Positions 1-64,000 of a stretch of DNA of 64,000 nt are shown here, one piece after another. Each line of letters starts with the position of its first letter. Positions within the stretch are counted from its first letter, which is position 1. The notes under the pieces were generated by a model. It was not told the DNA's origin. It ran no database searches and saw only the letters and a program-made list of their open reading frames with translations. The position numbers were made by a program, and so were the translations under genes. Origin of the DNA: Borrelia sp. RT5S. Its GTDB lineage: Bacteria > Spirochaetota > Spirochaetia > Borreliales > Borreliaceae. Location of the stretch: contig NZ_CP088936.1 of assembly GCF_021165755.1 (NCBI RefSeq), positions 744,001 to 808,000 on the forward strand. Direction: 5' to 3'.

Positions 1-2
1 TT

Positions 3-602
3 GTGACGCATAACGAGTATGAGAAGTTCGATAAGGTTTCGCTGGCACGTGAAATTGAAAATATTTTTCACGGCAGATCTTCTGGCATGGATATTTTACT
101 AATCGATTTGAATGGAATTTTTTATTTAGAAAATAAGGGCGATGTTTTGCTTGCTCAAAAAATGGAGTCTTGTAATTTTTATTTCTTAATAGGAGCAGTA
201 AGAAGGGAGATTGAAACGAGTAAAATAATATCTAATTTAAATCATAGAATATCCCTTAATAACAAATTATTTGAGATTATTGAAGAATTAGGATCCATTA
301 CTAAGAGTTCTTATTCTGCTTTTTGTAAGCGAGATTTTTCTTCACTGGTAGATAATATAGATCTTGCAAATAGTTGTTTAAATTCTTTAAATTTATCCTC
401 GGGTACTCTTGATTACATAATCAAAAAAGGGAAAGAATTTAAAGCCCTTGCTGGTAAATTAAGTGGGGCTGGTCGAGGTGGAGCTTTTATTTTGGCTTTC
501 AAAGACGAACATGATGCCATGATAGCCCTGGAAAGGCTGGACGAGGACTTAAAGAAAAACAACATTAACCTGCTTTTAAAGCTCAGGGTTTTCAAGGTCT
601 AG
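3..602 (+). CDS. mvk: Mevalonate kinase, C-terminal part (5' end outside window)
   Basis: The last 199 residues of a GHMP-family kinase are visible. The glycine-rich C-terminal GHMP motif KLSGAGRGGAF lies near residues 153-163 of the visible part. The first visible codon is GTG at the window edge, but the protein begins inside the GHMP fold (IENIFHGRSSGMDIL), so the gene almost certainly starts upstream. The family phosphorylates mevalonate (or phosphomevalonate) with ATP in the cytosol, feeding isopentenyl diphosphate and undecaprenyl carrier synthesis; Borrelia uses the mevalonate route. Assignment to mevalonate kinase rather than its GHMP relatives rests partly on remembered Borrelia gene order, where it ends the mevalonate cluster next to tRNA-Val. 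Confidence 0.8.
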   Translation: MTHNEYEKFDKVSLAREIENIFHGRSSGMDILLIDLNGIFYLENKGDVLLAQKMESCNFYFLIGAVRREIETSKIISNLNHRISLNNKLFEIIEELGSITKSSYSAFCKRDFSSLVDNIDLANSCLNSLNLSSGTLDYIIKKGKEFKALAGKLSGAGRGGAFILAFKDEHDAMIALERLDEDLKKNNINLLLKLRVFKV

Positions 603-860
603 ACCTCTTCTTAAAGACAGACCAGACACAGACGTCCCTGCACTCACTGTCAGGCATAACTTACAAACAAGATCCGGTCTTGGCTGAATTCTTAGGTAAA
701 ATCCGAGACACTCATCCCAAAAAATCCTCTTTTATAACGAAACAAGGCACATAGACTCCTTGGGATTTCTACAGCATCCATCCACAGAAAGCACGGTAAC
801 ATAAGCACGAAGGCACAAGCTAAACGGATAAAGCAAAACACAAGAACCCAATCCAAAAAC

Positions 861-934
861 TGGGTCCAGAGGGAGTCGAACCCCCGACATCCTGCTTGTA
901 AGGCAGGCGCTCTGACCAACTGAGCTATGAACCC
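861..934 (-). tRNA. tRNA-Val (anticodon TAC)
   Basis: The reverse complement folds into a full cloverleaf of 74 nt. The acceptor stem is GGGTTCA with TGGACCC, the D-arm begins AGCTCAG, and the anticodon stem CCTGC/GCAGG encloses loop CTTACAA. The T-loop is TTCGACT and the discriminator is A. The anticodon TAC reads valine GUN codons. The terminal CCA is not encoded, so it depends on the CCA-adding enzyme encoded at 12029-13276. The 258 bases between this gene and the end of the mevalonate kinase gene hold nothing I can identify. Confidence 0.95.
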
Positions 935-976
935 TTTTATACTAGTAGACATTATATAGGATAAGATTTATTCCTG

Positions 977-1429
977 TCAATTTGTTTGAAATTTTTCTCC
1001 AAAGATGATTATGAATATATTTCGGTTATTCTGTGTTCTTACAATGTGACCACCCATTCTACTTGTATCTTTATTTAAAAGAGCTTCTTTGTGGTGTGGG
1101 CTTTCAAGCCAAGCGTCCATTATATCTTTAACACCCATACCCGTTGCTAGGATTTCTTTTATTCTACAAAAATATTTGTCGTATTTTTTAACTCTTTGCA
1201 TTGGAGTTGTACCAAAAAGAGTGTGAGTTAGTACATTATGTTTACTAAGGGAGGTTGCATATTCTTTTGCAACCATTTCAAGAGTATTGTCTATTTTTAA
1301 TTTTTTCAGATTAAGACCATCTCTTAATTGATAAATTGAGGAGTATAAAAATTTTAGGGTTTGATCTGCGCTTAAGGGTATAAATTGAGCTGTAAGAATT
1401 AAAATGATAGAAATAATTTTCCTTTGCAT
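977..1429 (-). CDS. Secreted CAP/SCP-domain protein
   Basis: A protein of 150 residues with an N-terminal signal peptide (hydrophobic residues 4-20, likely cleavage after LSA). The mature part resembles the bacterial CAP (SCP/YkwD-like) fold: a helix with LEMVAKEYATSLSKHNVLTHT and a later AWLESPHHKEALLNKD, where CAP proteins typically carry WxxSxxHxxxLL. The histidines and glutamates are in the expected order for the CAP cavity. Molecular function of bacterial CAP proteins is mostly unknown; the product is expected in the periplasm or outside the cell. It is transcribed divergently from the Dps gene, with 69 bases between them for both promoters. The match to the CAP family is good; the role is unknown. 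Confidence 0.75.
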   Translation of the reverse strand: MQRKIISIILILTAQFIPLSADQTLKFLYSSIYQLRDGLNLKKLKIDNTLEMVAKEYATSLSKHNVLTHTLFGTTPMQRVKKYDKYFCRIKEILATGMGVKDIMDAWLESPHHKEALLNKDTSRMGGHIVRTQNNRNIFIIIFGEKFQTN

Positions 1430-1498
1430 AATTATCCTACCTATAATAAAATGATACTATCATACCATATATCTAATTGATCTTAATAGGGGGACAGT

Positions 1499-2077
1499 AT
1501 GTTAAATCATTTAGATTATTTAAAAAAAGACCACTCAGATAAGATAAATCTAAAGCTTCAAGAGTTGTTGTCAGGATTTCATGTTTTCTATTCTAATTTA
1601 AGAGGCATTCATTGGAATATAAAGAGTGTTAATTTTTTTGTGATTCATAAAAGAACACAAAAACTTTATGAATATATTTCAGAGGTTATTGATGTTTTAG
1701 CTGAGAGATCTAGAGCGTTGGGTTATGAATCTGAGTTTAGATATTCTGAATTTTCGAAAAATTCTTTTGTTAAAGAGCTTAGTATGGAGTCAACTTCAAG
1801 TTTTTCTCTCTCAGTAAGTGGGATTGTTCGTGACCTTGGTATCATTCTTAAAAATATCTTTGAGACAAGAGGTATTGTAGAAGATGCATCTGATTATGGA
1901 ACGGCTAATGTTTTAGATGATATTATGGTCTCGCTTGAGAAATATTTATGGATGTATAGATCTTTGATGGGTCATTGCGAATGTTCATGCTGTAAAGAGA
2001 AATGCTGTAAAGAGAAGTGTTGTGAAGGTAAAACCTGTGAAGAGAAGTGCTGTGAAGGTAAAGCCTGTGAAGAGTAG
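1499..2077 (+). CDS. napA: Dps/NapA-like metal-binding protein with Cys-rich tail
   Basis: 192 residues. Residues 1-160 form a Dps-type ferritin-like four-helix domain with the ferroxidase-type segment [24 protein letters not shown] and a later [11 protein letters not shown]. Dps proteins make dodecameric shells that oxidise or store iron and protect DNA. The last 33 residues carry twelve cysteines in repeating [10 protein letters not shown] and CEEK units, resembling a metallothionein. The Borrelia homologue, known as NapA or BicA, is described as binding iron and copper, the tail being linked to copper (from memory). The start is ATG after a strong GGGGGA Shine-Dalgarno. The tail's DNA is built from short near-identical units and could change length by slippage. 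Confidence 0.92.
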
Positions 2078-2229
2078 TATTAACCTTGCGATAGGCGTTA
2101 ATCTTGTGGTATGATGCGGAGGTAAGTTTAAAAAAATTATTTTATGTGTGTTGATTAATAATACGATTGTATTTGATTTATATAAAGCTATAGTAAGTCT
2201 ATAGCTTTAATCTTGTGTTTGAGGACGTT

Positions 2230-4239
2230 ATGGAAATTAGGAATATTGGGATTATGGCACATATTGATGCTGGGAAAACTACTACCACGGAAAGGATAAT
2301 ATATTACACTGGAAAAACTCATAAAATAGGAAATGTTGATTCTGGAAATACCATTACTGACTGGATGGCACAAGAGCAAGATAGGGGTATTACGATTAGC
2401 TCTGCTGCTATTACTTGTTATTGGCGGGAGCATCAGATAAATATTATTGATACTCCTGGGCATGTTGATTTTACGGCTGAGGTAGAGAGATCTCTTCGTG
2501 TTCTTGATGGAGGGATTGTTATCTTTAGTGCTGTTGATGGGGTGCAGGCACAAACGGAAACAGTGTGGAAGCAAGCGTCAAAATATGGCATTCCAAGACT
2601 TGCTTATATTAATAAAATGGATAGAGTAGGTGCTGATTTTTTAAAAGTCGTTGAGGATATAAAAAATAAGTTTAATATTGTCCCGATAGTTTTGCAGATT
2701 CCAGTTGGGAGTGAAAATAATTTTGAAGGAATAGTAGATATCATTCGAAATAGGGAATTGCGTTTTGAGTTTGAAGAAGGCAAGCCTTTTGTAGTCGAGA
2801 GCAAGGTACGCGAAGAGCTTACAGAAGATGTTAGAATTTTTAAAGAAAGGTTAATAGATTCTCTTGGTAATTTTAGTGAGAGGATTACTGAACTTTTTCT
2901 TGAAAATTGTGAGATTGACGAATCTGTTATAGTAGAAGAGATTAGAAGGAATACTATTAGTGGTGCCGTTATTCCTGTTTTCATGGGAACTAGTCTTAGA
3001 AATATTGGAATAGAGCCTTTAATGGATGCTGTTGTGGACTATCTTCCAAGTCCTTTTGAGAAAAGTTTTAATGCATATTCTATAAAGGAAGAGAAAGATA
3101 TACTAATTGATCCTAGCCATGAGGAAAGGTTATCGGCACTTGTCTTTAAAGTTCAGTATTTTAGTGCAATTGCTTCACATCTTTATTTTATTAGGGTGTA
3201 TTCAGGAGAAATTAATTCTTCGAAAAATGTTATTAACGTTGTTAAGAATAAGGTTGAAAGGTTTACAAGAATTTTTAGGGTTTTTTCAAATAAAAACGAG
3301 CAGATTAATGAGGTTAGGGCAGGAGATATTGGAGCAGTTATTGGACTTAAACATTCTGTAACGGGAGATACCCTTGTAGAGAAAGGGAATGAAATTTTGC
3401 TTGAGCCTCTAATATTTCCAGAGCCAGTTGTATTGATATCTATTGAACCAGAAAGGACATCTGATGATTCTAGGCTTAAAGAAGTTCTTGAAATAATAGC
3501 TAGGGAGGATCCCACTTTTAGCTACAGTGAGAGTAAGGAAACAGGGCAATTACTTATTTCTGGCATGGGTGAGCTACATCTCGATATCATTATTACAAGA
3601 ATTAGGGATGAATTTAAACTCAATGTTTATACGGGAAAACCCCAGGTAAGTTATAGGGAAAGTTTGAGTTTAAGCGTTGATGATGTGTTTGAATTTAGTA
3701 ATATTTTTGCAGGTAAGGAGCTGAATTTAAAAATTGGCATGATTATTGCTCCTCTAGATAGGGGCGTGGGCAATAAGATTGATTTTGAATGTGATGTTGA
3801 GCCTTTGCCTAGAGCTGCAATAATTAAAGGGATTACATCCTCCTTCTTAAGTGGCGTTATTGGGTATCCCATTATAGATACGGGGGTTAAGATTACTTCA
3901 TTAACTTATGATAAAGGTAAGATTAGTGAATTTGCTATTGAATCAATATCAGGGCTTGCATTTCATGAACTTTTTAAAAAAGCTAGTCCTGTTAAGCTAG
4001 AGCCGATAATGACTCTGGAAATTAGAATTCCCGTTGAATATACAGGAGAGGTGGTTTCTACGTTAAATTATGTTGGTGGGATTATTCAGTCCATTAATAG
4101 TGTTGAGGATTGTGAGGTAATAAAGGCCGAGGCAGCTTTTGAAAAACTTTTTGGGTATACTTCTACTCTCAGAAGCTCTACTAAGGGAAGGGGAACCTTT
4201 ACTATGGAATTTTCTTACTTTAGGGAGAAGTGGGATTGA
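2230..4239 (+). CDS. fusA2: Elongation factor G, second paralogue
   Basis: 669 residues from ATG 2230, chosen because GAGG sits five bases upstream; an in-frame GTG at 2215 would add five residues and lacks a good ribosome site. GTPase motifs are clear: G1 AHIDAGKT at residues 10-17, switch [10 protein letters not shown] from 74, and NKMD from 128. Domains II, III, IV and V follow, with length close to the EF-G family. EF-G drives ribosomal translocation; spirochetes carry two copies, one often specialised for ribosome recycling. This copy stands apart from the rps operon, which fits the second (EF-G2) type. Which activity it has cannot be read from sequence alone. Confidence 0.9.
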
Positions 4240-4318
4240 TTATTGTTGAAAATGTTGTATCTATTAGTGTAAACATTTTATTTTTTATTAAAAATAATCA
4301 ATTAAGGAGCGTTTTAGT

Positions 4319-4627
4319 ATGTCAAGTAAATCATATTTTGATGGGGGCGTTTACGAGTCAATTTGTGTATATGTGGGTGCAGCCGTTATGACTTGTTTTA
4401 CCTTTGGATTTTGTTTTCCTTGGGCTTATTGCATGGTGTGCAAGTTTCATGTTGATCATACTGTTGTTGAAGGTCGTCGTTTAAAGTTTGAAGGAGATGG
4501 TGCGAATCTTTTGGGGCATTGGATTACTTGGTGGGTTTTTTGCGTTATTACTCTTGGAATTTATGCTTTGTGGATAGGGGTTAAGGTTGAAAAATGGAAA
4601 GTTGAGCATACACGTTTTGCAGATTAA
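4319..4627 (+). CDS. Small DUF898-like membrane protein
   Basis: 102 residues, preceded by AAGGAG nine bases before the ATG. Two hydrophobic helices are visible, about residues 12-38 and 65-88. The segments SYFDGG near the N-terminus, VDHTVVEGRRLKFEGDGANL in the middle, and GHWITWWVF...ITLGIYALWIGVKVEKWKVEHT match a widespread small-membrane-protein family related to DUF898/YjgN that I recognise from Gram-positive bacteria. No biochemical role is established for this family. The gene stands alone between fusA2 and the ROK regulator gene, with about 80 bases upstream and 336 bases downstream. Confidence 0.7.
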   Translation: MSSKSYFDGGVYESICVYVGAAVMTCFTFGFCFPWAYCMVCKFHVDHTVVEGRRLKFEGDGANLLGHWITWWVFCVITLGIYALWIGVKVEKWKVEHTRFAD

Positions 4628-4963
4628 TTTTGAATGGCAAAAATGTAGGTTTAATTTTCCGGTTTTAGTTTTAGGTTTTATTGTTTAAGGTGTGTTCTGC
4701 GTGCCGAAATCGATGTGCGAGGTGCATGCTTGTTCTGTGTATCTGCTCTCTATTTCTTGGAGCGCTAAGACTTTGTGTTTGAGTTTGTTGGCTTTGGCGT
4801 TAATGTGTTTTGCCGTCGTGTTAATGGTTGATTAGAATATAATTTTGTTCTTTAAAAAAGAGATTTTTTGTCTTTTAGGTTCTACTAGAATATTGGGGTG
4901 GTTTTTTGATATCATGTCTTATTATTAATATTTTTTTATTTTAAAAATAAGGGAGGTTATGTT
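4628..4963. other. Intergenic region, 336 bases, no gene seen
   Basis: The stretch between the DUF898-like gene and the ROK regulator has no plausible coding frame. It begins with TG-rich sequence and ends in an AT-rich block (T-runs around 4906 and 4930) before the GGGAGG ribosome site at 4951-4956, so the promoter of the regulator gene is probably in its last 120 bases. I see no tRNA-like fold and no convincing hairpin terminator. Confidence 0.5.
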
Positions 4964-6172
4964 ATGCAAGGTGAGAACATGGTTTCAATCAGAGGTGGGA
5001 ATAGGAAAAAAATACTCCTTAGCTTGAAGAATATGCAATATTCAAGAACAGATTTAGCCCGTAGATTATCATTAACTAATGCTGCTGTTACAATTCTTAC
5101 TAATCAGATGATTAAGGAAAATATTTTAGTTGAAGTTGGGTCAAAGGAAACGGATATTAAGAAACATGGTCGGAAAGAGATACTTCTTGATATCAATAAA
5201 GATTTTGCATATTCAATGGGAGTAATTATCTCGAGTAATTATTTTCAAATAGGAATTGCGAATCTTAAATGTGAGGTTTTAATAAGTGAGATTTATTCTT
5301 TTGAACCTCCAGTTAGTGCTTATGAAATTTTGGAAAAAATTAAGGATCACATGATCGAGATTATATGGAAGCATAATTTTTCAAGGGATAAGTTTATAGG
5401 ATTAGGATTTAGTATTACTGGAATAATTAAGGATAAGGAATCTGGGATTGTTAATGATAGCCATGGAGCATGGGTTGAGAGAGATGTTCCTGTTAAGGCT
5501 ATACTGGAGGAATATTTTTCACTTACTGTATATCTTGAGAGCTATGTTAAAAATCTTTCTCTTGCTGAATTTATGGGTAAGAATGTGGATAATATCATGT
5601 TTTTTGATTACACAGATACTGCCGAGCTTTCCATTTGGTCTGAGGGTAATGTTTATTCTGGATTTAACAATAAATCTGGCATGGTTAGTCACATGGTTAT
5701 TGATTATGGAGGTGAGAAAAATTGTCCTACTTGTGGAAATAAGGGGTGTGTTAATATGCTAATATCCAATTTTGCTCTCCAGCGTTTAATATCGAAGGAG
5801 TTTATGAATGGGGAGATTCCTGAGCTTTATGACAAGTATGAAGGTAGACTTAAGAAGGTTACCATATATGATATTTTTTCTCTTCATGAAAAATATGGAT
5901 TTGTGAGAAAAATAATGGAGGATACAATAAAGTGCTTAGCAATAGTTATAATTAATATACAAAGAATTCTTGACTTTAATTATTTGGTGCTTTATGGGCA
6001 AAGTTTTAAGCTTAAGAGTTTTTTTGATTTATTAAAAGAGGAGATAAAGAAGTTAAATAAAGAGAGTATTGTGCTAAAGCTTAGTTCTCTTGACACGGAA
6101 GTGTCCGTTATAGGACCCGCATCTAGTGTTATTTTTAATAAGTTTTATTTAACGGGAGGAGATATTGATTAA
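4964..6172 (+). CDS. xylR: ROK-family transcriptional regulator (NagC/XylR-like)
   Basis: 402 residues. Residues 8-70 form a winged helix-turn-helix (RKKILLSLKNMQYSRTDLA followed by LTNAAVTILTNQMIKENIL). The remainder is the ROK sugar-kinase-like fold, with the zinc motif CPTCGNKGC near residue 257. Kinase signatures are missing: the phosphate-binding DxGGT loop reads SMGVIISSNYF, and the usual GExGH before the zinc site is absent. It therefore looks like a sugar-responsive regulator without kinase activity, as in NagC/XylR/Mlc. The ATG at 4964 follows GGGAGG by seven bases; ATG 4979 is an alternative. No sugar operon is adjacent, so the effector and targets are unknown. The gene name follows the Borrelia annotation and does not imply xylose. 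Confidence 0.8.
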   Translation: MQGENMVSIRGGNRKKILLSLKNMQYSRTDLARRLSLTNAAVTILTNQMIKENILVEVGSKETDIKKHGRKEILLDINKDFAYSMGVIISSNYFQIGIANLKCEVLISEIYSFEPPVSAYEILEKIKDHMIEIIWKHNFSRDKFIGLGFSITGIIKDKESGIVNDSHGAWVERDVPVKAILEEYFSLTVYLESYVKNLSLAEFMGKNVDNIMFFDYTDTAELSIWSEGNVYSGFNNKSGMVSHMVIDYGGEKNCPTCGNKGCVNMLISNFALQRLISKEFMNGEIPELYDKYEGRLKKVTIYDIFSLHEKYGFVRKIMEDTIKCLAIVIINIQRILDFNYLVLYGQSFKLKSFFDLLKEEIKKLNKESIVLKLSSLDTEVSVIGPASSVIFNKFYLTGGDID

Positions 6173-6230
6173 TGTTTTCTTTTTTTGTATTGTATACTCT
6201 GTAATATTTTACGAGTGAGGATAGTTTTTG

Positions 6231-7580
6231 GTGTTTGGTGAGCTAGAGGCGGGTTTTAGGAATTTTGTAGCGTGTATCTCTGGAAAGTCTGTAATAAGTG
6301 AGAAGAATATTGAAGAGGCAGTGTGCATCATTAAGGATGCTTTAGTCGATGCTGATGTTAATTTGAGAGTTGTGAGGCGTTTTGTTAATGCTGTTGTGGA
6401 GGAGGCTAGGGGGGTTAAGGTTTTAAGGGGGGTCGATCCTGGATCTTATTTTATTAAGATTGTCAACGACAAGCTCGTAAGTTTTTTAGGTGATAGGCAC
6501 GCTGGGCTTGTTTTAAACCCTGTTAACAAGCAGTCTTATATTTTGATGGTTGGGCTTCAGGGGTCTGGAAAGACTACGACTTGTGTAAAACTTGCTATGC
6601 GCCTTAAAAGAGAGGGTAGGAAGGTCCTTCTTGTTGCTGGGGATACTTTTAGGGCTGCCGCAATTAGTCAGTTAAGGATCTTGGGTAATCAAATTGGTGT
6701 TTCTGTTTTTGCACTTGAGGGTGAAGCAGACCCTGTTGGGGTTGTTAGAGAAGCTGTTAAGTATGCTAAAGCGGAACTTTTCGACACTGTTGTAGTAGAT
6801 ACTAGAGGGCGTCTTGAGGTTGAGGAGTTATTGTTAAGAGAGATAAAAGAAATTAAAGAGATTCTACTTCCTGTGGAAACGATGTTGGTGGCAGATGCTA
6901 TGACGGGTCAGGTTGCTGCAAATATTGCCAAGGAATTTAATGATAGGGTTGGGATTACGGGTGTAATTTTTACGAAGTTTGACTCTGATGCTAGGGGTGG
7001 GGCAGTTATGTCGATTAAAACTATCTGTGGGATCCCTATTAAATTTGTGGGTGTTGGAGAAAAGCCGGAAGATATTGATATTTTTTATCCAGATAGAGTT
7101 GCTTCGCGAATTCTTGGCATGGGAGATGTTGTTAGTCTTGTTGAGAAAGCTCAAACTGTTATAGACAAGGAAGAAGCTTTAAAACTTGAAGAAAAGATTA
7201 GAAAGGATGGGTTTAATTTTGAAGACTATTTAAATCAATTTAAATACATGCGAGATATGGGTGGTATTTCCAGTTTGATGGGAATGCTTCCGAGCGTTTC
7301 TTCCGAAATGTTGAGCTCTAGGGTTAATGAAAGGGAGCTTAAAAGAGATGAGGCGATTATTTATTCTATGACCAGGAAAGAGAGGTTGAATCCTGTTTTT
7401 TTAAATAATCCTTCGAGAAAGAGGAGAATCGCCTTGGGGAGCGGAACAACAATTTTTGAGGTAAACAAGCTTATTAAAAAATTTAGTCAGACAATGTTGG
7501 CGATGAAAAAAATGAAAAATAAAAGCTTTCAAAATAAGATAGCATCTCTTTTGGGAGGAAAAGGAGGAATGATAAATTGA
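6231..7580 (+). CDS. ffh: Signal recognition particle GTPase Ffh (SRP54)
   Basis: About 449 residues. The N domain is followed by the G domain with [10 protein letters not shown] (about residues 106-115), [15 protein letters not shown] and the SRP-specific [15 protein letters not shown] methionine-rich M domain ends the protein ([15 protein letters not shown] and a C-terminal [10 protein letters not shown]). Ffh binds 4.5S RNA and signal sequences on ribosomes and docks to FtsY at the inner membrane. GTG 6231 is preferred because GAGGA at 6217-6221 is nine bases away; TTG at 6228 directly before it is the alternative. It opens a tightly packed block, with its stop overlapping the rpsP start. 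Confidence 0.95.
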
Positions 7581-7828
7581 GTGTTAGGATAAGATTGAAA
7601 AGGATGGGAGCAAAAAAAAGGCCTTATTATCGAATTGTGGTGATGGATTCTGCGTCGCCCAGGGATGGACGATCTATTGAAGAGCTTGGGTACTATCATC
7701 CTGTTGAGAAGCAAGACCAGGTTAAAATAAACGAGGATAGATTTGAAGATTGGGTAAGTAAGGGGGCTATTCCAAGTGATACAGTGAAGAGGCTTTTGAA
7801 TAAAAATAGATTTAAGGCGGAGAGTTAG
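7577..7828 (+). CDS. rpsP: Ribosomal protein bS16
   Basis: 83 residues with the standard S16 start [19 protein letters not shown] and [11 protein letters not shown], then the conserved LGYYHP. It is a small-subunit assembly protein. Translation starts at TTG 7577, inside the TTGA that also ends ffh, with a strong GGAGGAA 7563-7569 upstream; this four-base overlap suggests translational coupling to ffh. The gene order rpsP-khpA-rimM-trmD-rplS downstream is the classical bacterial arrangement. Confidence 0.97.
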
Positions 7829-7837
7829 GAGGGCTTA

Positions 7838-8086
7838 ATGAAAGAGTACGGTAATGAAATAGAACTTATCGAATTTGTGGTGAAATCTCTTGTGGATAAA
7901 CGGGATGAGGTTAAGTTGAATGTGGTTGAGGGGGAGAAGTCAACTATTTTGGAGTTGAGAGTTTCTACAAGTGATGTTGGAAAAATAATAGGAAGGAGGG
8001 GCCGCATTGCAAGAGCTATTAGGACATTGCTTAGTGCTTGCGCTGCAAAGACGAATAGGAGAGTTCAGTTAGAAATTTTGGACTAA
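7838..8086 (+). CDS. khpA: KH-domain RNA-binding protein KhpA
   Basis: 82 residues forming a single type II KH domain with the RNA-binding GxxG loop in VGKIIGRRGRIARAIR. KhpA-type proteins bind RNA, often with KhpB/Jag, and influence cell elongation and division in Gram-positive bacteria; the role in spirochetes is not established. It lies between rpsP and rimM, its usual place, ten bases after rpsP, with GGAGGG just upstream of its ATG. Confidence 0.9.
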   Translation: MKEYGNEIELIEFVVKSLVDKRDEVKLNVVEGEKSTILELRVSTSDVGKIIGRRGRIARAIRTLLSACAAKTNRRVQLEILD

Positions 8087-8089
8087 TTT

Positions 8090-8590
8090 ATGTTTGTAAA
8101 AGGCGTAGTGATGTCGTCTTATGGGGTTAATGGGTATGCTAAGGTTAGGAGCGTGTCCAATAATTTTGAGGGATTTTTAGGATTAAAGGGAAATAAGCTG
8201 GTTTTGAGGAAGGAATTTTGTTCTTCAGTAGAGGTTAAGGTTGAAGACGTATCCTTGGTTAATGGTGTGTTGTTATTAAAGTTTGAGGAATTTAATTCTC
8301 CTGAGAGTATTAGGGATTTGGTTGGTTTTGAATTGTGGGTAAGTGGTGAGCTTGCGACTCAGTTGGAAGAGGGTGAGTATTATTTTAGAGATTTGATTGG
8401 TTATTCCATTGTTGACAATGGGGAGAGGTTGGGAGTTGTTGTTTCTTTTTTAGAGTGCGGGAATTGTGTTCTTCTTGAAGTTAAAGTTGGGGATAGATTA
8501 TTTTTTATCCCCTTTTTAGAGGTTTATCTTGGTGAAATTGATACGGAGTTGCGGACTATTGAGCTTAAAATGTTAGAGCTTTTAAGATGA
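8090..8590 (+). CDS. rimM: 16S rRNA processing protein RimM
   Basis: 166 residues. The N-terminal RimM barrel (FVKGVVMSSYGVNGYAKVRS) is followed by a PRC-barrel half containing EGEYYFRDLIGYSIVD and FFIPFLEVYLGEID. RimM binds ribosomal protein S19 and helps mature the 30S head domain. It starts three bases after khpA and overlaps trmD by four bases (ATGA), typical of an operon read by coupled ribosomes. The sequence is divergent, as usual for RimM, but position and motif agree. Confidence 0.9.
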   Translation: MFVKGVVMSSYGVNGYAKVRSVSNNFEGFLGLKGNKLVLRKEFCSSVEVKVEDVSLVNGVLLLKFEEFNSPESIRDLVGFELWVSGELATQLEEGEYYFRDLIGYSIVDNGERLGVVVSFLECGNCVLLEVKVGDRLFFIPFLEVYLGEIDTELRTIELKMLELLR

Positions 8591-9306
8591 GGATTACTAT
8601 CCTTTCTTTGTTTCCATCTATAATTGCTCCATTTTTTGAGAATTCAATAATGAAAAAGGTTGTGGATAGGGGTATTGTAAGCTACGAGCTTGTTTCTATT
8701 CGTGATTTTTCTAACGATAAACATAGAAGATGTGATGATGTCTCTTATGGCGGTGGGGCGGGGATGATTTTAAAGGCTCAGCCTGTATCAGATGCGCTTG
8801 ATTATGTGAATTCAAAAGAAAAAACTACAATATTCTTGACTCCTTCTGGAGTAAGGTATGACCAGAAATTAGCTTATGACTTGTCAAGAGAAAGGGAACT
8901 TGTTATAATCTGTGGAAGGTACGAGGGTCTTGATCAGCGTGTGGTTGATTTGTATGTTGATCTTGAGATTTCAGTTGGAGATTATGTGCTTTCTTCAGGC
9001 GAAGTCGCTGCTCTTGTTTTAATAGATAGTATATATAGATTATTGGATGGCGTGATAAAACCAGAGTCCTTACTTGAGGAATCTTTTAGCGGTAGGTGTG
9101 GTTTGCTTGAGTATCCTCATTACACTAGGCCTTGTGAATTTAGGGGGCTTAGGGTGCCTGATGTGCTCCTTTCGGGACATCATGGGGAAGTGAGGAAGTG
9201 GAGGTTTGAAAAAGCTGTTGAGAGAACGAGGAAGAATCGGTATGATTTGTACCTTAAGTATTTAGAAATTAAGGGAGAAGATGATGGGCTTAATAGAGCA
9301 GATTGA
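8587..9306 (+). CDS. trmD: tRNA (guanine-N1)-methyltransferase TrmD
   Basis: 239 residues. TrmD transfers methyl from S-adenosylmethionine to G37 of tRNAs with G36, preventing +1 frameshifts. The trefoil-knot SPOUT motifs are visible: ILSLFP at the N-terminus, DVSYGGGAGMILKAQP, FLTPSGVRYDQ, IICGRYEGLDQRV and the knot segment EISVGDYVLSSGEVAAL. The C-terminal helical domain contains LEYPHYTRP and VPDVLLSGHHGEVRKWR. It overlaps rimM by four bases and its last 23 bases overlap rplS. Confidence 0.97.
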   Translation: MRITILSLFPSIIAPFFENSIMKKVVDRGIVSYELVSIRDFSNDKHRRCDDVSYGGGAGMILKAQPVSDALDYVNSKEKTTIFLTPSGVRYDQKLAYDLSRERELVIICGRYEGLDQRVVDLYVDLEISVGDYVLSSGEVAALVLIDSIYRLLDGVIKPESLLEESFSGRCGLLEYPHYTRPCEFRGLRVPDVLLSGHHGEVRKWRFEKAVERTRKNRYDLYLKYLEIKGEDDGLNRAD

Positions 9307-9667
9307 AGCTAGGGGAAAGAGAACAGAAGTTTTTGACTTTAGGGTAGGGGATACTGTGCGTGTTAGTTATAGGGTTATTGAAGGAAGCAGTGAGAGAGCA
9401 CAAAATTTTGAGGGGCTTGTAATTTCTATTCAAAATAAAGGCATTGGGCAAACTTTTTTAGTTAGAAAGATTTCTGCGGGAATTGGGGTTGAGAAGGTGT
9501 TTCCAATGCATTCTCCTGTTTTGGATAAGGTTCAAGTTTTAAAGCGGGGAGAGGTAAGGAGAGCTAAGCTTTATTATATGAGGGGTAGAATTGGTAAGGC
9601 TGCTATGAAGGTTAAGGAACGTATTCGTGTTAAGAGTACGAATAATACGAGCACCTTTCAAAATTAG
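9284..9667 (+). CDS. rplS: Ribosomal protein bL19
   Basis: A bL19 protein of about 127 residues, recognised by FRVGDTVRVSYRV, RAQNFEGLVIS, GIGVEKVFPMHSP and the basic RRAKLYYMRGRIGKAA. bL19 sits at the 30S-50S interface. Two adjacent ATG codons exist at 9281 and 9284; the GGGAG at 9273-9277 gives better spacing (six bases) to 9284. The start lies inside the end of trmD, so it is probably coupled. The tail after KVKERIRVKSTNN is slightly longer than the E. coli protein. Confidence 0.96.
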   Translation: MGLIEQIEARGKRTEVFDFRVGDTVRVSYRVIEGSSERAQNFEGLVISIQNKGIGQTFLVRKISAGIGVEKVFPMHSPVLDKVQVLKRGEVRRAKLYYMRGRIGKAAMKVKERIRVKSTNNTSTFQN

Positions 9668-9782
9668 TAAATTAGATACGGTTAGTTTTGAGGATGGGGT
9701 ATGTTGAAGGCTTTAGAGGATTGGGGCGTTTAAGTAATGAAGATGGGTGTTTATTTTACTGTTATGGTTTAGGAGATAATGA

Positions 9783-10322
9783 TTGAGATCTGAACAAGGC
9801 AAGGGAAATGGAGTTGATGCTCAGAAGACTAGTGGAGTTCCTTACTGGAAGAGGAGGAAGGCGGGGTCTGATTTTAAGAAACAAAGAGATGGTTCTTTTG
9901 CTTCCGGTTGTAAGTCTGCCAGTCCTCATCGTCTTAACAGGGTGGGAGGACATAAGGTTAGTAAACCAAAGGAATGCGGGAAAGAGTTGGGTCCAAGGAT
10001 AGTTGATAGAAGGATTTGTCCTGTGTGTGGAAAGCAAATTAAAGACATTGCTTCTTGCATGTCTTTGAAGCTTGATAATGAAGATAAGCCTATACATTTT
10101 GATTGTGCTGTTAATAAGGCAAGGCTGGATAATAATCTTTTAAAGGATGAAGATTTGGTGTACAGGGGAATTGGTAAATTTTTTGTTGTAAACAGGCTTA
10201 CTAGGGGTAATAATTTATCTTTTAAAATAATTAGAGAAATTGATTTTGAGAACTCGGAAGGACGTCCTGTTTGGAGAAAGAAAATTCTTGAGGGCATAAA
10301 TAGGGGATTTAGATTTTATTGA
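9783..10322 (+). CDS. Unknown basic protein with a putative zinc-binding motif
   Basis: 179 residues from TTG 9783, selected because AGGAGA at 9771-9776 is six bases upstream and the nearby ATG 9779 runs into a stop after four codons. The N-terminal half (residues 1-75) is very rich in Lys, Arg, Gly and Ser and probably disordered. A motif [14 protein letters not shown] is followed by PIHFDCAV (about residues 79-112), a plausible Cys/His zinc site. The C-terminal part ([14 protein letters not shown]...[11 protein letters not shown]) looks folded. I do not recognise the family outside Borrelia; the basic charge and the ribosomal neighbours hint at RNA binding, but that is inference. Confidence 0.7.
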
Positions 10323-10324
10323 TT

Positions 10325-10822
10325 ATGAGGATAGCAGTTTTTCCTGGTTCATTTGACCCTATTACTTGGGGACATATTGATTTAGTCAAGCGGGCATCTT
10401 CTATTTTTGATAAGGTTATTGTTCTTGTTGCTAAAAATAGTAGTAAGAGTTATTTTCTGAGCGATGTTGAGAGATATGAGATTGCCTGTGAGGTTATAAG
10501 GTCTTTATCTCTTGCAAGGGTGTCTGTGGATAGACACGATGGATTAGTTGTTGATTATGCTTTAAGGCATAACGTTGGCTTTATTGTGAGAGGTATGAGA
10601 GCTTTTCATGATTTTGAGTGTGAATTTGAGAGGTATGTTGTCAATAGTGAACTTAGTTCTGCAGTGGATACAGTTTTTTTACCAAGTAGTGCAAAGTATT
10701 TATTTGTAAGGTCGGATTTTGTTAAAGAATTAATGAAGAATAAGAATTTTGATCTTAGGGGTTTTGTTCCCGAATTAGTACAGAATAAGTTAAAATCTAA
10801 GTTTATTGACAAATTGTCTTGA
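10325..10822 (+). CDS. coaD: Phosphopantetheine adenylyltransferase CoaD
   Basis: 165 residues from ATG 10325. CoaD makes dephospho-CoA from 4'-phosphopantetheine and ATP, the penultimate step of CoA synthesis. The nucleotidyltransferase signature is at the N-terminus ([16 protein letters not shown]), followed by [13 protein letters not shown] and the C-terminal [20 protein letters not shown] at 10319 is an alternative start, but the ATG gives the canonical M-[RK][10 protein letters not shown] beginning. It begins two bases after the previous gene. CoA supply matters in this genus because CoA serves as the main low-molecular-weight thiol (from memory), linking this gene to the CoA-disulfide reductase at 37917-39248. 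Confidence 0.95.
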
Positions 10823-10872
10823 TAATATATATATTATTAGGATGACTTTGTTGTTTGTAAGGAGACAAGGAA

Positions 10873-11055
10873 ATGGCTGTTCCTAAGTTTAAGCCTTCGA
10901 AGTCCAGGAGTAGGACGAGGCGTAGTATAAATATGAGAAAAAAAGTGCCACAGCTGCAAGAATGTTCAAACTGTGGTAGCCTTGGGGTGAGGCATAGGCT
11001 TTGCTCGAAGTGTGGTTATTACAGAAATAAGCAGTACTTAGAGTTGGGCTTGTAG
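10873..11055 (+). CDS. rpmF: Ribosomal protein bL32
   Basis: 60 residues. The N-terminus [18 protein letters not shown] is the usual bL32 signature, and the zinc-ribbon form is retained with CSNCG and CSKCG pairs, so this is the zinc-containing (C+) version. AAGGAGA lies just upstream. It precedes acpP by 22 bases, an arrangement also common in other bacteria. Confidence 0.96.
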
Positions 11056-11077
11056 TCAGGGCGAGGGTTATACATTT

Positions 11078-11320
11078 ATGGAACAAAGTGAAATTTTTAA
11101 AAAGATCAGATCTATTATATCTGAACAGCTTGATAAGAGGGAAGACGAGGTTACCATGGAGTCCAGGTTTGTTGAAGATCTTGGTGCAGATAGTCTTGAT
11201 ATTTATGAACTTTTGTATTTATTGGAAGAAGCATTTGATGATAAGATTCCAGAAAATGAAGCTAGTGAATTTGAGACGGTAGGCGATGTCGTTACCTTTA
11301 TTGAGAAGAGGAAAGATTGA
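11078..11320 (+). CDS. acpP: Acyl carrier protein
   Basis: 80 residues, acidic and helical, with the phosphopantetheine attachment site DSL at Ser39 (in [21 protein letters not shown]). ACP carries acyl chains on a 4'-phosphopantetheine arm. Borrelia lacks a complete fatty acid synthesis pathway (established knowledge), so this ACP more likely serves acyl transfer or another carrier role. It sits between rpmF and rnc, a grouping also seen in many bacteria where fab genes are interposed. Confidence 0.95.
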
Positions 11321-11340
11321 TATAAAGGGGTTCTGTTAAG

Positions 11341-12057
11341 ATGAATTTTGAGGAGGGGCGGAAGGAGCAGTTAGATAAATTTCTGATGAGTTTACATATT
11401 GGTTTTGGTGATTTCGGTCTGTTGAATACGGCTCTGAGTCATTCGTCGTATGCTAATGAATTAGACCAGAAGTCCATCAATAACGAGAGGTTGGAGTTTT
11501 TAGGAGATTCTGTTCTCAATCTTATTATTACAGATTATTTGTATAGATTGTATCCTGACAAGAGTGAAGGGGAGCTCAGTAAGGCTAGGTCTTATATTGT
11601 TAGTGAGGATTCTCTTTCCAGTATTGCAAGAGAGCTTGATCTTGGAAGTTATCTTTTGCTTGGTAGGGGAGAGGAGAGTAATGATGGGCGCAATAAGAAG
11701 GGCATTCTTGCTGATGCTATTGAAGCTTTTGTTGGCGCTCTTTATCTTGATGGTGGATTTTTAAAAGCTTCGGTTTTTGTGATAGAGCTTTTTGATGTTC
11801 ATATAAGGCTGATGTTTAATCGCGGGGATTTTAAAGACTACAAGAGTCTTCTTCAGGAATATGTTCAAAAGAAATATAAAATTTCACCAAGTTATAAATT
11901 AGCCAAGGAGATAGGCCCGGACCATAATAAGGTTTTTTGCGTGGAACTCTATGTCGATGACAAGTTTATATCAAATGGTAGAGGAAAATCAAAAAAGGAA
12001 GCTGAGATGAGAGCCGCGGAGATGGCACTTAAGAATGTTGATAGTATTGATCTTTAA
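11341..12057 (+). CDS. rnc: Ribonuclease III
   Basis: 238 residues. The N-terminal nuclease domain carries the RNase III signature [15 protein letters not shown] (about residues 46-60) with its catalytic Glu and Asp, and the second acidic cluster in [20 protein letters not shown] double-stranded-RNA-binding domain fills residues 158-232 ([14 protein letters not shown]...[18 protein letters not shown]). RNase III cuts double-stranded RNA in rRNA precursors and some mRNAs. Its last 29 bases overlap the end of the convergent cca gene, so the two mRNAs are complementary there. Confidence 0.96.
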
Positions 12058-13276
12058 TTTTTTTTACGTGTTCTATTAGAATTTCTTTTTTATTTAATTT
12101 AGGATTTTTTAATACCTTGTTTAGTAGATTGGCTAGGATTTTTCCGATTTTTTTATCTTCCATTATGTTAAGTTTTTTAATGTCCCAGCCATTTATTGCC
12201 AATTCTTTAAAAGATAGCGGGTTATTTATTAATTTTTTGCTTTTCATTTTGTTTAATATGAGTTTAAGTTTATGATCTTTCCCTCTAATAGCTTTGTATA
12301 TATCAAATATTTCTTTGTAGCTCTCTTTGGTGATCTTGCTTAACAGTGTTCTAATATCTGCTAGTGTTTTGATTTGGAGGGCGTGAAGTTTATTAAAACT
12401 GTATTTGTAGAATAGGATTAACTTTATATCCTTGTTTGAAAATTTAAGCAATCTTAAAGTTTCCTTTAAAGGAAAGATATCTTTTTTGATTGTAAGTACA
12501 ACAATTGCTTTTAGATAAAATTTTTTTTTATCCAAAAGAGCAATTTTGTTTTTTAACTTTTTATTTATTTCCATATTGAAGAAGTAGGTAAAAAAATTTA
12601 CCTTTTGCAGGTAATTAATTCCCTTTATTGGGTTTTTTCCTTCTAAAAGTTTAATAAATTCGTTATTTATTCTTTCCTTTGATAAGGATAAAATATTTTC
12701 CTTTTTGTATTTCATAGATATTGATGTTTGTTTATCTATTGTAAAATCAAGAACAGATGCAAATCTTGATGCTCTTAATATCCTAAGAGCATCTTCTTCA
12801 AACCTTTTGTTGGCATTGCCTATGCATTTGATTATTTTTTTGTTAAGATCCCCTCGTCCATTGTAATGATCTATTATTCTATGATTTAGTATGTTCATTG
12901 CAATTGAGTTTATTGTAAAATCTCTTCTTTTTAAGTCTTCTTTTAGGTTTTTTGTGAATTCTATTTCTCTGGGAAATCTTTTATTTTCATATTCTTTGTC
13001 TATTCTATAGGTGGTAACTTCAAAAATTTTTTTATTAAAAATAATGCTTATTGTTCCATGCTTGATACCGGTTTGTATATTATTTGGAAATAGTTTCATT
13101 ATCTCTTCTGGGGTTGCATTAGTTGTAAAGTCAAAATCACAAGGTGTCTTTTTAAGAAGTAAATCTCTTAAGGCTCCTCCTACTAGGAAAAATTCATAGT
13201 TGTTGTCGTGAAAGATTTTACCAATTCTTATTATGTCTCTGCTATTAGGGCCTAAATGCATACCAAAGTGTACCAT
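12029..13276 (-). CDS. cca: CCA-adding tRNA nucleotidyltransferase / poly(A) polymerase family
   Basis: 415 residues. The head domain contains [30 protein letters not shown] (residues about 30-59), with the GG and DxD motifs of class II nucleotidyltransferases, then [11 protein letters not shown] and DPLN-like [35 protein letters not shown]. The rest is helical. None of the three tRNA genes in this window encodes CCA, so a CCA-adding activity is needed; poly(A) polymerase remains possible from the family alone. Two ATG starts, 13276 and 13261, are possible, neither with a good ribosome site. The gene is convergent with rnc. Confidence 0.9.
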
Positions 13277-13379
13277 ACTGAAATACTGCTTTTAGAAAAC
13301 CAGACATAATTTTAATTTATCCTGAAATTTACAAGAAGTATTTATTAGATTTTGATTTAATTTTTATACATGAGGTTTT

Positions 13380-15155
13380 ATGAGCAAGATTGAGATTAGC
13401 ATACATGATTCTATTGAAAAGCTTTCAAAAGAAACAAAGATGAGGTTGATAAAAGAGATTAAGAAAAATCTAAGCTTAAATTCTTCTGGATTGTCTGTGG
13501 ATGAAGCTGATCGTTTGGATTCAGAATCTGAGTCGCAAATTGAAAATTTTCTATCAGATCATTTAGTTAAGGAGTCTCTTTTAGTAAGGGCATGGGTATA
13601 TATTTTAACTTTTTTCCAAAGGGATATTTCTAGGGGAGATATCTACAAAAATTATTTTCTGAAAAACTTAGAAAATAATATTAATAAAAATTACAAAAAA
13701 CCTGTAATAGACTTTAAAAAAGGGGTTCTGCACATAGGGTTTGTAGAAATGTTTTTTGAGTTCTATTACTATTCTGTGAAACTTAAAAAGTTTTTTAAGA
13801 TTTTAGATGATAAAAATGTTGTTGAGCAGGCGATGTTTGAAGTTATTAATAGTAAAATTCCTGATTTTAAGCACAAAATTGAAGACTTTTTAAGTGAAGA
13901 GGAATACGAGGGATATCTAAAAAAAGGTAATAGTCTGAATGATTTAGAGGAGGATCTTAAAACGAAAATTAGTGTTTATCTTAACTCAATACCCTTGCAA
14001 ACGTACAAAACAGTAGAAGATATATTTGAGTTTTTTTATGTGCTAAATAGTGTTGCGTTTTTCCCTTACAAATCTTTTTTCTCTTTCTTCAATATAGAAT
14101 TTTTGGATGATGCAACTCTAGATATTGTCAAATTTAGTGGGTTAGGTAGTGCTAGTTTTGAGAGTGTTGATAAGTATTTTAATTGTTTTTTTGACCTTTT
14201 GCATACGGTAGGATTTATTGAGGTAAATGAGGAAATTTTGAAGATTATTGTTAGGAGTTATTTTCTAGTAATAGGCTCCAATGAAGCTGAAATTTTTAAT
14301 GAGGAAGGGTTTTTGGAGGAGGGATTTTCGAAGCTTGACATAATATATAAAAATGTTTTAAACATTATGTTAAAGATTATTAGTTTGGTAAAGACATTGC
14401 CCTATTTGGAGATTTTTAGACTTTATTATAAAAATCCAGTTTTACAACCTAGGCGATGTGGTACGTCTTTAGATCTGAGAGGTTTTTATGAAAATATTTT
14501 GTTCTTAAATGTTAGTGGGCAGATTGTTAGAAATCATGATACGGATGTAAAACTGCTTGCTAATAAAGAAATTAAGAATTTAATTAAGAACTACAGCGTA
14601 ATTACGGATCTAAATAGTATTATTTTCACAGGCCTTGAAATTGGGTATTCTAATCTTAAGAAGCTTTACTTTCTTAACGAGTTTTTTAGGACTGTTTATG
14701 ATGTAAGAATGATGGAAGTGTTAAAAGCTGTAAACAATGTGGTGCTTGTAACTAATATTGAGATAAGAAATACTTATGTTGCTCTTGAAAAAAGTGTTAA
14801 TGCTTTAAGGAAGGAGGTTTATGACTTTTGTTTCAAGATTAATGACAAAAATGAGGAATACGAAAGATGTATTCAAGAGAGTAATGACTATCCTTGTAGG
14901 GATAAGATTTTGGAATGGTGTTTGAATGAGAATTGTTTTATTGAAAAGTTGGTGCTCAATTTTGCAGATTGTTTTGCTGATCTTAGGAGAAAATATTTTG
15001 TTCTCTTGGAGAATAATAATGCTTTTATACAAAGTGCTTTAAATGTTTCCTATAAGTTATCTACAGGAGATAATGAAAAAATTAGCTTAGCTTGTGTTAT
15101 CAGTAATGTGATATCGCTCATAGATCAGACTCTTTTTGTGCTTAAGAATTTATAG
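13380..15155 (+). CDS. Large unknown spirochete protein
   Basis: 591 residues, predicted mostly helical and rich in Phe, Leu, Lys and Glu, with no signal peptide and no clear membrane segment. The N-terminus (IHDSIEKLSKETKMRLIKEIKKNL) looks amphipathic. Cysteines cluster in the C-terminal part (about 490-525: YERCIQESNDYPCRDKILEWCLNENC). I do not recognise catalytic motifs; a similar large protein occurs at this place in other Borrelia and I believe in treponemes. It is followed six bases later by a small membrane protein, so the two probably form one transcript. Confidence 0.75.
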   Translation: MSKIEISIHDSIEKLSKETKMRLIKEIKKNLSLNSSGLSVDEADRLDSESESQIENFLSDHLVKESLLVRAWVYILTFFQRDISRGDIYKNYFLKNLENNINKNYKKPVIDFKKGVLHIGFVEMFFEFYYYSVKLKKFFKILDDKNVVEQAMFEVINSKIPDFKHKIEDFLSEEEYEGYLKKGNSLNDLEEDLKTKISVYLNSIPLQTYKTVEDIFEFFYVLNSVAFFPYKSFFSFFNIEFLDDATLDIVKFSGLGSASFESVDKYFNCFFDLLHTVGFIEVNEEILKIIVRSYFLVIGSNEAEIFNEEGFLEEGFSKLDIIYKNVLNIMLKIISLVKTLPYLEIFRLYYKNPVLQPRRCGTSLDLRGFYENILFLNVSGQIVRNHDTDVKLLANKEIKNLIKNYSVITDLNSIIFTGLEIGYSNLKKLYFLNEFFRTVYDVRMMEVLKAVNNVVLVTNIEIRNTYVALEKSVNALRKEVYDFCFKINDKNEEYERCIQESNDYPCRDKILEWCLNENCFIEKLVLNFADCFADLRRKYFVLLENNNAFIQSALNVSYKLSTGDNEKISLACVISNVISLIDQTLFVLKNL

Positions 15156-15161
15156 GTTATT

Positions 15162-15485
15162 ATGAAGTCTTTTAGGGTAAATAAATTCAGATTATTGTCA
15201 GTTTTTATTAAGGGGTTGGTAATAATATTATTTCTCAACTCCTTGCTCAGTTTATTTATGTTTTTAGCGGGTGCCTATAATACTTTTATGTATTCTTTTC
15301 AGCAATTTTCTCTTGATTTTGCGATTGTATTAAGCTCTTTTTCTTTTGGGCTAGAGGCCACTAGGTTAATGTTTTTTTATTTGCTTATGAAGAGAAAGAT
15401 TAAGTATTACATAATTTTGGTTTCCAGTTTTCTGGTTTGTTTTATCGCTTTTTTTATAAAAGGTTTTCTTTCTGTTGGCTTTTAG
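15162..15485 (+). CDS. Small three-helix membrane protein, unknown
   Basis: 107 residues with three hydrophobic stretches, about residues 13-40, 48-72 and 80-105, so an integral inner-membrane protein. No known motif is visible. It begins six bases after the stop of the preceding large gene and ends about 70 bases before tRNA-Thr. Codon use and base composition match its neighbours. Confidence 0.65.
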   Translation: MKSFRVNKFRLLSVFIKGLVIILFLNSLLSLFMFLAGAYNTFMYSFQQFSLDFAIVLSSFSFGLEATRLMFFYLLMKRKIKYYIILVSSFLVCFIAFFIKGFLSVGF

Positions 15486-15554
15486 GTTGTTGATTTTTAA
15501 AGTTTGTGCTTGACTAATATCCTTCATTTATTATAGACTAGCGGTTAGTGCTGT

Positions 15555-15628
15555 GCCGACTTAGCTCAGCTGGCCAGAGCAGCGGTCTTGTAAACCGCAG
15601 GTCGTCGGTTCGAATCCGACAGTCGGCT
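15555..15628 (+). tRNA. tRNA-Thr (anticodon TGT)
   Basis: A 74-nt cloverleaf: acceptor GCCGACT pairs with AGTCGGC, D-arm TAGCTCAGCTGGCCAGAGC, anticodon stem GCGGT/ACCGC around loop CTTGTAA (anticodon TGT), and T-arm GTCGG-TTCGAAT-CCGAC. CCA is not encoded. Only two bases separate it from tRNA-Tyr, so both are probably processed from one precursor, whose 5' ends would be cut by the RNase P RNA encoded at 21349-21688. Confidence 0.96.
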
Positions 15629-15630
15629 TT

Positions 15631-15712
15631 GGGGCGGTACCGAAGCGGTTAACCGGGGCAGACTGTAAATCTGTTGGCATTGCCTACGTGGGTTCGAATC
15701 CCACCCTCCCCA
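15631..15712 (+). tRNA. tRNA-Tyr (anticodon GTA)
   Basis: An 82-nt class II tRNA with a long variable arm (TTGGCATTGCCTACG region), anticodon loop CTGTAAA giving anticodon GTA, T-arm GTGGG-TTCGAAT-CCCAC and discriminator A. The acceptor stem GGGGCGG against CCTCCCC leaves a C-T mismatch at pair 5:68; all other acceptor pairs are Watson-Crick. CCA is not encoded. Confidence 0.94.
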
Positions 15713-15829
15713 GTAGAGGGTCTTGTTGGTTTGGGGTTTGCTTGTGTTGTTATCTTTAGGGTTTTGGTGGTCGTTTTAACGTAGCGGGCCGGTTGGTGTT
15801 GTTTCGGGGATGTTTTCGGAATTTTAGGC

Positions 15830-15838
15830 GGGGGGGGG
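15830..15838 (+). repeat. Homopolymeric G9 tract upstream of mltG
   Basis: Nine consecutive G residues lie in the 166-base gap between tRNA-Tyr and mltG, 40 bases before ATG 15879 and directly before the TTG at 15840. Such a tract is conspicuous in AT-rich DNA and is the kind of sequence that changes length by slipped-strand replication. It lies in the leader or promoter area, not in a frame open upstream (a TAG precedes it). Confidence 0.85.
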
Positions 15839-15878
15839 CTTGCAGAGTGTTACTCTCTTTTGGAGAGATTCTATTTTT

Positions 15879-16910
15879 ATGAAGAAGATTTTTATTCCCT
15901 CTTTTGTTTTTGCCGCAGTACTCTTATTCGTATTATTGTTTTTCTTGTATTTTTTAAATTCTTCTCCTTTTGAATCTGGGTTGTTATGTGAGTTTGAAGT
16001 CCAGAAAGGGTGGGGGGTTAAGAAGATAGCTAGAGAGCTTAAAAAGCAAGGCTTTATTAGATCTGAGGAACTTTTGATAGCTATTTCCTATATTTTTGGT
16101 AGTGATAAAAATTTTAGAGAAGGTAAATATTCAATCGATGGGAGTTTTTCAACTTTTGATGTTTACAAAGAGCTCTTGAGAGGAAGCCCTGTTCTTGACA
16201 TTAGCGTTACTATACCGGAAGGTTATACAACAAGAAGGATAGCTTTAAGACTTAGTAAATTTGGTATTATTGATGATGTTCAGGGTTTTATTGATTTGGT
16301 AAATAATTCTAAGTTTATTAGTGGCCTTGGGCTTGATTATCATTCTCTTGAAGGGTTTTTATTTCCAGATACTTACAACTTCTATGCAGATATGGATATG
16401 AAAGAAATAATTCGGATATTTGTTGGTAATTTTTTTAGCAGGCTTATTTCTATGGGGATAGATTATAAATCTTATTCTAGTGAAGATCTTTATAACAAAG
16501 TAACCGTTGCTTCTATTGTGGAGAGAGAGTATAGGATTAAGAGCGAAGCGGCAGCAATGGCATCTGTTTTCTATAACAGGATAAAATCTAATATGGCGTT
16601 GCAGTCTTGTGCTACGATAGAGTATATTGTTACTGAAGAATTGAAGAAACCTCATCCTAGGAGGATCTATTTCTCAGACTTAGAGATTAAGTCCCCTTAT
16701 AATACTTATATCAATAAGGGTTATCCTCCAACTCCGATTTCTAATGCTGGTTCTGTTGCTTTGCGGGCAGCCTTTTTGCCGGATAGTACAAATTATTTAT
16801 TTTTTGTTTTAAAAAATCCCAAGACAGGGGCCCATAAATTTTCCTCAGATTATAGTGATCATCTTTTATCTGCAAATAGTTATATTTACAATTTTATTAC
16901 TAAGGGTTGA
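15879..16910 (+). CDS. mltG: Endolytic murein transglycosylase MltG (YceG-like)
   Basis: 343 residues from ATG 15879 (GGAGAG upstream at 15862-15867); a TTG at 15840 would add 13 residues before the membrane anchor. One N-terminal transmembrane helix (about residues 4-27) is followed by a LysM-like region (VQKGWGVKKIARELKKQGFI) and the YceG catalytic domain with FPDTYNF, the catalytic Glu in VASIVEREYR, FYNRIKSNMALQSCATIEY and SPYNTYINKGYPPTPISNAG. MltG cleaves nascent glycan strands and is thought to set their length. Its stop overlaps the alternative TTG start of dnaG. Confidence 0.94.
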   Translation: MKKIFIPSFVFAAVLLFVLLFFLYFLNSSPFESGLLCEFEVQKGWGVKKIARELKKQGFIRSEELLIAISYIFGSDKNFREGKYSIDGSFSTFDVYKELLRGSPVLDISVTIPEGYTTRRIALRLSKFGIIDDVQGFIDLVNNSKFISGLGLDYHSLEGFLFPDTYNFYADMDMKEIIRIFVGNFFSRLISMGIDYKSYSSEDLYNKVTVASIVEREYRIKSEAAAMASVFYNRIKSNMALQSCATIEYIVTEELKKPHPRRIYFSDLEIKSPYNTYINKGYPPTPISNAGSVALRAAFLPDSTNYLFFVLKNPKTGAHKFSSDYSDHLLSANSYIYNFITKG

Positions 16911-16915
16911 AGAAT

Positions 16916-18688
16916 ATGGAACATGCTAAAGTTATAGATTTAATTAGGAGCAGAGTAGATATTGTTGATTTTATAGGTGAGCGTGTTAGGTTGGTTAAAT
17001 CAGGTTCATCTTACAAGGGGCTTTGTCCCTTTCATGCTGAGAAGACAGCTTCTTTTTTTGTGAATCCTTCTCAAGGGTTTTTTTATTGTTTCGGATGTAA
17101 AAAAGGCGGGGATGTCATAAAATTTTTGATGGATATTGAAAAATTCAGTTATGATAGCGCTGTCAAGTTTTTATGTAGTAGAATGGGGGTCCTGTATGAA
17201 GACGTTAAGAGACCTACTGGATTTAAGGGTGGAGTTGGAAACAGAGAAATAGTTTCGCGAATATACAGCTTGAATGCTAAATTGGTTAGATTTTTTTTGT
17301 CTTCTTTTTGTAATAATAAGGAAGCTTTGGATTACATTCTTAAAGAGAGAAATATATCAGATGAAGTTGTTAATGAGTTCAGTATTGGGTATTTGCGATG
17401 TGATGTGGCGGGGGGCTTTAGTTTTTATAATTTTTTAATTTCAAAAGGATATTCTGCTGAAGCATTAAGTAAGAGTGGCTTATTTTCAAGAAAGAGACAA
17501 AATTTTTCAATTTTATCTGGTAGGTTGATTTTCCCAATAAAGGATTTTAAGGGAAATGTAGTGGGATTTGGGGGTCGAAGTTTGGGTGTGGGAAGTGGCC
17601 CCAAATATATTAATTTGAGCGAGACAGATCTTTTTAAGAAGAGGGAGTTGCTTTATGGGTTTTATGAAGGGTTTTCTGTCATTAAGGAAAATAAGTCAGT
17701 AATATTGACTGAAGGATATATGGATGTTCTTTCTTTTTTTACAGCTGGCGTAAGGATTGCGGTGTCTACACTTGGCACATCCTTTTCAAGGGAGCATCTT
17801 GCTTTGATTAGAAGACATGCGGATAAAATAACAATATGTTTTGATGGCGATGATGCTGGGCTTCTAGCTACTTTTAAGGCATATCAAATTTGTTTGCCTT
17901 TTGATATTGATGTAAATGTGATTAAGATGGAGTGTGGATTTGACCCTGCAGATGTTTTAAAGAGTAGAGGGGTATCCTGTCTTGGGGATTTGGTTGGTAG
18001 TGAGTGTGATGCGTTTGAATATCTTTTGGAAAGATATTCTGCTAAATATGACTTAAGTAAAACTTCGAGTTTGAATACTATGATTGGTATTTTTGTTAAG
18101 TTAATAAGCTTATCGGGTACTAATGCACAAAGAGATATTCTTTTAGAAAAACTAGAAGGTAGGGTTGGTATTAGATTGGAAACCTTAAGGCAAGATTACT
18201 ATAATGTTAGAGAAAGAAATGCAATTGAAAATTCTAGGAGAAACTCATCTTCTTATCAACCAAATACATATGAGAGATATTTAGTGGTCGCCTTGTTGAA
18301 AGACTTTAGTTATTTTAATATAATAAGGCGTAATATTAATGATGGTGACTTACATGACGTTGATGTAAGGAGGGTTTTTTTGTGCTTTGAAGACTTATTT
18401 GACAATAGTGAGATTTTTTCATTGCTTAATTTGAAAGAGTTTTTAAGAGATAGGTATGGTGTTAGTGAAGTTTTTTTTGAAGACATGTTGAGGGTAGAAT
18501 TTGAGGTAGATGATGAGATGGTTATGCAAATTTTATTTGCAATTAAGAAAAGGAAATTGGAAGATCGTGTTTTGGCTTTTAAGGAGATAACCGAGAATAA
18601 TTCTTTAGTGGATGCTAGGACTCAAATAAGGGAATTAATGTTTTTAAATATGCAAAGAGAGAGTTTGAGGGTATATTTAAATGGATAG
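16916..18688 (+). CDS. dnaG: DNA primase DnaG
   Basis: 590 residues from ATG 16916; a TTG at 16907 overlapping the mltG stop is less likely. The N-terminal zinc ribbon reads [11 protein letters not shown]...[10 protein letters not shown] (residues about 36-64), then the catalytic core with [19 protein letters not shown], the TOPRIM motif [11 protein letters not shown] and the acidic [11 protein letters not shown]. The C-terminal helicase-interacting domain is less conserved. Primase makes RNA primers for replication. The order dnaG-rpoD is the classical macromolecular synthesis operon, here without rpsU; dnaG overlaps rpoD by eight bases. Confidence 0.97.
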
Positions 18689-20567
18689 TATGGAAAGTAA
18701 AGAATTGCAGTGTTTTAGGAAAAAGAATTCAAAAGTAATAAAGTCGATATTGGAATATTTAAGGGACAGGAAAGAGGTTGCGTTTTCGGATTTATCTACT
18801 TTGCTCTCAGGGGATATGTTGGAGCCTGAGAACATTGATTTTATTTGTGGAATACTTGAAGATGAGGGAATAAACTTGATTGGTAAAGGAGTAGAGTCTG
18901 TAAATGCTGGTATGGATGGTTCTGAATTAGAAGAAGTAAGTAAGATTGACAGTCAGTTTATGGGCTTAAGTGATGGTGACGATGAGGTTGATGATAAGTT
19001 AGAAGAGTTTGACGATGATATCTTGGAAAAGGAAGATTTTTCAGCGTGTATTAAGAGCGGATTATTAAAAGATAGCAATACTGAAGATCCAATAAGACTT
19101 TATTTGAAAGAAATAGGAAAGGAATTTTTATTAACCGGAAATCAGGAAGTTGAACTTGCAAAGCAAATGGACTCTGGAGAGTCTATCATTGAAAACATTC
19201 TTAAGAGTGAAGGGCTTGTTATAGAGAATTATTATAATTTGGTTAACGCTATTTATTCAAGAGGAGATAGGGAAGAATTTTTTAAAAGGGAGAAGGAAAG
19301 AGAAAAGGATAACAATGCGGACTACTATAACAAAAAAAAAAGAATTACATCTTTCTATAAGGCCGCATTAAAACCGTTTCAGGAGCGATTAGTAAGTTAT
19401 ATTGAAAATAAGCATAAATTATATGAGCTTGGGGAGGATATTTTTGAAGAAAGTATTAATAAGGAAAGGCTTGATGTAAAAGAAATGCTTAAATCTGTTC
19501 CTTTATGTCAGGATGAATTAAGAATTTTTTCAGATGATTATATTGACTCTGCTAGTAAGATAAGGGATTTAAAGAGACAGCAGAAGTCCATATTGGATCG
19601 ATTAAAGGTGTACAAGATTAGGAATCTTAGGGATCTTGGTAGGGATTTAGCGATACCTGAAAAGCGAGAGAGGATAGAAAAATTTTTAAATATGCGAGAA
19701 GATCTTATTAAGGAACAAATTACAGAAGCTCAACTTACACAAAAGGAGCTTGAAAGAATTGAGATGTACTATGAGTACCCAATAGACAGAATAATAAGGA
19801 TGTCGGAAGAGATTATTAAGGGTAAACAGATGATGCAACATGCTAAAGATCAATTAATTAAGGCTAATTTGAGACTGGTTGTGAGTATTGCTAAGAAGTA
19901 TGCTAATAGGGGACTTCATTTTTTTGATCTTGTTCAGGAGGGTAATATTGGTTTAATTAAAGCTGTTGAAAAATTTGAATATAAGAGAGGATTTAAATTT
20001 TCTACTTATGCTACATGGTGGATTAGGCAAGCGATAACAAGGTCGATCTCGGATCAGGCTCGCACTATACGTGTTCCTGTGCATATGATTGAGCAAATAA
20101 ATAGATTAAATAGAGAGACAAGATATTTGGTGCAGGTTTTGGGCAAGGATCCAACCGATGAAGAGCTTGCAGGTAGACTTGGTTGGGAACTGAAGAAGGT
20201 TAAGACTGTTAAGAATGTTTCAAGGGAGCCTGTATCACTTGAAACTCCAATTGGGGAAGAGGAAGACTCTGTTCTTAGTGATTTTATTGAGGACAAGGCA
20301 ATAAAAAACCCAGCAAAGCATACCTCTTTTGTAGTTTTGCAAGATCAAATAAGATCAATTCTTGGCACACTTCCAGAGCGAGAACAGGAGGTCGTTAAGA
20401 TGAGGTTTGGTCTTGAAGATGGTTATTCTTTAACCCTTGAAGAAGTTGGGCTTCATTTTAATGTTACAAGGGAAAGGATTAGGCAGATTGAATCTAAGGC
20501 TTTAAGGAGACTTAAGAATCCTAAGAAGACTCAGAAGCTTAAAGATTATTTAGAAGATTTAAATTAA
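18681..20567 (+). CDS. rpoD: Primary sigma factor RpoD (sigma-70)
   Basis: 628 residues. An acidic region 1.1 (SEIDDDVDE-like residues 80-130) is followed by 1.2 ([21 protein letters not shown]). A charged helical non-conserved region separates it from region 2 with [40 protein letters not shown] and [13 protein letters not shown], then region 3 and region 4 with [27 protein letters not shown]. This is the housekeeping sigma factor recognising TTGACA/TATAAT promoters. It follows dnaG with an eight-base overlap and is followed ten bases later by the zinc-ribbon gene. Confidence 0.97.
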
Positions 20568-20577
20568 TGGGGGGTTT

Positions 20578-21336
20578 GTGGAAAGTAACATTGATATATT
20601 GAAAAACCTTGAAGGCATCTATAAGACTAGGTTTGAACTTGAGGAGAGACAAAAAAGTATTCCTAAATATTTGCAAGTTAAGAAATCTCAAATTGATGAG
20701 CTTATTGAGGTGCTTGATGGGTTACAGGTTAAGTTTAAAGAGTGTCAAAAAGAAGATTCTTCTTTGAAATTGGGTATTCAAGACATTAATGTGAGAAAAA
20801 CTAAAGCAGAAGAAAAAATAGATAGTATTAAAACGCAAAGAGAATACGAGGCTCTTGAGAAAGAGTTGCAGACTATTATTGATGATGAAGTTGCTATTAG
20901 GAAGAAAATGACACATATTACTGGCCTTAAGACAAGGGTGGATAGAGAAATAACAGAATTAAAGGGTAAGCTTGAGGGGGAGCAGAGTATTTATGCTGCT
21001 GAGAGTGCTGAGCTTGAGGATGAGCTTTTAGGTATTAAACAAAAGCTTCTTGATATTACAAATGAGGAGGGGAAATATGCTTTTCGTATGGATGAGGATT
21101 TTTTGTTTAAATTTCAGAGGATTATTAGAAATAAATCCAATGGAGTTGTGCCTTTGGTTGAAAATGTTTGTAAGGGGTGTAATATGATACTTCCTGTTGA
21201 GTTCGCAAATAAGGTAAGACGTGAGCCTGATGAGGTTAAGTTTTGCCCTTATTGTAGTAGAATACTTTATTATCAGGAAGGATTTGAAGTTGGTTTAGGA
21301 ATGATTCCTGGGAGTTTGGCGGATCTTGTTGAATAA
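20578..21336 (+). CDS. Coiled-coil protein with C-terminal C4 zinc ribbon
   Basis: 252 residues from GTG 20578. Residues 10-170 form a long coiled coil (LEERQKSIPKYLQVKKSQIDE and many Glu/Lys heptads). The C-terminus has a zinc ribbon with CKGC and CPYCSRILYY (about residues 197-230). This is the widespread zf-RING_7/CT398-like family, whose structural relatives bind the flagellar or RpoN machinery in Chlamydia; function in spirochetes is unknown. It lies in the rpoD transcription unit and directly before the RNase P RNA. Confidence 0.8.
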   Translation: MESNIDILKNLEGIYKTRFELEERQKSIPKYLQVKKSQIDELIEVLDGLQVKFKECQKEDSSLKLGIQDINVRKTKAEEKIDSIKTQREYEALEKELQTIIDDEVAIRKKMTHITGLKTRVDREITELKGKLEGEQSIYAAESAELEDELLGIKQKLLDITNEEGKYAFRMDEDFLFKFQRIIRNKSNGVVPLVENVCKGCNMILPVEFANKVRREPDEVKFCPYCSRILYYQEGFEVGLGMIPGSLADLVE

Positions 21337-21348
21337 GAATTTAGCATT

Positions 21349-21688
21349 AAGTTAATATCCAGTCATCGCTTAATTTACTTTGAAGTATTTTAGGAGGAAA
21401 GTCCGAGCTCCGATAAGAGCGTAATGCTAGGTAATGCCTAGGGGTCCTAGACTTAAGAAAGTGTCACAGAAAATTACCGCCTTAGGGTAAGGGTGAAAAG
21501 GTGAGGTAAGAGCTCACCGCTTATTTAGTGATAAATAAGGTCAAGACAAACCTCATTAGGAGCAAAATCAAGTATGCAAGTTTTTCTTGCTCTTGGGAAC
21601 TTGCGGGTGGATTGCATGATTTTTCCAGTGATGGAAAGACAAGATAGATGATGACGTAATACAGAACTCGGCTTATGGGTATTAACTT
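21349..21688 (+). ncRNA. rnpB: RNase P RNA (M1-type ribozyme)
   Basis: The conserved core AGGAAAGTCCGAGCTCC (from about 21393) and the matching 3' region ACAGAACTCGGCTTAT (21661-21676) are the universal P4-region signatures of bacterial RNase P RNA. GTGTCACAGAAAATTACCGC and the GGTAAGGGTGAAAAGGTG stretch match the type A core. The ends are set by P1 pairing: AAGTTAAT at 21349-21356 is complementary to ATTAACTT at 21681-21688. RNase P removes 5' leaders from tRNA precursors. The protein subunit gene is not in this window. Ends may be off by a few bases. Confidence 0.93.
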
Positions 21689-21707
21689 AATTTTTATAGA
21701 GGGTTTT

Positions 21708-22673
21708 ATGGGTATAAGGTACATAAGGCATGCTTTTTACTTGTTTGTTGTTCTGTTGCTTTTTTTCTTTATTTTTCATGTTCTGTCTTATTTTAAGGCG
21801 TTTTCCAATTCTTATTTAAAAGCCGGGCCTACTGAAGTAAATTTGCTTGTTCTTTGGGAGAATAAAGAATATAAGGAAATAATAGATTACGCTGAGAGTG
21901 GCCTTAAGACAAACAAATTTGATTTTAATTTAAATTTACTCCTTGGATTCTCTTATTTTTATTACTCCTTAATGCTGAACGACAGTTCTTTGAAAACCCA
22001 TTTTTTGGATAATTCAATAGAACGACTAAGGTTTTTAATGGCAATCAACGATGATATCCCTATGAGTTCGCTTTATTATATTTTAGGTAAAGCTTATTCT
22101 CATAAGGGGGAGTACTACAGTGACCTCTCTGTTAAGTATTTAAATAAAGCCCTACATTCGAATAATTTTGATTTTATGAGTATAAAGGAAGATATTTTTG
22201 AATATTTGGGATATTCCTATCAACTATTAAGGGACTATAAATCCAGTTTAACTTTTTTCATGAAAGCTTATAGGGAAAATAAGTCAGATCTTGTTCTTTG
22301 GAGTTTAGCGTATATTAATTATAAGGTAGGGGATATTGATAGGAGTATTGAATATATAAATAAGTTTATAGAAGAAGAAAATGAATCATTTAGTAGTTCA
22401 AAGAGCGATGATAATTTAATGCAGAAGGTGTATTTACTATATGGAGATATATATCTAGATCAGGGTGATTATGGGTATGCCTTTAGTTGTTATGATAAAG
22501 TCTTGAAAATTAATAGTTTAAATCCTAATGTTTATGTTAGAATAGGAGACATATATAGAAAGAGAGATAAAGATTACCCTAAGGCCCGAAAATACTGGAG
22601 AGAGGCGTTAAGCATTAATCCTTATTTAGAGGAAGCAAGGGAAAGGCTTGGGATTAGCTTAGAAGATTTTTAG
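21708..22673 (+). CDS. Membrane-anchored TPR-repeat protein
   Basis: About 321 residues from ATG 21708, preceded by GAGG five bases upstream. An upstream ATG at 21675 lies inside the RNase P RNA 3' end and is rejected as start. A single transmembrane helix (residues about 7-27) anchors the protein; the rest is tetratricopeptide repeats, clearest in [39 protein letters not shown] and [21 protein letters not shown]. TPRs mediate protein contacts, and the position directly before mreB suggests a link with the elongation machinery, which is inference. Confidence 0.82.
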
Positions 22674-22683
22674 GGGGCTTGAT

Positions 22684-23733
22684 TTGAATTTATTTAAGTC
22701 TTTTTTGATAGACATTGGCATTGATCTTGGTACGTGTAACACTTTGGTCTACATCAAGGATTATGGTGTGGTTATGAGTGAGCCTTCAGTTGTAGCTATT
22801 GATGTTACTAAGGGAAATAGGGTCGTTGCTGTTGGGCGAAATGCGAAGAAGATGCTTTGGAAAACTCCAGAGAATATTAAAGCGGTGAGGCCTCTTCGAG
22901 ATGGTGTTATTGCCGACATTGAAAATACAGAAAAAATGATCAAGTATTTCATAAATTATATTTTCTCTCGGAAAAAATTGTTTTTCAAGCCTAGAATGGT
23001 GATAGGCGTTCCTACTTGCATTACTGAGGTTGAAAGGAGAGCTGTTAAGGAAAGTGCGATGAATGCTGGTGCTCGTGAGGTTAAGGTTATTGAGGAATCT
23101 TTGGCTGCTGCAATTGGGTCTGATATTCCTATTTTTGAACCAACAGGTCATATGGTATGTGATATTGGGGGGGGAACCACTGAGATATCTGTTATTTCCC
23201 TTGGTGGTATGGTTGTAAGTAGGGCTATTAGAACTGGTGGGGATGAGTTTGACGAGAGTATAATAAAGTATATGAGAAATGCTCATAACATCATTATTGG
23301 GCAGCAGACGGCAGAAAGGTTAAAGATTAAGATAGGCAATGTTTATCCAGATACGCACAATTTGAAGGTTGAGACAATAGACATTAAGGGAACAGATGCT
23401 GTTACGGGACTTCCCAGGAAGCAAATTGTTGATTCCATGGAAGTAAGGGAATCTTTAAGGGAGCCTATTAGTACTGTTGTTGACGAGGTTAAGAGGACGC
23501 TTGGAGCTACTCCTCCAGAGCTTGCTACAGACATTGTTGAACGTGGGATTATATTAACAGGAGGTGGGGCCCTTCTTAAGGGACTTAATAGACTTTTATC
23601 GAAAGAAACAGGGGTTCCGGTTTATGTTGCAGATAACCCTCTTCTTTCTGTAGCTGTTGGGGCTGGCTTATTTTATGATTATGCTAATAGGATAGATATT
23701 AGTAAGAATATATATAGTTTTATTAATGAATAA
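22684..23733 (+). CDS. mreB: Rod-shape actin homologue MreB
   Basis: 349 residues. The actin fold is clear: phosphate 1 [55 protein letters not shown], phosphate 2 [19 protein letters not shown] and adenosine [12 protein letters not shown]. MreB filaments under the membrane organise lateral peptidoglycan synthesis. The TTG at 22684 is the start that gives the usual short N-terminus; AGGGGG lies just before it. It heads mreB-mreC-mreD-mrdA-rodA, all within a few bases of one another. Confidence 0.97.
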
Positions 23734-23736
23734 ATT

Positions 23737-24585
23737 ATGAAGTTTCTTGTTAGGTTCAAGAATTTTATTAAGATACTGAGCATATTAATAATTGCCGTTC
23801 TTCTTATGGTGTATGATTCGGGGGGGTATAGGAATAAGAAGGAGGATGATTTTTTTGTTTTTACTCTAAACTCGTATGTTCAGGACAGCATGCACGGGTT
23901 TTTTAGCTTTATTGCTAGTGCTTTTAAGGCAATAAATGAGTATAAGGATTACGGTGAGAAAATAGATGAATATAGGAAGAGAATACAGCAGCTTGAGATA
24001 GTTACTCAAAACGTACAGATGTTAAGACAGGAAAATTCTAGGCTTAAGGAACAGCTTGGGTTTTATTCATCGAATTCTAGTGAATTTATTTCAGCTGAAA
24101 TAATTTATTTAAATTATTCAAATATTTCCTCTTTAATGGCGATTAACAAGGGCTATAATGACGGTGTCCAAAAAGATATGGTGGCTGTTGCTTATCAAGA
24201 TGGATTTAGTGGTTTGGTTGGGAAGGTTGTTAAGGTGTATGCACATACTGCTAGGGTTTTGCCCTTGACTAGTTATGAAAATTTTGTTTCTGCAAGAATT
24301 CAGAATAGCAAGTTTATTGGTCTTGTAGAAGGCAAGGGGCATGGAGAGTCTCTTGAGATGAATTATGTTAGTAGATTGGCTGAGAATGATTTAAAGGTAG
24401 GGGATGCTGTAGTTACTGCGGGGTTTAGTGATGATCCTGGGGGGATTTATATAGGCAGGATTGTCAATTTCAATATTCTTGAATACAATTCGCTTTTAAG
24501 TATTAAAATAGAACCTGTGGTAGTCCTGGACAAATTGGAGTACGTTTTCTTGGTTAAAGGAGGAGGGGGGAGGGTACAAGATTGA
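23737..24585 (+). CDS. mreC: Cell-shape protein MreC
   Basis: 282 residues. One N-terminal transmembrane helix (about residues 11-27), a coiled coil (residues 65-110: YRKRIQQLEIVTQNVQMLRQENSRLKEQL) and the periplasmic beta-barrel domain with MAINKGYNDGVQKDMVAV, GLVGKVVKV and DAVVTAGFSDDPGGIYIGRI. MreC scaffolds the elongasome and activates PBP2. It starts three bases after mreB and overlaps mreD by four bases. Confidence 0.95.
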   Translation: MKFLVRFKNFIKILSILIIAVLLMVYDSGGYRNKKEDDFFVFTLNSYVQDSMHGFFSFIASAFKAINEYKDYGEKIDEYRKRIQQLEIVTQNVQMLRQENSRLKEQLGFYSSNSSEFISAEIIYLNYSNISSLMAINKGYNDGVQKDMVAVAYQDGFSGLVGKVVKVYAHTARVLPLTSYENFVSARIQNSKFIGLVEGKGHGESLEMNYVSRLAENDLKVGDAVVTAGFSDDPGGIYIGRIVNFNILEYNSLLSIKIEPVVVLDKLEYVFLVKGGGGRVQD

Positions 24586-25064
24586 TATCTTTTATTTTGT
24601 ACTACACCATTAGCGTATTTTTGGGTCAAGTTTTTCAGTATTATTTTGCGATTAATTTTTCTTTTTCTATAGATATATTTTTAATAATTTTAATTTTTAA
24701 TTCTCTGAATTTTATTTTTAACGTTGGTCTAATCTCGGGTGTATTGCATGGATTTATTATGGATTATTTTACTGGATTACCGCTTGGGTTTTTTGTCTTT
24801 AGTTATGTTTTAGTATTTTATGTCCTTGGAAAGATGAAGCTTTTAGTTCCTAAAAGCATGCTTAGCATGACACTGTTTTTTGTTTTTGCGAAATTCATGA
24901 TTTGGTTTGTTGCAATGGCTTTGTCAGATTTTGTGGATCTTAAGGGATTTAATTATGAGATATTTAATCTTAATCTTGTTGTAAATATAGTATTTATAAA
25001 TTTTCTGTACCCGATTTTAAGTTATTTTACTCGAAATCTTTATGCTTTCAGGGAGGAATATTAA
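24582..25064 (+). CDS. mreD: Cell-shape membrane protein MreD
   Basis: 160 residues with about five transmembrane helices. The MreD hallmark is seen in LISGVLHGFIMDYFTGLPLGFFVFSYVL. It starts at TTG 24582 within the TTGA ending mreC and ends directly before the GTG of mrdA, implying coupled translation. MreD is an inner-membrane partner of MreC in the elongation complex. Confidence 0.92.
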   Translation: MISFILYYTISVFLGQVFQYYFAINFSFSIDIFLIILIFNSLNFIFNVGLISGVLHGFIMDYFTGLPLGFFVFSYVLVFYVLGKMKLLVPKSMLSMTLFFVFAKFMIWFVAMALSDFVDLKGFNYEIFNLNLVVNIVFINFLYPILSYFTRNLYAFREEY

Positions 25065-26864
25065 GTGAGGGTTATCTTGAAAGAAAGATATAGGTTTGGA
25101 CTATTGTTTGTATCTTTAGTGCTTTTTATGTATCTTTTTACTTTATTTAAGATGCAAATTGGGAAGCACTTATTTTACGATAGAGAAGCAATAGTACTTT
25201 TATCTAGAGTTGAAAAAATCAACGCTTCAAGAGGTGAGATTTTGGATTCAAATTTAAATGTTATTGCAAATAACCTTACGGCATTTGTTTTAAAAATTAG
25301 CTTGGAGCAATATTATGAAATGCCTCTGGAAGATAGAGAGGAGATGTTAAATTTTTTAGCAAGGACTTTAAAGGTAGATCGGAAATTTATTCTTGCTAAG
25401 ATTGAAGCTCCTAGGGGGTATCTTAAAGATGTGGAGATAGTTGAACTTAGTCCAGAAATATTGTTTAGGATATCTGAGAAAAGGAATTATTATCCTGCTC
25501 TTTTATGGTCATACTCTTTTAAAAGGAATTATTTAGTGGATGATTCCTATTCTCATCCTATTGGGTATGTTGGTAGGATTAACCAAAGGGAGCTTCGTTC
25601 ATTTTATAATGTTAAAGGATATGATAATAATTCTACAATAGGAAAATCGGGTATTGAGCAAATTTACGATAGCTATATTAGAGGGAAGGAAGGTTTAATT
25701 AAATACAGGGTAGATTCCAAGGAGAGGAAGATAGATAATGGTTCCACTATAGAGAATATGACTCCTGGGAGTAATATCGTTTTAAATATTATTCAGGATA
25801 TCCAAATGCTTGCCAAAAATACTTTAGGAGAGAGGTATGGGACTGTGGTGGTAATAAAGCCTTCAACAGGAGGTGTATTGGCTCTTCACAATTATCCTTA
25901 TTATTCAATGAAAGATGTTTATAATAAACATTCTAGGGAAGATTATTCTTTTCTAAATAGGGCAGTTCAATCAGTCTACCCTCCGGCCTCTATTTTCAAA
26001 TTGGTCATGGCTACTGCTTTATTGGAAGAAAAAGTTTTAGATAAAGACAGAAGGATACATTGTCCGGGATATTTTAAGGTGGGTAATAGGATTTTTCATT
26101 GCTGGCAGCGTGGTGGGCATGGTTATGTCAACTTAGAAGAGGCTATAGCGCATTCATGTAATGTTTATTTTTATACATTGGGGCTTAAATATCTTGGAGC
26201 CGAAAAGATTTTTAAGTATGCAAGAGAATATGGATTTGGAGAGAAAACAGGTATTGATTTGCCAAATGAGGTATCGGGGCTCTTGCCAAGCCCAAAGTGG
26301 AAGGAAAAAATTTTTAAACAGCCTTGGGTGGGTGGGGATACTGTAAATTTTTCAATAGGACAAGGATTTTTAAATGCCACTCCTATTCAGGTTGCTAATA
26401 TGATAGCTATGATTTCAAATGAAGGTGTTGTGTACAAACCAAGAGTTGTTAACAAAATTTTGGATGGAAATACTAATGAGATTATTCTTGAGAATTCTCC
26501 AGAGATTCTCAGAAAGACTAATCTTATTAGTAAGAGCACTTTTAAGCTTTTAAAAAAATATATGAGAAGTGTTATAACTTATGGAACTGCAAGAAATTCA
26601 GTTCTTACTAAGGTAGTGGAAGTTGGAGGGAAGACGGGGACGGGGCAGACTGGTGTTGTTGGTTTTGATAATAGTTCTTTTGTAGGACTTGCTCCTTATA
26701 ATGGTAATTCGGGAGAGCAAGTTATTGTTTTTAGTTTGGTTGAGGGAAGGAGCAATGCTGATATGTGGCCTGCTAAAGCTGTGGATTTAATCATGCAGGG
26801 TATTTTTGCTAAGCAAAGTTATGATGATATCCTTAAAGGATACAGACCATGGTACATTAGGTAG
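25065..26864 (+). CDS. mrdA: Penicillin-binding protein 2, elongation transpeptidase
   Basis: 599 residues, class B PBP. One N-terminal membrane helix (residues 9-26), a dimerisation/pedestal region, and the transpeptidase domain: SxxK active site in PPASIFKLVMATA, SxN in HSCNVYFYTLG, and KTGTGQ near residue 524. It cross-links peptidoglycan during lateral growth together with the RodA polymerase encoded next. Start GTG 25065 immediately follows the mreD stop with GGAGGA upstream. Target of beta-lactams by family knowledge. Confidence 0.96.
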   Translation: MRVILKERYRFGLLFVSLVLFMYLFTLFKMQIGKHLFYDREAIVLLSRVEKINASRGEILDSNLNVIANNLTAFVLKISLEQYYEMPLEDREEMLNFLARTLKVDRKFILAKIEAPRGYLKDVEIVELSPEILFRISEKRNYYPALLWSYSFKRNYLVDDSYSHPIGYVGRINQRELRSFYNVKGYDNNSTIGKSGIEQIYDSYIRGKEGLIKYRVDSKERKIDNGSTIENMTPGSNIVLNIIQDIQMLAKNTLGERYGTVVVIKPSTGGVLALHNYPYYSMKDVYNKHSREDYSFLNRAVQSVYPPASIFKLVMATALLEEKVLDKDRRIHCPGYFKVGNRIFHCWQRGGHGYVNLEEAIAHSCNVYFYTLGLKYLGAEKIFKYAREYGFGEKTGIDLPNEVSGLLPSPKWKEKIFKQPWVGGDTVNFSIGQGFLNATPIQVANMIAMISNEGVVYKPRVVNKILDGNTNEIILENSPEILRKTNLISKSTFKLLKKYMRSVITYGTARNSVLTKVVEVGGKTGTGQTGVVGFDNSSFVGLAPYNGNSGEQVIVFSLVEGRSNADMWPAKAVDLIMQGIFAKQSYDDILKGYRPWYIR

Positions 26865-26870
26865 ATTGAA

Positions 26871-28190
26871 GTGGCGGTTTTTAGGAAAGGGTATGATTTT
26901 TGGGTATTAATTAGTTTGGCTATTATATCTTTTGTTGGGATTTTGCTTATATATTCTAGTGATTATGCTTCTAATGGTTCTTTGGTTAAAATTGAGTATT
27001 TTAAGCAAGCCATGTGGGTTCTTATTGGCTTTTTTTTAATTTTTATAATGGGAAGGTATGATCTTAAGATTATACAGAGGATGGTTTATCCTTTATATTT
27101 TTTATTGGTAGTTTCTTTAATTTTTACTGCTCTTTTTGGTGTTACTGTTAACGGGGCAAGATCTTGGATTGGGATTTGGAAGTTGGGGGGGCAGCCTTCA
27201 GAGTTTGGTAAAATTGCTAGTATTTTGGCTCTTGCTAAATTTTACAGTGGTAGGAGAGATGATAGTAGCATTTTTGTTTTTATTTTCGCTTTTATTTTGG
27301 TTTTGCCTGTTATTGTGCTTGTATTTTTACAGCCTGATTTTGGGACGGCTGTTGTTTATTTGAGCATATTTGTGTTTATTTCCTTTTTTGCTGGTGTGGA
27401 TGTGCACTACATTTTGTATTTCACTTTAGTAGGCTTTCTTTCATTTCTCTTCGTAGTGATGCCTGTTTGGTATGAATACAAGGCAGATATGGGAAACATA
27501 GTATATTTAATTTTTTCAAATAATTTTTATTTTCACATAGCTTCTTTGGTTTTAATGCTGGTACTTTTGTCTTCTGTTATAGGGTTTTTTATTTCAAAGT
27601 ACAATCTAAACATTAGGCTTGCTTATCTTTATATTATGTTTGTAAGTTCAATTTTACTAATTTCTGCTTTTGCGTCTAGGTTTCTCTCTAAAATGATGAA
27701 ACCCTACCAAATTAAGAGATTTTTAGTCTTCTTGGATCCAAATATTGATCTTAAGGGAGCCGGCTGGAATTTAAATCAGGTAAAGATTGCCATTGGTTCT
27801 GGTGGTGTTTTTGGTAAGGGATTTTTAAAGGGGCCCTATACGCACGCGAATTATGTACCATCTCAAAGCACAGATTTTATTTTTTCAATTCTTGCTGAGG
27901 AGTTTGGATTTTTGGGAGTTGGTGCAGTTTTAATATTGTTTTTCTTTATTTTTTTCAAGATTTTAATAATAATGAATAAGAGCAGGGATAGGTATATGTC
28001 TTTGGTTTTATCAGGTGTGTTGGGTCTTTTATTTTTCCATACGTCTTTTAATGTTGGGATGTGTTTGGGTCTATTGCCAATTACAGGAATACCTTTGCCT
28101 TTCCTATCTTACGGGGGTTCCTCTAGTATTACCTTCTTTTTGGCTATGGCTTTTTATTTTAATATTGAGTCTATAGTGACCGTAGATTAA
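26871..28190 (+). CDS. rodA: Peptidoglycan polymerase RodA (SEDS family)
   Basis: 439 residues with about ten transmembrane helices. SEDS signatures are present: NGARSWI, QPSEFGKIA, LQPDFGTAVV, the SQSTDFIFSILAEEFGFLG loop, and the final NVGMCLGLLPITGIPLPFLSYGGSS. RodA polymerises lipid II glycan strands in concert with PBP2. Start GTG 26871 is six bases after mrdA. It closes the shape operon; a 105-base gap precedes thrS. Confidence 0.96.
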   Translation: MAVFRKGYDFWVLISLAIISFVGILLIYSSDYASNGSLVKIEYFKQAMWVLIGFFLIFIMGRYDLKIIQRMVYPLYFLLVVSLIFTALFGVTVNGARSWIGIWKLGGQPSEFGKIASILALAKFYSGRRDDSSIFVFIFAFILVLPVIVLVFLQPDFGTAVVYLSIFVFISFFAGVDVHYILYFTLVGFLSFLFVVMPVWYEYKADMGNIVYLIFSNNFYFHIASLVLMLVLLSSVIGFFISKYNLNIRLAYLYIMFVSSILLISAFASRFLSKMMKPYQIKRFLVFLDPNIDLKGAGWNLNQVKIAIGSGGVFGKGFLKGPYTHANYVPSQSTDFIFSILAEEFGFLGVGAVLILFFFIFFKILIIMNKSRDRYMSLVLSGVLGLLFFHTSFNVGMCLGLLPITGIPLPFLSYGGSSSITFFLAMAFYFNIESIVTVD

Positions 28191-28295
28191 ATGCTTTATT
28201 GGTGTCTGTTTTTTTAGTAAGTTTTTTTGTATATTTTATTTGGGGTTTTTGTGCTTTTTTTGATATTGGAAGGGTAGGCTTTAAAAGGTGTTTTT

Positions 28296-30047
28296 ATGGG
28301 TAAAGAGTTAGACAGAGATGGTATTTTGTATAAAAAAAGGCATTCAGTTGCTCATGTTATGGCAGAAGCAGTGCTTGATCTATTTCCAAGTACTAAGATT
28401 GCAATAGGTCCCCCAATTAAAGATGGATTTTATTATGATTTTGAGTTTGAAACTCATATTACAGAAAATGTTCTTTTGTTAATAGAGAACAAGATGCGAG
28501 ATATTTTAAAGACGGGTAGTCCTTTTGTAAAGGAGGTAATTACTAAAGAGCATGCTTTGGACTTGTTTAAAGAGCAGCCCTACAAAATAGATTTAATCAA
28601 TAACTTTGGCCTTGAAGAGGAGATCTCGATATATAGGAGTCATAATTTCATTGATCTTTGCAAGGGACCTCATGTTGATGATATGCGTAAAATTGACCCA
28701 AAAGCTTTTAAGTTGACCAGTATTGCCGGTGCTTATTGGCGTGGTAATGAAAAAAATAAAATGCTTACTCGCATCTACGGAACTTTGTGGAATAATGAGA
28801 GAGAGCTTAAGGCATATCTTAACTTAAGAGAAGAGATAAAAAGAAGGGATCACAGGAAACTTGGGCGAGAGCTTAATTTATTTTCCATTCATGAAGAGAT
28901 AGGGCCAGGACTTATATTTTTTCACCCTAATGGTGCTAGAATAAGGGCTTTGGTAGAAGATTTTTGGAGAGAAGAACATTTTAAAAATGGGTATGATATT
29001 CTTTTTACACCTCATGTGGGTAAATCTTGGCTTTGGGAAACATCTGGACACCTAGATTTTTATAAGGAGAGCATGTTTGAGAAAATTGAGATGGATAAGA
29101 GTAGTTATTATGTTAAGCCTATGAATTGTCCGTTTCATATTGCGATTTATAATGAGGGGAAGCATTCTTATAAGGATTTACCTTTCAGATGGGCTGAGCT
29201 TGGCACAGTGTATCGCTATGAGAAAATAGGTGCGCTTCATGGTTCTATGCGTGTTAGAGGATTTACGCAAGATGATGCGCACATCATATGTACCTATGAG
29301 CAAGTTAAGTCAGAGGTTAAGGAAGTTTTAAGATTTGCACTTTATATGTGGGATAAATTTGGGTTTACAAACTTAAAAGCGTATCTTTCTACAAGGCCGG
29401 ATAAATCTGTAGGAAGTGGTGAAGACTGGGATATGGCTGTAAGAGTATTAGAGGAAGCTTTAATTGATTTTAATATTTCTTACGATGTTGATGATGGCGG
29501 TGGAGCCTTTTATGGCCCTAAGATTGATCTTAAAATAATAGATTCTCTTGAAAGAGAATGGCAGATGAGTACAATTCAATTTGATTTTAATTTACCTGAA
29601 AGATTTAAAATGACTTATACTACGGAAGAAGGTAAGGATAAGAGACCTTTTATGATTCATCGTGCTCTTCTTGGTTCTATTGAAAGATTTTTTGGAATTT
29701 TGGTTGAACATTACGGAGGAGCGTTCCCTGTATGGCTTGCGCCTCTTCAAGTTGTCATTATTCCTGTGAATAATATTGTAGAGCAATATGCACTAAAAAT
29801 TTTATCCTTATTTAAAGAGGGAGGTATTAGGATAAAGCTTGATAATAATTGTAATACAAGAATGAATGCGAAGATTAGAGGATATCAGGCTAAAAAAGTT
29901 CCTTATATGTTTATAATAGGAGAGAGAGAGTTAGAGACAGATAGGGTTTCTATTAGAACTAGAACTAATGAGCAGATTGATGGGCTCGGACTTGAAGAAG
30001 CTTTTGAATTTGTGAAATTAAAAATAAAGCATAAGGAGATTTTATAA
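28296..30047 (+). CDS. thrS: Threonyl-tRNA synthetase lacking the TGS domain
   Basis: 583 residues. The editing domain (HSVAHVMAEAVLDLFP and later YRSHNFIDLCKGPHV) and class II core are complete: motif 2 around FRWAELGTVYRYE, zinc ligands Cys278 (MNCPFHI) and His315 (ALHGSMRVRGFTQDDAH), and motif 3 near HRALLGSIERF. A C-terminal anticodon-binding domain ends the protein. The first about 60 residues of E. coli ThrRS, the TGS (N1) domain, are absent: the protein begins just before the editing domain. The gene is preceded by AAAAGG and a T-rich 105-base leader without a recognisable T-box. Confidence 0.95.
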   Translation: MGKELDRDGILYKKRHSVAHVMAEAVLDLFPSTKIAIGPPIKDGFYYDFEFETHITENVLLLIENKMRDILKTGSPFVKEVITKEHALDLFKEQPYKIDLINNFGLEEEISIYRSHNFIDLCKGPHVDDMRKIDPKAFKLTSIAGAYWRGNEKNKMLTRIYGTLWNNERELKAYLNLREEIKRRDHRKLGRELNLFSIHEEIGPGLIFFHPNGARIRALVEDFWREEHFKNGYDILFTPHVGKSWLWETSGHLDFYKESMFEKIEMDKSSYYVKPMNCPFHIAIYNEGKHSYKDLPFRWAELGTVYRYEKIGALHGSMRVRGFTQDDAHIICTYEQVKSEVKEVLRFALYMWDKFGFTNLKAYLSTRPDKSVGSGEDWDMAVRVLEEALIDFNISYDVDDGGGAFYGPKIDLKIIDSLEREWQMSTIQFDFNLPERFKMTYTTEEGKDKRPFMIHRALLGSIERFFGILVEHYGGAFPVWLAPLQVVIIPVNNIVEQYALKILSLFKEGGIRIKLDNNCNTRMNAKIRGYQAKKVPYMFIIGERELETDRVSIRTRTNEQIDGLGLEEAFEFVKLKIKHKEIL

Positions 30048-30048
30048 A

Positions 30049-30672
30049 TTGAGGTATGCGGGAATAATTAGTCCAAACAAAGTGACTTTTTTTAGGATTA
30101 TATTGTCTTTCGGTATATTGCTTATATTCTTCCTTGAAAATTTTTGGAATCCTTATCTGTTTTTAATCTCGATTTGGTTTTTAATTATTTTAAATGAATT
30201 AACAGATGTTGTCGATGGGTATGTTGCTAGAAAATATGGTTTGGTTAGCAATATAGGAAAAGTTTTAGATCCTTATGCAGATGTTCTGCAACACCTGACA
30301 TATTTCGTTTTTTTCTTCTATAAGGGTATTACTCCGTATTATTTTTTTGTGGTATTTGTGTACCGTGAGATTTCCGTCGGTTTTATTCGAAATTTAATTA
30401 TTCAATTTAACATAGTTCAACAGGCTAAAATTTCGGGTAAGTTAAAATCATTATTTTATGCTGTTGCAACATTTGCCAGTCTTTTTCTTTATAGTTTGGA
30501 TAAATTGAAAATTACTATGCTGTTTGAGAAATATGTAGGGTCTGTTTTAAACGTAAATTTTAATTTTTCTTTTATCATCGGAATAATATATGCTATATCT
30601 ACCTTTTTAGTTATTGTATCTTTTATCGATTATTTATTGGTGTTTTTGGAACTTAAAAAGTATGAAACTTAA
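30049..30672 (+). CDS. pgsA: CDP-diacylglycerol-glycerol-3-phosphate phosphatidyltransferase
   Basis: 207 residues, several transmembrane helices. The CDP-alcohol phosphotransferase signature D-G-x2-A-R-x8-G-x3-D-x3-D is complete in DGYVARKYGLVSNIGKVLDP plus YAD (about residues 55-77). PgsA makes phosphatidylglycerol phosphate, leading to phosphatidylglycerol, a main Borrelia phospholipid. Phosphatidylcholine synthase belongs to the same superfamily; the position and short length favour PgsA. TTG start one base after thrS. Confidence 0.88.
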   Translation: MRYAGIISPNKVTFFRIILSFGILLIFFLENFWNPYLFLISIWFLIILNELTDVVDGYVARKYGLVSNIGKVLDPYADVLQHLTYFVFFFYKGITPYYFFVVFVYREISVGFIRNLIIQFNIVQQAKISGKLKSLFYAVATFASLFLYSLDKLKITMLFEKYVGSVLNVNFNFSFIIGIIYAISTFLVIVSFIDYLLVFLELKKYET

Positions 30673-32101
30673 AGTATTATTGGTTTTGTTATTAATTGTT
30701 ACTTATTCTCACGCTCAAGAGAAGCAGATATTAACGGAGATAACTCCTTTAAGTATTTCAAGTAAGAGCGGGAAGGGAAGCGTTTATCTAAGAGTTAGTA
30801 AGTCTTCTAATTACATCTTGACTTTTGATAGTTCCTTAAAGTTAGATTTTGTTTATATGGTTTATGACGTTGTAAAGAAGAAATATATAACAGATAAGAT
30901 AAAAAAGAGAGATGTTAGAATTAAATTAGATAAGGATGTTCTTTATGCTGTAATTTATATTGCATCTGAGAATGCAAACATTAATTTTGCGCTTACGGAC
31001 CTAGATCTGTCGATAATAAGCGATAATTCTTTAAGAGCTAAGCTTTCCCATATAAAAACACAAGATAAGACTTTTCTATTAAGGGAATTGCCAGTCTTTG
31101 GGCTGGACTTGGAGATTAAAAAATATATTTTAAGAATATATAAAAACAATATTTACATTGCTTATCAGATTAAAACAGGCGATGACAACATTAAAGTGTC
31201 TGCATTTATTGAAAATATTGGTTGGTTTGATATAACATCTGCCGTTAATGAGAATATTACTGGTGTTTCATGTTTTGATTTTGCAATCAATTCCAGAGGT
31301 GAGTTGTATGTTGCCTTTACTACTAGGGAAACAGATAATTTTTCTAGGGAACTTATAGTTAAAAAATTTAATAGCAGAAAGTGGATTGATATTAGTCCTA
31401 AATTTAGAGAGAGTATCGGGTCTTTGGTAAATATTAGTATTGACAGAAGAGACAATTTGTATTTGGTTTATTTGAAGGAAATTGGGGAAGAATATAAAAT
31501 AAATTGTGTTGCAAATAAAGGATACGGGCGCATTTGGAGCGGTGTTGGAGGTTCTTATGTTTTTAAAGGAAGTGCTAATGTTGACGTTTCAAACATTGGC
31601 ATCATTTCTGAGCCTTTCTTGGGGATTTTTTATAATTATCAAATAGATGGTTATATGAAGTCTGAGTTTGTTATTAATAAGGGAAAGACTTGGACTAATA
31701 CAAATGCTCAGTCTGCTATTATGGCAAATTCTGTAAAGATTCTTTCCAATTCTCAGTCTGACCAGGTTGTTTTAAGTTATGTAACAAAGGGCAGGCCTAT
31801 TATTAGTATATCTGCCTTGGAATGGGATAAGTGGCATAATATAAGTCCAAATATTGAAGCTGAGGGCGACATAAGAAGCGACATTATAGAGTATAGAAAT
31901 AATTTGTTCCTAGTTTATGAAGAAGGTAATGATGTTAGACTTATTTATCTTGACAATAATGATTGGTATTTTGTGAATGAATCTGAGGTTTTTCAGAAAG
32001 CTGCTCTTAAACCTCAAATCAAACAGTACGGGAGAGAAGGATTTATAATGTCGTATTTGAGTTCCGATTCTAAGACCTTACATTTCAAATTAATTACTTA
32101 G
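30662..32101 (+). CDS. Secreted protein of unknown function
   Basis: 479 residues from ATG 30662, which puts a signal peptide at the very N-terminus (MKLKVLLVLLLIVTYSHA, cleavage near SHA-QEK). An ATG at 30614 would place 16 odd residues before it and is rejected. The mature part is beta-rich with recurring blocks such as FDFAINSRGELYVAFTTRE, ISIDRRDNLYLVYLKE and DQVVLSYVTKGRPIISISALEW, suggesting a beta-propeller. It overlaps pgsA by 11 bases, and its 3' end overlaps the convergent CYTH gene by 12. No named family recognised; periplasmic location inferred. Confidence 0.75.
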   Translation: MKLKVLLVLLLIVTYSHAQEKQILTEITPLSISSKSGKGSVYLRVSKSSNYILTFDSSLKLDFVYMVYDVVKKKYITDKIKKRDVRIKLDKDVLYAVIYIASENANINFALTDLDLSIISDNSLRAKLSHIKTQDKTFLLRELPVFGLDLEIKKYILRIYKNNIYIAYQIKTGDDNIKVSAFIENIGWFDITSAVNENITGVSCFDFAINSRGELYVAFTTRETDNFSRELIVKKFNSRKWIDISPKFRESIGSLVNISIDRRDNLYLVYLKEIGEEYKINCVANKGYGRIWSGVGGSYVFKGSANVDVSNIGIISEPFLGIFYNYQIDGYMKSEFVINKGKTWTNTNAQSAIMANSVKILSNSQSDQVVLSYVTKGRPIISISALEWDKWHNISPNIEAEGDIRSDIIEYRNNLFLVYEEGNDVRLIYLDNNDWYFVNESEVFQKAALKPQIKQYGREGFIMSYLSSDSKTLHFKLIT

Positions 32102-32599
32102 TAGTTCAAAATATGATTTTTTTTCAATATTGGTTTTTAACTGCAAATCTTCCATTATTTCATAGATTTCTGTTTTGGCCAGTGCTAATTCGCTTTTGTC
32201 TTTAATGATTTTTTCCACTTCTAGAAAGAATCCAAGATTTTCGATTTCATTTATTTCTATGGTTAAGTCTTCCTTTCTGTAAATCAAACTTTTTTTGTTT
32301 TTTTTATATAAAAGTTTGAATTTCATTTCTTCTAGAAGTAGTATGAAAGCATTTGCATTATCTATTCCAAATTCAATTTCTTTATTGATTTCTATATCGC
32401 TATCTAATAGTTTGTTCTTAAATGTTACAATGTCCGTTGAGGAGTTAAACTTTCTTATTCTAATTGTTTGTTTTGTGTTGCAATAATACACATCTTCTTT
32501 GAGTTCTTCTCTTATGAATTTGAATTTTCGATTGGCTAGTTTTAAGATCTTTTTAATTTCCCCTTTTGGAATGAAGGCTTTGGATTCGATTTCTAACAT
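32090..32599 (-). CDS. cyaB: CYTH-domain protein (class IV adenylate cyclase / triphosphatase-like)
   Basis: 169 residues. The ExExK metal/phosphate motif is at the very N-terminus (EIESK), followed by the tunnel residues RIRKF, VTFKNK, EINKEIEFGI and the later EINEIENLGFFLEVE. CYTH proteins act on triphosphates: class IV adenylate cyclases and inorganic or thiamine triphosphatases share the fold. Borrelia annotation calls it CyaB; whether it makes cAMP cannot be told from sequence. It is convergent to the preceding gene and divergent from ktrB, with 80 bases between the latter two. Confidence 0.85.
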   Translation of the reverse strand: MLEIESKAFIPKGEIKKILKLANRKFKFIREELKEDVYYCNTKQTIRIRKFNSSTDIVTFKNKLLDSDIEINKEIEFGIDNANAFILLLEEMKFKLLYKKNKKSLIYRKEDLTIEINEIENLGFFLEVEKIIKDKSELALAKTEIYEIMEDLQLKTNIEKKSYFELLSN

Positions 32600-32679
32600 G
32601 TATTAAAAATAATAAAATTGTGATAGTATTTCAATGTTTGCAGTGAAATACAAGTATCTTTTTGTGTCTTTGTTGTTTT

Positions 32680-33999
32680 ATGTTAAGATTTGGGTTTAGT
32701 GATAGGTTTTTTCTTTTCAGTTATTTTATCTTGGTTATCTTCTTCGGGTTTATCTTGTTGTCTTTTCCTATTTCTTGGAAGGGCGAAGAAAAACTGAAAT
32801 ACATAGATGCTTTGTTTACATCTGTGTCCGCTGTTAGTATTACAGGACTTACTACTGTTAAGATAGAAAATTTTTCTACTTTTGGGTTTGTGGTTATAAT
32901 GTTGTTGATCCAATTTGGTGGTCTTGGATTTATCACTATTACTACCTTTTATTTACTCATCCCTAAGCGTAAGTTGAAAATGACAGATGCCAGGATTATT
33001 AAACAATATTCTCTTTCAAATATTGAATATAATCCCATTAAAATTTTGAAAAGTATACTTCTTGTAACTTTTTTAATTGAACTGATTGGACTAATATTGG
33101 TAGTAGTTTGTTTTAAATTTCGAGGTGTCAAGGTATCCTTGTTTGAGGTTTTGTTTACTGTGATTTCAGCCTTTTGCAACGCGGGGTTTTCCATGCATTC
33201 TGAGAGCATTTATGCATGGCGGGATGTGCCTGAAGCAGTAGTTGTTATTGCCATTTTGATTATTTGTGGGGGTCTTGGATTCATGGTGTATCGTGATGTT
33301 ACCAACACTATTAGAGACAAGAAAAAGCTGTCTCTTCATGCTAAGGTTGTCTTTAGTTTTAGTTTCTTTTTGATTGTTTTTGGAGCGGTTGTGTTTTTTT
33401 TGTCTGAAATTCGTAAACTCAATGAAGGTTATTCGCTTGGAACTTTAATATTAAATTCAATATTCTATTCAATAAGTACACGAACGGCAGGGTTTAATTA
33501 TCTTGAAAATTCCGTTATTACAAGCAGGACTCAGATGATTACTTTGCCCTTCATGTTTATTGGAGGTGCGCCTGGATCAACTGCCGGTGGGATTAAGATA
33601 ACCACGTTTTTTTTAATTATTCTTGCTGTAATAAAGAACCAAGATGGTAATGGTTATATTATAGGATCTTATAAAGTATCAATTGATAGCATAAGGTTTG
33701 CTCTTTTATTTTTTGCAAGAGCTATTTTTATTCTGTGTTTTTCATTTTTCATGCTTCTTGCTGCTGAGGGTGGGGGTAATTGGAAAGTGATTGACTTGGG
33801 GTATGAAGTTTTTTCTGCTTTTGGTACTGTTGGCCTTTCGGTAGGTGTTACTCAAAAATTGTCATACCTGGGTAAAATAATTATAATCTTTACTATGTTT
33901 GCGGGTAGAATAGGCCTTTTTTCGATGGCGATTTTTGTTTCACGGAGATCCCGTTTTGAAGAATTTACAAGACCAAGACAAGATATTTTGGTAGGTTAG
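32680..33999 (+). CDS. ktrB: K+ uptake channel subunit KtrB (TrkH/NtpJ family)
   Basis: 439 residues from ATG 32680 (a TTG at 32662 would add CLCC-type residues and is unlikely). Eight-helix, four-pore-loop architecture: the filter segments SITGLTT, FCNAGFSMHSES, STRTAGFNYL and FGTVGLSVGVT each carry the central glycine. KtrB conducts K+ and usually depends on Na+ and on the RCK protein KtrA, which is encoded seven bases downstream. Together they form the K+ uptake system. Confidence 0.94.
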   Translation: MLRFGFSDRFFLFSYFILVIFFGFILLSFPISWKGEEKLKYIDALFTSVSAVSITGLTTVKIENFSTFGFVVIMLLIQFGGLGFITITTFYLLIPKRKLKMTDARIIKQYSLSNIEYNPIKILKSILLVTFLIELIGLILVVVCFKFRGVKVSLFEVLFTVISAFCNAGFSMHSESIYAWRDVPEAVVVIAILIICGGLGFMVYRDVTNTIRDKKKLSLHAKVVFSFSFFLIVFGAVVFFLSEIRKLNEGYSLGTLILNSIFYSISTRTAGFNYLENSVITSRTQMITLPFMFIGGAPGSTAGGIKITTFFLIILAVIKNQDGNGYIIGSYKVSIDSIRFALLFFARAIFILCFSFFMLLAAEGGGNWKVIDLGYEVFSAFGTVGLSVGVTQKLSYLGKIIIIFTMFAGRIGLFSMAIFVSRRSRFEEFTRPRQDILVG

Positions 34000-34006
34000 A
34001 TAAAGA

Positions 34007-34789
34007 GTGAAGACGTTTGTTATTATTGGTCTGAGTAATTTGGGTGTGCATCTTCTTGAGGACTTGAGTAAGCTTGATTGTCAGATTATTATTGTTGATA
34101 CATCAAAAGAGTTGATTGAAGAATATGATGTTATTGCTACGGAAAGTTTTATTCTTGATCAATTTACTAAAAATGCTTTAAAGAAAGTAATTCCTGTGGA
34201 TACGGACGCTGTCGTTATTGATTTTGATGATGATCTTGGTAAGAGTGCTCTTGTTACTCATTATTGTAATCTTTTAGGTGTAAGAGAGATATGTGTTAAA
34301 ACTGAGGATAGGGATGATGCTGAAATATTGAAAACCCTTGGAGCTACAAAAATTATATTTCCAAGTAAAGATGCGGCAAGGAGATTGACTCCACTTTTAG
34401 TTTCTCCCAATCTTTCAACATACAATATTATTGGGTATGATATTATTGTTGCTGAGACTGTTATTCCTAAAGAGTATGTAGGCAAGACTCTTCTTGAGGC
34501 TGATTTGAGGAGAGAGAAGGGCATTACGGTGATTGCTGTTAGAAATTTAAGTAATTCTAGATATGAGTTTGTGGATGGAGATTATTTCTTTTTAAAAGAC
34601 GATAAGGTTGTGATTTGTGGAAAACCAGATAGTATTGAAAATTTTACAAATAATAAGGACCTGATTAAGGACTTAATTGCGGCTTCTAAAGAAGACGAAG
34701 CTTCATTTAAGGAAGAAAATAAGAAGTTGAGTTTTTTAAGATTTTTTGATTTCATGAAAAAGTTTAATAAAGATAATAAGAGGGATTAA
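34007..34789 (+). CDS. ktrA: K+ uptake regulatory subunit KtrA (TrkA N and C domains)
   Basis: 260 residues. The RCK/TrkA-N Rossmann domain starts FVIIGLSNLGVHLLEDL with the acidic end of strand 2 in IIVDTSKELIEEYD. The TrkA-C domain covers about residues 140-215 (VAETVIPKEYVGKTLLEADLRRE). KtrA forms an octameric ring that binds ATP/ADP or c-di-AMP and gates KtrB. A charged C-terminal tail of about 35 residues is extra. GTG start, seven bases after ktrB. Confidence 0.93.
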   Translation: MKTFVIIGLSNLGVHLLEDLSKLDCQIIIVDTSKELIEEYDVIATESFILDQFTKNALKKVIPVDTDAVVIDFDDDLGKSALVTHYCNLLGVREICVKTEDRDDAEILKTLGATKIIFPSKDAARRLTPLLVSPNLSTYNIIGYDIIVAETVIPKEYVGKTLLEADLRREKGITVIAVRNLSNSRYEFVDGDYFFLKDDKVVICGKPDSIENFTNNKDLIKDLIAASKEDEASFKEENKKLSFLRFFDFMKKFNKDNKRD

Positions 34790-34799
34790 AGGATTTAGG

Positions 34800-35771
34800 A
34801 TGACTAAGATTATTCCTGTTGCAAGCGGAAAAGGTGGTGTTGGTAAGACCTCTTTTGTTGCTAATATTGGCTATAAACTCTCAAGTTTGGGAAAGACTGT
34901 AATACTAGTCGATCTTGACCTTGGAGGTTCTAATCTACATACATGTTTAGGGGTTAAGAATACTGGTATTGGAATAGGTTCTTTTATTAATAAGCGTGAA
35001 AAAAATTTTTCAAATTTAATTGTTGAAACGCCTTACAGTAAGCTTTATTTAATACCAGGAGATGCCCTTTATGCAGGAACGGCCAATCTTCCCTTTCCCA
35101 TAAAGAAGAAGATAATTGATGCAATTCAAAGGGATCTTGTTGCAGATTTTGTTTTCATAGATTTAGGCTCGGGTACATCTTATAATACTGTAGATTTTTA
35201 TTTAGTTGCTTACAGCGGGATTGTGGTCACTGTCCCGGAGACTCCTTCCATACTTAATGCGTATTCATTTTTAAAAAATGCACTTTATCGTCTTTTGTAC
35301 CTAGGATTCCCCCCAAAGAGTGATGAGCGTGAGTATATTAGTAATTTCTTTAAAGAAAAAATAGAAGGGTCAAATGTTAAATTTAAGGATTTAGTTACAG
35401 GAATTGAGCTTATATCTTTAAGTTCATCTCTTAAGGTTAAGAAGATGATGAATAATTTTTATCCTAGGGTTGTGCTTAATAGGATAGAATCTAGCGAAGA
35501 GATAGGTATGTGTGAAAATTTGATCAATGTTGTTAAGAACAATATTAATGTACCAGTAGAATTTATTGGATTTGTTCCATTTGCTAAGAGTTTTAGGGAA
35601 TCTGTTAATAGCAGGATTCCATTTATTGATTTTGATAAAAATTCAAAACTCAATAAATATTTCGAGTTTATTTCGCATAATTTGATTAAATCTCCTCTTG
35701 AAGGCTCTCCTTATATTTACGATGATATATACGATATGATTAAGGATCAAAGTCAGTTTATTAGAAACTAG
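34800..35771 (+). CDS. MinD/ParA-type ATPase
   Basis: 323 residues. The deviant Walker A motif is ASGKGGVGKTSF near the N-terminus, followed by ILVDLDLGGSNLHTCLG and the Walker B-like FVFIDLGSGTSYNTVDF. These belong to the SIMIBI MinD/FlhG/ParA class that forms nucleotide-dependent dimers on membranes or DNA. It lies between ktrA and pfk, not in a flagellar or partition locus, so the cargo is unknown. The insert at about residues 160-220 is longer than in MinD. Confidence 0.82.
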   Translation: MTKIIPVASGKGGVGKTSFVANIGYKLSSLGKTVILVDLDLGGSNLHTCLGVKNTGIGIGSFINKREKNFSNLIVETPYSKLYLIPGDALYAGTANLPFPIKKKIIDAIQRDLVADFVFIDLGSGTSYNTVDFYLVAYSGIVVTVPETPSILNAYSFLKNALYRLLYLGFPPKSDEREYISNFFKEKIEGSNVKFKDLVTGIELISLSSSLKVKKMMNNFYPRVVLNRIESSEEIGMCENLINVVKNNINVPVEFIGFVPFAKSFRESVNSRIPFIDFDKNSKLNKYFEFISHNLIKSPLEGSPYIYDDIYDMIKDQSQFIRN

Positions 35772-35806
35772 TTGGTTTATAATGAGTTATGTGGAGGAGT
35801 GGTGTA

Positions 35807-37150
35807 GTGTATAGGATTAAAGATAAAAAACTAGACTTCAGGATAGAAAGTCTGGGGGAATGTAAGCAGAATAATCCTTTAATTGATTTTTATGCTAGTG
35901 AGAGCCATGTGCATTTTACTAGCGAGGCTAATAAAATTAGATTTAGTGTTTATAAGAATGAAAAAAGTTGTGATAAGTATGAAGATATCCTTTTAGAGAA
36001 AGCTGGACCTAGAGATAAGATATATTTTATTCCAAAGCATGTTAAAGCGGCGATTACTACTTGTGGAGGGCTTTGTCCCGGATTTAATGATGTTATTCGT
36101 TCAATTGTAAGAACCTTATGGAAAGTATACGGAGTTCGTAATATTTATGGTGTTAAGTTTGGGTATCAGGGCCTTTTGCCGGATTCTAATTCTCCTTTTG
36201 TTCAACTTAATCCGGATATAGTGGATGATATTAACCAATTTGGCGGTACAGTGCTTGGCTCCTCAAGGGGAGGAATTAAACCTGTTGAAATAGTTGATAC
36301 TTTGGAGAGAATGAATATTAATATGCTCTTTAATATAGGTGGAGATGGAACCCAGAAGGGATCTATTTTAATTGCTGAGGAAATAGCTAGGAGAAATTTA
36401 AAAATAGCTGTTGTGGGAATTCCTAAGACAGTTGATAATGATTTTATGTTTGTTCAAAAATCTTTTGGATTTGAAACAGCAGTTGAACAGGCAGTTGCTG
36501 CAGTTGCTGGAGCACATTTTGAGGCAAACAGTGCTTATAATGGGATTGGTCTTGTTAAGGTAATGGGTAGGGATTCTGGATTTATTGCTGCCTATACTGC
36601 TTTATCATCTAATGATGTTAACTTTTGTTTAATACCAGAGTTAGACTTTGACATTGAAGGACCTAATGGTTTTCTTGCACACCTTGAGAAGAGGCTTTTA
36701 TCAAAAGAGAGTTTGGATGAAATTCCTCATGCAGTAATATTAATAGCAGAGGGGGCGGGGCAGAAATATTTTGATCCTAGTAGCCGCAGAAGGGATGATT
36801 CTGGTAATTTGTTATATGAGGATATTGGACTTTATCTTAAAGATAAGATTACAGAGTATTTTAATGTTAAGAATATTCCAATTACGCTTAAGTATATTGA
36901 TCCTAGTTACATTATTAGAAGTTCACCGGCTAATGCGAGTGATTCTCTTTATTGTGCCCGTCTTGGTTCAAATGCGGTTCATGCTGCTATGTCAGGTAAG
37001 ACAAATTTATTGGTTAGCTTGTGGAGTACAAAGTTCGTGCACATTCCAATAGAAATGGCAGTAATTGACAGAAATAAGGTAAATATAAATGGTTCCTTTT
37101 GGAGAGATGTTCTTGCAAGCACTGGACAACCATTTAGTATGAAGAATTAG
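35807..37150 (+). CDS. pfk: 6-phosphofructokinase family (PPi/ATP clade II type)
   Basis: 447 residues from GTG 35807; GGAGGAG at 35793-35799 gives seven bases spacing, whereas ATG 35789 contains that site within its frame. Core motifs: AAITTCGGLCPGFNDVI, IGGDGTQKGS at about 177-186, PKTVDNDF at 206 and MGRDSGFIAAY. The Gly after GGD is the residue usual in ATP-using enzymes, while the Lys in PKTVDND is the one usual in PPi-using enzymes; this mixture is known in trypanosomatid-type ATP-PFKs. Borrelia has a second, PPi-dependent PFK elsewhere (from memory), so this paralogue's donor is uncertain. Confidence 0.88.
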   Translation: MYRIKDKKLDFRIESLGECKQNNPLIDFYASESHVHFTSEANKIRFSVYKNEKSCDKYEDILLEKAGPRDKIYFIPKHVKAAITTCGGLCPGFNDVIRSIVRTLWKVYGVRNIYGVKFGYQGLLPDSNSPFVQLNPDIVDDINQFGGTVLGSSRGGIKPVEIVDTLERMNINMLFNIGGDGTQKGSILIAEEIARRNLKIAVVGIPKTVDNDFMFVQKSFGFETAVEQAVAAVAGAHFEANSAYNGIGLVKVMGRDSGFIAAYTALSSNDVNFCLIPELDFDIEGPNGFLAHLEKRLLSKESLDEIPHAVILIAEGAGQKYFDPSSRRRDDSGNLLYEDIGLYLKDKITEYFNVKNIPITLKYIDPSYIIRSSPANASDSLYCARLGSNAVHAAMSGKTNLLVSLWSTKFVHIPIEMAVIDRNKVNINGSFWRDVLASTGQPFSMKN

Positions 37151-37200
37151 AATACAAAATTTAACATGTCTGAAGGTAGTCCTCTAGCATTGTAAAAAAG

Positions 37201-37230
37201 GAAAGGGGCCTTGACCTTCTAAGCCCCTTT
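37201..37230 (-). terminator. Rho-independent terminator between pfk and the lipoprotein gene
   Basis: AAAGGGGC at 37202-37209 pairs with GCCCCTTT at 37223-37230 around a 13-base loop. On the minus strand the stem is followed by CCTTTTTTAC, a good U-run, so it ends the lipoprotein transcript. In the plus direction it is followed by the weaker CTGTTACTT and may also stop pfk transcription. Confidence 0.8.
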
Positions 37231-37276
37231 CTGTTACTTGCTATTTAAAAAAAGACTATTTCTCTTTGTTATGGCG

Positions 37277-37768
37277 TCATGGCTGGCTGGGTCCGTGTAG
37301 GTCTTCTGTAACGTTAAAAGAGCCACCGTTTGCGACGCGCTCAACTTGTATGGATTCTCCTTGATCTTCCTCTTCTTGTTTATCTTCGTTAGGATCTATC
37401 TCAAAATCACCAATTGAAAGTTCATCCTCGTCATCTGCTGGGTCATCGTCTTCATCAGCTGTACCTAAAACACTAGGAGCTGCGTTTGAATTGCTCACAG
37501 ATCCTCCTTGTTTATTCCCTGTTGTCGAATTTTGAAGTGCTTTGATCTTATCAGCTGCTACATCAGCTTTCTTATTTGCGCCTAAGACTTTCTTACCTGT
37601 TACTGCACTATCTTTCCTGTTTGTTTTCCCTTCCTTTTTGTCTGATTCCCCATTCTCTTTAACTGATGTTGCACTCTCAGACACACCCGACCCGACCTGG
37701 TTTAAAAGATCACAAGACAGGACTGCAAAAGTTAGCAAAGCTAACACACCATTAACCATTTTATTCAT
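37277..37768 (-). CDS. Putative lipoprotein of unknown function
   Basis: 163 residues with a spirochetal lipoprotein signal: a basic start MNKM, hydrophobic residues 7-16 and lipobox LSC with Cys19. The mature part is low-complexity, Lys/Glu/Ser-rich at first and strongly acidic at the end (ADEDDDPADDEDELSIGDFE and EEEDQGE), so largely disordered. Two GGAG Shine-Dalgarno-like sites precede the ATG. It is flanked by a terminator at 37201-37230 and by the CoA-disulfide reductase gene. I do not recognise the family and do not recall it at this place in Lyme Borrelia. Surface or periplasmic location is inferred. Confidence 0.72.
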   Translation of the reverse strand: MNKMVNGVLALLTFAVLSCDLLNQVGSGVSESATSVKENGESDKKEGKTNRKDSAVTGKKVLGANKKADVAADKIKALQNSTTGNKQGGSVSNSNAAPSVLGTADEDDDPADDEDELSIGDFEIDPNEDKQEEEDQGESIQVERVANGGSFNVTEDLHGPSQP

Positions 37769-37916
37769 TAAAATTCTCCTTTATGTCTCCTTTAACGCAG
37801 CAACCCAACTTTTATTGTAACCACAACAGTTGCCGCATCAATCGACATAACTTAACTATAGCACAATTCCTCTAGAATTCTTTTTCTGTATTGACGGTGG
37901 AGTTGTTTAGTTGGAT

Positions 37917-39248
37917 CTACTTTGCTGCATTGCCTGCAATATTTAAGGCGTCCCAAGTCTTTGAAAAGGGCGGAGAATATGCGAAATCAAGCATTCCAAG
38001 CTCCCTTGTTTTAAGCTTCGAATAAACTGCAAGAGATAGTGCATGCATCCTTAGTGCTGCTCCATCCTTTCCGATTATCTGAGCTCCAATAATTTCTTCT
38101 GTTGATTTGTTGTAAATTAATTTGATGTATAAGTCTTCCTGAGTTGGGTAGTAATTTGTGTGATTTTTATCCTTTATAAACACCGATTTACATTCTATCC
38201 CCAGCCTTGAAGCACTTTCCTCCGTCAGACCAGTTCTTGCTGCCTCAAGAGATAAAACCTTAATGGATGCAGACCCCAGCGTTCCCCTAAAAGGAACGCG
38301 CTGTCCTGCTAAATTTTCACCTACTATTTTTCCCAGTTTACTAGCCGTTGTAGCAAGGGGAATATAATCATTCTGCTTACTTACAATATTGTATACCGTA
38401 GCACAATCACCCGCTGAATAGACACCCCCCACGCTAGTCTCACCGTACTCGTTAATAACGATAGCACCGTTTTTTAAAGTTTCAAGTTGTCCTTCTACAA
38501 ATTCAGTAGAGGGACGTATGCCTGTAGAAAGAATTACAAGGTCAGCTTTATATGCTCCTTTATTTGTAATGATTCCTTCAATCTTTTCCTTTCCTACTAA
38601 ACTTTTTGCAAATTCATTTGTATGAAGCAAAACATTGTTTTTAATTAACTCTGCTTCCATTATATCGGTGATCTCCTTGTCAAATGATTCAGTAAGTATT
38701 CGCTTGTCTAGTTGGATGACTCTTACATTTTTTCCTCGGGCCCTAGCAGCTTCTACCATTTCAACTCCAATATAACCAGCTCCGATAATTACTATGTCGT
38801 TTATTTCTTTTTCATCAAAAAGTTTTCTTATTTCTGTTCCGTCTTGCATGCTTCTGAGAGTATAAAAATTATTCAGTTGAATGTTTTCAATAGGAGGAAT
38901 AATAGGATTCCCTCCTGTGGCAATCACTAACTTATCATACGTATCACTAAACACTTCTTCCGTTTTTAGATTTTTCACTTTAAGAGTACTACTTTTAGTG
39001 TCCACCTTAATAACCTCATGTTCGGTCCGAACAGATATTCCACTTCGTTCAAATTCATCAGGTGTTCTGGCTATCATTTTGTTTACATCATTAAAAAACC
39101 CTCCAATGAAGTATGGCAGTCCACAAGCACCAAAAGACGTGGTATTTGTTTTTTCATAAATGGTAATGTTTAATTCTTTGTTTATTCTTTTTGCTTTAGC
39201 AGCAGCACTGGTACCCGCAGCTGTGCCTCCGATAATTATTATTTTCAT
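37917..39248 (-). CDS. cdr: Coenzyme A disulfide reductase (NADH oxidase-like)
   Basis: 443 residues. The FAD-binding motif is GGTAAGTSAAAKAKR at the N-terminus, the single redox Cys42 is in SFGACGLPYFIGG (no CxxxxC pair), the NAD(P)H motif is IIGAGYIGVEM, and YSAGDCATV marks the second FAD loop. A C-terminal dimer domain has YYPTQEDLYIKLIY and PPFSKTWDALN. A single active cysteine and this domain arrangement are those of CoADR, which keeps CoA reduced; Borrelia lacks glutathione (established knowledge). Often annotated nox. It starts directly after the symporter gene, whose stop is adjacent to its ATG, so the two are co-transcribed. Confidence 0.92.
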   Translation of the reverse strand: MKIIIIGGTAAGTSAAAKAKRINKELNITIYEKTNTTSFGACGLPYFIGGFFNDVNKMIARTPDEFERSGISVRTEHEVIKVDTKSSTLKVKNLKTEEVFSDTYDKLVIATGGNPIIPPIENIQLNNFYTLRSMQDGTEIRKLFDEKEINDIVIIGAGYIGVEMVEAARARGKNVRVIQLDKRILTESFDKEITDIMEAELIKNNVLLHTNEFAKSLVGKEKIEGIITNKGAYKADLVILSTGIRPSTEFVEGQLETLKNGAIVINEYGETSVGGVYSAGDCATVYNIVSKQNDYIPLATTASKLGKIVGENLAGQRVPFRGTLGSASIKVLSLEAARTGLTEESASRLGIECKSVFIKDKNHTNYYPTQEDLYIKLIYNKSTEEIIGAQIIGKDGAALRMHALSLAVYSKLKTRELGMLDFAYSPPFSKTWDALNIAGNAAK

Positions 39249-40649
39249 TTAAGCAAATTCCTTATTCTCTACCTTACTTTTATTGTTGTAAATATTTATA
39301 TCTAACTGGTTAAGCCTTTTAGCAGTAATTATCCCTGCAACCATTGAATCGCTTACATTAGCAGATGTTCTTCCCATATCAATCAGAGGTTCAATAGATA
39401 TTAATAGTCCAACTAGTTCTACAGGCAGGTTCATTGACGAGAGAACCATTAAAGATGCCATCGTTGCTCCCCCACCGGCTCCAGCTACTCCAAATGAGGT
39501 TATTATTATTACTCCTATGAGTTGGATTATAAATGAAGGATCTGTCGGGTTGATTCCTTGAGTAGGGGCAATCATTATTGCCAACATAGCAGGATGGAGA
39601 GCAGCACAACCATTTTGCCCAATTGAAGCTCCAAACGAGCTAGATATATTAGCAATACCCTCGCTAACCCCTAATTGCTCAGTTTGCACTTCTACATTAA
39701 CAGGTATTGTTGCTGAGCTAGAACGAGACACAAACGCAAATGTTAGGACAGGAAATGCTTTTTGGATAAAAGTGATTGGATTTAGTCTATTAAGAGCAAT
39801 TAAGACCATGTGCATTAAAATTGTAATGCCAATGGCAACATAAGAAGCAAGTACAAATTTTCCAAGCTTTAATATGCTTGAAGTGTCGCTTGTAGCTGAT
39901 ATTTTTGTAATCATTGCTAATATGGCATAAGGTGTTAACTTTAAAATCAAAATTAGCATTCCCGAGGTTAAATCTTGCGCTGTTGCCATTATCTTTTTGA
40001 AAAATTCTATTGACTCTGGTTTCTTTCTTGAGACTTTAAGAGCAGCTATTCCTACCAGGGCTGCAAATATTACTACTCCAATTGTTGAGCTCGGTCTCAT
40101 ACCGGCCATATCTTCAAATATATTCTCAGGGATGAGTTCAGCCAGTCTTTGTGTGATTGGAGTGTGGTGTAGACGGTCAAGCCCTTGGTTTGAATTACTT
40201 TCATATGTAATTCCATTTTCACTAGATTGAAGTGTCTCTGCTGTTAAATTAAAGAATAAAGAGGTATAAATTCCGATTATTGATGCAATCCCTGCTGTAA
40301 ATACAAGAACCAATATTACATACAAGCTCATTTTCCAAACATCTTCGGTATGCGTTAATTTTACTATTGCGGATATTATCGAGACAAGTATGAGAGGTAT
40401 TACGATCAACTTAAGAAACCTTATGTAGCCCGCACCTAAAATATTAATCCACTTAACACTTTCCTCTATGATTAAAGGCTCTGATTCATAAAAATATTTC
40501 ATAGACACACCAAACACTATCCCTAACCCTAGTGCCGCAAAAATTCTTTTCGTAAATGAAATATGTTTTTTATGAAAAAAATACAATAGCCCTACCAGCC
40601 CAAACATAATCGCTATGTTTGATAATGTATACATTACCGTTATCTCCAT
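39249..40649 (-). CDS. gltP: Sodium/proton-dicarboxylate (glutamate/aspartate) symporter
   Basis: About 466 residues from the ATG at 40649, preceded by GAGAGG; an upstream ATG at 40673 would add eight residues. Eight transmembrane helices and the DAACS signatures are visible: SRSSSATIPV in HP1, NGCAALHPAMLAIMIAP in TM7, GVAGAGGGATMASLMVLSSMNLPVELVGLL in HP2 and DMGRTSANVSDS in TM8. The DxxRTxxNVxGD-like motif reads DMGRTSANVSDS, which fits acidic amino acid substrates. It imports glutamate/aspartate or related dicarboxylates with H+ or Na+. Confidence 0.92.
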   Translation of the reverse strand: MEITVMYTLSNIAIMFGLVGLLYFFHKKHISFTKRIFAALGLGIVFGVSMKYFYESEPLIIEESVKWINILGAGYIRFLKLIVIPLILVSIISAIVKLTHTEDVWKMSLYVILVLVFTAGIASIIGIYTSLFFNLTAETLQSSENGITYESNSNQGLDRLHHTPITQRLAELIPENIFEDMAGMRPSSTIGVVIFAALVGIAALKVSRKKPESIEFFKKIMATAQDLTSGMLILILKLTPYAILAMITKISATSDTSSILKLGKFVLASYVAIGITILMHMVLIALNRLNPITFIQKAFPVLTFAFVSRSSSATIPVNVEVQTEQLGVSEGIANISSSFGASIGQNGCAALHPAMLAIMIAPTQGINPTDPSFIIQLIGVIIITSFGVAGAGGGATMASLMVLSSMNLPVELVGLLISIEPLIDMGRTSANVSDSMVAGIITAKRLNQLDINIYNNKSKVENKEFA

Positions 40650-40729
40650 ACCACCTCTCACATTGAAACTCAAATAATTGTTTAATTATTATGATATTAC
40701 CACATTTTTAAAATCTTTCTAAATTTTTG

Positions 40730-42307
40730 TCATTGCAGCAACTCTTCATAAGATTTTATTATTTCGTTCTTGATGTCCTCTTTCTTTAAGATTTGAGTTG
40801 CAATTACTTTTCCAAGCTGAACTCCTTCTTGGTCAAATGAATTTATGTTAAGTAAAAATCCTTCAAACATTACTTTGTTTTCATAGTGAGCTAGTATTGC
40901 GCCTACTACATAGGGTGTAAGTTCTTTTGAATATATTAATGATGAAGGTCTGTTGCCTTCAAAGTTTTTATTTTTGTTCTTGTCTTCTTTACCCTGAGAG
41001 AATGCAATAATTTGGGCTATTAAATTTGCCCTTAACTTGTCGCTGTTTGATGTCTCCTCTGTTATTACATCTTGCTTCAGTTGAGATTCACGAAATCCAA
41101 TTAAATCCATCGGTACTGTTTCTGTTCCTTGGTGAAGCATTTGGAAGAATGAATGTTGCGCGTCTGTCCCAATTCCCCCCCAAATTATCCTTACCGTTTT
41201 GTAGCTTATTTCCTCTCCAAATCGGTTTACACTCTTTCCATTACTTTCCATTTCAAGCTGTTGTAGGTGAAGATAAAAATTTTCCATTGCTTTCGAATAT
41301 GCTATAATACAGTTACTACTGTAATTTAGTACATTGCTTTCATATATACTAATTAAGGCTGCCAGAAGAGGGGCGTTATCTCTTACATTTTTGTTTAATG
41401 CTCTCCTATCAACTTCGTGAGCTCCTTTCAGTATTTCTTTTGTAACATGTTCTGTAAAGCAAAGGGTAATAAGGGCAAGGCCAACAGCAGATGTCGGTGA
41501 AAATCTTCCACCAATTGAATCGTGCATAAAGAAGTATTCAAGATATCCCTTTTCAAGCGTTAGTATGCTTCCCTTTGAGGTGATGATTATCATTTGTTTT
41601 CGGTATTCTTCAATCCCGCTATCTTTTAATTTTTTAATTAAAAATTGCATATTAGATGCGGTCTCTAGTGTAGATCCGCTTTTTGATACTACAATAAACA
41701 GAGTCTCAGCAAGATCTATGTTACTTAAAACTTCTTCAGCTTCGTCTGGATCAACATTTGAAATAAAATAAGCCTTCATCAGATGTAAATTTTTCTGTCT
41801 AGCATAATTTTTAATCGCAGTGTACAATGCTTTTGGTCCAAGACTTGAACCACCAATGCCAACTTGTACCACATTTTTAAATGGCTTGCCTCTCACGCTT
41901 TTAATTGATGCATTTTGAACCTGTTTTGCAAATTCGAAAATTCTTTTAAGCTCTCCTTCGAAAAATTCTCTCATATTTTCATTAAGTTCTGTTACTTCTG
42001 CATCCAAAAGACCTCTTGTTAAATGGTGTAAAACTTTCCTGTTCTCACTGATATTAACGTTGTTTCCATTAACTATTTCTCTATATTTTTCTATTAGTTC
42101 TGCTTCATCGCTTAAGTTTTGAAATATTTCCAGATGAGTTTCATTAATTTGTTTTGTAGCATAGTTGTAATTTACAAAGTTGTCGTCTACTGTGATATCG
42201 TATTTCTTTATTCTATCTGAAGTTAAAGCCTTACTTAGTATTTCGGGTTTGATTTTTGATAACTCCTGAAAATTTTTAAGCCTGTTAAGATTTTGATAAT
42301 TGAGCAC
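40730..42307 (-). CDS. pgi: Glucose-6-phosphate isomerase
   Basis: 525 residues. Phosphosugar-binding GIGGSSLGPKALYTAI, FIVVSKSGSTLETASN, signature GGRFSPTSAVGLALI, and HQGTETVPMDLIGF are all present, matching the PGI family. It interconverts glucose-6-P and fructose-6-P, directly upstream in glycolysis of the phosphofructokinase encoded at 35807-37150. It is the third gene of a minus-strand run after ponA and the ParB-like gene. Confidence 0.96.
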   Translation of the reverse strand: MLNYQNLNRLKNFQELSKIKPEILSKALTSDRIKKYDITVDDNFVNYNYATKQINETHLEIFQNLSDEAELIEKYREIVNGNNVNISENRKVLHHLTRGLLDAEVTELNENMREFFEGELKRIFEFAKQVQNASIKSVRGKPFKNVVQVGIGGSSLGPKALYTAIKNYARQKNLHLMKAYFISNVDPDEAEEVLSNIDLAETLFIVVSKSGSTLETASNMQFLIKKLKDSGIEEYRKQMIIITSKGSILTLEKGYLEYFFMHDSIGGRFSPTSAVGLALITLCFTEHVTKEILKGAHEVDRRALNKNVRDNAPLLAALISIYESNVLNYSSNCIIAYSKAMENFYLHLQQLEMESNGKSVNRFGEEISYKTVRIIWGGIGTDAQHSFFQMLHQGTETVPMDLIGFRESQLKQDVITEETSNSDKLRANLIAQIIAFSQGKEDKNKNKNFEGNRPSSLIYSKELTPYVVGAILAHYENKVMFEGFLLNINSFDQEGVQLGKVIATQILKKEDIKNEIIKSYEELLQ

Positions 42308-42343
42308 AATGTTTCCTCCGATAAATGTTATATAACTTAAATT

Positions 42344-42745
42344 TTAACGTGTTTTTACTCTTTTAAAAAATTTTTTTAGCTTTAAAATAATAAATTTTAA
42401 AGCTTTTATTATTATATTCTTTTCTAAGTAAACTCTCAGGTACTCTTCTCCAACATTTGCCTCACTTCTTGTCAATGCTTTTCTAGTATTATTTTCATCG
42501 AGTTCAATTTCAAGCAGAACTCTTTTATCTTCTGTGGGTATTACCCTAACCTCAACTTCTTTATAACCAAGCTCTTTTAAAACTTGATATCTCCTAAACC
42601 CCGCTACTAAATTTTTGTTCTTGTCTATTATTATTGGATAAAGCAAGCCATGTTTCTTTATGCTTTCTTTAAGAGCTGTTGTATCCCCTCCCGTACCTTG
42701 CCGGATCCTACTTTTTATCTTTATTTGTTCTAAATCTATTAACAT
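42344..42745 (-). CDS. Small ParB-N-domain protein
   Basis: 133 residues. Residues 1-100 form a ParB/Srx-like N-terminal domain: KIKSRIRQGTGGDTTALKES, KKHGLLYPIIID and the GFRRYQVLKELGYKEVEV motif corresponding to the ParB GERR(Y/F)RA(A/S) box. The helix-turn-helix and dimerisation domains of chromosome-partition ParB are missing. The C-terminal 25 residues alternate Leu/Ile/Phe with Lys/Arg (IIIKALKFIILKLKKFFKRV), compatible with an amphipathic membrane- or nucleic-acid-binding helix. Borrelia annotation calls the homologue Spo0J-like. It lies five bases downstream of the class A PBP gene, so partition function is doubtful. Confidence 0.78.
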   Translation of the reverse strand: MLIDLEQIKIKSRIRQGTGGDTTALKESIKKHGLLYPIIIDKNKNLVAGFRRYQVLKELGYKEVEVRVIPTEDKRVLLEIELDENNTRKALTRSEANVGEEYLRVYLEKNIIIKALKFIILKLKKFFKRVKTR

Positions 42746-42750
42746 TGTTA

Positions 42751-45426
42751 CTAATCCAATTGAATATTTTCCCCATTTACATCTTTGTTTTCATTTTCGA
42801 AAGGAATAGAATCTTCTTCCTTCCCATCGTTTTCTTTAACATCCGAGTCGTGTTTTTCTTCTAGCTCATTTATATCAACCCCACCATTTGTTGTTGTGTC
42901 CTGTGTCTCTCGAGAATCCATTTTGTTATCATGATTATTATTGTCTTTACTTAAGTTGCTTTGATTTTTATTGTCTGTTTCATTAAGCTTATCAAAATCG
43001 TAGTTTATATACTCAAATTCGTGTGTTTCAATATTTAAGTCATCATTGCTGTCAATATTATCGATTCCATACACATTAAACTCCATCTTGTTTAAAAAAT
43101 CAGATTGGTTTTCGTAATATTTTGATTTCTTAAATGGTTGAGTCCCTTCTATGAATATTTCATTTATTATTTTTTCGTTTGGTACCCCTTCCGGCAATAA
43201 ACCTGTTTCTGCTTGTACAGCAACATTTATTATTCCTGTGGGTCTTGTGAAAACTTTCTTAGGCAAATTTTTATGGTACTCTGCCATAAATTTGCCCCAG
43301 CTAGGGCCAGCAAGACCTGTTCCCGTACCGGCAGTGCCCAGTGAATATCCCTTCTTATCAAAACCAACCCAAAGGGCCGCTGTTATATAAGGAGAGTAAC
43401 CTATCGCCCATCCGTCCGCCCAGTTTTGTGTGGTTCCCGATTTTCCTGCAATATCAGAATTGAAATCTTTAAGGTTTGTATATCTTTGGTTTGCTAAAGT
43501 TCCGTATTGAATTGTTGATTTCATCATGTCTGTCATGATATACGCGGCTTGAGGAGATACTATTTGTGCATTAGCTCCCTTGTTTTTTATTTCGGTTAAG
43601 ATATCGGATTCTACATTTGCCACTATTTTGCCATTCCTATCTTCAATGTGCCTTATTCCGTACGGCTCCACTTCCCTGCCATTGTTGCCCAAAATTGCGA
43701 ATGCTCTTGTCATTTGTATTGGAGATGTTGAGATAACACCAAGCGCAAGAGGATAAACTTTGGGAAATGTTTTATTAATTTCGGTTTGATCTTTTATTCC
43801 AAGTAATTTGGCAGAGTAACTAATCGCATCATCAAATCCTAATGTATCTAGTATCCTAAGAGATGGGATGTTTAGAGATAGAGCTAGTACTTTACGTGTT
43901 AATACGCTTCCTCTCCATTTCCCTCCGTAATTTTCAGGAGCATAAACGTCTCCCGTTTCATTAAAAAAAGCTACAGGAGAATCTGAGAACATTGTAGCAG
44001 GTGTAATCTTTTTAAGATCAATGGCAGCTGAAAAGTACAAAGATTTAAATGCGCTTCCGGGTTGTATTTTTGCTTGGGTTGCTCTATTAAATTCGCTTCC
44101 CTTGCTATATCCGCTTCCCCCAACCATTGCCTTTATCGCCCCTGTTGTGGTGTCTATCGCTATGAATGCACCTTCTGGCTGCACGACAGAGTTTGGGTTT
44201 ACTCTATTTCTCATTGTGTATTCTTTTGTTGCTTTGTCTACTAAATCAGCGCCCAAGACCGCCGCAAAGCTTGCAATTAAATCAATATTGTCTTCATAAA
44301 ATTTTTTTGTTCTGAGCTTTTTGTATTGCCTACCATTTACTCTCGTACTTGCTATACCAAGCAAATCAGATATTGTGTCAATTACAGGAACTATTTCTGA
44401 GTTAATTGTTAATGTCTCAGACAATTTGGTAGAGTTGTACATTTTGCGAGCTTTCAAAATCATACCATGGGTGACCTCATCTGCACACTTTTGTGCATCA
44501 AGATCAAGCGTTGTATAAATTGAGTACCCATCTTTATATATGTTTGCCCCAGCTGGAAGATGTTTAACGATTCTTTGCCTTATGTATTCTGAAAAATAGG
44601 GGGCGTTGTCCTCCTTGTACGATACAGCAGATGTATCTGCCATACGAGTCCAATCGTAGTTTTCCCAATACTCATTAAACTCTTCTTCGGCTATCTCAGG
44701 ACTAATTATTCCATTGGCTACAACCTGATTTAATACTGCCTTTTGTATTTTTTTAGAGAATTCCGGATTGTAGAATGGAGAATAGAGTTTTGCATTTGGT
44801 AACTGTATAAGCATTAAAACAGCTTCTGCAGTATTAATATCTTTAACACTTTTGTTAAAGAAGAAAGAAGCAGCTGCTACTACTCCGTAATTTCCGTTTC
44901 CAAAATAGACTTTATTTAAATATCTCTCAAGTATTTCGTATTTTGATAGTTTTTTCTCAAGTTGTATAGCCCACCAAATTTCATTTAGTTTTCTTAAAAC
45001 AGATCTCCTTGCTTGATTAGTATAGAGAAGTTTTGCTAACTGTTGTGTTAGGGTGCTTCCTCCTGAGAAATATCTACCAAGTGCAATATTGAAAGCAGCT
45101 CTCAGAATTCCCACCAAGGAAAACCCTCTGTGAGAGTAAAATTCAGTGTCTTCACGTATTAACAAAGTGTTTATTAAATTGTCAGGCATTTCCTTTAAAG
45201 AAAGTAGTTCCCTGTTCTCATCGGATATAAATTGTGTGATTATTCTGCCGTTAGCGTCAAAAAGCTTTGAAGGTATAGCAGGGTTTGAGTCTCCGAAGTG
45301 CTTGTCTTTCTGTATATTAATGGTCCCAGTTATTGCAATTGAGAGCATAATAATAGAAAAGCTAGTAATAAAGTATGTTAAATAAAGGAGCATTTTTCCC
45401 TTGTTATTTAAATTAAGACCTTTCAA
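42751..45426 (-). CDS. ponA: Class A penicillin-binding protein (glycosyltransferase-transpeptidase)
   Basis: 891 residues. One N-terminal membrane helix (about 12-34); GT51 domain with REDTEFYSHRGFSLVGILRAA, GGSTLTQQLAKLLYTNQ and YLNKVYFGNGNYGV; transpeptidase with SxxK in PGSAFKSLYFSAAIDL, SxN in SLNIPS and KSGTTQNWADGW. The last about 110 residues are hydrophilic, Asn/Asp/Glu-rich and probably disordered, unusual for the family. It synthesises and cross-links peptidoglycan. It heads the minus-strand run with the ParB-like gene and pgi. A TATAAT-like -10 (minus strand, 45445-45450) lies upstream. Confidence 0.95.
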   Translation of the reverse strand: MKGLNLNNKGKMLLYLTYFITSFSIIMLSIAITGTINIQKDKHFGDSNPAIPSKLFDANGRIITQFISDENRELLSLKEMPDNLINTLLIREDTEFYSHRGFSLVGILRAAFNIALGRYFSGGSTLTQQLAKLLYTNQARRSVLRKLNEIWWAIQLEKKLSKYEILERYLNKVYFGNGNYGVVAAASFFFNKSVKDINTAEAVLMLIQLPNAKLYSPFYNPEFSKKIQKAVLNQVVANGIISPEIAEEEFNEYWENYDWTRMADTSAVSYKEDNAPYFSEYIRQRIVKHLPAGANIYKDGYSIYTTLDLDAQKCADEVTHGMILKARKMYNSTKLSETLTINSEIVPVIDTISDLLGIASTRVNGRQYKKLRTKKFYEDNIDLIASFAAVLGADLVDKATKEYTMRNRVNPNSVVQPEGAFIAIDTTTGAIKAMVGGSGYSKGSEFNRATQAKIQPGSAFKSLYFSAAIDLKKITPATMFSDSPVAFFNETGDVYAPENYGGKWRGSVLTRKVLALSLNIPSLRILDTLGFDDAISYSAKLLGIKDQTEINKTFPKVYPLALGVISTSPIQMTRAFAILGNNGREVEPYGIRHIEDRNGKIVANVESDILTEIKNKGANAQIVSPQAAYIMTDMMKSTIQYGTLANQRYTNLKDFNSDIAGKSGTTQNWADGWAIGYSPYITAALWVGFDKKGYSLGTAGTGTGLAGPSWGKFMAEYHKNLPKKVFTRPTGIINVAVQAETGLLPEGVPNEKIINEIFIEGTQPFKKSKYYENQSDFLNKMEFNVYGIDNIDSNDDLNIETHEFEYINYDFDKLNETDNKNQSNLSKDNNNHDNKMDSRETQDTTTNGGVDINELEEKHDSDVKENDGKEEDSIPFENENKDVNGENIQLD

Positions 45427-45819
45427 GCTACATCCTCGTGTGCAATTATACTATAAATGAAATAGAATTAATAATGGTTTTCTTTGGTTGTGATAACACG
45501 AAAATGTTGCTATACTTTTTCTTCATATGTGTTATGTGTATTCTTTGATGCGAATTAGCAATGAATGAAAGTATGGATCTTAAGAGTACTTGTTCGTTAT
45601 TTTTGTTCAGTGCAATCAAGTTCTTATGGGGAAGTTTTATTTCTGAATTTATTGTAGTAACTTGTAAGAGGCTGATTGTGTCTGGTGTTTTGAAATGGAA
45701 TTATTTTAAATGCCCTGTGAACAGTCTGAAGGTTTTAGATTTCGTTCCAGTGGTTCCCTAAGTGTCGGTTTCGGGTTGTTCTGTGTTTTTGTTGTTTGTT
45801 AGATTAGAAGGAGAAGTTT
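45427..45819. other. Divergent intergenic region, 393 bases
   Basis: The region between ponA and plzA holds no credible gene; a short open frame at 45561-45761 lacks a ribosome site and has unnatural composition. On the minus strand TATAAT at 45445-45450 is a candidate -10 for ponA, but its -35 is poor. The plzA ribosome site AAGGAGAAG is just before 45820. The remaining 300 bases show no hairpin or repeat that I can support. Confidence 0.5.
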
Positions 45820-46605
45820 ATGCTTTTGTCTAGGAAAATAAAAGATTATGAGTCTAAGTATAGAGGCAAAGAAATTAAAATGAGTACCGAGATAAGCAGT
45901 TTTCTTAATATTAGAAATACTGTTGAGATGAGGGTCGGTAGCTATGTAGTGTATGGGGTTATTTATTCTGTTTCTATGAATAGTATTAAGATTATTTTTC
46001 AGGAAGATACAGTGTTGCCGACTTTAGGTAAAAACAAAAACACAGGGAATATTCAACTTAAAAGGTTTGATGATTTTGAAGATAATTCTTTTTTTATTCC
46101 ACCTTTATCTGTCAGATTGGCAAATACATCTGATTATCCTTCGCAAGAGAGGCATTACAATTTACTAACTTTAGATTTTCTATCTCCTATGCCAGAGGAG
46201 TTTGCTATTAAGGTTGGTAAGCTTCTAGATTTAAAGGTTGGGCAGAATCAAAGAATACATGAGCGTATTGTTGTTGATAAGGATTCACTTAGAAAACTTA
46301 AGCTTAACTCGGATAGGACTTTTATTGAATTTAACGGGATGAAGCATAAGTGCCTAATTAAAGACTTATCCTATGGAGGGGCGTTATTGATTTCTTATTT
46401 TGATTATGAGGAAGTGGAGGAGAAGGAAATTGACTTGGTCTTGAATTTTGACATTGAAGATAAGGAGGTGCTTATTAAGGGAAAAGCAAGGAATTTAAGT
46501 GTTATTCAGACTCCCAATGGCAAAGTTTTGGCTTTAGGTGTTGCCTTTTACGAGGAGGAAATTCCTCTTGAGTATACTATGCTAATCCATGATTATTTTA
46601 ATTAA
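45820..46605 (+). CDS. plzA: PilZ-domain c-di-GMP receptor PlzA
   Basis: 261 residues. A N-terminal PilZ-like domain (residues 1-135) lacks the c-di-GMP motif; the C-terminal PilZ domain has the RxxxR box in QRIHERIVVD (about 146-155) and the DxSxxG box in IKDLSYGGALL. This two-domain layout is that of Borrelia PlzA, the main c-di-GMP effector in the genus, affecting motility, virulence and glycerol genes (established knowledge). It has a strong AAGGAG ribosome site and stands alone between divergent ponA and the lipoprotein pair. Confidence 0.95.
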   Translation: MLLSRKIKDYESKYRGKEIKMSTEISSFLNIRNTVEMRVGSYVVYGVIYSVSMNSIKIIFQEDTVLPTLGKNKNTGNIQLKRFDDFEDNSFFIPPLSVRLANTSDYPSQERHYNLLTLDFLSPMPEEFAIKVGKLLDLKVGQNQRIHERIVVDKDSLRKLKLNSDRTFIEFNGMKHKCLIKDLSYGGALLISYFDYEEVEEKEIDLVLNFDIEDKEVLIKGKARNLSVIQTPNGKVLALGVAFYEEEIPLEYTMLIHDYFN

Positions 46606-47026
46606 AAATTTGTGTTTGCAAAGACTAGGCGTGTTTCACACAATAGCATGCTATAGTGAGTGATGAACTCATCCCCTTGCTGGCTTTAGTGAGTTTGTTG
46701 TTGATTGAATAGCTAAGGGCGCGCGATCCCCGATTTCCTTGCTACTTATGCTTTGCAAGTATTTGTTTATGCGTCTTTTCAGAGTCTAAAAACTTCTTTT
46801 ACATATCCTAAGCCTATTTTGCCGTACTTGTTCTCTATGTTGCTAGCTTCATAGGGACAATGAGGAGGGTTTGCAAGAAGAAGAACTTTACTTAAGGTTT
46901 GATTTTTGCTACGTTTTATCACCAAGACTTTACTCTTAGAATTTAGTTTTTTGTTGTCCTTGTTCCTAACTTGTTTATTGTTTGTTATGAAGTACCTTTA
47001 AATAGACAGGAGAGGTGTGTTTTTCT
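46606..47026. other. Intergenic region before the lipoprotein pair, 421 bases
   Basis: No gene is seen. It contains a perfect 12-base palindrome ATAGCATGCTAT at 46643-46654 and, at 46975-47002, a 28-base block repeated with two mismatches at 47847-47874 before the second lipoprotein gene. The composition (GCGCGCGATCCCCG near 46716) is more GC-rich than the neighbours in places. The promoter of the first lipoprotein is probably in its last 150 bases. Confidence 0.55.
46975..47002 (+). repeat. Upstream direct repeat, copy 1 (copy 2 at 47847-47874)
   Basis: A 28-base segment (TTATTGTTTG, then TATGAAGTAC and TTTAAA) lies 25 bases before the first lipoprotein ATG. The same segment with two substitutions (T to C, C to G) lies at 47847-47874, 22 bases before the second ATG; both are followed by a GGAGAGGTGT ribosome-binding sequence. 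The duplication therefore included the leader, so both genes may share regulation. Confidence 0.85.
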
Positions 47027-47785
47027 ATGGGAATAAGAGTAATAAGTATTTTACTATTGATGTTGTTTATTGGTAGCTGTAAGTGGTGGTTTGAAGCTGA
47101 AACTGAAGGTGAGGTTTTAGTTAAACCTCTAGAGGACATTAAGGTTGTAGCTACACGGGCTGTTGAGGAGGTTAGCAAGGCTACTGGTAGGTCTGCTGCT
47201 GAGGTTAAGGCTTTAAGTAAAGAGGATCTTGACAAGTTTGCTCTTGACGCTAAGAGTAGTGCTGATGCGACCTTCGAGATCACCAAGGATAGCAAGAATA
47301 ATAAGAAGAAATCTGAGTTTATTGATGAGATTAAGAAGTCAGCTGGTAAGCTTGATCTAGCTTTCAAGTCATTAGTTGGTGCTGGTTATACTGGTCCGAT
47401 TGCGGGTCCTGTTATAAGCAATATTGAGAGTGCTTTAAAGAATTTGGAGTTAGCAAAAAAGCTAGCTGAAATGGCTGAGAGCGGTAATCCTAATACGCTT
47501 GAGGATGCTAAGAAAGCAGTGCAGGCGCTTGGTGGTAATACGGGGTCTTGTGTAAGCAACCTTAGTTCTAAGAATGGTTATTCAGAACCGGTAAAGAACG
47601 GCCTTAACGATTGTGTTAAAAACCTTATGGACCGTGTAAACTCAAATTTTGAGAGGGGTGTTCGTGATCAGCTATACAATGATAATTTGAAAGACGTGCC
47701 TCCTAAGTTTAAGGACGCCTTTGATACCCTACGGGTTGCGGCTCACTCTATGAGTCAGGCTGCATCTAAGGTTCAGTTTAAGTAG
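47027..47785 (+). CDS. Putative lipoprotein, paralogue A of a tandem pair
   Basis: 252 residues from ATG 47027; an in-frame GTG 47015 overlaps the GGAGAGGTG ribosome site and is rejected. The signal peptide ends in the relaxed Borrelia lipobox LFIGSC with Cys18, then KWW. The mature protein is helical, Ala/Lys/Glu-rich, with EEVSKATGRSAAEVKAL, KKKSEFIDEIKKSAGKLDLAFKSLVGAG and two cysteines in GSCVSNL and LNDCVKNL. It is clearly paralogous to the next gene (same length). The helical fold resembles several Borrelia surface lipoprotein families, but I cannot name one. Outer-surface location and host interaction are inference. Confidence 0.8.
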   Translation: MGIRVISILLLMLFIGSCKWWFEAETEGEVLVKPLEDIKVVATRAVEEVSKATGRSAAEVKALSKEDLDKFALDAKSSADATFEITKDSKNNKKKSEFIDEIKKSAGKLDLAFKSLVGAGYTGPIAGPVISNIESALKNLELAKKLAEMAESGNPNTLEDAKKAVQALGGNTGSCVSNLSSKNGYSEPVKNGLNDCVKNLMDRVNSNFERGVRDQLYNDNLKDVPPKFKDAFDTLRVAAHSMSQAASKVQFK

Positions 47786-47895
47786 TTAGTTAAGTTTTTG
47801 ATTTCATCGCTGACGCTAGGTTTAGCGTTTAGTTCCTTGCTATTGCTTATTGTTTGCTATGAAGTACGTTTAAAGAAAGGGAGAGGTGTCGTGTC

Positions 47896-48654
47896 ATGCA
47901 AGTAAGAGTGGTGGGTATTTTGCTATTGATGTTGTTTTTTGGCAGTTGTAAGTGGTGGAGTAAAGCTGAGACAGTAGATAAGGATGGGGCCGAGGTCGTT
48001 CAAGATGACCCTGAGGTCGTAGCAGAAAGGGCGGCTGAGGAAGTAAGCAAGGCTACTGGCAAGTCTGTAGCTGAGGTTAAGTCTTTAGGTAAGGATGATC
48101 TTGATAAGATTGCTGCAGCAGCTAAGGATAGTGCTGAGGCGACCGCTAAAAGTGCTGAGAGTAATAATAAGAAGAAATCTGAGTTTATTGAGGAGATTAA
48201 GCAGTCAGCTAGTAAGCTTGATTTAGCTTTCAAGTCTTTAGTTGCTGCTGGCCACCGCAGTGGTGCTGTGAATCCTGTGATAGGTAATATGAAGATTGTT
48301 TTTAAGAGGTTGGAGTTAGCTGATAAGCTGGCTGGTATGCTAGAGAATGGTAGTGGCAATACAGTAGGAGAGGTTGGGAAGGAAGTAGAAGCCGTTGGTG
48401 CTGCTGCCTTTTGTATGAGTGCTATTAAAGAGGAGCAGGGTAGTAATAAAGAAACAAAAGTAACGGAAGATAGACTTAAGGAATGTTTTAATAATCTTGT
48501 TGGTAGTATAGGCAATCTATTAGTTGAGGGCGTTCAAAAGCCGTTACAGCCTGCTATAGAAGGTGCACCTGAAAAGTTTAAAGATGCCTTGAGGAACCTA
48601 TGGATTGCAGCCCTCATGTTTCAAAGAGCATTAATAAAGGTTAAAGCTAGGTAA
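47896..48654 (+). CDS. Putative lipoprotein, paralogue B of a tandem pair
   Basis: 252 residues from ATG 47896 with lipobox LFFGSC, Cys18, followed by KWW as in its neighbour. The first 120 residues share long identical stretches with paralogue A (EEVSKATG, NNKKKSEFI, KLDLAFKSLV); the C-terminal half has diverged but keeps the two cysteines (AFCMSAI, LKECFNNL) and the EKFKDAL/PKFKDAF segment. Codon use matches the chromosome. The 110-base spacer and leader repeat point to tandem gene duplication. Function unknown. It ends 20 bases before the convergent sua5 gene. Confidence 0.8.
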   Translation: MQVRVVGILLLMLFFGSCKWWSKAETVDKDGAEVVQDDPEVVAERAAEEVSKATGKSVAEVKSLGKDDLDKIAAAAKDSAEATAKSAESNNKKKSEFIEEIKQSASKLDLAFKSLVAAGHRSGAVNPVIGNMKIVFKRLELADKLAGMLENGSGNTVGEVGKEVEAVGAAAFCMSAIKEEQGSNKETKVTEDRLKECFNNLVGSIGNLLVEGVQKPLQPAIEGAPEKFKDALRNLWIAALMFQRALIKVKAR

Positions 48655-48674
48655 TACTGATTTTTCTTGTTCAG

Positions 48675-49676
48675 TTAAATAGAAACGAATTTGTGCAGGC
48701 TAGCTTTGGAAAGTCTATTATTAATTGAGTAGCCAAGCCCATGGTTGTGTGTGTACTCTGCAATTATTTGTTTGTAGGCTCTCTCAGAAGCGACAAATTC
48801 TTTGTACAAGTTAGCAGCATACTCATCCAGTGTGTCATAGACGCACATGTTTTCTACAAGCCTAAACTTGTTAAACCAATATGAATTAAGTGTGTCTTTT
48901 GTAATAAGTATTTTTGTGGCCCTGTCTAGAAAATATTTCCTTATGTTATCTTGCCTCCTAAATAAATAAACAGGTATACGTGGTCTGTAGTGCTCTAGTA
49001 AATTACCAGGAGACGCGGCCGTCTCTTCTGCTGCAGCATAATCTACACTAAACTCGTACCCAAGAGCCCCCTGTATTGCCTCTCTTGTAATAAAACCTGG
49101 ACGCAATATTAGTACATCCCCAGTGTTGGTGAAGCTTACAACAGTTGATTCTATTCCAATGCTTGAGCACCCCCCATGCTTAATTATTCCTCTAACTAGT
49201 CCATTAAGCTCTTTGCTTGCCATAGAAAAATTGGTAGTGCTGGGGCGTCTTGACAGATTGGCAGAAGGGGCTGCTATTGGAACACCACTTGTCCTAATTA
49301 AGCTTAATGCTACAGGATGGCTTGGTATCCTTACTGCAATGCTGCTAAGGCCACCGCATACAAATCTAGACACCCGCCCTGCATTCTTAAGTACAAATGT
49401 CATGGGGCCTGGAGTAAATCTTTGCATCAAGCGCTCTGCACTCCGAGGAACATAGGCTGCAAGCTCTCTTATCCTCTCTATTGAGTCAACATGCACTATT
49501 AATGGGTTGGTAATGGGGCGCATCTTGACTGCAAAGATCATACTAACAGCAGCACCATTGTATGCATTAGCTCCAAGCCCATACACTGTTTCCGTTGGAA
49601 ACACCACCAGCTCACCTTCTTTTATAAGTCGTGCTGCTCTTTCTATATCATCACATTCTATTAACTCGGTCTTCAT
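48675..49676 (-). CDS. sua5: Threonylcarbamoyl-AMP synthase Sua5 (TsaC family)
   Basis: About 333 residues from the preferred ATG 49676; open reading continues to an ATG at 49772 that would add 32 unusual residues. The YrdC domain has FPTETVYGLGANA, the KxR in AVKMRPITNPLIVHV and the SAN motif in PIAAPSANLS. GGCSSIGIESTVV and the LRPG segment close the nucleotide site. The C-terminal extension (LEHYRPRIPVYLFRR and on) is the Sua5 domain, distinguishing it from short TsaC. It makes threonylcarbamoyl-AMP for t6A37 on ANN-decoding tRNAs. The start remains uncertain. Confidence 0.9.
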   Translation of the reverse strand: MKTELIECDDIERAARLIKEGELVVFPTETVYGLGANAYNGAAVSMIFAVKMRPITNPLIVHVDSIERIRELAAYVPRSAERLMQRFTPGPMTFVLKNAGRVSRFVCGGLSSIAVRIPSHPVALSLIRTSGVPIAAPSANLSRRPSTTNFSMASKELNGLVRGIIKHGGCSSIGIESTVVSFTNTGDVLILRPGFITREAIQGALGYEFSVDYAAAEETAASPGNLLEHYRPRIPVYLFRRQDNIRKYFLDRATKILITKDTLNSYWFNKFRLVENMCVYDTLDEYAANLYKEFVASERAYKQIIAEYTHNHGLGYSINNRLSKASLHKFVSI

Positions 49677-49803
49677 TGTCTCAGCTTCATGCCCTCTGCT
49701 CTTTTGTAAAATCCTTAATCTGTTGCTCATTAAGTCACTTTTCATTGAAGCAAAAAATTTGCAAATAAGCAATTTGTGGTTAGCGTTCAGCCTAATTTTT
49801 CTA

Positions 49804-49831
49804 TTGAAAATCTTACATTTTATATTATAAT
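49804..49831 (+). promoter_or_regulatory. Sigma-70 promoter of rlpA, probably giving a leaderless mRNA
   Basis: TTGAAA at 49804-49809 and TATAAT at 49826-49831 are separated by 16 bases, a near-consensus housekeeping promoter. The predicted start point, seven to eight bases beyond the -10 box, falls at 49838-49839, the A of the ATG at 49839. An earlier in-frame ATG at 49830 overlaps the -10 box itself. No Shine-Dalgarno is visible upstream of 49839. Confidence 0.7.
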
Positions 49832-49838
49832 GAGCATT

Positions 49839-50621
49839 ATGAGAAATTTTCTTAATCTTGGCAACTTTACCTTTGTTTTTTCTCTATTGTTTTTTGTAGC
49901 TGTTAAGTTGGATAGTGCTACTGTTGGGCTTGCTTCTTGGTATGGGGAGGCTTTCCATGGCAAGACTACTGCTAATGGCGAAAAATTTGATATGACATCT
50001 CTTACCGCTGCGCATAAGGAGCTTCCGTTTAATACTGTTGTGAGAGTAACCAATTTGTTAAATAATAGAACTGTTGTTGTAAGGATTAATGATAGGGGAC
50101 CGTTTAGGAAGGATAGGATAATTGATTTATCGAAATCGGCTGCTGAGAAACTAGACTTTTTAGGGATAGGTGTTGCTCCCGTGAAAATTGAGGTGGTGGA
50201 AAAACTGGATGAAGGGAAACGTGCAGCGGAAAATAAAAATGATGATAAAACTCTTGGCAAGCTAGATTCTACTAAAGAAGGTGCTTCTAGTGCTATTTTA
50301 AGATCGGATAAAGATGTTCTTGTGGAAAAAAAGGAGAATGTTATTGCTGAGAAGCTTTTAGATGGATCTGACGCGGTGCCAGATTTTTATATACAGGTTG
50401 GTTCCTATAAAATGAAGAATTATGCCGAGAGGGCTTACAAGACACTGAGAAAGGTTGGTTTGAATGTTTTAATAAATGCGCATGGGCCTTTTTTTACAGT
50501 TTTTATACCTACTGTTGCTGATGATGTACATAAAAACGTTGAACTTATTAAATCTACAGGATACAGGGATGTTTTGGTAAGAAAGACCAGGATTCCAGGG
50601 GAAAGTTTAACTATAGATTGA
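49839..50621 (+). CDS. rlpA: RlpA-like septal/peptidoglycan protein (DPBB and SPOR domains)
   Basis: 260 residues from ATG 49839, picked because it follows the promoter at 49804-49831; ATGs at 49830 and 49776 lie in or before the -10 box. A signal peptide is followed directly by the double-psi beta-barrel: GLASWYGEAFHGKTTANGEKFD, LPFNTVVRVTNLLNNRTVVVRINDRGPF and IDLSKSAAEKL. A charged linker precedes a SPOR domain (YIQVGSYKMKNYAERAYKTLRKVGLN). SPOR domains bind denuded glycans; some RlpA proteins are lytic transglycosylases. No lipobox cysteine, so not a lipoprotein here. Its end overlaps the convergent dinG by 11 bases. Confidence 0.93.
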   Translation: MRNFLNLGNFTFVFSLLFFVAVKLDSATVGLASWYGEAFHGKTTANGEKFDMTSLTAAHKELPFNTVVRVTNLLNNRTVVVRINDRGPFRKDRIIDLSKSAAEKLDFLGIGVAPVKIEVVEKLDEGKRAAENKNDDKTLGKLDSTKEGASSAILRSDKDVLVEKKENVIAEKLLDGSDAVPDFYIQVGSYKMKNYAERAYKTLRKVGLNVLINAHGPFFTVFIPTVADDVHKNVELIKSTGYRDVLVRKTRIPGESLTID

Positions 50622-52677
50622 GATTTTGTTCTATTTTTTTAAAAAATGTATCTATTTTAAGTTTTACGTTTTCAAGCTTTGAGTAGTGTACTTCGATATC
50701 GGGTAGGGATTGCAGGAAAAGTTTCCCATAGATTTTCCCGAAGATTCTTTTGTCGAAGCAAACTATGATTCCATAGTCTGCTTCGTCTCTGATTAGTCTT
50801 CCAAATCCCTGCTTGAATTTCATTATTGCTTGCGGTAACGTTTCTTTTGTGAAAAAATTTTCTCCTGTTTTGATAGCCAGTTCGTTCTTTGCTATTAAAA
50901 TAGGATCTGAAGGGGTTTGAAATGGAAGTTTAGGCATTATTACCATTGTCAGTTTGTCTCCTTTAATGTCGATTCCCTCCCAGAAATTCTTAATACCTAT
51001 GAGCACGCTTTTTTTTTGTGATTTTTTAAAGGAATCTATTAGTTCATGTTTTGGTAAATCTCCCTGTATGAAAAGATTTATATTATTTTTAAGTAAAAAG
51101 TCTTTAATTGTTTTTTCTGCATATTTTAAGCTCTTAAATGATGTTAAAAGAATTAAAGCTCCGCCCTTGTTTATTAGTACAAGTTCTTTAATGCATTTCA
51201 TTGATTGATCTAAAAATTTTTCTTCATTATCGGGAGTTTCAATGTCAGATATAACTGTCAACATTGATCTTTCTTTGTAAGAGAAAGAATAAGGCAACTT
51301 TTCTATTTGTATGTCTTTATCACTCAAATTTAATCCCGTTTGGTTTAAAAAATACGAAAATGATTGATTTATAAGCAAAGTAGCTGAGGTGAAAATTACT
51401 CTTCTGGCTCTTTTATGCATAATTTTATTCAGCCCAGGACCCAAATTAATCTCTGATGTTTTGAATGTGATTATATTCTTTTTATTTTCTATCCAAAAAC
51501 AAAGATTGTCATATTTAGTTTTGGATAGAAAATTTTTAACCAATGTCTCTTTTCCTTCTATATTTTTAGTTAACCTTTCAAGTTCAATTTTTGCTGTTTT
51601 ATTTTCAAGTTCTTGTATTATCGACATCATAGCTGTTCGATAATTTTCTAGATTATAAACGATGTCCTTTAAATGCGTTTTAATTCGTACGTAAAAGTCG
51701 GATTCATGTGTATCGTTAGTTATTCTGTAAACAGAAGGAAAATTTTCTTTTGTTCTTATTATATAATCTATGTTTTCAAAACTTAGCATTGTTGCAGTTT
51801 CAAAATTTTTCTTGCGCAGCACACCCCTTATGTTTTGCTTTCTAATTATTTTATCTATTTTTGAAAAAAGTTGTTTTATCAAAACTTTTGAAAAATATTG
51901 ACTAAATAGGGATCTGGCAGCCTCTTCTAAATAATGGGCCTCATCAATTATTATGTTTTTTATATTGGGCAAGATTAAGTTAAGCTCTTCTTCTGATTCT
52001 TCTTTCTCAGAAACATCTTCAAAATTTTCCCTTTCTATTAATATTTCGTTTCTTATGTAAAGATCATTTAGGAGTAAATGGTGGTTGGTGATGATAATAT
52101 CACATTCTAATGCTTTCCTCCTTGCTTTTTTGAAAAAACATTTATTCTCATCAGGGCAAGTCATGCCTGAACATGTTTCAGTGCTAGCTGATACTTCTTC
52201 CCATATTTTCTCATCAATAAAGTTGAGTTCATCTTTATCACCAGTTTTTGTATTTTTTGCCCAATAAAATAGTGATTCTAAATTTTTTTTGTTAACCGTG
52301 TATGTTAATAGACTTCTTTCAAATTCTTCAAGCCGACGAATACATAAATAGTTTCTCATTCCTTTAATGAGTCCAAACTTTATTTTGAAAGGAATTATTT
52401 TCTCTAAGGATTTGATGTCTTTCTTAATTAGTTGTTCTTGAAGATTAATGGAGGCTGTTGAGATTATGACCTTTTCTTGTGTCTTTTGAATGAAATCGAT
52501 GGCAGAGATTAGATAAGCGAGGCTTTTGCCAGTTCCCGTTGGTGCTTCAATAACCAGAAAGTTTTCATTCGCAAAGGCCCTACTTACTTTCTCTATCATT
52601 TTAAGTTGTGGTTCTCTTTTTGAAAATCCTTTGATATTTAGTTCAATTTTTTTTAGTATGTAATCAATTAGATCCAA
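50611..52677 (-). CDS. dinG: DinG/XPD-type ATP-dependent helicase
   Basis: 688 residues of superfamily 2. Walker A is IEAPTGTGKSLAYL (about residues 43-56), the DEAH box is NIIIDEAHYLEEAAR, and later motifs IFTSATLL, GALILLTSFKSLKYAEK and the final QGFGRLIRDEADYGIIVCFDKR are present. Four cysteines between Walker A and DEAH (CIRRLEE region and CSGMTCPDENKCFF) fit the iron-sulfur cluster of XPD/DinG helicases. These are 5'-3' DNA helicases acting on R-loops, forks or G4. Its start overlaps the end of the pnp gene by 14 bases, so they form one transcript. Confidence 0.9.
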   Translation of the reverse strand: MDLIDYILKKIELNIKGFSKREPQLKMIEKVSRAFANENFLVIEAPTGTGKSLAYLISAIDFIQKTQEKVIISTASINLQEQLIKKDIKSLEKIIPFKIKFGLIKGMRNYLCIRRLEEFERSLLTYTVNKKNLESLFYWAKNTKTGDKDELNFIDEKIWEEVSASTETCSGMTCPDENKCFFKKARRKALECDIIITNHHLLLNDLYIRNEILIERENFEDVSEKEESEEELNLILPNIKNIIIDEAHYLEEAARSLFSQYFSKVLIKQLFSKIDKIIRKQNIRGVLRKKNFETATMLSFENIDYIIRTKENFPSVYRITNDTHESDFYVRIKTHLKDIVYNLENYRTAMMSIIQELENKTAKIELERLTKNIEGKETLVKNFLSKTKYDNLCFWIENKKNIITFKTSEINLGPGLNKIMHKRARRVIFTSATLLINQSFSYFLNQTGLNLSDKDIQIEKLPYSFSYKERSMLTVISDIETPDNEEKFLDQSMKCIKELVLINKGGALILLTSFKSLKYAEKTIKDFLLKNNINLFIQGDLPKHELIDSFKKSQKKSVLIGIKNFWEGIDIKGDKLTMVIMPKLPFQTPSDPILIAKNELAIKTGENFFTKETLPQAIMKFKQGFGRLIRDEADYGIIVCFDKRIFGKIYGKLFLQSLPDIEVHYSKLENVKLKIDTFFKKIEQNLNL

Positions 52678-53494
52678 TTTTATTAATTATTCCTCTTAAT
52701 AATTTTTCGAATTCCTTAGACACTTTTCCTGAGTTTAATTTAACCTCCTCGTGATTTAAAGGGTCCTTTTGCATGCCCGATGCTAGGTTTGTGACATTTG
52801 AAATTGCTACCGTATTCAGTTTAAGATATGCTGCAATAATTATTTCAGGGATGGTTGACATTCCAACTAGATCTGCGCCTATTGTTTTAAAAAAATTTAT
52901 TTCGGCTGTTGTTTCATAGCAAGGACCTGAGACAGCAAGATAAACACCTTCTTTAATATCTTCTTTGAAAATACTCTTATAAACACTTCTTGTCAATTCC
53001 ATTAAATTTGAATTACTGTAAATTGAGTTCAATTCTTGAAATCTCGCACCCAAGTTATCGTCATTTTCTCCTACTAGGGGATTGGTCCCCATAAGGTTTA
53101 TGTGATTATTGATTAAAATAAGATCATTTATTTTAAATTGACTATTGATTGCCCCAGAGGAATTTGTGATGATTAAATTCTGAGCTCCAATTTTTTTTGC
53201 AAGCAGTATGGGCATTATTACTTCTTTAGGGTGATACCCTTCATAATAGTGAAATCTTCCAGAAAAAATAGCTGTATCTTTGTTTATGTTTAATGTTCCC
53301 TTATGGCCGTCTACGGTTGATATTGGAAATTCTTTTATATCCTTATAAGGGATTTCAATTCCATCTTCACATATTGTACTTAAGTTGCTAAGCCCAGAAC
53401 CAAGTATTATTGCTGTTTTGGGTTTAAATGCTGATATTTCTTTAAGCGAAGAATATGCTCTATTTATTCTCTCATCAACTTCTCTGAAATTCAT
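52664..53494 (-). CDS. punA: Purine nucleoside phosphorylase (trimeric PNP-I)
   Basis: 276 residues. PNP-I signatures: IILGSGLSNL (phosphate), FSGRFHYYEGYHPKEV (His), ITNSSGAIN, GPCYETTAEINFFKTIGADLVGMSTIPE, and SNVTNLASG with the Asn expected for purine nucleosides rather than the Asp of MTAP. It splits inosine/guanosine with phosphate to free base and ribose-1-P. Borrelia cannot make purines de novo and relies on salvage (established knowledge). Divergent from dus with about 47 bases between. Confidence 0.9.
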   Translation of the reverse strand: MNFREVDERINRAYSSLKEISAFKPKTAIILGSGLSNLSTICEDGIEIPYKDIKEFPISTVDGHKGTLNINKDTAIFSGRFHYYEGYHPKEVIMPILLAKKIGAQNLIITNSSGAINSQFKINDLILINNHINLMGTNPLVGENDDNLGARFQELNSIYSNSNLMELTRSVYKSIFKEDIKEGVYLAVSGPCYETTAEINFFKTIGADLVGMSTIPEIIIAAYLKLNTVAISNVTNLASGMQKDPLNHEEVKLNSGKVSKEFEKLLRGIINKIGSN

Positions 53495-53541
53495 TTCATA
53501 TCCTTATTTACCATAATTTTTTCTTATTATATATTTATTTT

Positions 53542-54543
53542 ATGAATTTTTTAAACAATATTAGTCGTCCAATTATGATATTGGCTCCAATGGAGGATGT
53601 AACAGATACTGTTTTTAGGAATTTGATTCATCTAATAGGAAACGGAAAGGATGAGCCTGATATTTACTTTACTGAATTTATCTCTGCCTTGGGACTTGTA
53701 AGTGGTTCTAGACAAGCAATGCAACATGTTTTAACAAAAGAAGATGAACTCAGTAGGCCCTTGATTGCTCAAATTTGGGGCAAGAATCCTGATGACTTTT
53801 TTAATGCAATAAAAATACTAAATGAGTTAGGATTTTGGGGAATTGACCTTAATATGGGTTGCCCTAGGAAGAAGATAACTAAAAAGGGAGTATGTTCTGC
53901 TTTAATTGAGAATAAAACTCTAGCTTATGAAATAGTTATGGCTAGTAAGGAGGCGTGTTTGAAATTTGGGTTGCCTCTTAGTGTAAAGACGAGACATGGA
54001 TTTTTTTGTTCTGAAGTTGAGGATTGGTTAGGATTTTTACTGAAATTGGGGATTGATATGTTGACAGTGCACCCAAGGCTTGCTATTAATCAAAGTGATG
54101 GGGGCATAGATATTGATGTGTTTGGTGAGGTAGTTGCATTAAGAGATAAAATTAATCCTTCCACATTAATTATTGGAAATGGAGATGTCTTAAGTTTAGA
54201 ACAAGCAGGTCAAATTGTAAGAGATTATTCTATTGACGGAGTAATGTATGGACGTGGAATTTTTAAGAATTTAAATTTATTTAAAAAATGTTCTCCTAAC
54301 TTTTTGAGTAACAATTTGGATTTTAGGTTAAATATATTAAAATTTCATGTGAAAGATTTTCATTCTACTTGGGGTCTTACTAAGGATTTTAATAAACTTA
54401 AGAAATACTTCAAGATTTATTTTAATGAGGTTGAGAGGAATAGTGAATATTTTCATAATATCATAAGTTCAGCTAATTATGAGGAGCTTTTTGAAAATCT
54501 AGATCGAGTTGCTTTTAGGGAGATTATGTTAAGTAATGAGTAG
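53542..54543 (+). CDS. dus: tRNA-dihydrouridine synthase
   Basis: 333 residues. FMN TIM barrel with MILAPMEDVTDTVFRNLI, the catalytic Cys in LNMGCPRKKITKKGVCSALIENK, VKTRHGFF, TVHPRL and IIGNGDVLSLEQAGQ. These are Dus family hallmarks; it reduces uridines in the D-loop of tRNA with NADPH. The Cys/Lys arrangement and the GCP motif resemble DusB/DusA-like bacterial enzymes; the subtype is not decidable here. It overlaps valS by eight bases. Confidence 0.92.
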   Translation: MNFLNNISRPIMILAPMEDVTDTVFRNLIHLIGNGKDEPDIYFTEFISALGLVSGSRQAMQHVLTKEDELSRPLIAQIWGKNPDDFFNAIKILNELGFWGIDLNMGCPRKKITKKGVCSALIENKTLAYEIVMASKEACLKFGLPLSVKTRHGFFCSEVEDWLGFLLKLGIDMLTVHPRLAINQSDGGIDIDVFGEVVALRDKINPSTLIIGNGDVLSLEQAGQIVRDYSIDGVMYGRGIFKNLNLFKKCSPNFLSNNLDFRLNILKFHVKDFHSTWGLTKDFNKLKKYFKIYFNEVERNSEYFHNIISSANYEELFENLDRVAFREIMLSNE

Positions 54544-57160
54544 TAATTTTTCAAAGAAATATGATTTTAATATTTTTGAAGATAAGGTTTATAAGAAATG
54601 GGTAGAAAATGAGATATTTAAACCCAATGGTAGCCTTAATCCCAAATTTAGCATGGTAGCTCCTCCGCCAAACGTTACAGGTGTTCTTCATATGGGCCAT
54701 GCGCTTAATTTTATCTTGCAGGATATTCTTATTCGCTATAAAAGGATGAAGGGCAATGATACCCTCTGGCTTTTTGGAACAGATCATGCTGGAATTGCGA
54801 CTCAATCAGTTTTTGAAAGACAGCTTAAAGATCTTGGAAAGAATAAAAATGATTTTACTCGTGAAGAGTTTATTGATGAAATTTTTAAGCTAAAGAATAA
54901 GCATAGACAAATAATTGTTAGCCAGATAGAGAGACTTGGAGTTTCCTATGATCATTCCAGGGAAAGGTTCACTCTTGACGATGGGTTTTGTAGTGCTGTT
55001 AATAAAGCTTTTATGGATTTATATAATAAAGGGTTGATTTATAAGGGAGAATATCTTGTAAATCTTGATCCTGGTTCTGGAAGCGTTGTTAGTGATGAAG
55101 AGGTTGAATATAGAGAGATTGTTGGGAAAATTTATTTCATTAAGTATTTGCTAGATGATAATAGTTTTATTGAGATTGCAACCACTAGGCCTGAGACTAT
55201 GTTTGCAGATGTGGCTATTGCCGTTAATCCTGCTGATAGTAGATATAAAGCCCTAATTGGTAGAGATGTTAGAATTCCTATTGTAAATAGAAGAGTTAAG
55301 ATAATAGGGGATATCTATGTTGATATGGAATTTGGCAGTGGTGCTTTAAAGATAACTCCTGCGCATGATCCTAATGATTTTGAAATTGCGAAAGGACATG
55401 ATCTTCCCAGAATAAACATTTTAACTGAGAAAGGCAAACTCAATGAAAATGTTCCTATTGAATATCAGGGGTTAAGCGTAGGTGATGCAAGAGATAGGAT
55501 AGAAAAAGATTTAAGAGATAAAGGGCTATTAGTAGATGTTAGGAGTCATAAACACCAAGTTGGGCATTGTCATAGATCTGGGGAGGTAATTGAGCCTTAT
55601 TTATCAAACCAGTGGTTTGTTAAAATGAAACCTCTGGCAGATAATGCTTTAAAGGCATTAGAAAAGGGTGAAATTAGATTTTATCCTAAAAGGTGGGAAA
55701 ATACATATAAGCATTGGTTGTTAAATATTAGGGATTGGTGTATTTCTAGGCAGTTAGTTTGGGGTCATAGAATCCCTGCTTGGTATGATTGTAAGACAGG
55801 GGAGGTTGTTGTCAGCGAACTTGATCCAGCATTAAGCGAAGAGTATAAAGATAGGAACTTTACCAGAGAAACAGATGTATTAGATACTTGGTTTTCTTCA
55901 TGGTTGTGGCCATTTGCTTCGCTTGGATGGCCTGAGCCTAGCCTTGATTTTAAGAATTATTATCCCACAGACACTTTAATTACTGCTTATGACATAATAT
56001 TTTTTTGGGTTGCAAGGATGATTATGGCAGGGCTTGAGTTTACAGGTCAAGTTCCCTTTAAAGATATATATATAACGCCTCTTTTAAGAGACAAACAGGG
56101 CAGAAAGATGTCAAAATCTTTGGGTAATGGAATAGATCCTCTTGAAATTATCAATGAATACGGGAGTGATGCTTTGCGTTTTACCATTTCATTCTTATCT
56201 GTGCAAGGCCAGGATTTAAATATTGATACTAAAGATTTTATGTTTGGTGCTAGATTTGTAAATAAATTGTTTAACGCATCTAGATTCATTTTATCAAATT
56301 TAGATAGAAGGGTTATGCCAGGCAAATTAGAATTAAATGATGTTGATAAGTGGCTGCTTGCAAGTTTAAATTCCACTATTGTTTCTCTAGAAGGGGCACT
56401 TAAAAATTATAAGTATAATGAGGCCACTAGGGCGGTATATGAATTCTTTTGGAGTGATTTTTGTGATTGGTATATTGAAATTAGTAAAATTAATTTAAAC
56501 AGTGGGGATAGTGATATTCAAAATATGACTGTTCTTAAGTTGATTTTTTTCCTTGAAAAATCTTTACTTTTAATGCATCCCTTCCTGCCTTTTATTACTG
56601 AGGAAATTTATTCCAAACTGCCACCTTCAAAGGGTACATTAGCTTTAGCAAATTATCCAGAGGCTGTAAGTCAGGAAAATTTTAGAGAGGATTTTGAAAG
56701 TTTTAATTCATTTAAGGATTTCATTATATCTATTAGAACTCTTAGAAGTGAATTTAATATAGTACCAAATATTAAGATGAATGTTGCCTTAAGGTTTGAT
56801 AATACTTTCAAATATGAGAGATATTTTAAGAGACATGAGTATATCGCAAAGAAGCTTATTAATTTTGATTTAATTTTTTACAACGAGAATTATGAAAATA
56901 TGATAGGTGTAGCTAATGTTGGCTTTGAAAGTTTTGCAGACATTAAGGGTTTAATAGATATCGATAAAGAACTTTTAAGGCTTTCTAAGCAATTGGATAA
57001 GTACGAGAAGCTTAAGGCTTCAACTTTAGCGAAGCTTGAAAATCAAAATTTCTTATCAAATGCACCCATCGAGATTGTTGATATTGAAAAATTAAAATTG
57101 GAAGAATTTGATTTTTTTACTTCAAAAATTAGTAATTATATTAACAACTTGGGTAAGTAG
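54536..57160 (+). CDS. valS: Valyl-tRNA synthetase
   Basis: 874 residues. Class I HIGH motif in PPPNVTGVLHMGHALN (about residues 40-55), the CP1 editing domain with TTRPETMFADVAIAV, WCISRQLVWGHRIPAWY, and KMSKSLGNGIDP for KMSKS (about 522-533). The tRNA-binding anticodon domain and a C-terminal coiled coil (IDKELLRLSKQLDKYEKLKAS) complete it. It charges tRNA-Val, whose gene is at 861-934. The ATG start is inside the end of dus. Confidence 0.97.
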   Translation: MSSNFSKKYDFNIFEDKVYKKWVENEIFKPNGSLNPKFSMVAPPPNVTGVLHMGHALNFILQDILIRYKRMKGNDTLWLFGTDHAGIATQSVFERQLKDLGKNKNDFTREEFIDEIFKLKNKHRQIIVSQIERLGVSYDHSRERFTLDDGFCSAVNKAFMDLYNKGLIYKGEYLVNLDPGSGSVVSDEEVEYREIVGKIYFIKYLLDDNSFIEIATTRPETMFADVAIAVNPADSRYKALIGRDVRIPIVNRRVKIIGDIYVDMEFGSGALKITPAHDPNDFEIAKGHDLPRINILTEKGKLNENVPIEYQGLSVGDARDRIEKDLRDKGLLVDVRSHKHQVGHCHRSGEVIEPYLSNQWFVKMKPLADNALKALEKGEIRFYPKRWENTYKHWLLNIRDWCISRQLVWGHRIPAWYDCKTGEVVVSELDPALSEEYKDRNFTRETDVLDTWFSSWLWPFASLGWPEPSLDFKNYYPTDTLITAYDIIFFWVARMIMAGLEFTGQVPFKDIYITPLLRDKQGRKMSKSLGNGIDPLEIINEYGSDALRFTISFLSVQGQDLNIDTKDFMFGARFVNKLFNASRFILSNLDRRVMPGKLELNDVDKWLLASLNSTIVSLEGALKNYKYNEATRAVYEFFWSDFCDWYIEISKINLNSGDSDIQNMTVLKLIFFLEKSLLLMHPFLPFITEEIYSKLPPSKGTLALANYPEAVSQENFREDFESFNSFKDFIISIRTLRSEFNIVPNIKMNVALRFDNTFKYERYFKRHEYIAKKLINFDLIFYNENYENMIGVANVGFESFADIKGLIDIDKELLRLSKQLDKYEKLKASTLAKLENQNFLSNAPIEIVDIEKLKLEEFDFFTSKISNYINNLGK

Positions 57161-57243
57161 TGAAACGTACTGGGGGAGCGGCTTTGCTATGTGACGAAAC
57201 GTGCGCAGATACTCAAGGATTTATATAGCACAGGGCATTGAAT

Positions 57244-57261
57244 AAGATTTAATTAAATCTT
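57244..57261. repeat. Perfect 18-base palindrome at the mnmD stop codon
   Basis: AAGATTTAATTAAATCTT reads the same on both strands and overlaps the last codons and TAA stop of the mnmD gene (minus strand), in the 92-base convergent gap after valS. It has no loop, and no long T-run follows, so it is not a classical terminator. It may be an AT-rich chance palindrome or a symmetric protein-binding site. Confidence 0.7.
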
Positions 57262-57948
57262 ACCCCACTTCTTTTCCTTTTTTTGTGCCTTTATCATATG
57301 TCTTTTATTATTAAATCCCTTTACTTTAGAATAATCAAAATCTGCAAATTTTAAACCATCTTTTACAATTCTAGCTGAAGAGAATGTCGAAAGTTTTGTT
57401 CCAATTTTGCTTTTTTGTGAAATTAAAGTGAATATTTCCCTATTCCACATTTTTGGGTTTTTGTTTGGGCTAAATCCGTCCAAGAACCAGTAGTCTACAC
57501 CACAAGGAATTTCTTTAAGTCTCTCACTAGCGTCTCCAACCAGTATCTTCAAACTAACATTGTCCGTTACTTTTACCTTTATATTCCTTTTAGGCAGATC
57601 CGGATATTTTTTGAGTAACACCCTAAAATAATCTAACTCCTTACCAAAGAATTTAGATACTTGCTCAATTTTCTCCTTCTTTAGCGGAAACTTTTCGACC
57701 GAATAGTAATTAATTCTTGCCTTTATTGAATTTTCCCTTAAGAACTTTAAAAGCGCTATGAAATTAAGTCCCGTCCCAAAACCCAACTCCCCAATATTTG
57801 CAGCCTCTAAACCCACGAGCTCCTTGTCCAAGCCACAACCCTTGATGAACACATGAACGCTCTCCTCAAGACCGCACTGAGGATGATAATAAACGTCATC
57901 AAACCTACTCGAATACAGGGTCTGACCTCTAAAAATCAACCCAGTCAT
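57253..57948 (-). CDS. mnmD: MnmD-type tRNA methyltransferase (MnmC N-terminal domain family)
   Basis: About 231 residues from the ATG at 57948, which gives the usual short lead before SSRFDDVYY; reading continues to an ATG at 58023 adding 25 residues, and the start is not certain. Motifs: SRFDDVYYHPQCGLEESVHVFI, SAM-binding ELGFGTGLNFIALL, and WFLDGFSPNKNPKMW. MnmD/MnmC1 methylates nm5U34 of tRNA to mnm5U; the FAD-dependent MnmC2 half is absent, as in other stand-alone MnmD. The gene lies convergent to valS; its stop codon is within an 18-base palindrome. Confidence 0.85.
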   Translation of the reverse strand: MTGLIFRGQTLYSSRFDDVYYHPQCGLEESVHVFIKGCGLDKELVGLEAANIGELGFGTGLNFIALLKFLRENSIKARINYYSVEKFPLKKEKIEQVSKFFGKELDYFRVLLKKYPDLPKRNIKVKVTDNVSLKILVGDASERLKEIPCGVDYWFLDGFSPNKNPKMWNREIFTLISQKSKIGTKLSTFSSARIVKDGLKFADFDYSKVKGFNNKRHMIKAQKKEKKWGKI

Positions 57949-58128
57949 ATAAGCTAACCAACTCCCGATACCGCAAACCCAAAAAGCACTGTCACTCTTA
58001 AAGACCGGACAACAACTCGACATTGTCCAGGTCGATTTGTTTGATTAGAATAATATGAATCAACCCCACCTAATCTAGCTTTGCTACATCCGTACAAAGA
58101 AACTAAGACAAAAACTTAGTTTCTCCGT

Positions 58129-58401
58129 TTACTCCTCTATAATAGCCACAACCTCTTTTGCCTTTAGAATCAGATGTTCCCTGTCCTCAATCTTCACAGC
58201 AGCTCCAGCGTACTTCTCATAAAGCACAACATCACCAACCTTAACAGTAATCTCCTCTTTATTAGAACCAACAGCCATAACAGTCCCAACATTTGTCTTC
58301 TCTTTCGCATTCTCCGGTATGTATAACCCCGAAATCGTCTTACTCTCAGCTTCCTTTATCTTGATCAACACTCTATCAGCCAAAGGTTTAATATTTTTCA
58401 T
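58129..58401 (-). CDS. groES: Co-chaperonin GroES
   Basis: 90 residues with the Hsp10 start [16 protein letters not shown], mobile loop [16 protein letters not shown] and [15 protein letters not shown]. GroES caps the GroEL folding chamber. It is a stand-alone gene here: groEL is not adjacent (in Borrelia it is elsewhere, from memory). GGGAGATG upstream is a good ribosome site. No CIRCE operator is seen in the 140 bases upstream. Confidence 0.96.
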
Positions 58402-58430
58402 CTAAAACATCTCCCTAATTTGATACTATA

Positions 58431-58460
58431 ATACTACGAGAAAATGAGGTATTAAGTCAA
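58431..58460 (-). promoter_or_regulatory. Candidate groES promoter
   Basis: Read on the minus strand, TTGACT at 58455-58460 is a near-consensus -35 box and TAGTAT at 58431-58436 a plausible -10 box, separated by 18 bases. The start point would lie about 20 bases before the groES ATG. The same AT-rich segment carries TATAAT on the plus strand (58427-58432), which could serve the divergent ABC-F gene, but without a recognisable -35. Confidence 0.4.
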
Positions 58461-58544
58461 TATGTTTGGACTATGCTTGAAACTTCTTCTGATTTTAAAG
58501 ATAATTCTTTTAATAAAAAATACAAATTGAGGTGGGGAAATAGT

Positions 58545-60176
58545 TTGATAACGGTAAGTAATTTAGAAGTTGCGTTTGGGGAGAGGATTTTATTTAAAGA
58601 TGTAAATATTAAATTTTCTCCTGGGAATTGTTACGGAATAATTGGAGCTAATGGGGCAGGAAAGAGTACTTTTTTGAAAGTTTTAGGGGGAGATATTGAG
58701 GCTAATAAGGGTGATATTTTTATCCCTAGGGGCCAAAGAATGGCTGTTCTCGAGCAAAATCAGTTTTCATATGATGATTTTAAGGTAATCGATACTGTGA
58801 TTATGGGACACAAGAAGCTCTATGATGTTCAAAAGGAGAAGGATGAGATATATGAAAAGGCTGATTTTAGCGAAGAGGATGGCATTAGGGCAGGGGAACT
58901 TGAGGCCGAATTTGCTGAGCTTGGTGGTTATGAGGCTGAATCTGAGGCGGCGGTTCTCCTTAAGGGATTGGGTATAGACGAAGCAGTTCATGGTAGCTCA
59001 ATGAGAGATATTGAGGGAGCAGTAAAAGTGAGGGTGCTCTTAGCGCAAGCTCTTTTTGGAGATCCTGACATATTGCTTCTTGATGAGCCTACTAATAATC
59101 TTGATATTCAGTCGATTAAGTGGTTAGAAGAGTTTTTAATCAACTTTGAAAATACTGTCATTGTTGTATCGCATGATAGGCATTTTTTAAATCAGGTATG
59201 TACTCATATTGTTGATATTGATTATGGAAAAATTCAAGTTTATCTTGGTAATTATGATTTTTGGTATGAGACTAGTCAAATTTTGAATAAACAATTAAAA
59301 GATGCTAAGAAAAGGTCTGAGGAAAAAATTGCGGAGCTTAAAACTTTTATTCAGAGATTTTCAAGTAATGCGTCGAAGTCTAGGCAAGCGACTTCAAGAA
59401 AAAAGTTAATTGAGAAGATTAAAATCGAAGATTTAAAACCCTCTTCTAGAAAATTTCCTTATGTTAATTTTAAAAGTGAGAGGGAACTTGGGAAAAATGT
59501 TCTTGCAATTAAAAATTTGACTAGAGAATTTGAAGGGCGACATATTCTAGATAAGTTTAATATTGTGGTGGAACCTGGGCAAAAGGTTGTGTTTTTGGGT
59601 AATCCAATTTCGGCAAGTTTTCTTTTTGACATAATTAGTAATGAAGATGGAGATTATAAGGGTCATTACGAATGGGGTTCTACAGTTAAACTTGCCTATT
59701 TTAATAAGGACAATGAGAAATATTTTAAACTGGATTTAAGTCTGGTTGATTGGCTGAGGCAGTATTCAAGGGAACAGGATGAAACCTACATTAGGGGATT
59801 TTTAGGAAGAATGCTTTTCAGTCAAGATGAAGCTTTGAAAAAAGTTAGTGTACTCTCAGGAGGCGAAAAGGTTAGATGTATGCTTTCAAAAATAATGCTT
59901 AGTGGGGCTAATGTATTATTGCTAGATCAACCAACTAATCATTTAGATCTTGAAGCTATTACATCTTTGAATACGGGACTCCAAGAATTTAGGGGAGTTG
60001 TATTGTTTACGTCACATGACCATCAGTTTATTGACACTATTGCTAATAGGATTATTGAATTTACGCCAAATGGAATAATTGATCGGCACATGACCTTTGC
60101 AGAATACGTTGATGACTCTAATGTTAAAGAATTGAGAAATAAGCTTTGCGAAGGGCAGGCTAGTTTAAAACTTTAA
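58545..60176 (+). CDS. ABC-F family ATPase (translation factor, YbiT/EttA-like)
   Basis: About 543 residues from TTG 58545, chosen because GAGGTGG precedes it and the resulting start MITVSNLEVAFGERILFKDV is the canonical ABC-F N-terminus; the open frame extends to ATG 58473. Two ABC cassettes without membrane domains: Walker A GANGAGKSTF and signature MRDIEGAVKVRV with DILLLDEPTNNLD in the first. The second has a degenerate Walker A (FLGNPISASFLFD) but a good signature VLSGGEKVRCMLSK and LLLDQPTNHLD. ABC-F proteins bind the ribosomal E site. The first signature (IEGAVKV instead of LSGGxKV) is also altered. Confidence 0.9.
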   Translation: MITVSNLEVAFGERILFKDVNIKFSPGNCYGIIGANGAGKSTFLKVLGGDIEANKGDIFIPRGQRMAVLEQNQFSYDDFKVIDTVIMGHKKLYDVQKEKDEIYEKADFSEEDGIRAGELEAEFAELGGYEAESEAAVLLKGLGIDEAVHGSSMRDIEGAVKVRVLLAQALFGDPDILLLDEPTNNLDIQSIKWLEEFLINFENTVIVVSHDRHFLNQVCTHIVDIDYGKIQVYLGNYDFWYETSQILNKQLKDAKKRSEEKIAELKTFIQRFSSNASKSRQATSRKKLIEKIKIEDLKPSSRKFPYVNFKSERELGKNVLAIKNLTREFEGRHILDKFNIVVEPGQKVVFLGNPISASFLFDIISNEDGDYKGHYEWGSTVKLAYFNKDNEKYFKLDLSLVDWLRQYSREQDETYIRGFLGRMLFSQDEALKKVSVLSGGEKVRCMLSKIMLSGANVLLLDQPTNHLDLEAITSLNTGLQEFRGVVLFTSHDHQFIDTIANRIIEFTPNGIIDRHMTFAEYVDDSNVKELRNKLCEGQASLKL

Positions 60177-60208
60177 TTGGGGTTAAGTGTTTTAGGAAAT
60201 TTATAAGC

Positions 60209-61882
60209 TTGAATAAGAGTTTTTGTGTCTTTGCTTTTTTTGTCTCTTGCTTTCCTCTCTTAGCGGATGTTGATCTTTATTTTCAGAGAGCTCTAACAGG
60301 GAAAGTGGTGGCAAGCCCTATCTTGGATGAGAAGCGTAATGCGATTACGGTATTGACCAAAGACAAGTGGTTAATTACTTACAGCATGTCCTTGAAAAAA
60401 AAGTATTCTTACAGGGTAGACAGAACTCCTTATCCCTTTCTTTTAAAGGATTTTGATAATGGGTATTATGTTATTACATTACGTAATGAAGTTCAAAAGA
60501 TCAGAAGGGGTAGGCTTGTTTGGAAACACAGACTAAGTGCTCGTCCTATAAAAGCTCCCTCAATTGGGAATGGCTATATTTTAATTCCTCAAGGTGATTC
60601 AAAGGTTGTTGCTCTAGGACTTGGAGATGGTCGGAAAGTTTTTGAAATCAATACAGAAGGGAAAGCATCAACTCCAGCTGTTGCTCTTGAGAATGGTAAT
60701 TTCTACATTGCAAATGAAAATTGCATGATGTTTGCTTTCAATTCTCTGGGGGAGATCATTTGGAGTGTTCCTCTTAAATCCTATCCCAATGTATTTATGA
60801 TAAATACTAATGATGAGATTATTGTGGGACATCAATCTGGTGATGTTGTGCTTTATGGTAGTAATGCTGGAGCGGTTTTAGGTACTCTCAATTTAGGTCA
60901 TCCTATTGATTTTTTGTTTGAAAAATTTAATGGAGAATATGTTGCAGTATCTAATGTTGGGGTTTTGTTTAATTTAACTAGAGCTCTTGGGCTTAGATTC
61001 ACTAAAAATTTAAGCTTTAGTATTAAGGAAGCTGTCCTTTATAATAATCGGAACCTTTTTATTGCTGTGAGTCCGAATGGAGTTGTATCACTTGATGAGC
61101 ATTTCAGGCCAGTAGATAGATATGATAATATTGGAGAGGTGTCAGGACTTAGTGCTAATTTTGGAGTAATTGCTGCAGGTGGGCTTAATTGGGTATTGAC
61201 TACTTATTATTATGAATATAAGGATGAACTTGATGTTAGTGTTTGGAATCATCCATTGGGGAATAGATATCATCAAAATAGAATAGCATTCAAAGTGAGA
61301 TCTTTAGCGGACGATGATGAGGTTTATTTATCTCTTAACGAAATGCTAAATGTTGAATACAGCAGGAGTGCTTATAATAAGTTTATCAATACTCTAGACT
61401 TTCTGGCAGGCAGGCATGGTGGTTTTCCAAAAAAATATTTAGATTTGTACAGGAAAGCCTTTAATAAATGGCTTTCTCCCAAGGGTGGGGTCGATAGGAT
61501 AGCACAAAGGGGAGAACTTTATAGGTATTTTATCTATGTTAACGATGAATCTTCAATTAAGAGTCTTATAAATACAGCGATTGAAGAGAAGGATATTAAC
61601 AACATAATTGAAGTGCTTAAAAGTATTTCTAAATTTGAATACTATCATGAGCAGTATTCACTTATATACAATTATTTGCAATATGTTATATTAAATTACC
61701 AGGGAAGCTTGGATATAGCATATGTTGTTCTTTTGAATTTGAGAAAGATAATTTTAAACTCTACAGAGGATGACCTTAAAATTTATAGGGATAGGTGTTT
61801 GATCTTGTTGAAGTTTATAAAACGGCAGAATTTTTCTGGGAAGATTAATAAATACATTAACGAGATTATGGGAGCTCTTTGA
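60209..61882 (+). CDS. Secreted PQQ-propeller-like protein
   Basis: 557 residues from TTG 60209 with a signal peptide (residues 1-19, cleavage near LLA-DVD). The first about 340 residues contain PQQ-like beta-propeller blades, clearest in GNGYILIPQGDSKVVALGLGDGRKVFEINTEG, ENGNFYIANENCMMFAFNSLGEIIW and NTNDEIIVGHQSGDVVLYGS. The C-terminal about 200 residues are helical. No catalytic site is evident; such propellers act as protein-binding platforms, as in BamB. It is 110 bases before p83/100, whose C-terminus looks like similar blades. Function unknown. Confidence 0.78.
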   Translation: MNKSFCVFAFFVSCFPLLADVDLYFQRALTGKVVASPILDEKRNAITVLTKDKWLITYSMSLKKKYSYRVDRTPYPFLLKDFDNGYYVITLRNEVQKIRRGRLVWKHRLSARPIKAPSIGNGYILIPQGDSKVVALGLGDGRKVFEINTEGKASTPAVALENGNFYIANENCMMFAFNSLGEIIWSVPLKSYPNVFMINTNDEIIVGHQSGDVVLYGSNAGAVLGTLNLGHPIDFLFEKFNGEYVAVSNVGVLFNLTRALGLRFTKNLSFSIKEAVLYNNRNLFIAVSPNGVVSLDEHFRPVDRYDNIGEVSGLSANFGVIAAGGLNWVLTTYYYEYKDELDVSVWNHPLGNRYHQNRIAFKVRSLADDDEVYLSLNEMLNVEYSRSAYNKFINTLDFLAGRHGGFPKKYLDLYRKAFNKWLSPKGGVDRIAQRGELYRYFIYVNDESSIKSLINTAIEEKDINNIIEVLKSISKFEYYHEQYSLIYNYLQYVILNYQGSLDIAYVVLLNLRKIILNSTEDDLKIYRDRCLILLKFIKRQNFSGKINKYINEIMGAL

Positions 61883-61991
61883 CCTATCTTTACTAAGTTT
61901 TAGTGGTGTTGTTGTGTTAGAATTTAGGTTTGAATTTATTCTGATTTAGTCGATAATAGAAATACAATTAACTAATAGGAGAATTTTTGTT

Positions 61992-63965
61992 ATGAAAAGA
62001 ATATGGGTAATATTTGTTTCTTTTTTTGTTTTCTTAAATTTTTTTGCTCTTCATGCTAGAGAGGTCGATAGGCAGAGATTAAAGGACTTTGTTGATATGG
62101 ATCTTGAATTTGTGAATTATCGAGGTTCTTATGACAGCACGGATACATACGAACAGATTGTAGGGATTGGTGAGTTTTTAGCTAGAAATTTAATTAATGA
62201 TAAATCTAACTATTATAACAAGTATTATGTTAATAGGTATGTTGACGAAGGGGATGAGAGGAGTAGTTCTGATGTTTTTCTTATTGGTGATAGATCTGCT
62301 CTTGATAGTGTGCTAAACCTTAGAAGAGTACTTATGGGATATTTAATGGGAGCTTTTAGTTACAGCCGAGATAGTGCAGAATTATTGGCTAAAGCTATTA
62401 CGATATACAATGCTGTTTATCGAGGGGATCTGGATTATTATGGTGATTCTTATGTACAGCCTGCACTTAAAGATGCAACTAAAGATAATGTAGGGCTTTC
62501 AAGAGTTTATAGTCAATGGGCTGGAAAGACTCGTATTTTTATTCCCCTTAGAAGGGATATTTTGTCCGGAAATGTTGGATCAGAGGTTGATCTTGACAGG
62601 ATAGTTACAGAAAGGGTAATAGCGTCTCTTTTAAATGAAAATGAGAGTGGCGGGACAGATTTTGCAAGGGATATTACTGATATTCAGGATGAAATTCGGG
62701 ATATAGATCAAGAAAGGGTTGATATTGAGTCTGAGTCCTTAAAGAGCATTGAGGAAGAATTGAATGAAACTATAGAAGATTTAAGGGAGCAGTTAGAGAA
62801 GGCTACCAGTGAGGATGAGAAGGGTAGGATACAGGAGCAGATTAAAGATAAGAGAAATGAGAGAGATGCTTTGGAGAAGAGAGGGAGTGGGCTTAAGGAT
62901 TCTCAGGAGAAATTAGATGAAGGACAAGATAAGTTGGATGCGCAGCGAGATACGGTGAAGGAGAGATTACAGGAGGATATTGATGATGAGAATAAGGATA
63001 AGGATTTACCAAAGCCAGGAGATATAGGCTCCCCTAAGGTGGATGAGAAGGAAGAATTGAATGAAACTATAGAAGATTTAAGGGAGCAGTTAGAGAAGGC
63101 TACCAGTGAGGATGAGAAGGGTAGGATACAGGAGCAGATTAAAGATAAGAGAAATGAGAGAGATGCTTTGGAGAAGAGAGGGAGTGGGCTTAAGGATTCT
63201 CAGGAGAAATTAGATGAAGGACAAGATAAGTTGGATGCGCAGCGAGATACGGTGAAGGAGAGATTACAGGAGGATATTGATGATGAGAATAAGGATAAGG
63301 ATTTACCAAAGCCAGGAGATATAGGCTCCCCTAAGGTGGATGAGAAGGATAACGAACTGAAAGAGGAGGCTAGGGGTAGTAGTAGGGAGAATGGTAGTGC
63401 TACGGGTAAATCAGATGTAAAAAAATTGACAAATTCTGAAATGCAGTCTAGAGGACAGACTGCATTAGATCAATCACCTGGTGGGAGATCTGAGCATAAG
63501 TCTGTTTTCCTAGAAGTGCTTGATCCAAGTACGAATTTGGGGGTGTTGCAATTTATTGATTCTGATGGGAATAAATTAGAGGAGTCCTCTCAGCATGGAA
63601 TTAGGCGGTATGGGGTTTATGAGAGAGCAGATGATTTAGTGGTGATAAAGCTCTGTTCAGGTATTGCAAAGCTTCAACTGATTAATAAGGCAGAAGATTT
63701 AAAAGTTGAATCTGAATCACAATTCGAGTTAAGTAGAGATTCTTCTCTTTTTGTGGATGCAAAAATGATTCTGGTGGTCGTTAAAGACAATAATGTTTGG
63801 AAATTAGCAAAGTTTTCCTCAAAGGATCTGAATGATTTCATACTCTCAGAAGATGAAGTCCTGCCATTTACAAGCTTTACTGTTAGTAACGAATTTGTTT
63901 ACCTGCAAGACGCTGTCGGGAAAGTCACAGCATTAGATCTAGGGACTCTTAAAAGAGTTCCTTAA
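61992..63965 (+). CDS. p83/100: p83/100 antigen
   Basis: 657 residues with a signal peptide (residues 1-22, ending LHA-RE). The N-terminal domain (23-230) is conserved in Borrelia; the middle is an extremely Glu/Lys/Asp-rich coiled coil (about 230-455) made mostly of two identical 99-residue units; the C-terminal about 180 residues are beta-rich and end in FVYLQDAVGKVTALDLGTL. This is the immunodominant 83-100 kDa antigen of Borrelia; its function is not known. GGAGAA precedes the ATG at the usual spacing. A stop codon follows at 63963, with only 35 bases left in the window. Confidence 0.93.
   Translation: MKRIWVIFVSFFVFLNFFALHAREVDRQRLKDFVDMDLEFVNYRGSYDSTDTYEQIVGIGEFLARNLINDKSNYYNKYYVNRYVDEGDERSSSDVFLIGDRSALDSVLNLRRVLMGYLMGAFSYSRDSAELLAKAITIYNAVYRGDLDYYGDSYVQPALKDATKDNVGLSRVYSQWAGKTRIFIPLRRDILSGNVGSEVDLDRIVTERVIASLLNENESGGTDFARDITDIQDEIRDIDQERVDIESESLKSIEEELNETIEDLREQLEKATSEDEKGRIQEQIKDKRNERDALEKRGSGLKDSQEKLDEGQDKLDAQRDTVKERLQEDIDDENKDKDLPKPGDIGSPKVDEKEELNETIEDLREQLEKATSEDEKGRIQEQIKDKRNERDALEKRGSGLKDSQEKLDEGQDKLDAQRDTVKERLQEDIDDENKDKDLPKPGDIGSPKVDEKDNELKEEARGSSRENGSATGKSDVKKLTNSEMQSRGQTALDQSPGGRSEHKSVFLEVLDPSTNLGVLQFIDSDGNKLEESSQHGIRRYGVYERADDLVVIKLCSGIAKLQLINKAEDLKVESESQFELSRDSSLFVDAKMILVVVKDNNVWKLAKFSSKDLNDFILSEDEVLPFTSFTVSNEFVYLQDAVGKVTALDLGTLKRVP
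62754..63347 (+). repeat. Exact 297-bp tandem duplication inside p83/100
   Basis: Unit 1 (62754-63050) and unit 2 (63051-63347) appear identical base for base over 297 bp, from GAAGAATTGAATGAAAC to GTGGATGAGAAG. The length is a multiple of three, so the frame is kept and 99 residues are repeated. The absence of any substitution indicates a very recent duplication or continuing homogenisation. Confidence 0.95.
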
Positions 63966-64000
63966 TGAACCAAAATACAAAAGGGGTATTCACTGGTTAA

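Follow-up and report, generated by a model that had tools for sequence, protein, structure and literature searches.

BBK07 of Borrelia burgdorferi is a known member of the lipoprotein family considered here. Published accounts describe it as surface exposed and immunodominant in infected hosts (PMC3303823, PMC5816631, PMC10470944), it is used as an antigen in Lyme serodiagnosis (PMC5816631), and it has been said to have no homologs in relapsing-fever species (PMC4769344). The Borrelia chromosome has been described as almost fully syntenic, and the paper on the genomes under study, which traces strain RT5S to a tick on a water monitor lizard, lists chromosomal insertions and does not name in its main text one between plzA and sua5 (PMC10481545). 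We have analysed a stretch of 64,000 nucleotides (the window, to which unqualified positions refer) from the 942,663 bp chromosome of Borrelia salvatorii RT5S, which carries two lipoprotein genes, lpA and lpB, in precisely that interval. Our preferred explanation, which taken as a whole we hold at a probability of roughly 0.7, is that these genes belong to the BBK07 family, are most likely surface-displayed, and would have reached the chromosome from a plasmid by recombination in sua5.

The lpA and lpB genes and their family

The left neighbour of the pair, plzA (45820-46605, forward strand), encodes a PilZ-type c-di-GMP receptor (PilZN3, E=5e-34) with orthologs in 18 of the 18 Borrelia-genus genomes examined, and the right neighbour is an intact sua5 (48675-49682, reverse strand), encoding L-threonylcarbamoyladenylate synthase (Pfam Sua5_yciO_yrdC, E=5e-55, and Sua5_C). 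Between them, on the forward strand, lie lpA (ATG at 47027, stop at 47785) and lpB (47896-48654 from its ATG), each a BBK07-family lipoprotein of 252 residues lipidated at C18, as assigned from reading frame, alignment and tree and, for lpB, also from structure prediction. These coordinates and the Pfam matches of the neighbours bear out a sequence-only reading of this DNA, which had proposed two 252-residue lipoprotein genes at this place. The GC content of lpA, lpB and sua5 is 42-43%, compared with 35% for the whole window. Both proteins have a spirochaetal lipobox ending in GSC18KWW, in which the lipidated C18 is invariant across a 27-member family alignment, as well as two further conserved cysteines (C173 and C197 in lpB), so that the SCKWW start and the cysteine pair noticed earlier are indeed present. 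The overall identity between lpA and lpB is about 48-50% (BLASTP over 256 columns, E=2e-63) and is unevenly distributed, with 31/48, 31/48 and 30/50 matches along lpA residues 1-150 (~60-65%) and only 16/49 and 15/49 along residues 151-250 (~30%), in agreement with the divergence of the C-terminal halves that had been claimed.

Each gene is preceded by a related leader. Leader A (46971-47002, forward strand), the putative promoter region of lpA, is 91% identical to leader B of lpB (47843-47874, forward strand), the repeat being of 32 nt with 3 mismatches and containing the 28-base repeat first noticed. However, the earlier view of a duplicated leader does not hold, as this is the ordinary family leader, present upstream of most plasmid copies across the clade. 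A weak terminator-like hairpin in the gap between the genes (47808-47827, forward strand) is not above shuffle expectation, and promoter and terminator scans of the locus likewise returned signals at shuffle expectation.

The relationship to BBK07 was established with a family profile built from reptile-clade and relapsing-fever members, with the Lyme sequences left out. In the Lyme group its best match, over nearly the whole model with E=4e-47, is a 250-residue B. burgdorferi lipoprotein (G021:C18:5297-6022), located on lp36 of strain B31 at 5288-6040; since the published BBK07 diagnostic 17-mer SEKITKLTPEELENLAK (PMC5816631) is found verbatim in it, this protein is BBK07. Pairwise comparison with BBK07 gives 26-30% identity for lpA and lpB (26% and BLASTP E=3e-14 for lpA) and 39% for the B. 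turicatae member (E=1e-42). A paralog of BBK07 lies on lp36 at 7335-8033 (WP_044283619), which we take to be BBK12. As judged from these sequence comparisons, lpA and lpB are with certainty distant members of the BBK07 family. The locus had been presented as undescribed, a description that fails because its Lyme members are BBK07 and the lp36 paralog, and the match to a characterised lipoprotein family that had been named as counter-evidence is found in part, the relation to BBK07 being certain yet distant (26% identity). Searches of Pfam and NCBIfam with lpA, lpB and all 27 family members gave chance-level and mutually unrelated matches only, a PDB sequence search gave no credible match (the one match at E=5e-6 covers 31 residues of a chain named CAP REPEAT), and no relative was found in the viral contigs and phage collection searched. 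As a separate observation, the BBK07 epitope (residues 53-69; L152:4501-5253) sits on one of the most conserved motifs of the family, and its B. turicatae counterpart shares 6 of the 17 residues.

Distribution of the family and plasmid relatives of the pair

Family copies are numerous in reptile-associated Borrelia, where arrays of them are found on phage-like plasmids, and monitor-lizard Borrelia have about 10 per genome. In RT5S the chromosome carries two, lp44 six (including one that is shortened) and lp83 one; RT1S has copies on lp51 and lp83, 'Ca. B. rubricentralis' on cp32-B, lp74 and the chromosome, and B. turcica on lp129, in a tandem array after nrdF, with none between its chromosomal plzA and sua5. 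A plasmid location is thus common in the family without defining it, most other members being on plasmids, unlike lpA and lpB. The megaplasmids of several relapsing-fever species carry a single copy near the left end, beside CRASP genes; that of B. hermsii looks broken, as it gives only partial, divided matches and the annotation has no corresponding gene on that strand. By sequence similarity, the BBK07 family is one that spans Lyme, relapsing-fever and reptile-associated Borrelia, and the statement that BBK07 has no relapsing-fever homologs (PMC4769344) is contradicted by the intact homologs of several relapsing-fever species. The range of the family is much broader than the literature suggests, and lpA and lpB add two members to a known family, at an unusual location. 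The relapsing-fever homologs and the many copies of the monitor-lizard genomes bear on the specificity and function of BBK07, given the age of the family and its expansion on phage-like plasmids.

In the family tree lpA groups with lp44/lp51 plasmid genes, the closest of which is 70% identical to it, while lpB pairs with rubr_cp32B_24395 of 'Ca. B. rubricentralis' cp32-B (support 100/100, 58% identity, its closest relative) and the chromosomal gene of 'Ca. B. rubricentralis' pairs with rubr_cp32B_28907 (support 100/100). Since each of the two groups with plasmid genes, lpA and lpB are not local duplicates, and by this phylogeny the term tandem pair is a description of position. If a single chromosomal lipoprotein gene had been duplicated locally along with its leader, this would account for two genes on the same strand with similar leaders and 48% identity; however, the plasmid relatives are nearer (70% for lpA and 58% for lpB, against 50% between the two), the pairing of lpB with cp32-B has full support and the leader is common to plasmid copies across the clade, which makes such a duplication highly improbable. 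From the earlier proposal of a tandem paralogous pair, the paralogy is retained and the local duplication is not.

The sua5 stub and evidence for plasmid-chromosome exchange

The interval between plzA and sua5 differs among Borrelia. A lipoprotein gene is missing from it in the Lyme species examined, in line with the sequence-only reading, as well as in B. turcica, 'Ca. B. undatumii' (BU AG58) and genome G011; in 'Ca. B. rubricentralis' it holds one family gene, 93% identical to cp32-B over 365 bp, and in relapsing-fever species an unrelated TPR gene. The latter, of 370 residues (L021:2270-3388 and equivalents), overlaps the 3' end of plzA, fills the interval and is absent from the Lyme and reptile-clade genomes examined. 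The gene sua5 serves a tRNA modification which many bacteria cannot do without. In genome G015 (L113:3885-4211) the chromosomal sua5 is cut to 108 residues, and no other full copy was found there.

Beside plzA, at 46679-46818 on the reverse strand and thus in the same orientation as sua5, lies the decayed 3' end of an older sua5, a stub of about 140 bp recognised by local alignment, with frame matches interrupted by 4 stops. When it is aligned to native sua5 3' ends from related species, the four best scores are 33-40 and shuffled sequences reach at most 17-21; with the present RT5S sua5 it scores lower, at 20-24. In 'Ca. B. rubricentralis' the corresponding stub scores 25, only just over the 21 reached by chance. 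Following the RT5S stub, about 130 bp (46810-46939) match an oppositely oriented segment of 'Ca. B. rubricentralis' at 68%, possibly a small inversion.

The intact sua5 has a counterpart on plasmid lp44, which is phage-like in carrying terminase, portal, tape measure and ParA genes. The shared block (48669-49700, reverse strand) is 97.5% identical and shows a single difference over 49023-49637 (~615 bp), whereas in 100-bp bins the sua5 of the sister species is 12-26% divergent; from this contrast, the copying of sua5 between lp44 and the chromosome is recent. The end of the lp44 array also has the same junction as the chromosome, with a lipoprotein gene and sua5 converging. In RT1S, lp51 has only a 3' piece of sua5 of about 300 bp, beside its array, and over that stretch lp44 is a mosaic, agreeing at 12 sites with lp51 against the chromosome and at 20 sites with the chromosome against lp51. 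Since sua5 is adjoined by lpB on the chromosome and by a relative of lpA on lp44, the donor is not any one of the present-day plasmid segments. As to direction, the sua5 of lp44 may itself have been copied from the chromosome. The notion that the present RT5S sua5 is a xenologous plasmid gene was considered and is not supported, as, along the gene, its similarity to other species is broadly in keeping with the species order. Copies of sua5 recur on Borrelia plasmids: that of B31 lp5 (L155:3340-4332) is intact and adjoins a P52 family lipoprotein, and the phage-like lp32-B of B. turcica (L110:4339-5165) has a broken one beside a possible distant BBK07-family protein (hhalign probability 85%).

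The arrangement of stub, cargo and intact sua5 is the scar expected from a single-crossover integration in sua5. In the mechanism we propose, the donor would be a phage-like plasmid with an array of BBK07-family genes beside a sua5 3' end, and homologous recombination between its sua5 and the chromosomal one would have placed the lipoprotein genes between plzA and sua5, leaving the old 3' end to decay beside plzA and an intact, hybrid sua5 on the far side of the cargo. We infer that a circular plasmid integrated by a single crossover (Campbell-type) and that most of it was then lost. Later exchange would have affected sua5 in RT5S and, in 'Ca. B. rubricentralis', the lipoprotein gene, and in the latter species the identity of 93% between the interval gene and cp32-B indicates that exchange continued. 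Taken together, sequence comparison gives good evidence for plasmid-chromosome exchange, and the position of lpA and lpB would be explained by sua5.

The lp44 block can also be understood in the opposite sense, namely that the chromosome acquired a lipoprotein gene by another route and later passed a copy of the lipoprotein-sua5 block on to phage-like plasmids. This would agree with the sharp end of the lp44 block just upstream of the gene (near 49700), with the chromosome-like main body of that block and with the sua5 pseudogene also present on B. turcica lp32-B. We consider it unlikely, as the copies on plasmids greatly exceed the chromosomal ones in number and diversity, and the latter fall among them at three distinct points of the tree. 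In addition, the stub beside plzA requires insertion into or beside an existing sua5, and in B. turcica the family is present on lp129 but not at the chromosomal site. A plasmid origin through sua5 thus remains our preferred explanation, and the scar would represent a concrete route for plasmid genes into an almost fully syntenic chromosome. A broader possibility, which we regard as rather doubtful, is that sua5 serves time and again as a port for recombination between phage-plasmids and the rigid chromosome, through which the BBK07-family array would feed variants into a chromosomal expression site; to our knowledge, such slow renewal of antigens from plasmid to chromosome has no description in Borrelia.

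Probable surface display, regulation and comparison with known lipoproteins

The structure predicted for lpB (pLDDT 77.7) is helical from residue 39 on and has a disordered N-terminal tether, the mature protein being a predicted helical bundle. Each of the two proteins would accordingly be anchored by a lipid at Cys18 and joined through about 20 flexible residues to a mature domain that is entirely helical and variable in its C-terminal half. Fold searches returned helical-bundle background only, with a best Foldseek E of 0.18, and a VIA-align Z of 12.6 to designed four-helix bundles is within the range of common helical arrangements. By homology with BBK07 as described in the published accounts (PMC3303823, PMC10470944), lpA and lpB are likely to lie on the cell surface, open to antibody, so that the surface role suggested earlier is plausible, and the fact that the C-terminal half is the most variable fits antigenic or ligand diversification.

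The same sequence-only reading had placed this surface locus under possible influence of c-di-GMP, through the receptor PlzA encoded next to it. The adjacency to plzA is all that speaks for such control; however, plzA adjoins the pair because sua5 does, the same leaders precede plasmid copies without plzA nearby, and a search of the locus for a c-di-GMP riboswitch or other RNA elements was negative, with all Rfam matches far below gathering scores. Considering that no RNA element is present, that the leaders are of the family type and that the position is set by sua5, control by c-di-GMP is unsupported and we regard it as very improbable.

When compared with known lipoproteins, the family resembles the CRASP, P35-like and Chi lipoproteins in that these are plasmid-borne helical surface lipoproteins, and in relapsing-fever species they are neighbours. 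Membership in the CRASP/P35-like group (PFam54) was nevertheless rejected, as hhalign of A1 against six CRASP-type proteins gave a probability of 5% and the Pfam CRASP model has no match in the family members. The relapsing-fever homologs (B. turicatae lp158, B. parkeri, B. puertoricensis and B. venezuelensis) are family members of about 260 residues, intact and 38-40% identical to BBK07; they differ from lpA and lpB in being present in one copy with CRASP neighbours, in the absence of the first extra cysteine and in being annotated as hypothetical only. BBK07 and its lp36 paralog share with lpA and lpB a lipobox followed by Cys-Lys-Trp, a length of 250-252 residues and the motifs TGxxxxExKxLSxEELxKIA and CxKxLMxxV. 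The differences are that BBK07 is located on lp36 and is reported as a proven immunodominant antigen (PMC3303823, PMC5816631), whereas lpA and lpB are chromosomal, are only 26-30% identical to it and have an extra conserved cysteine.
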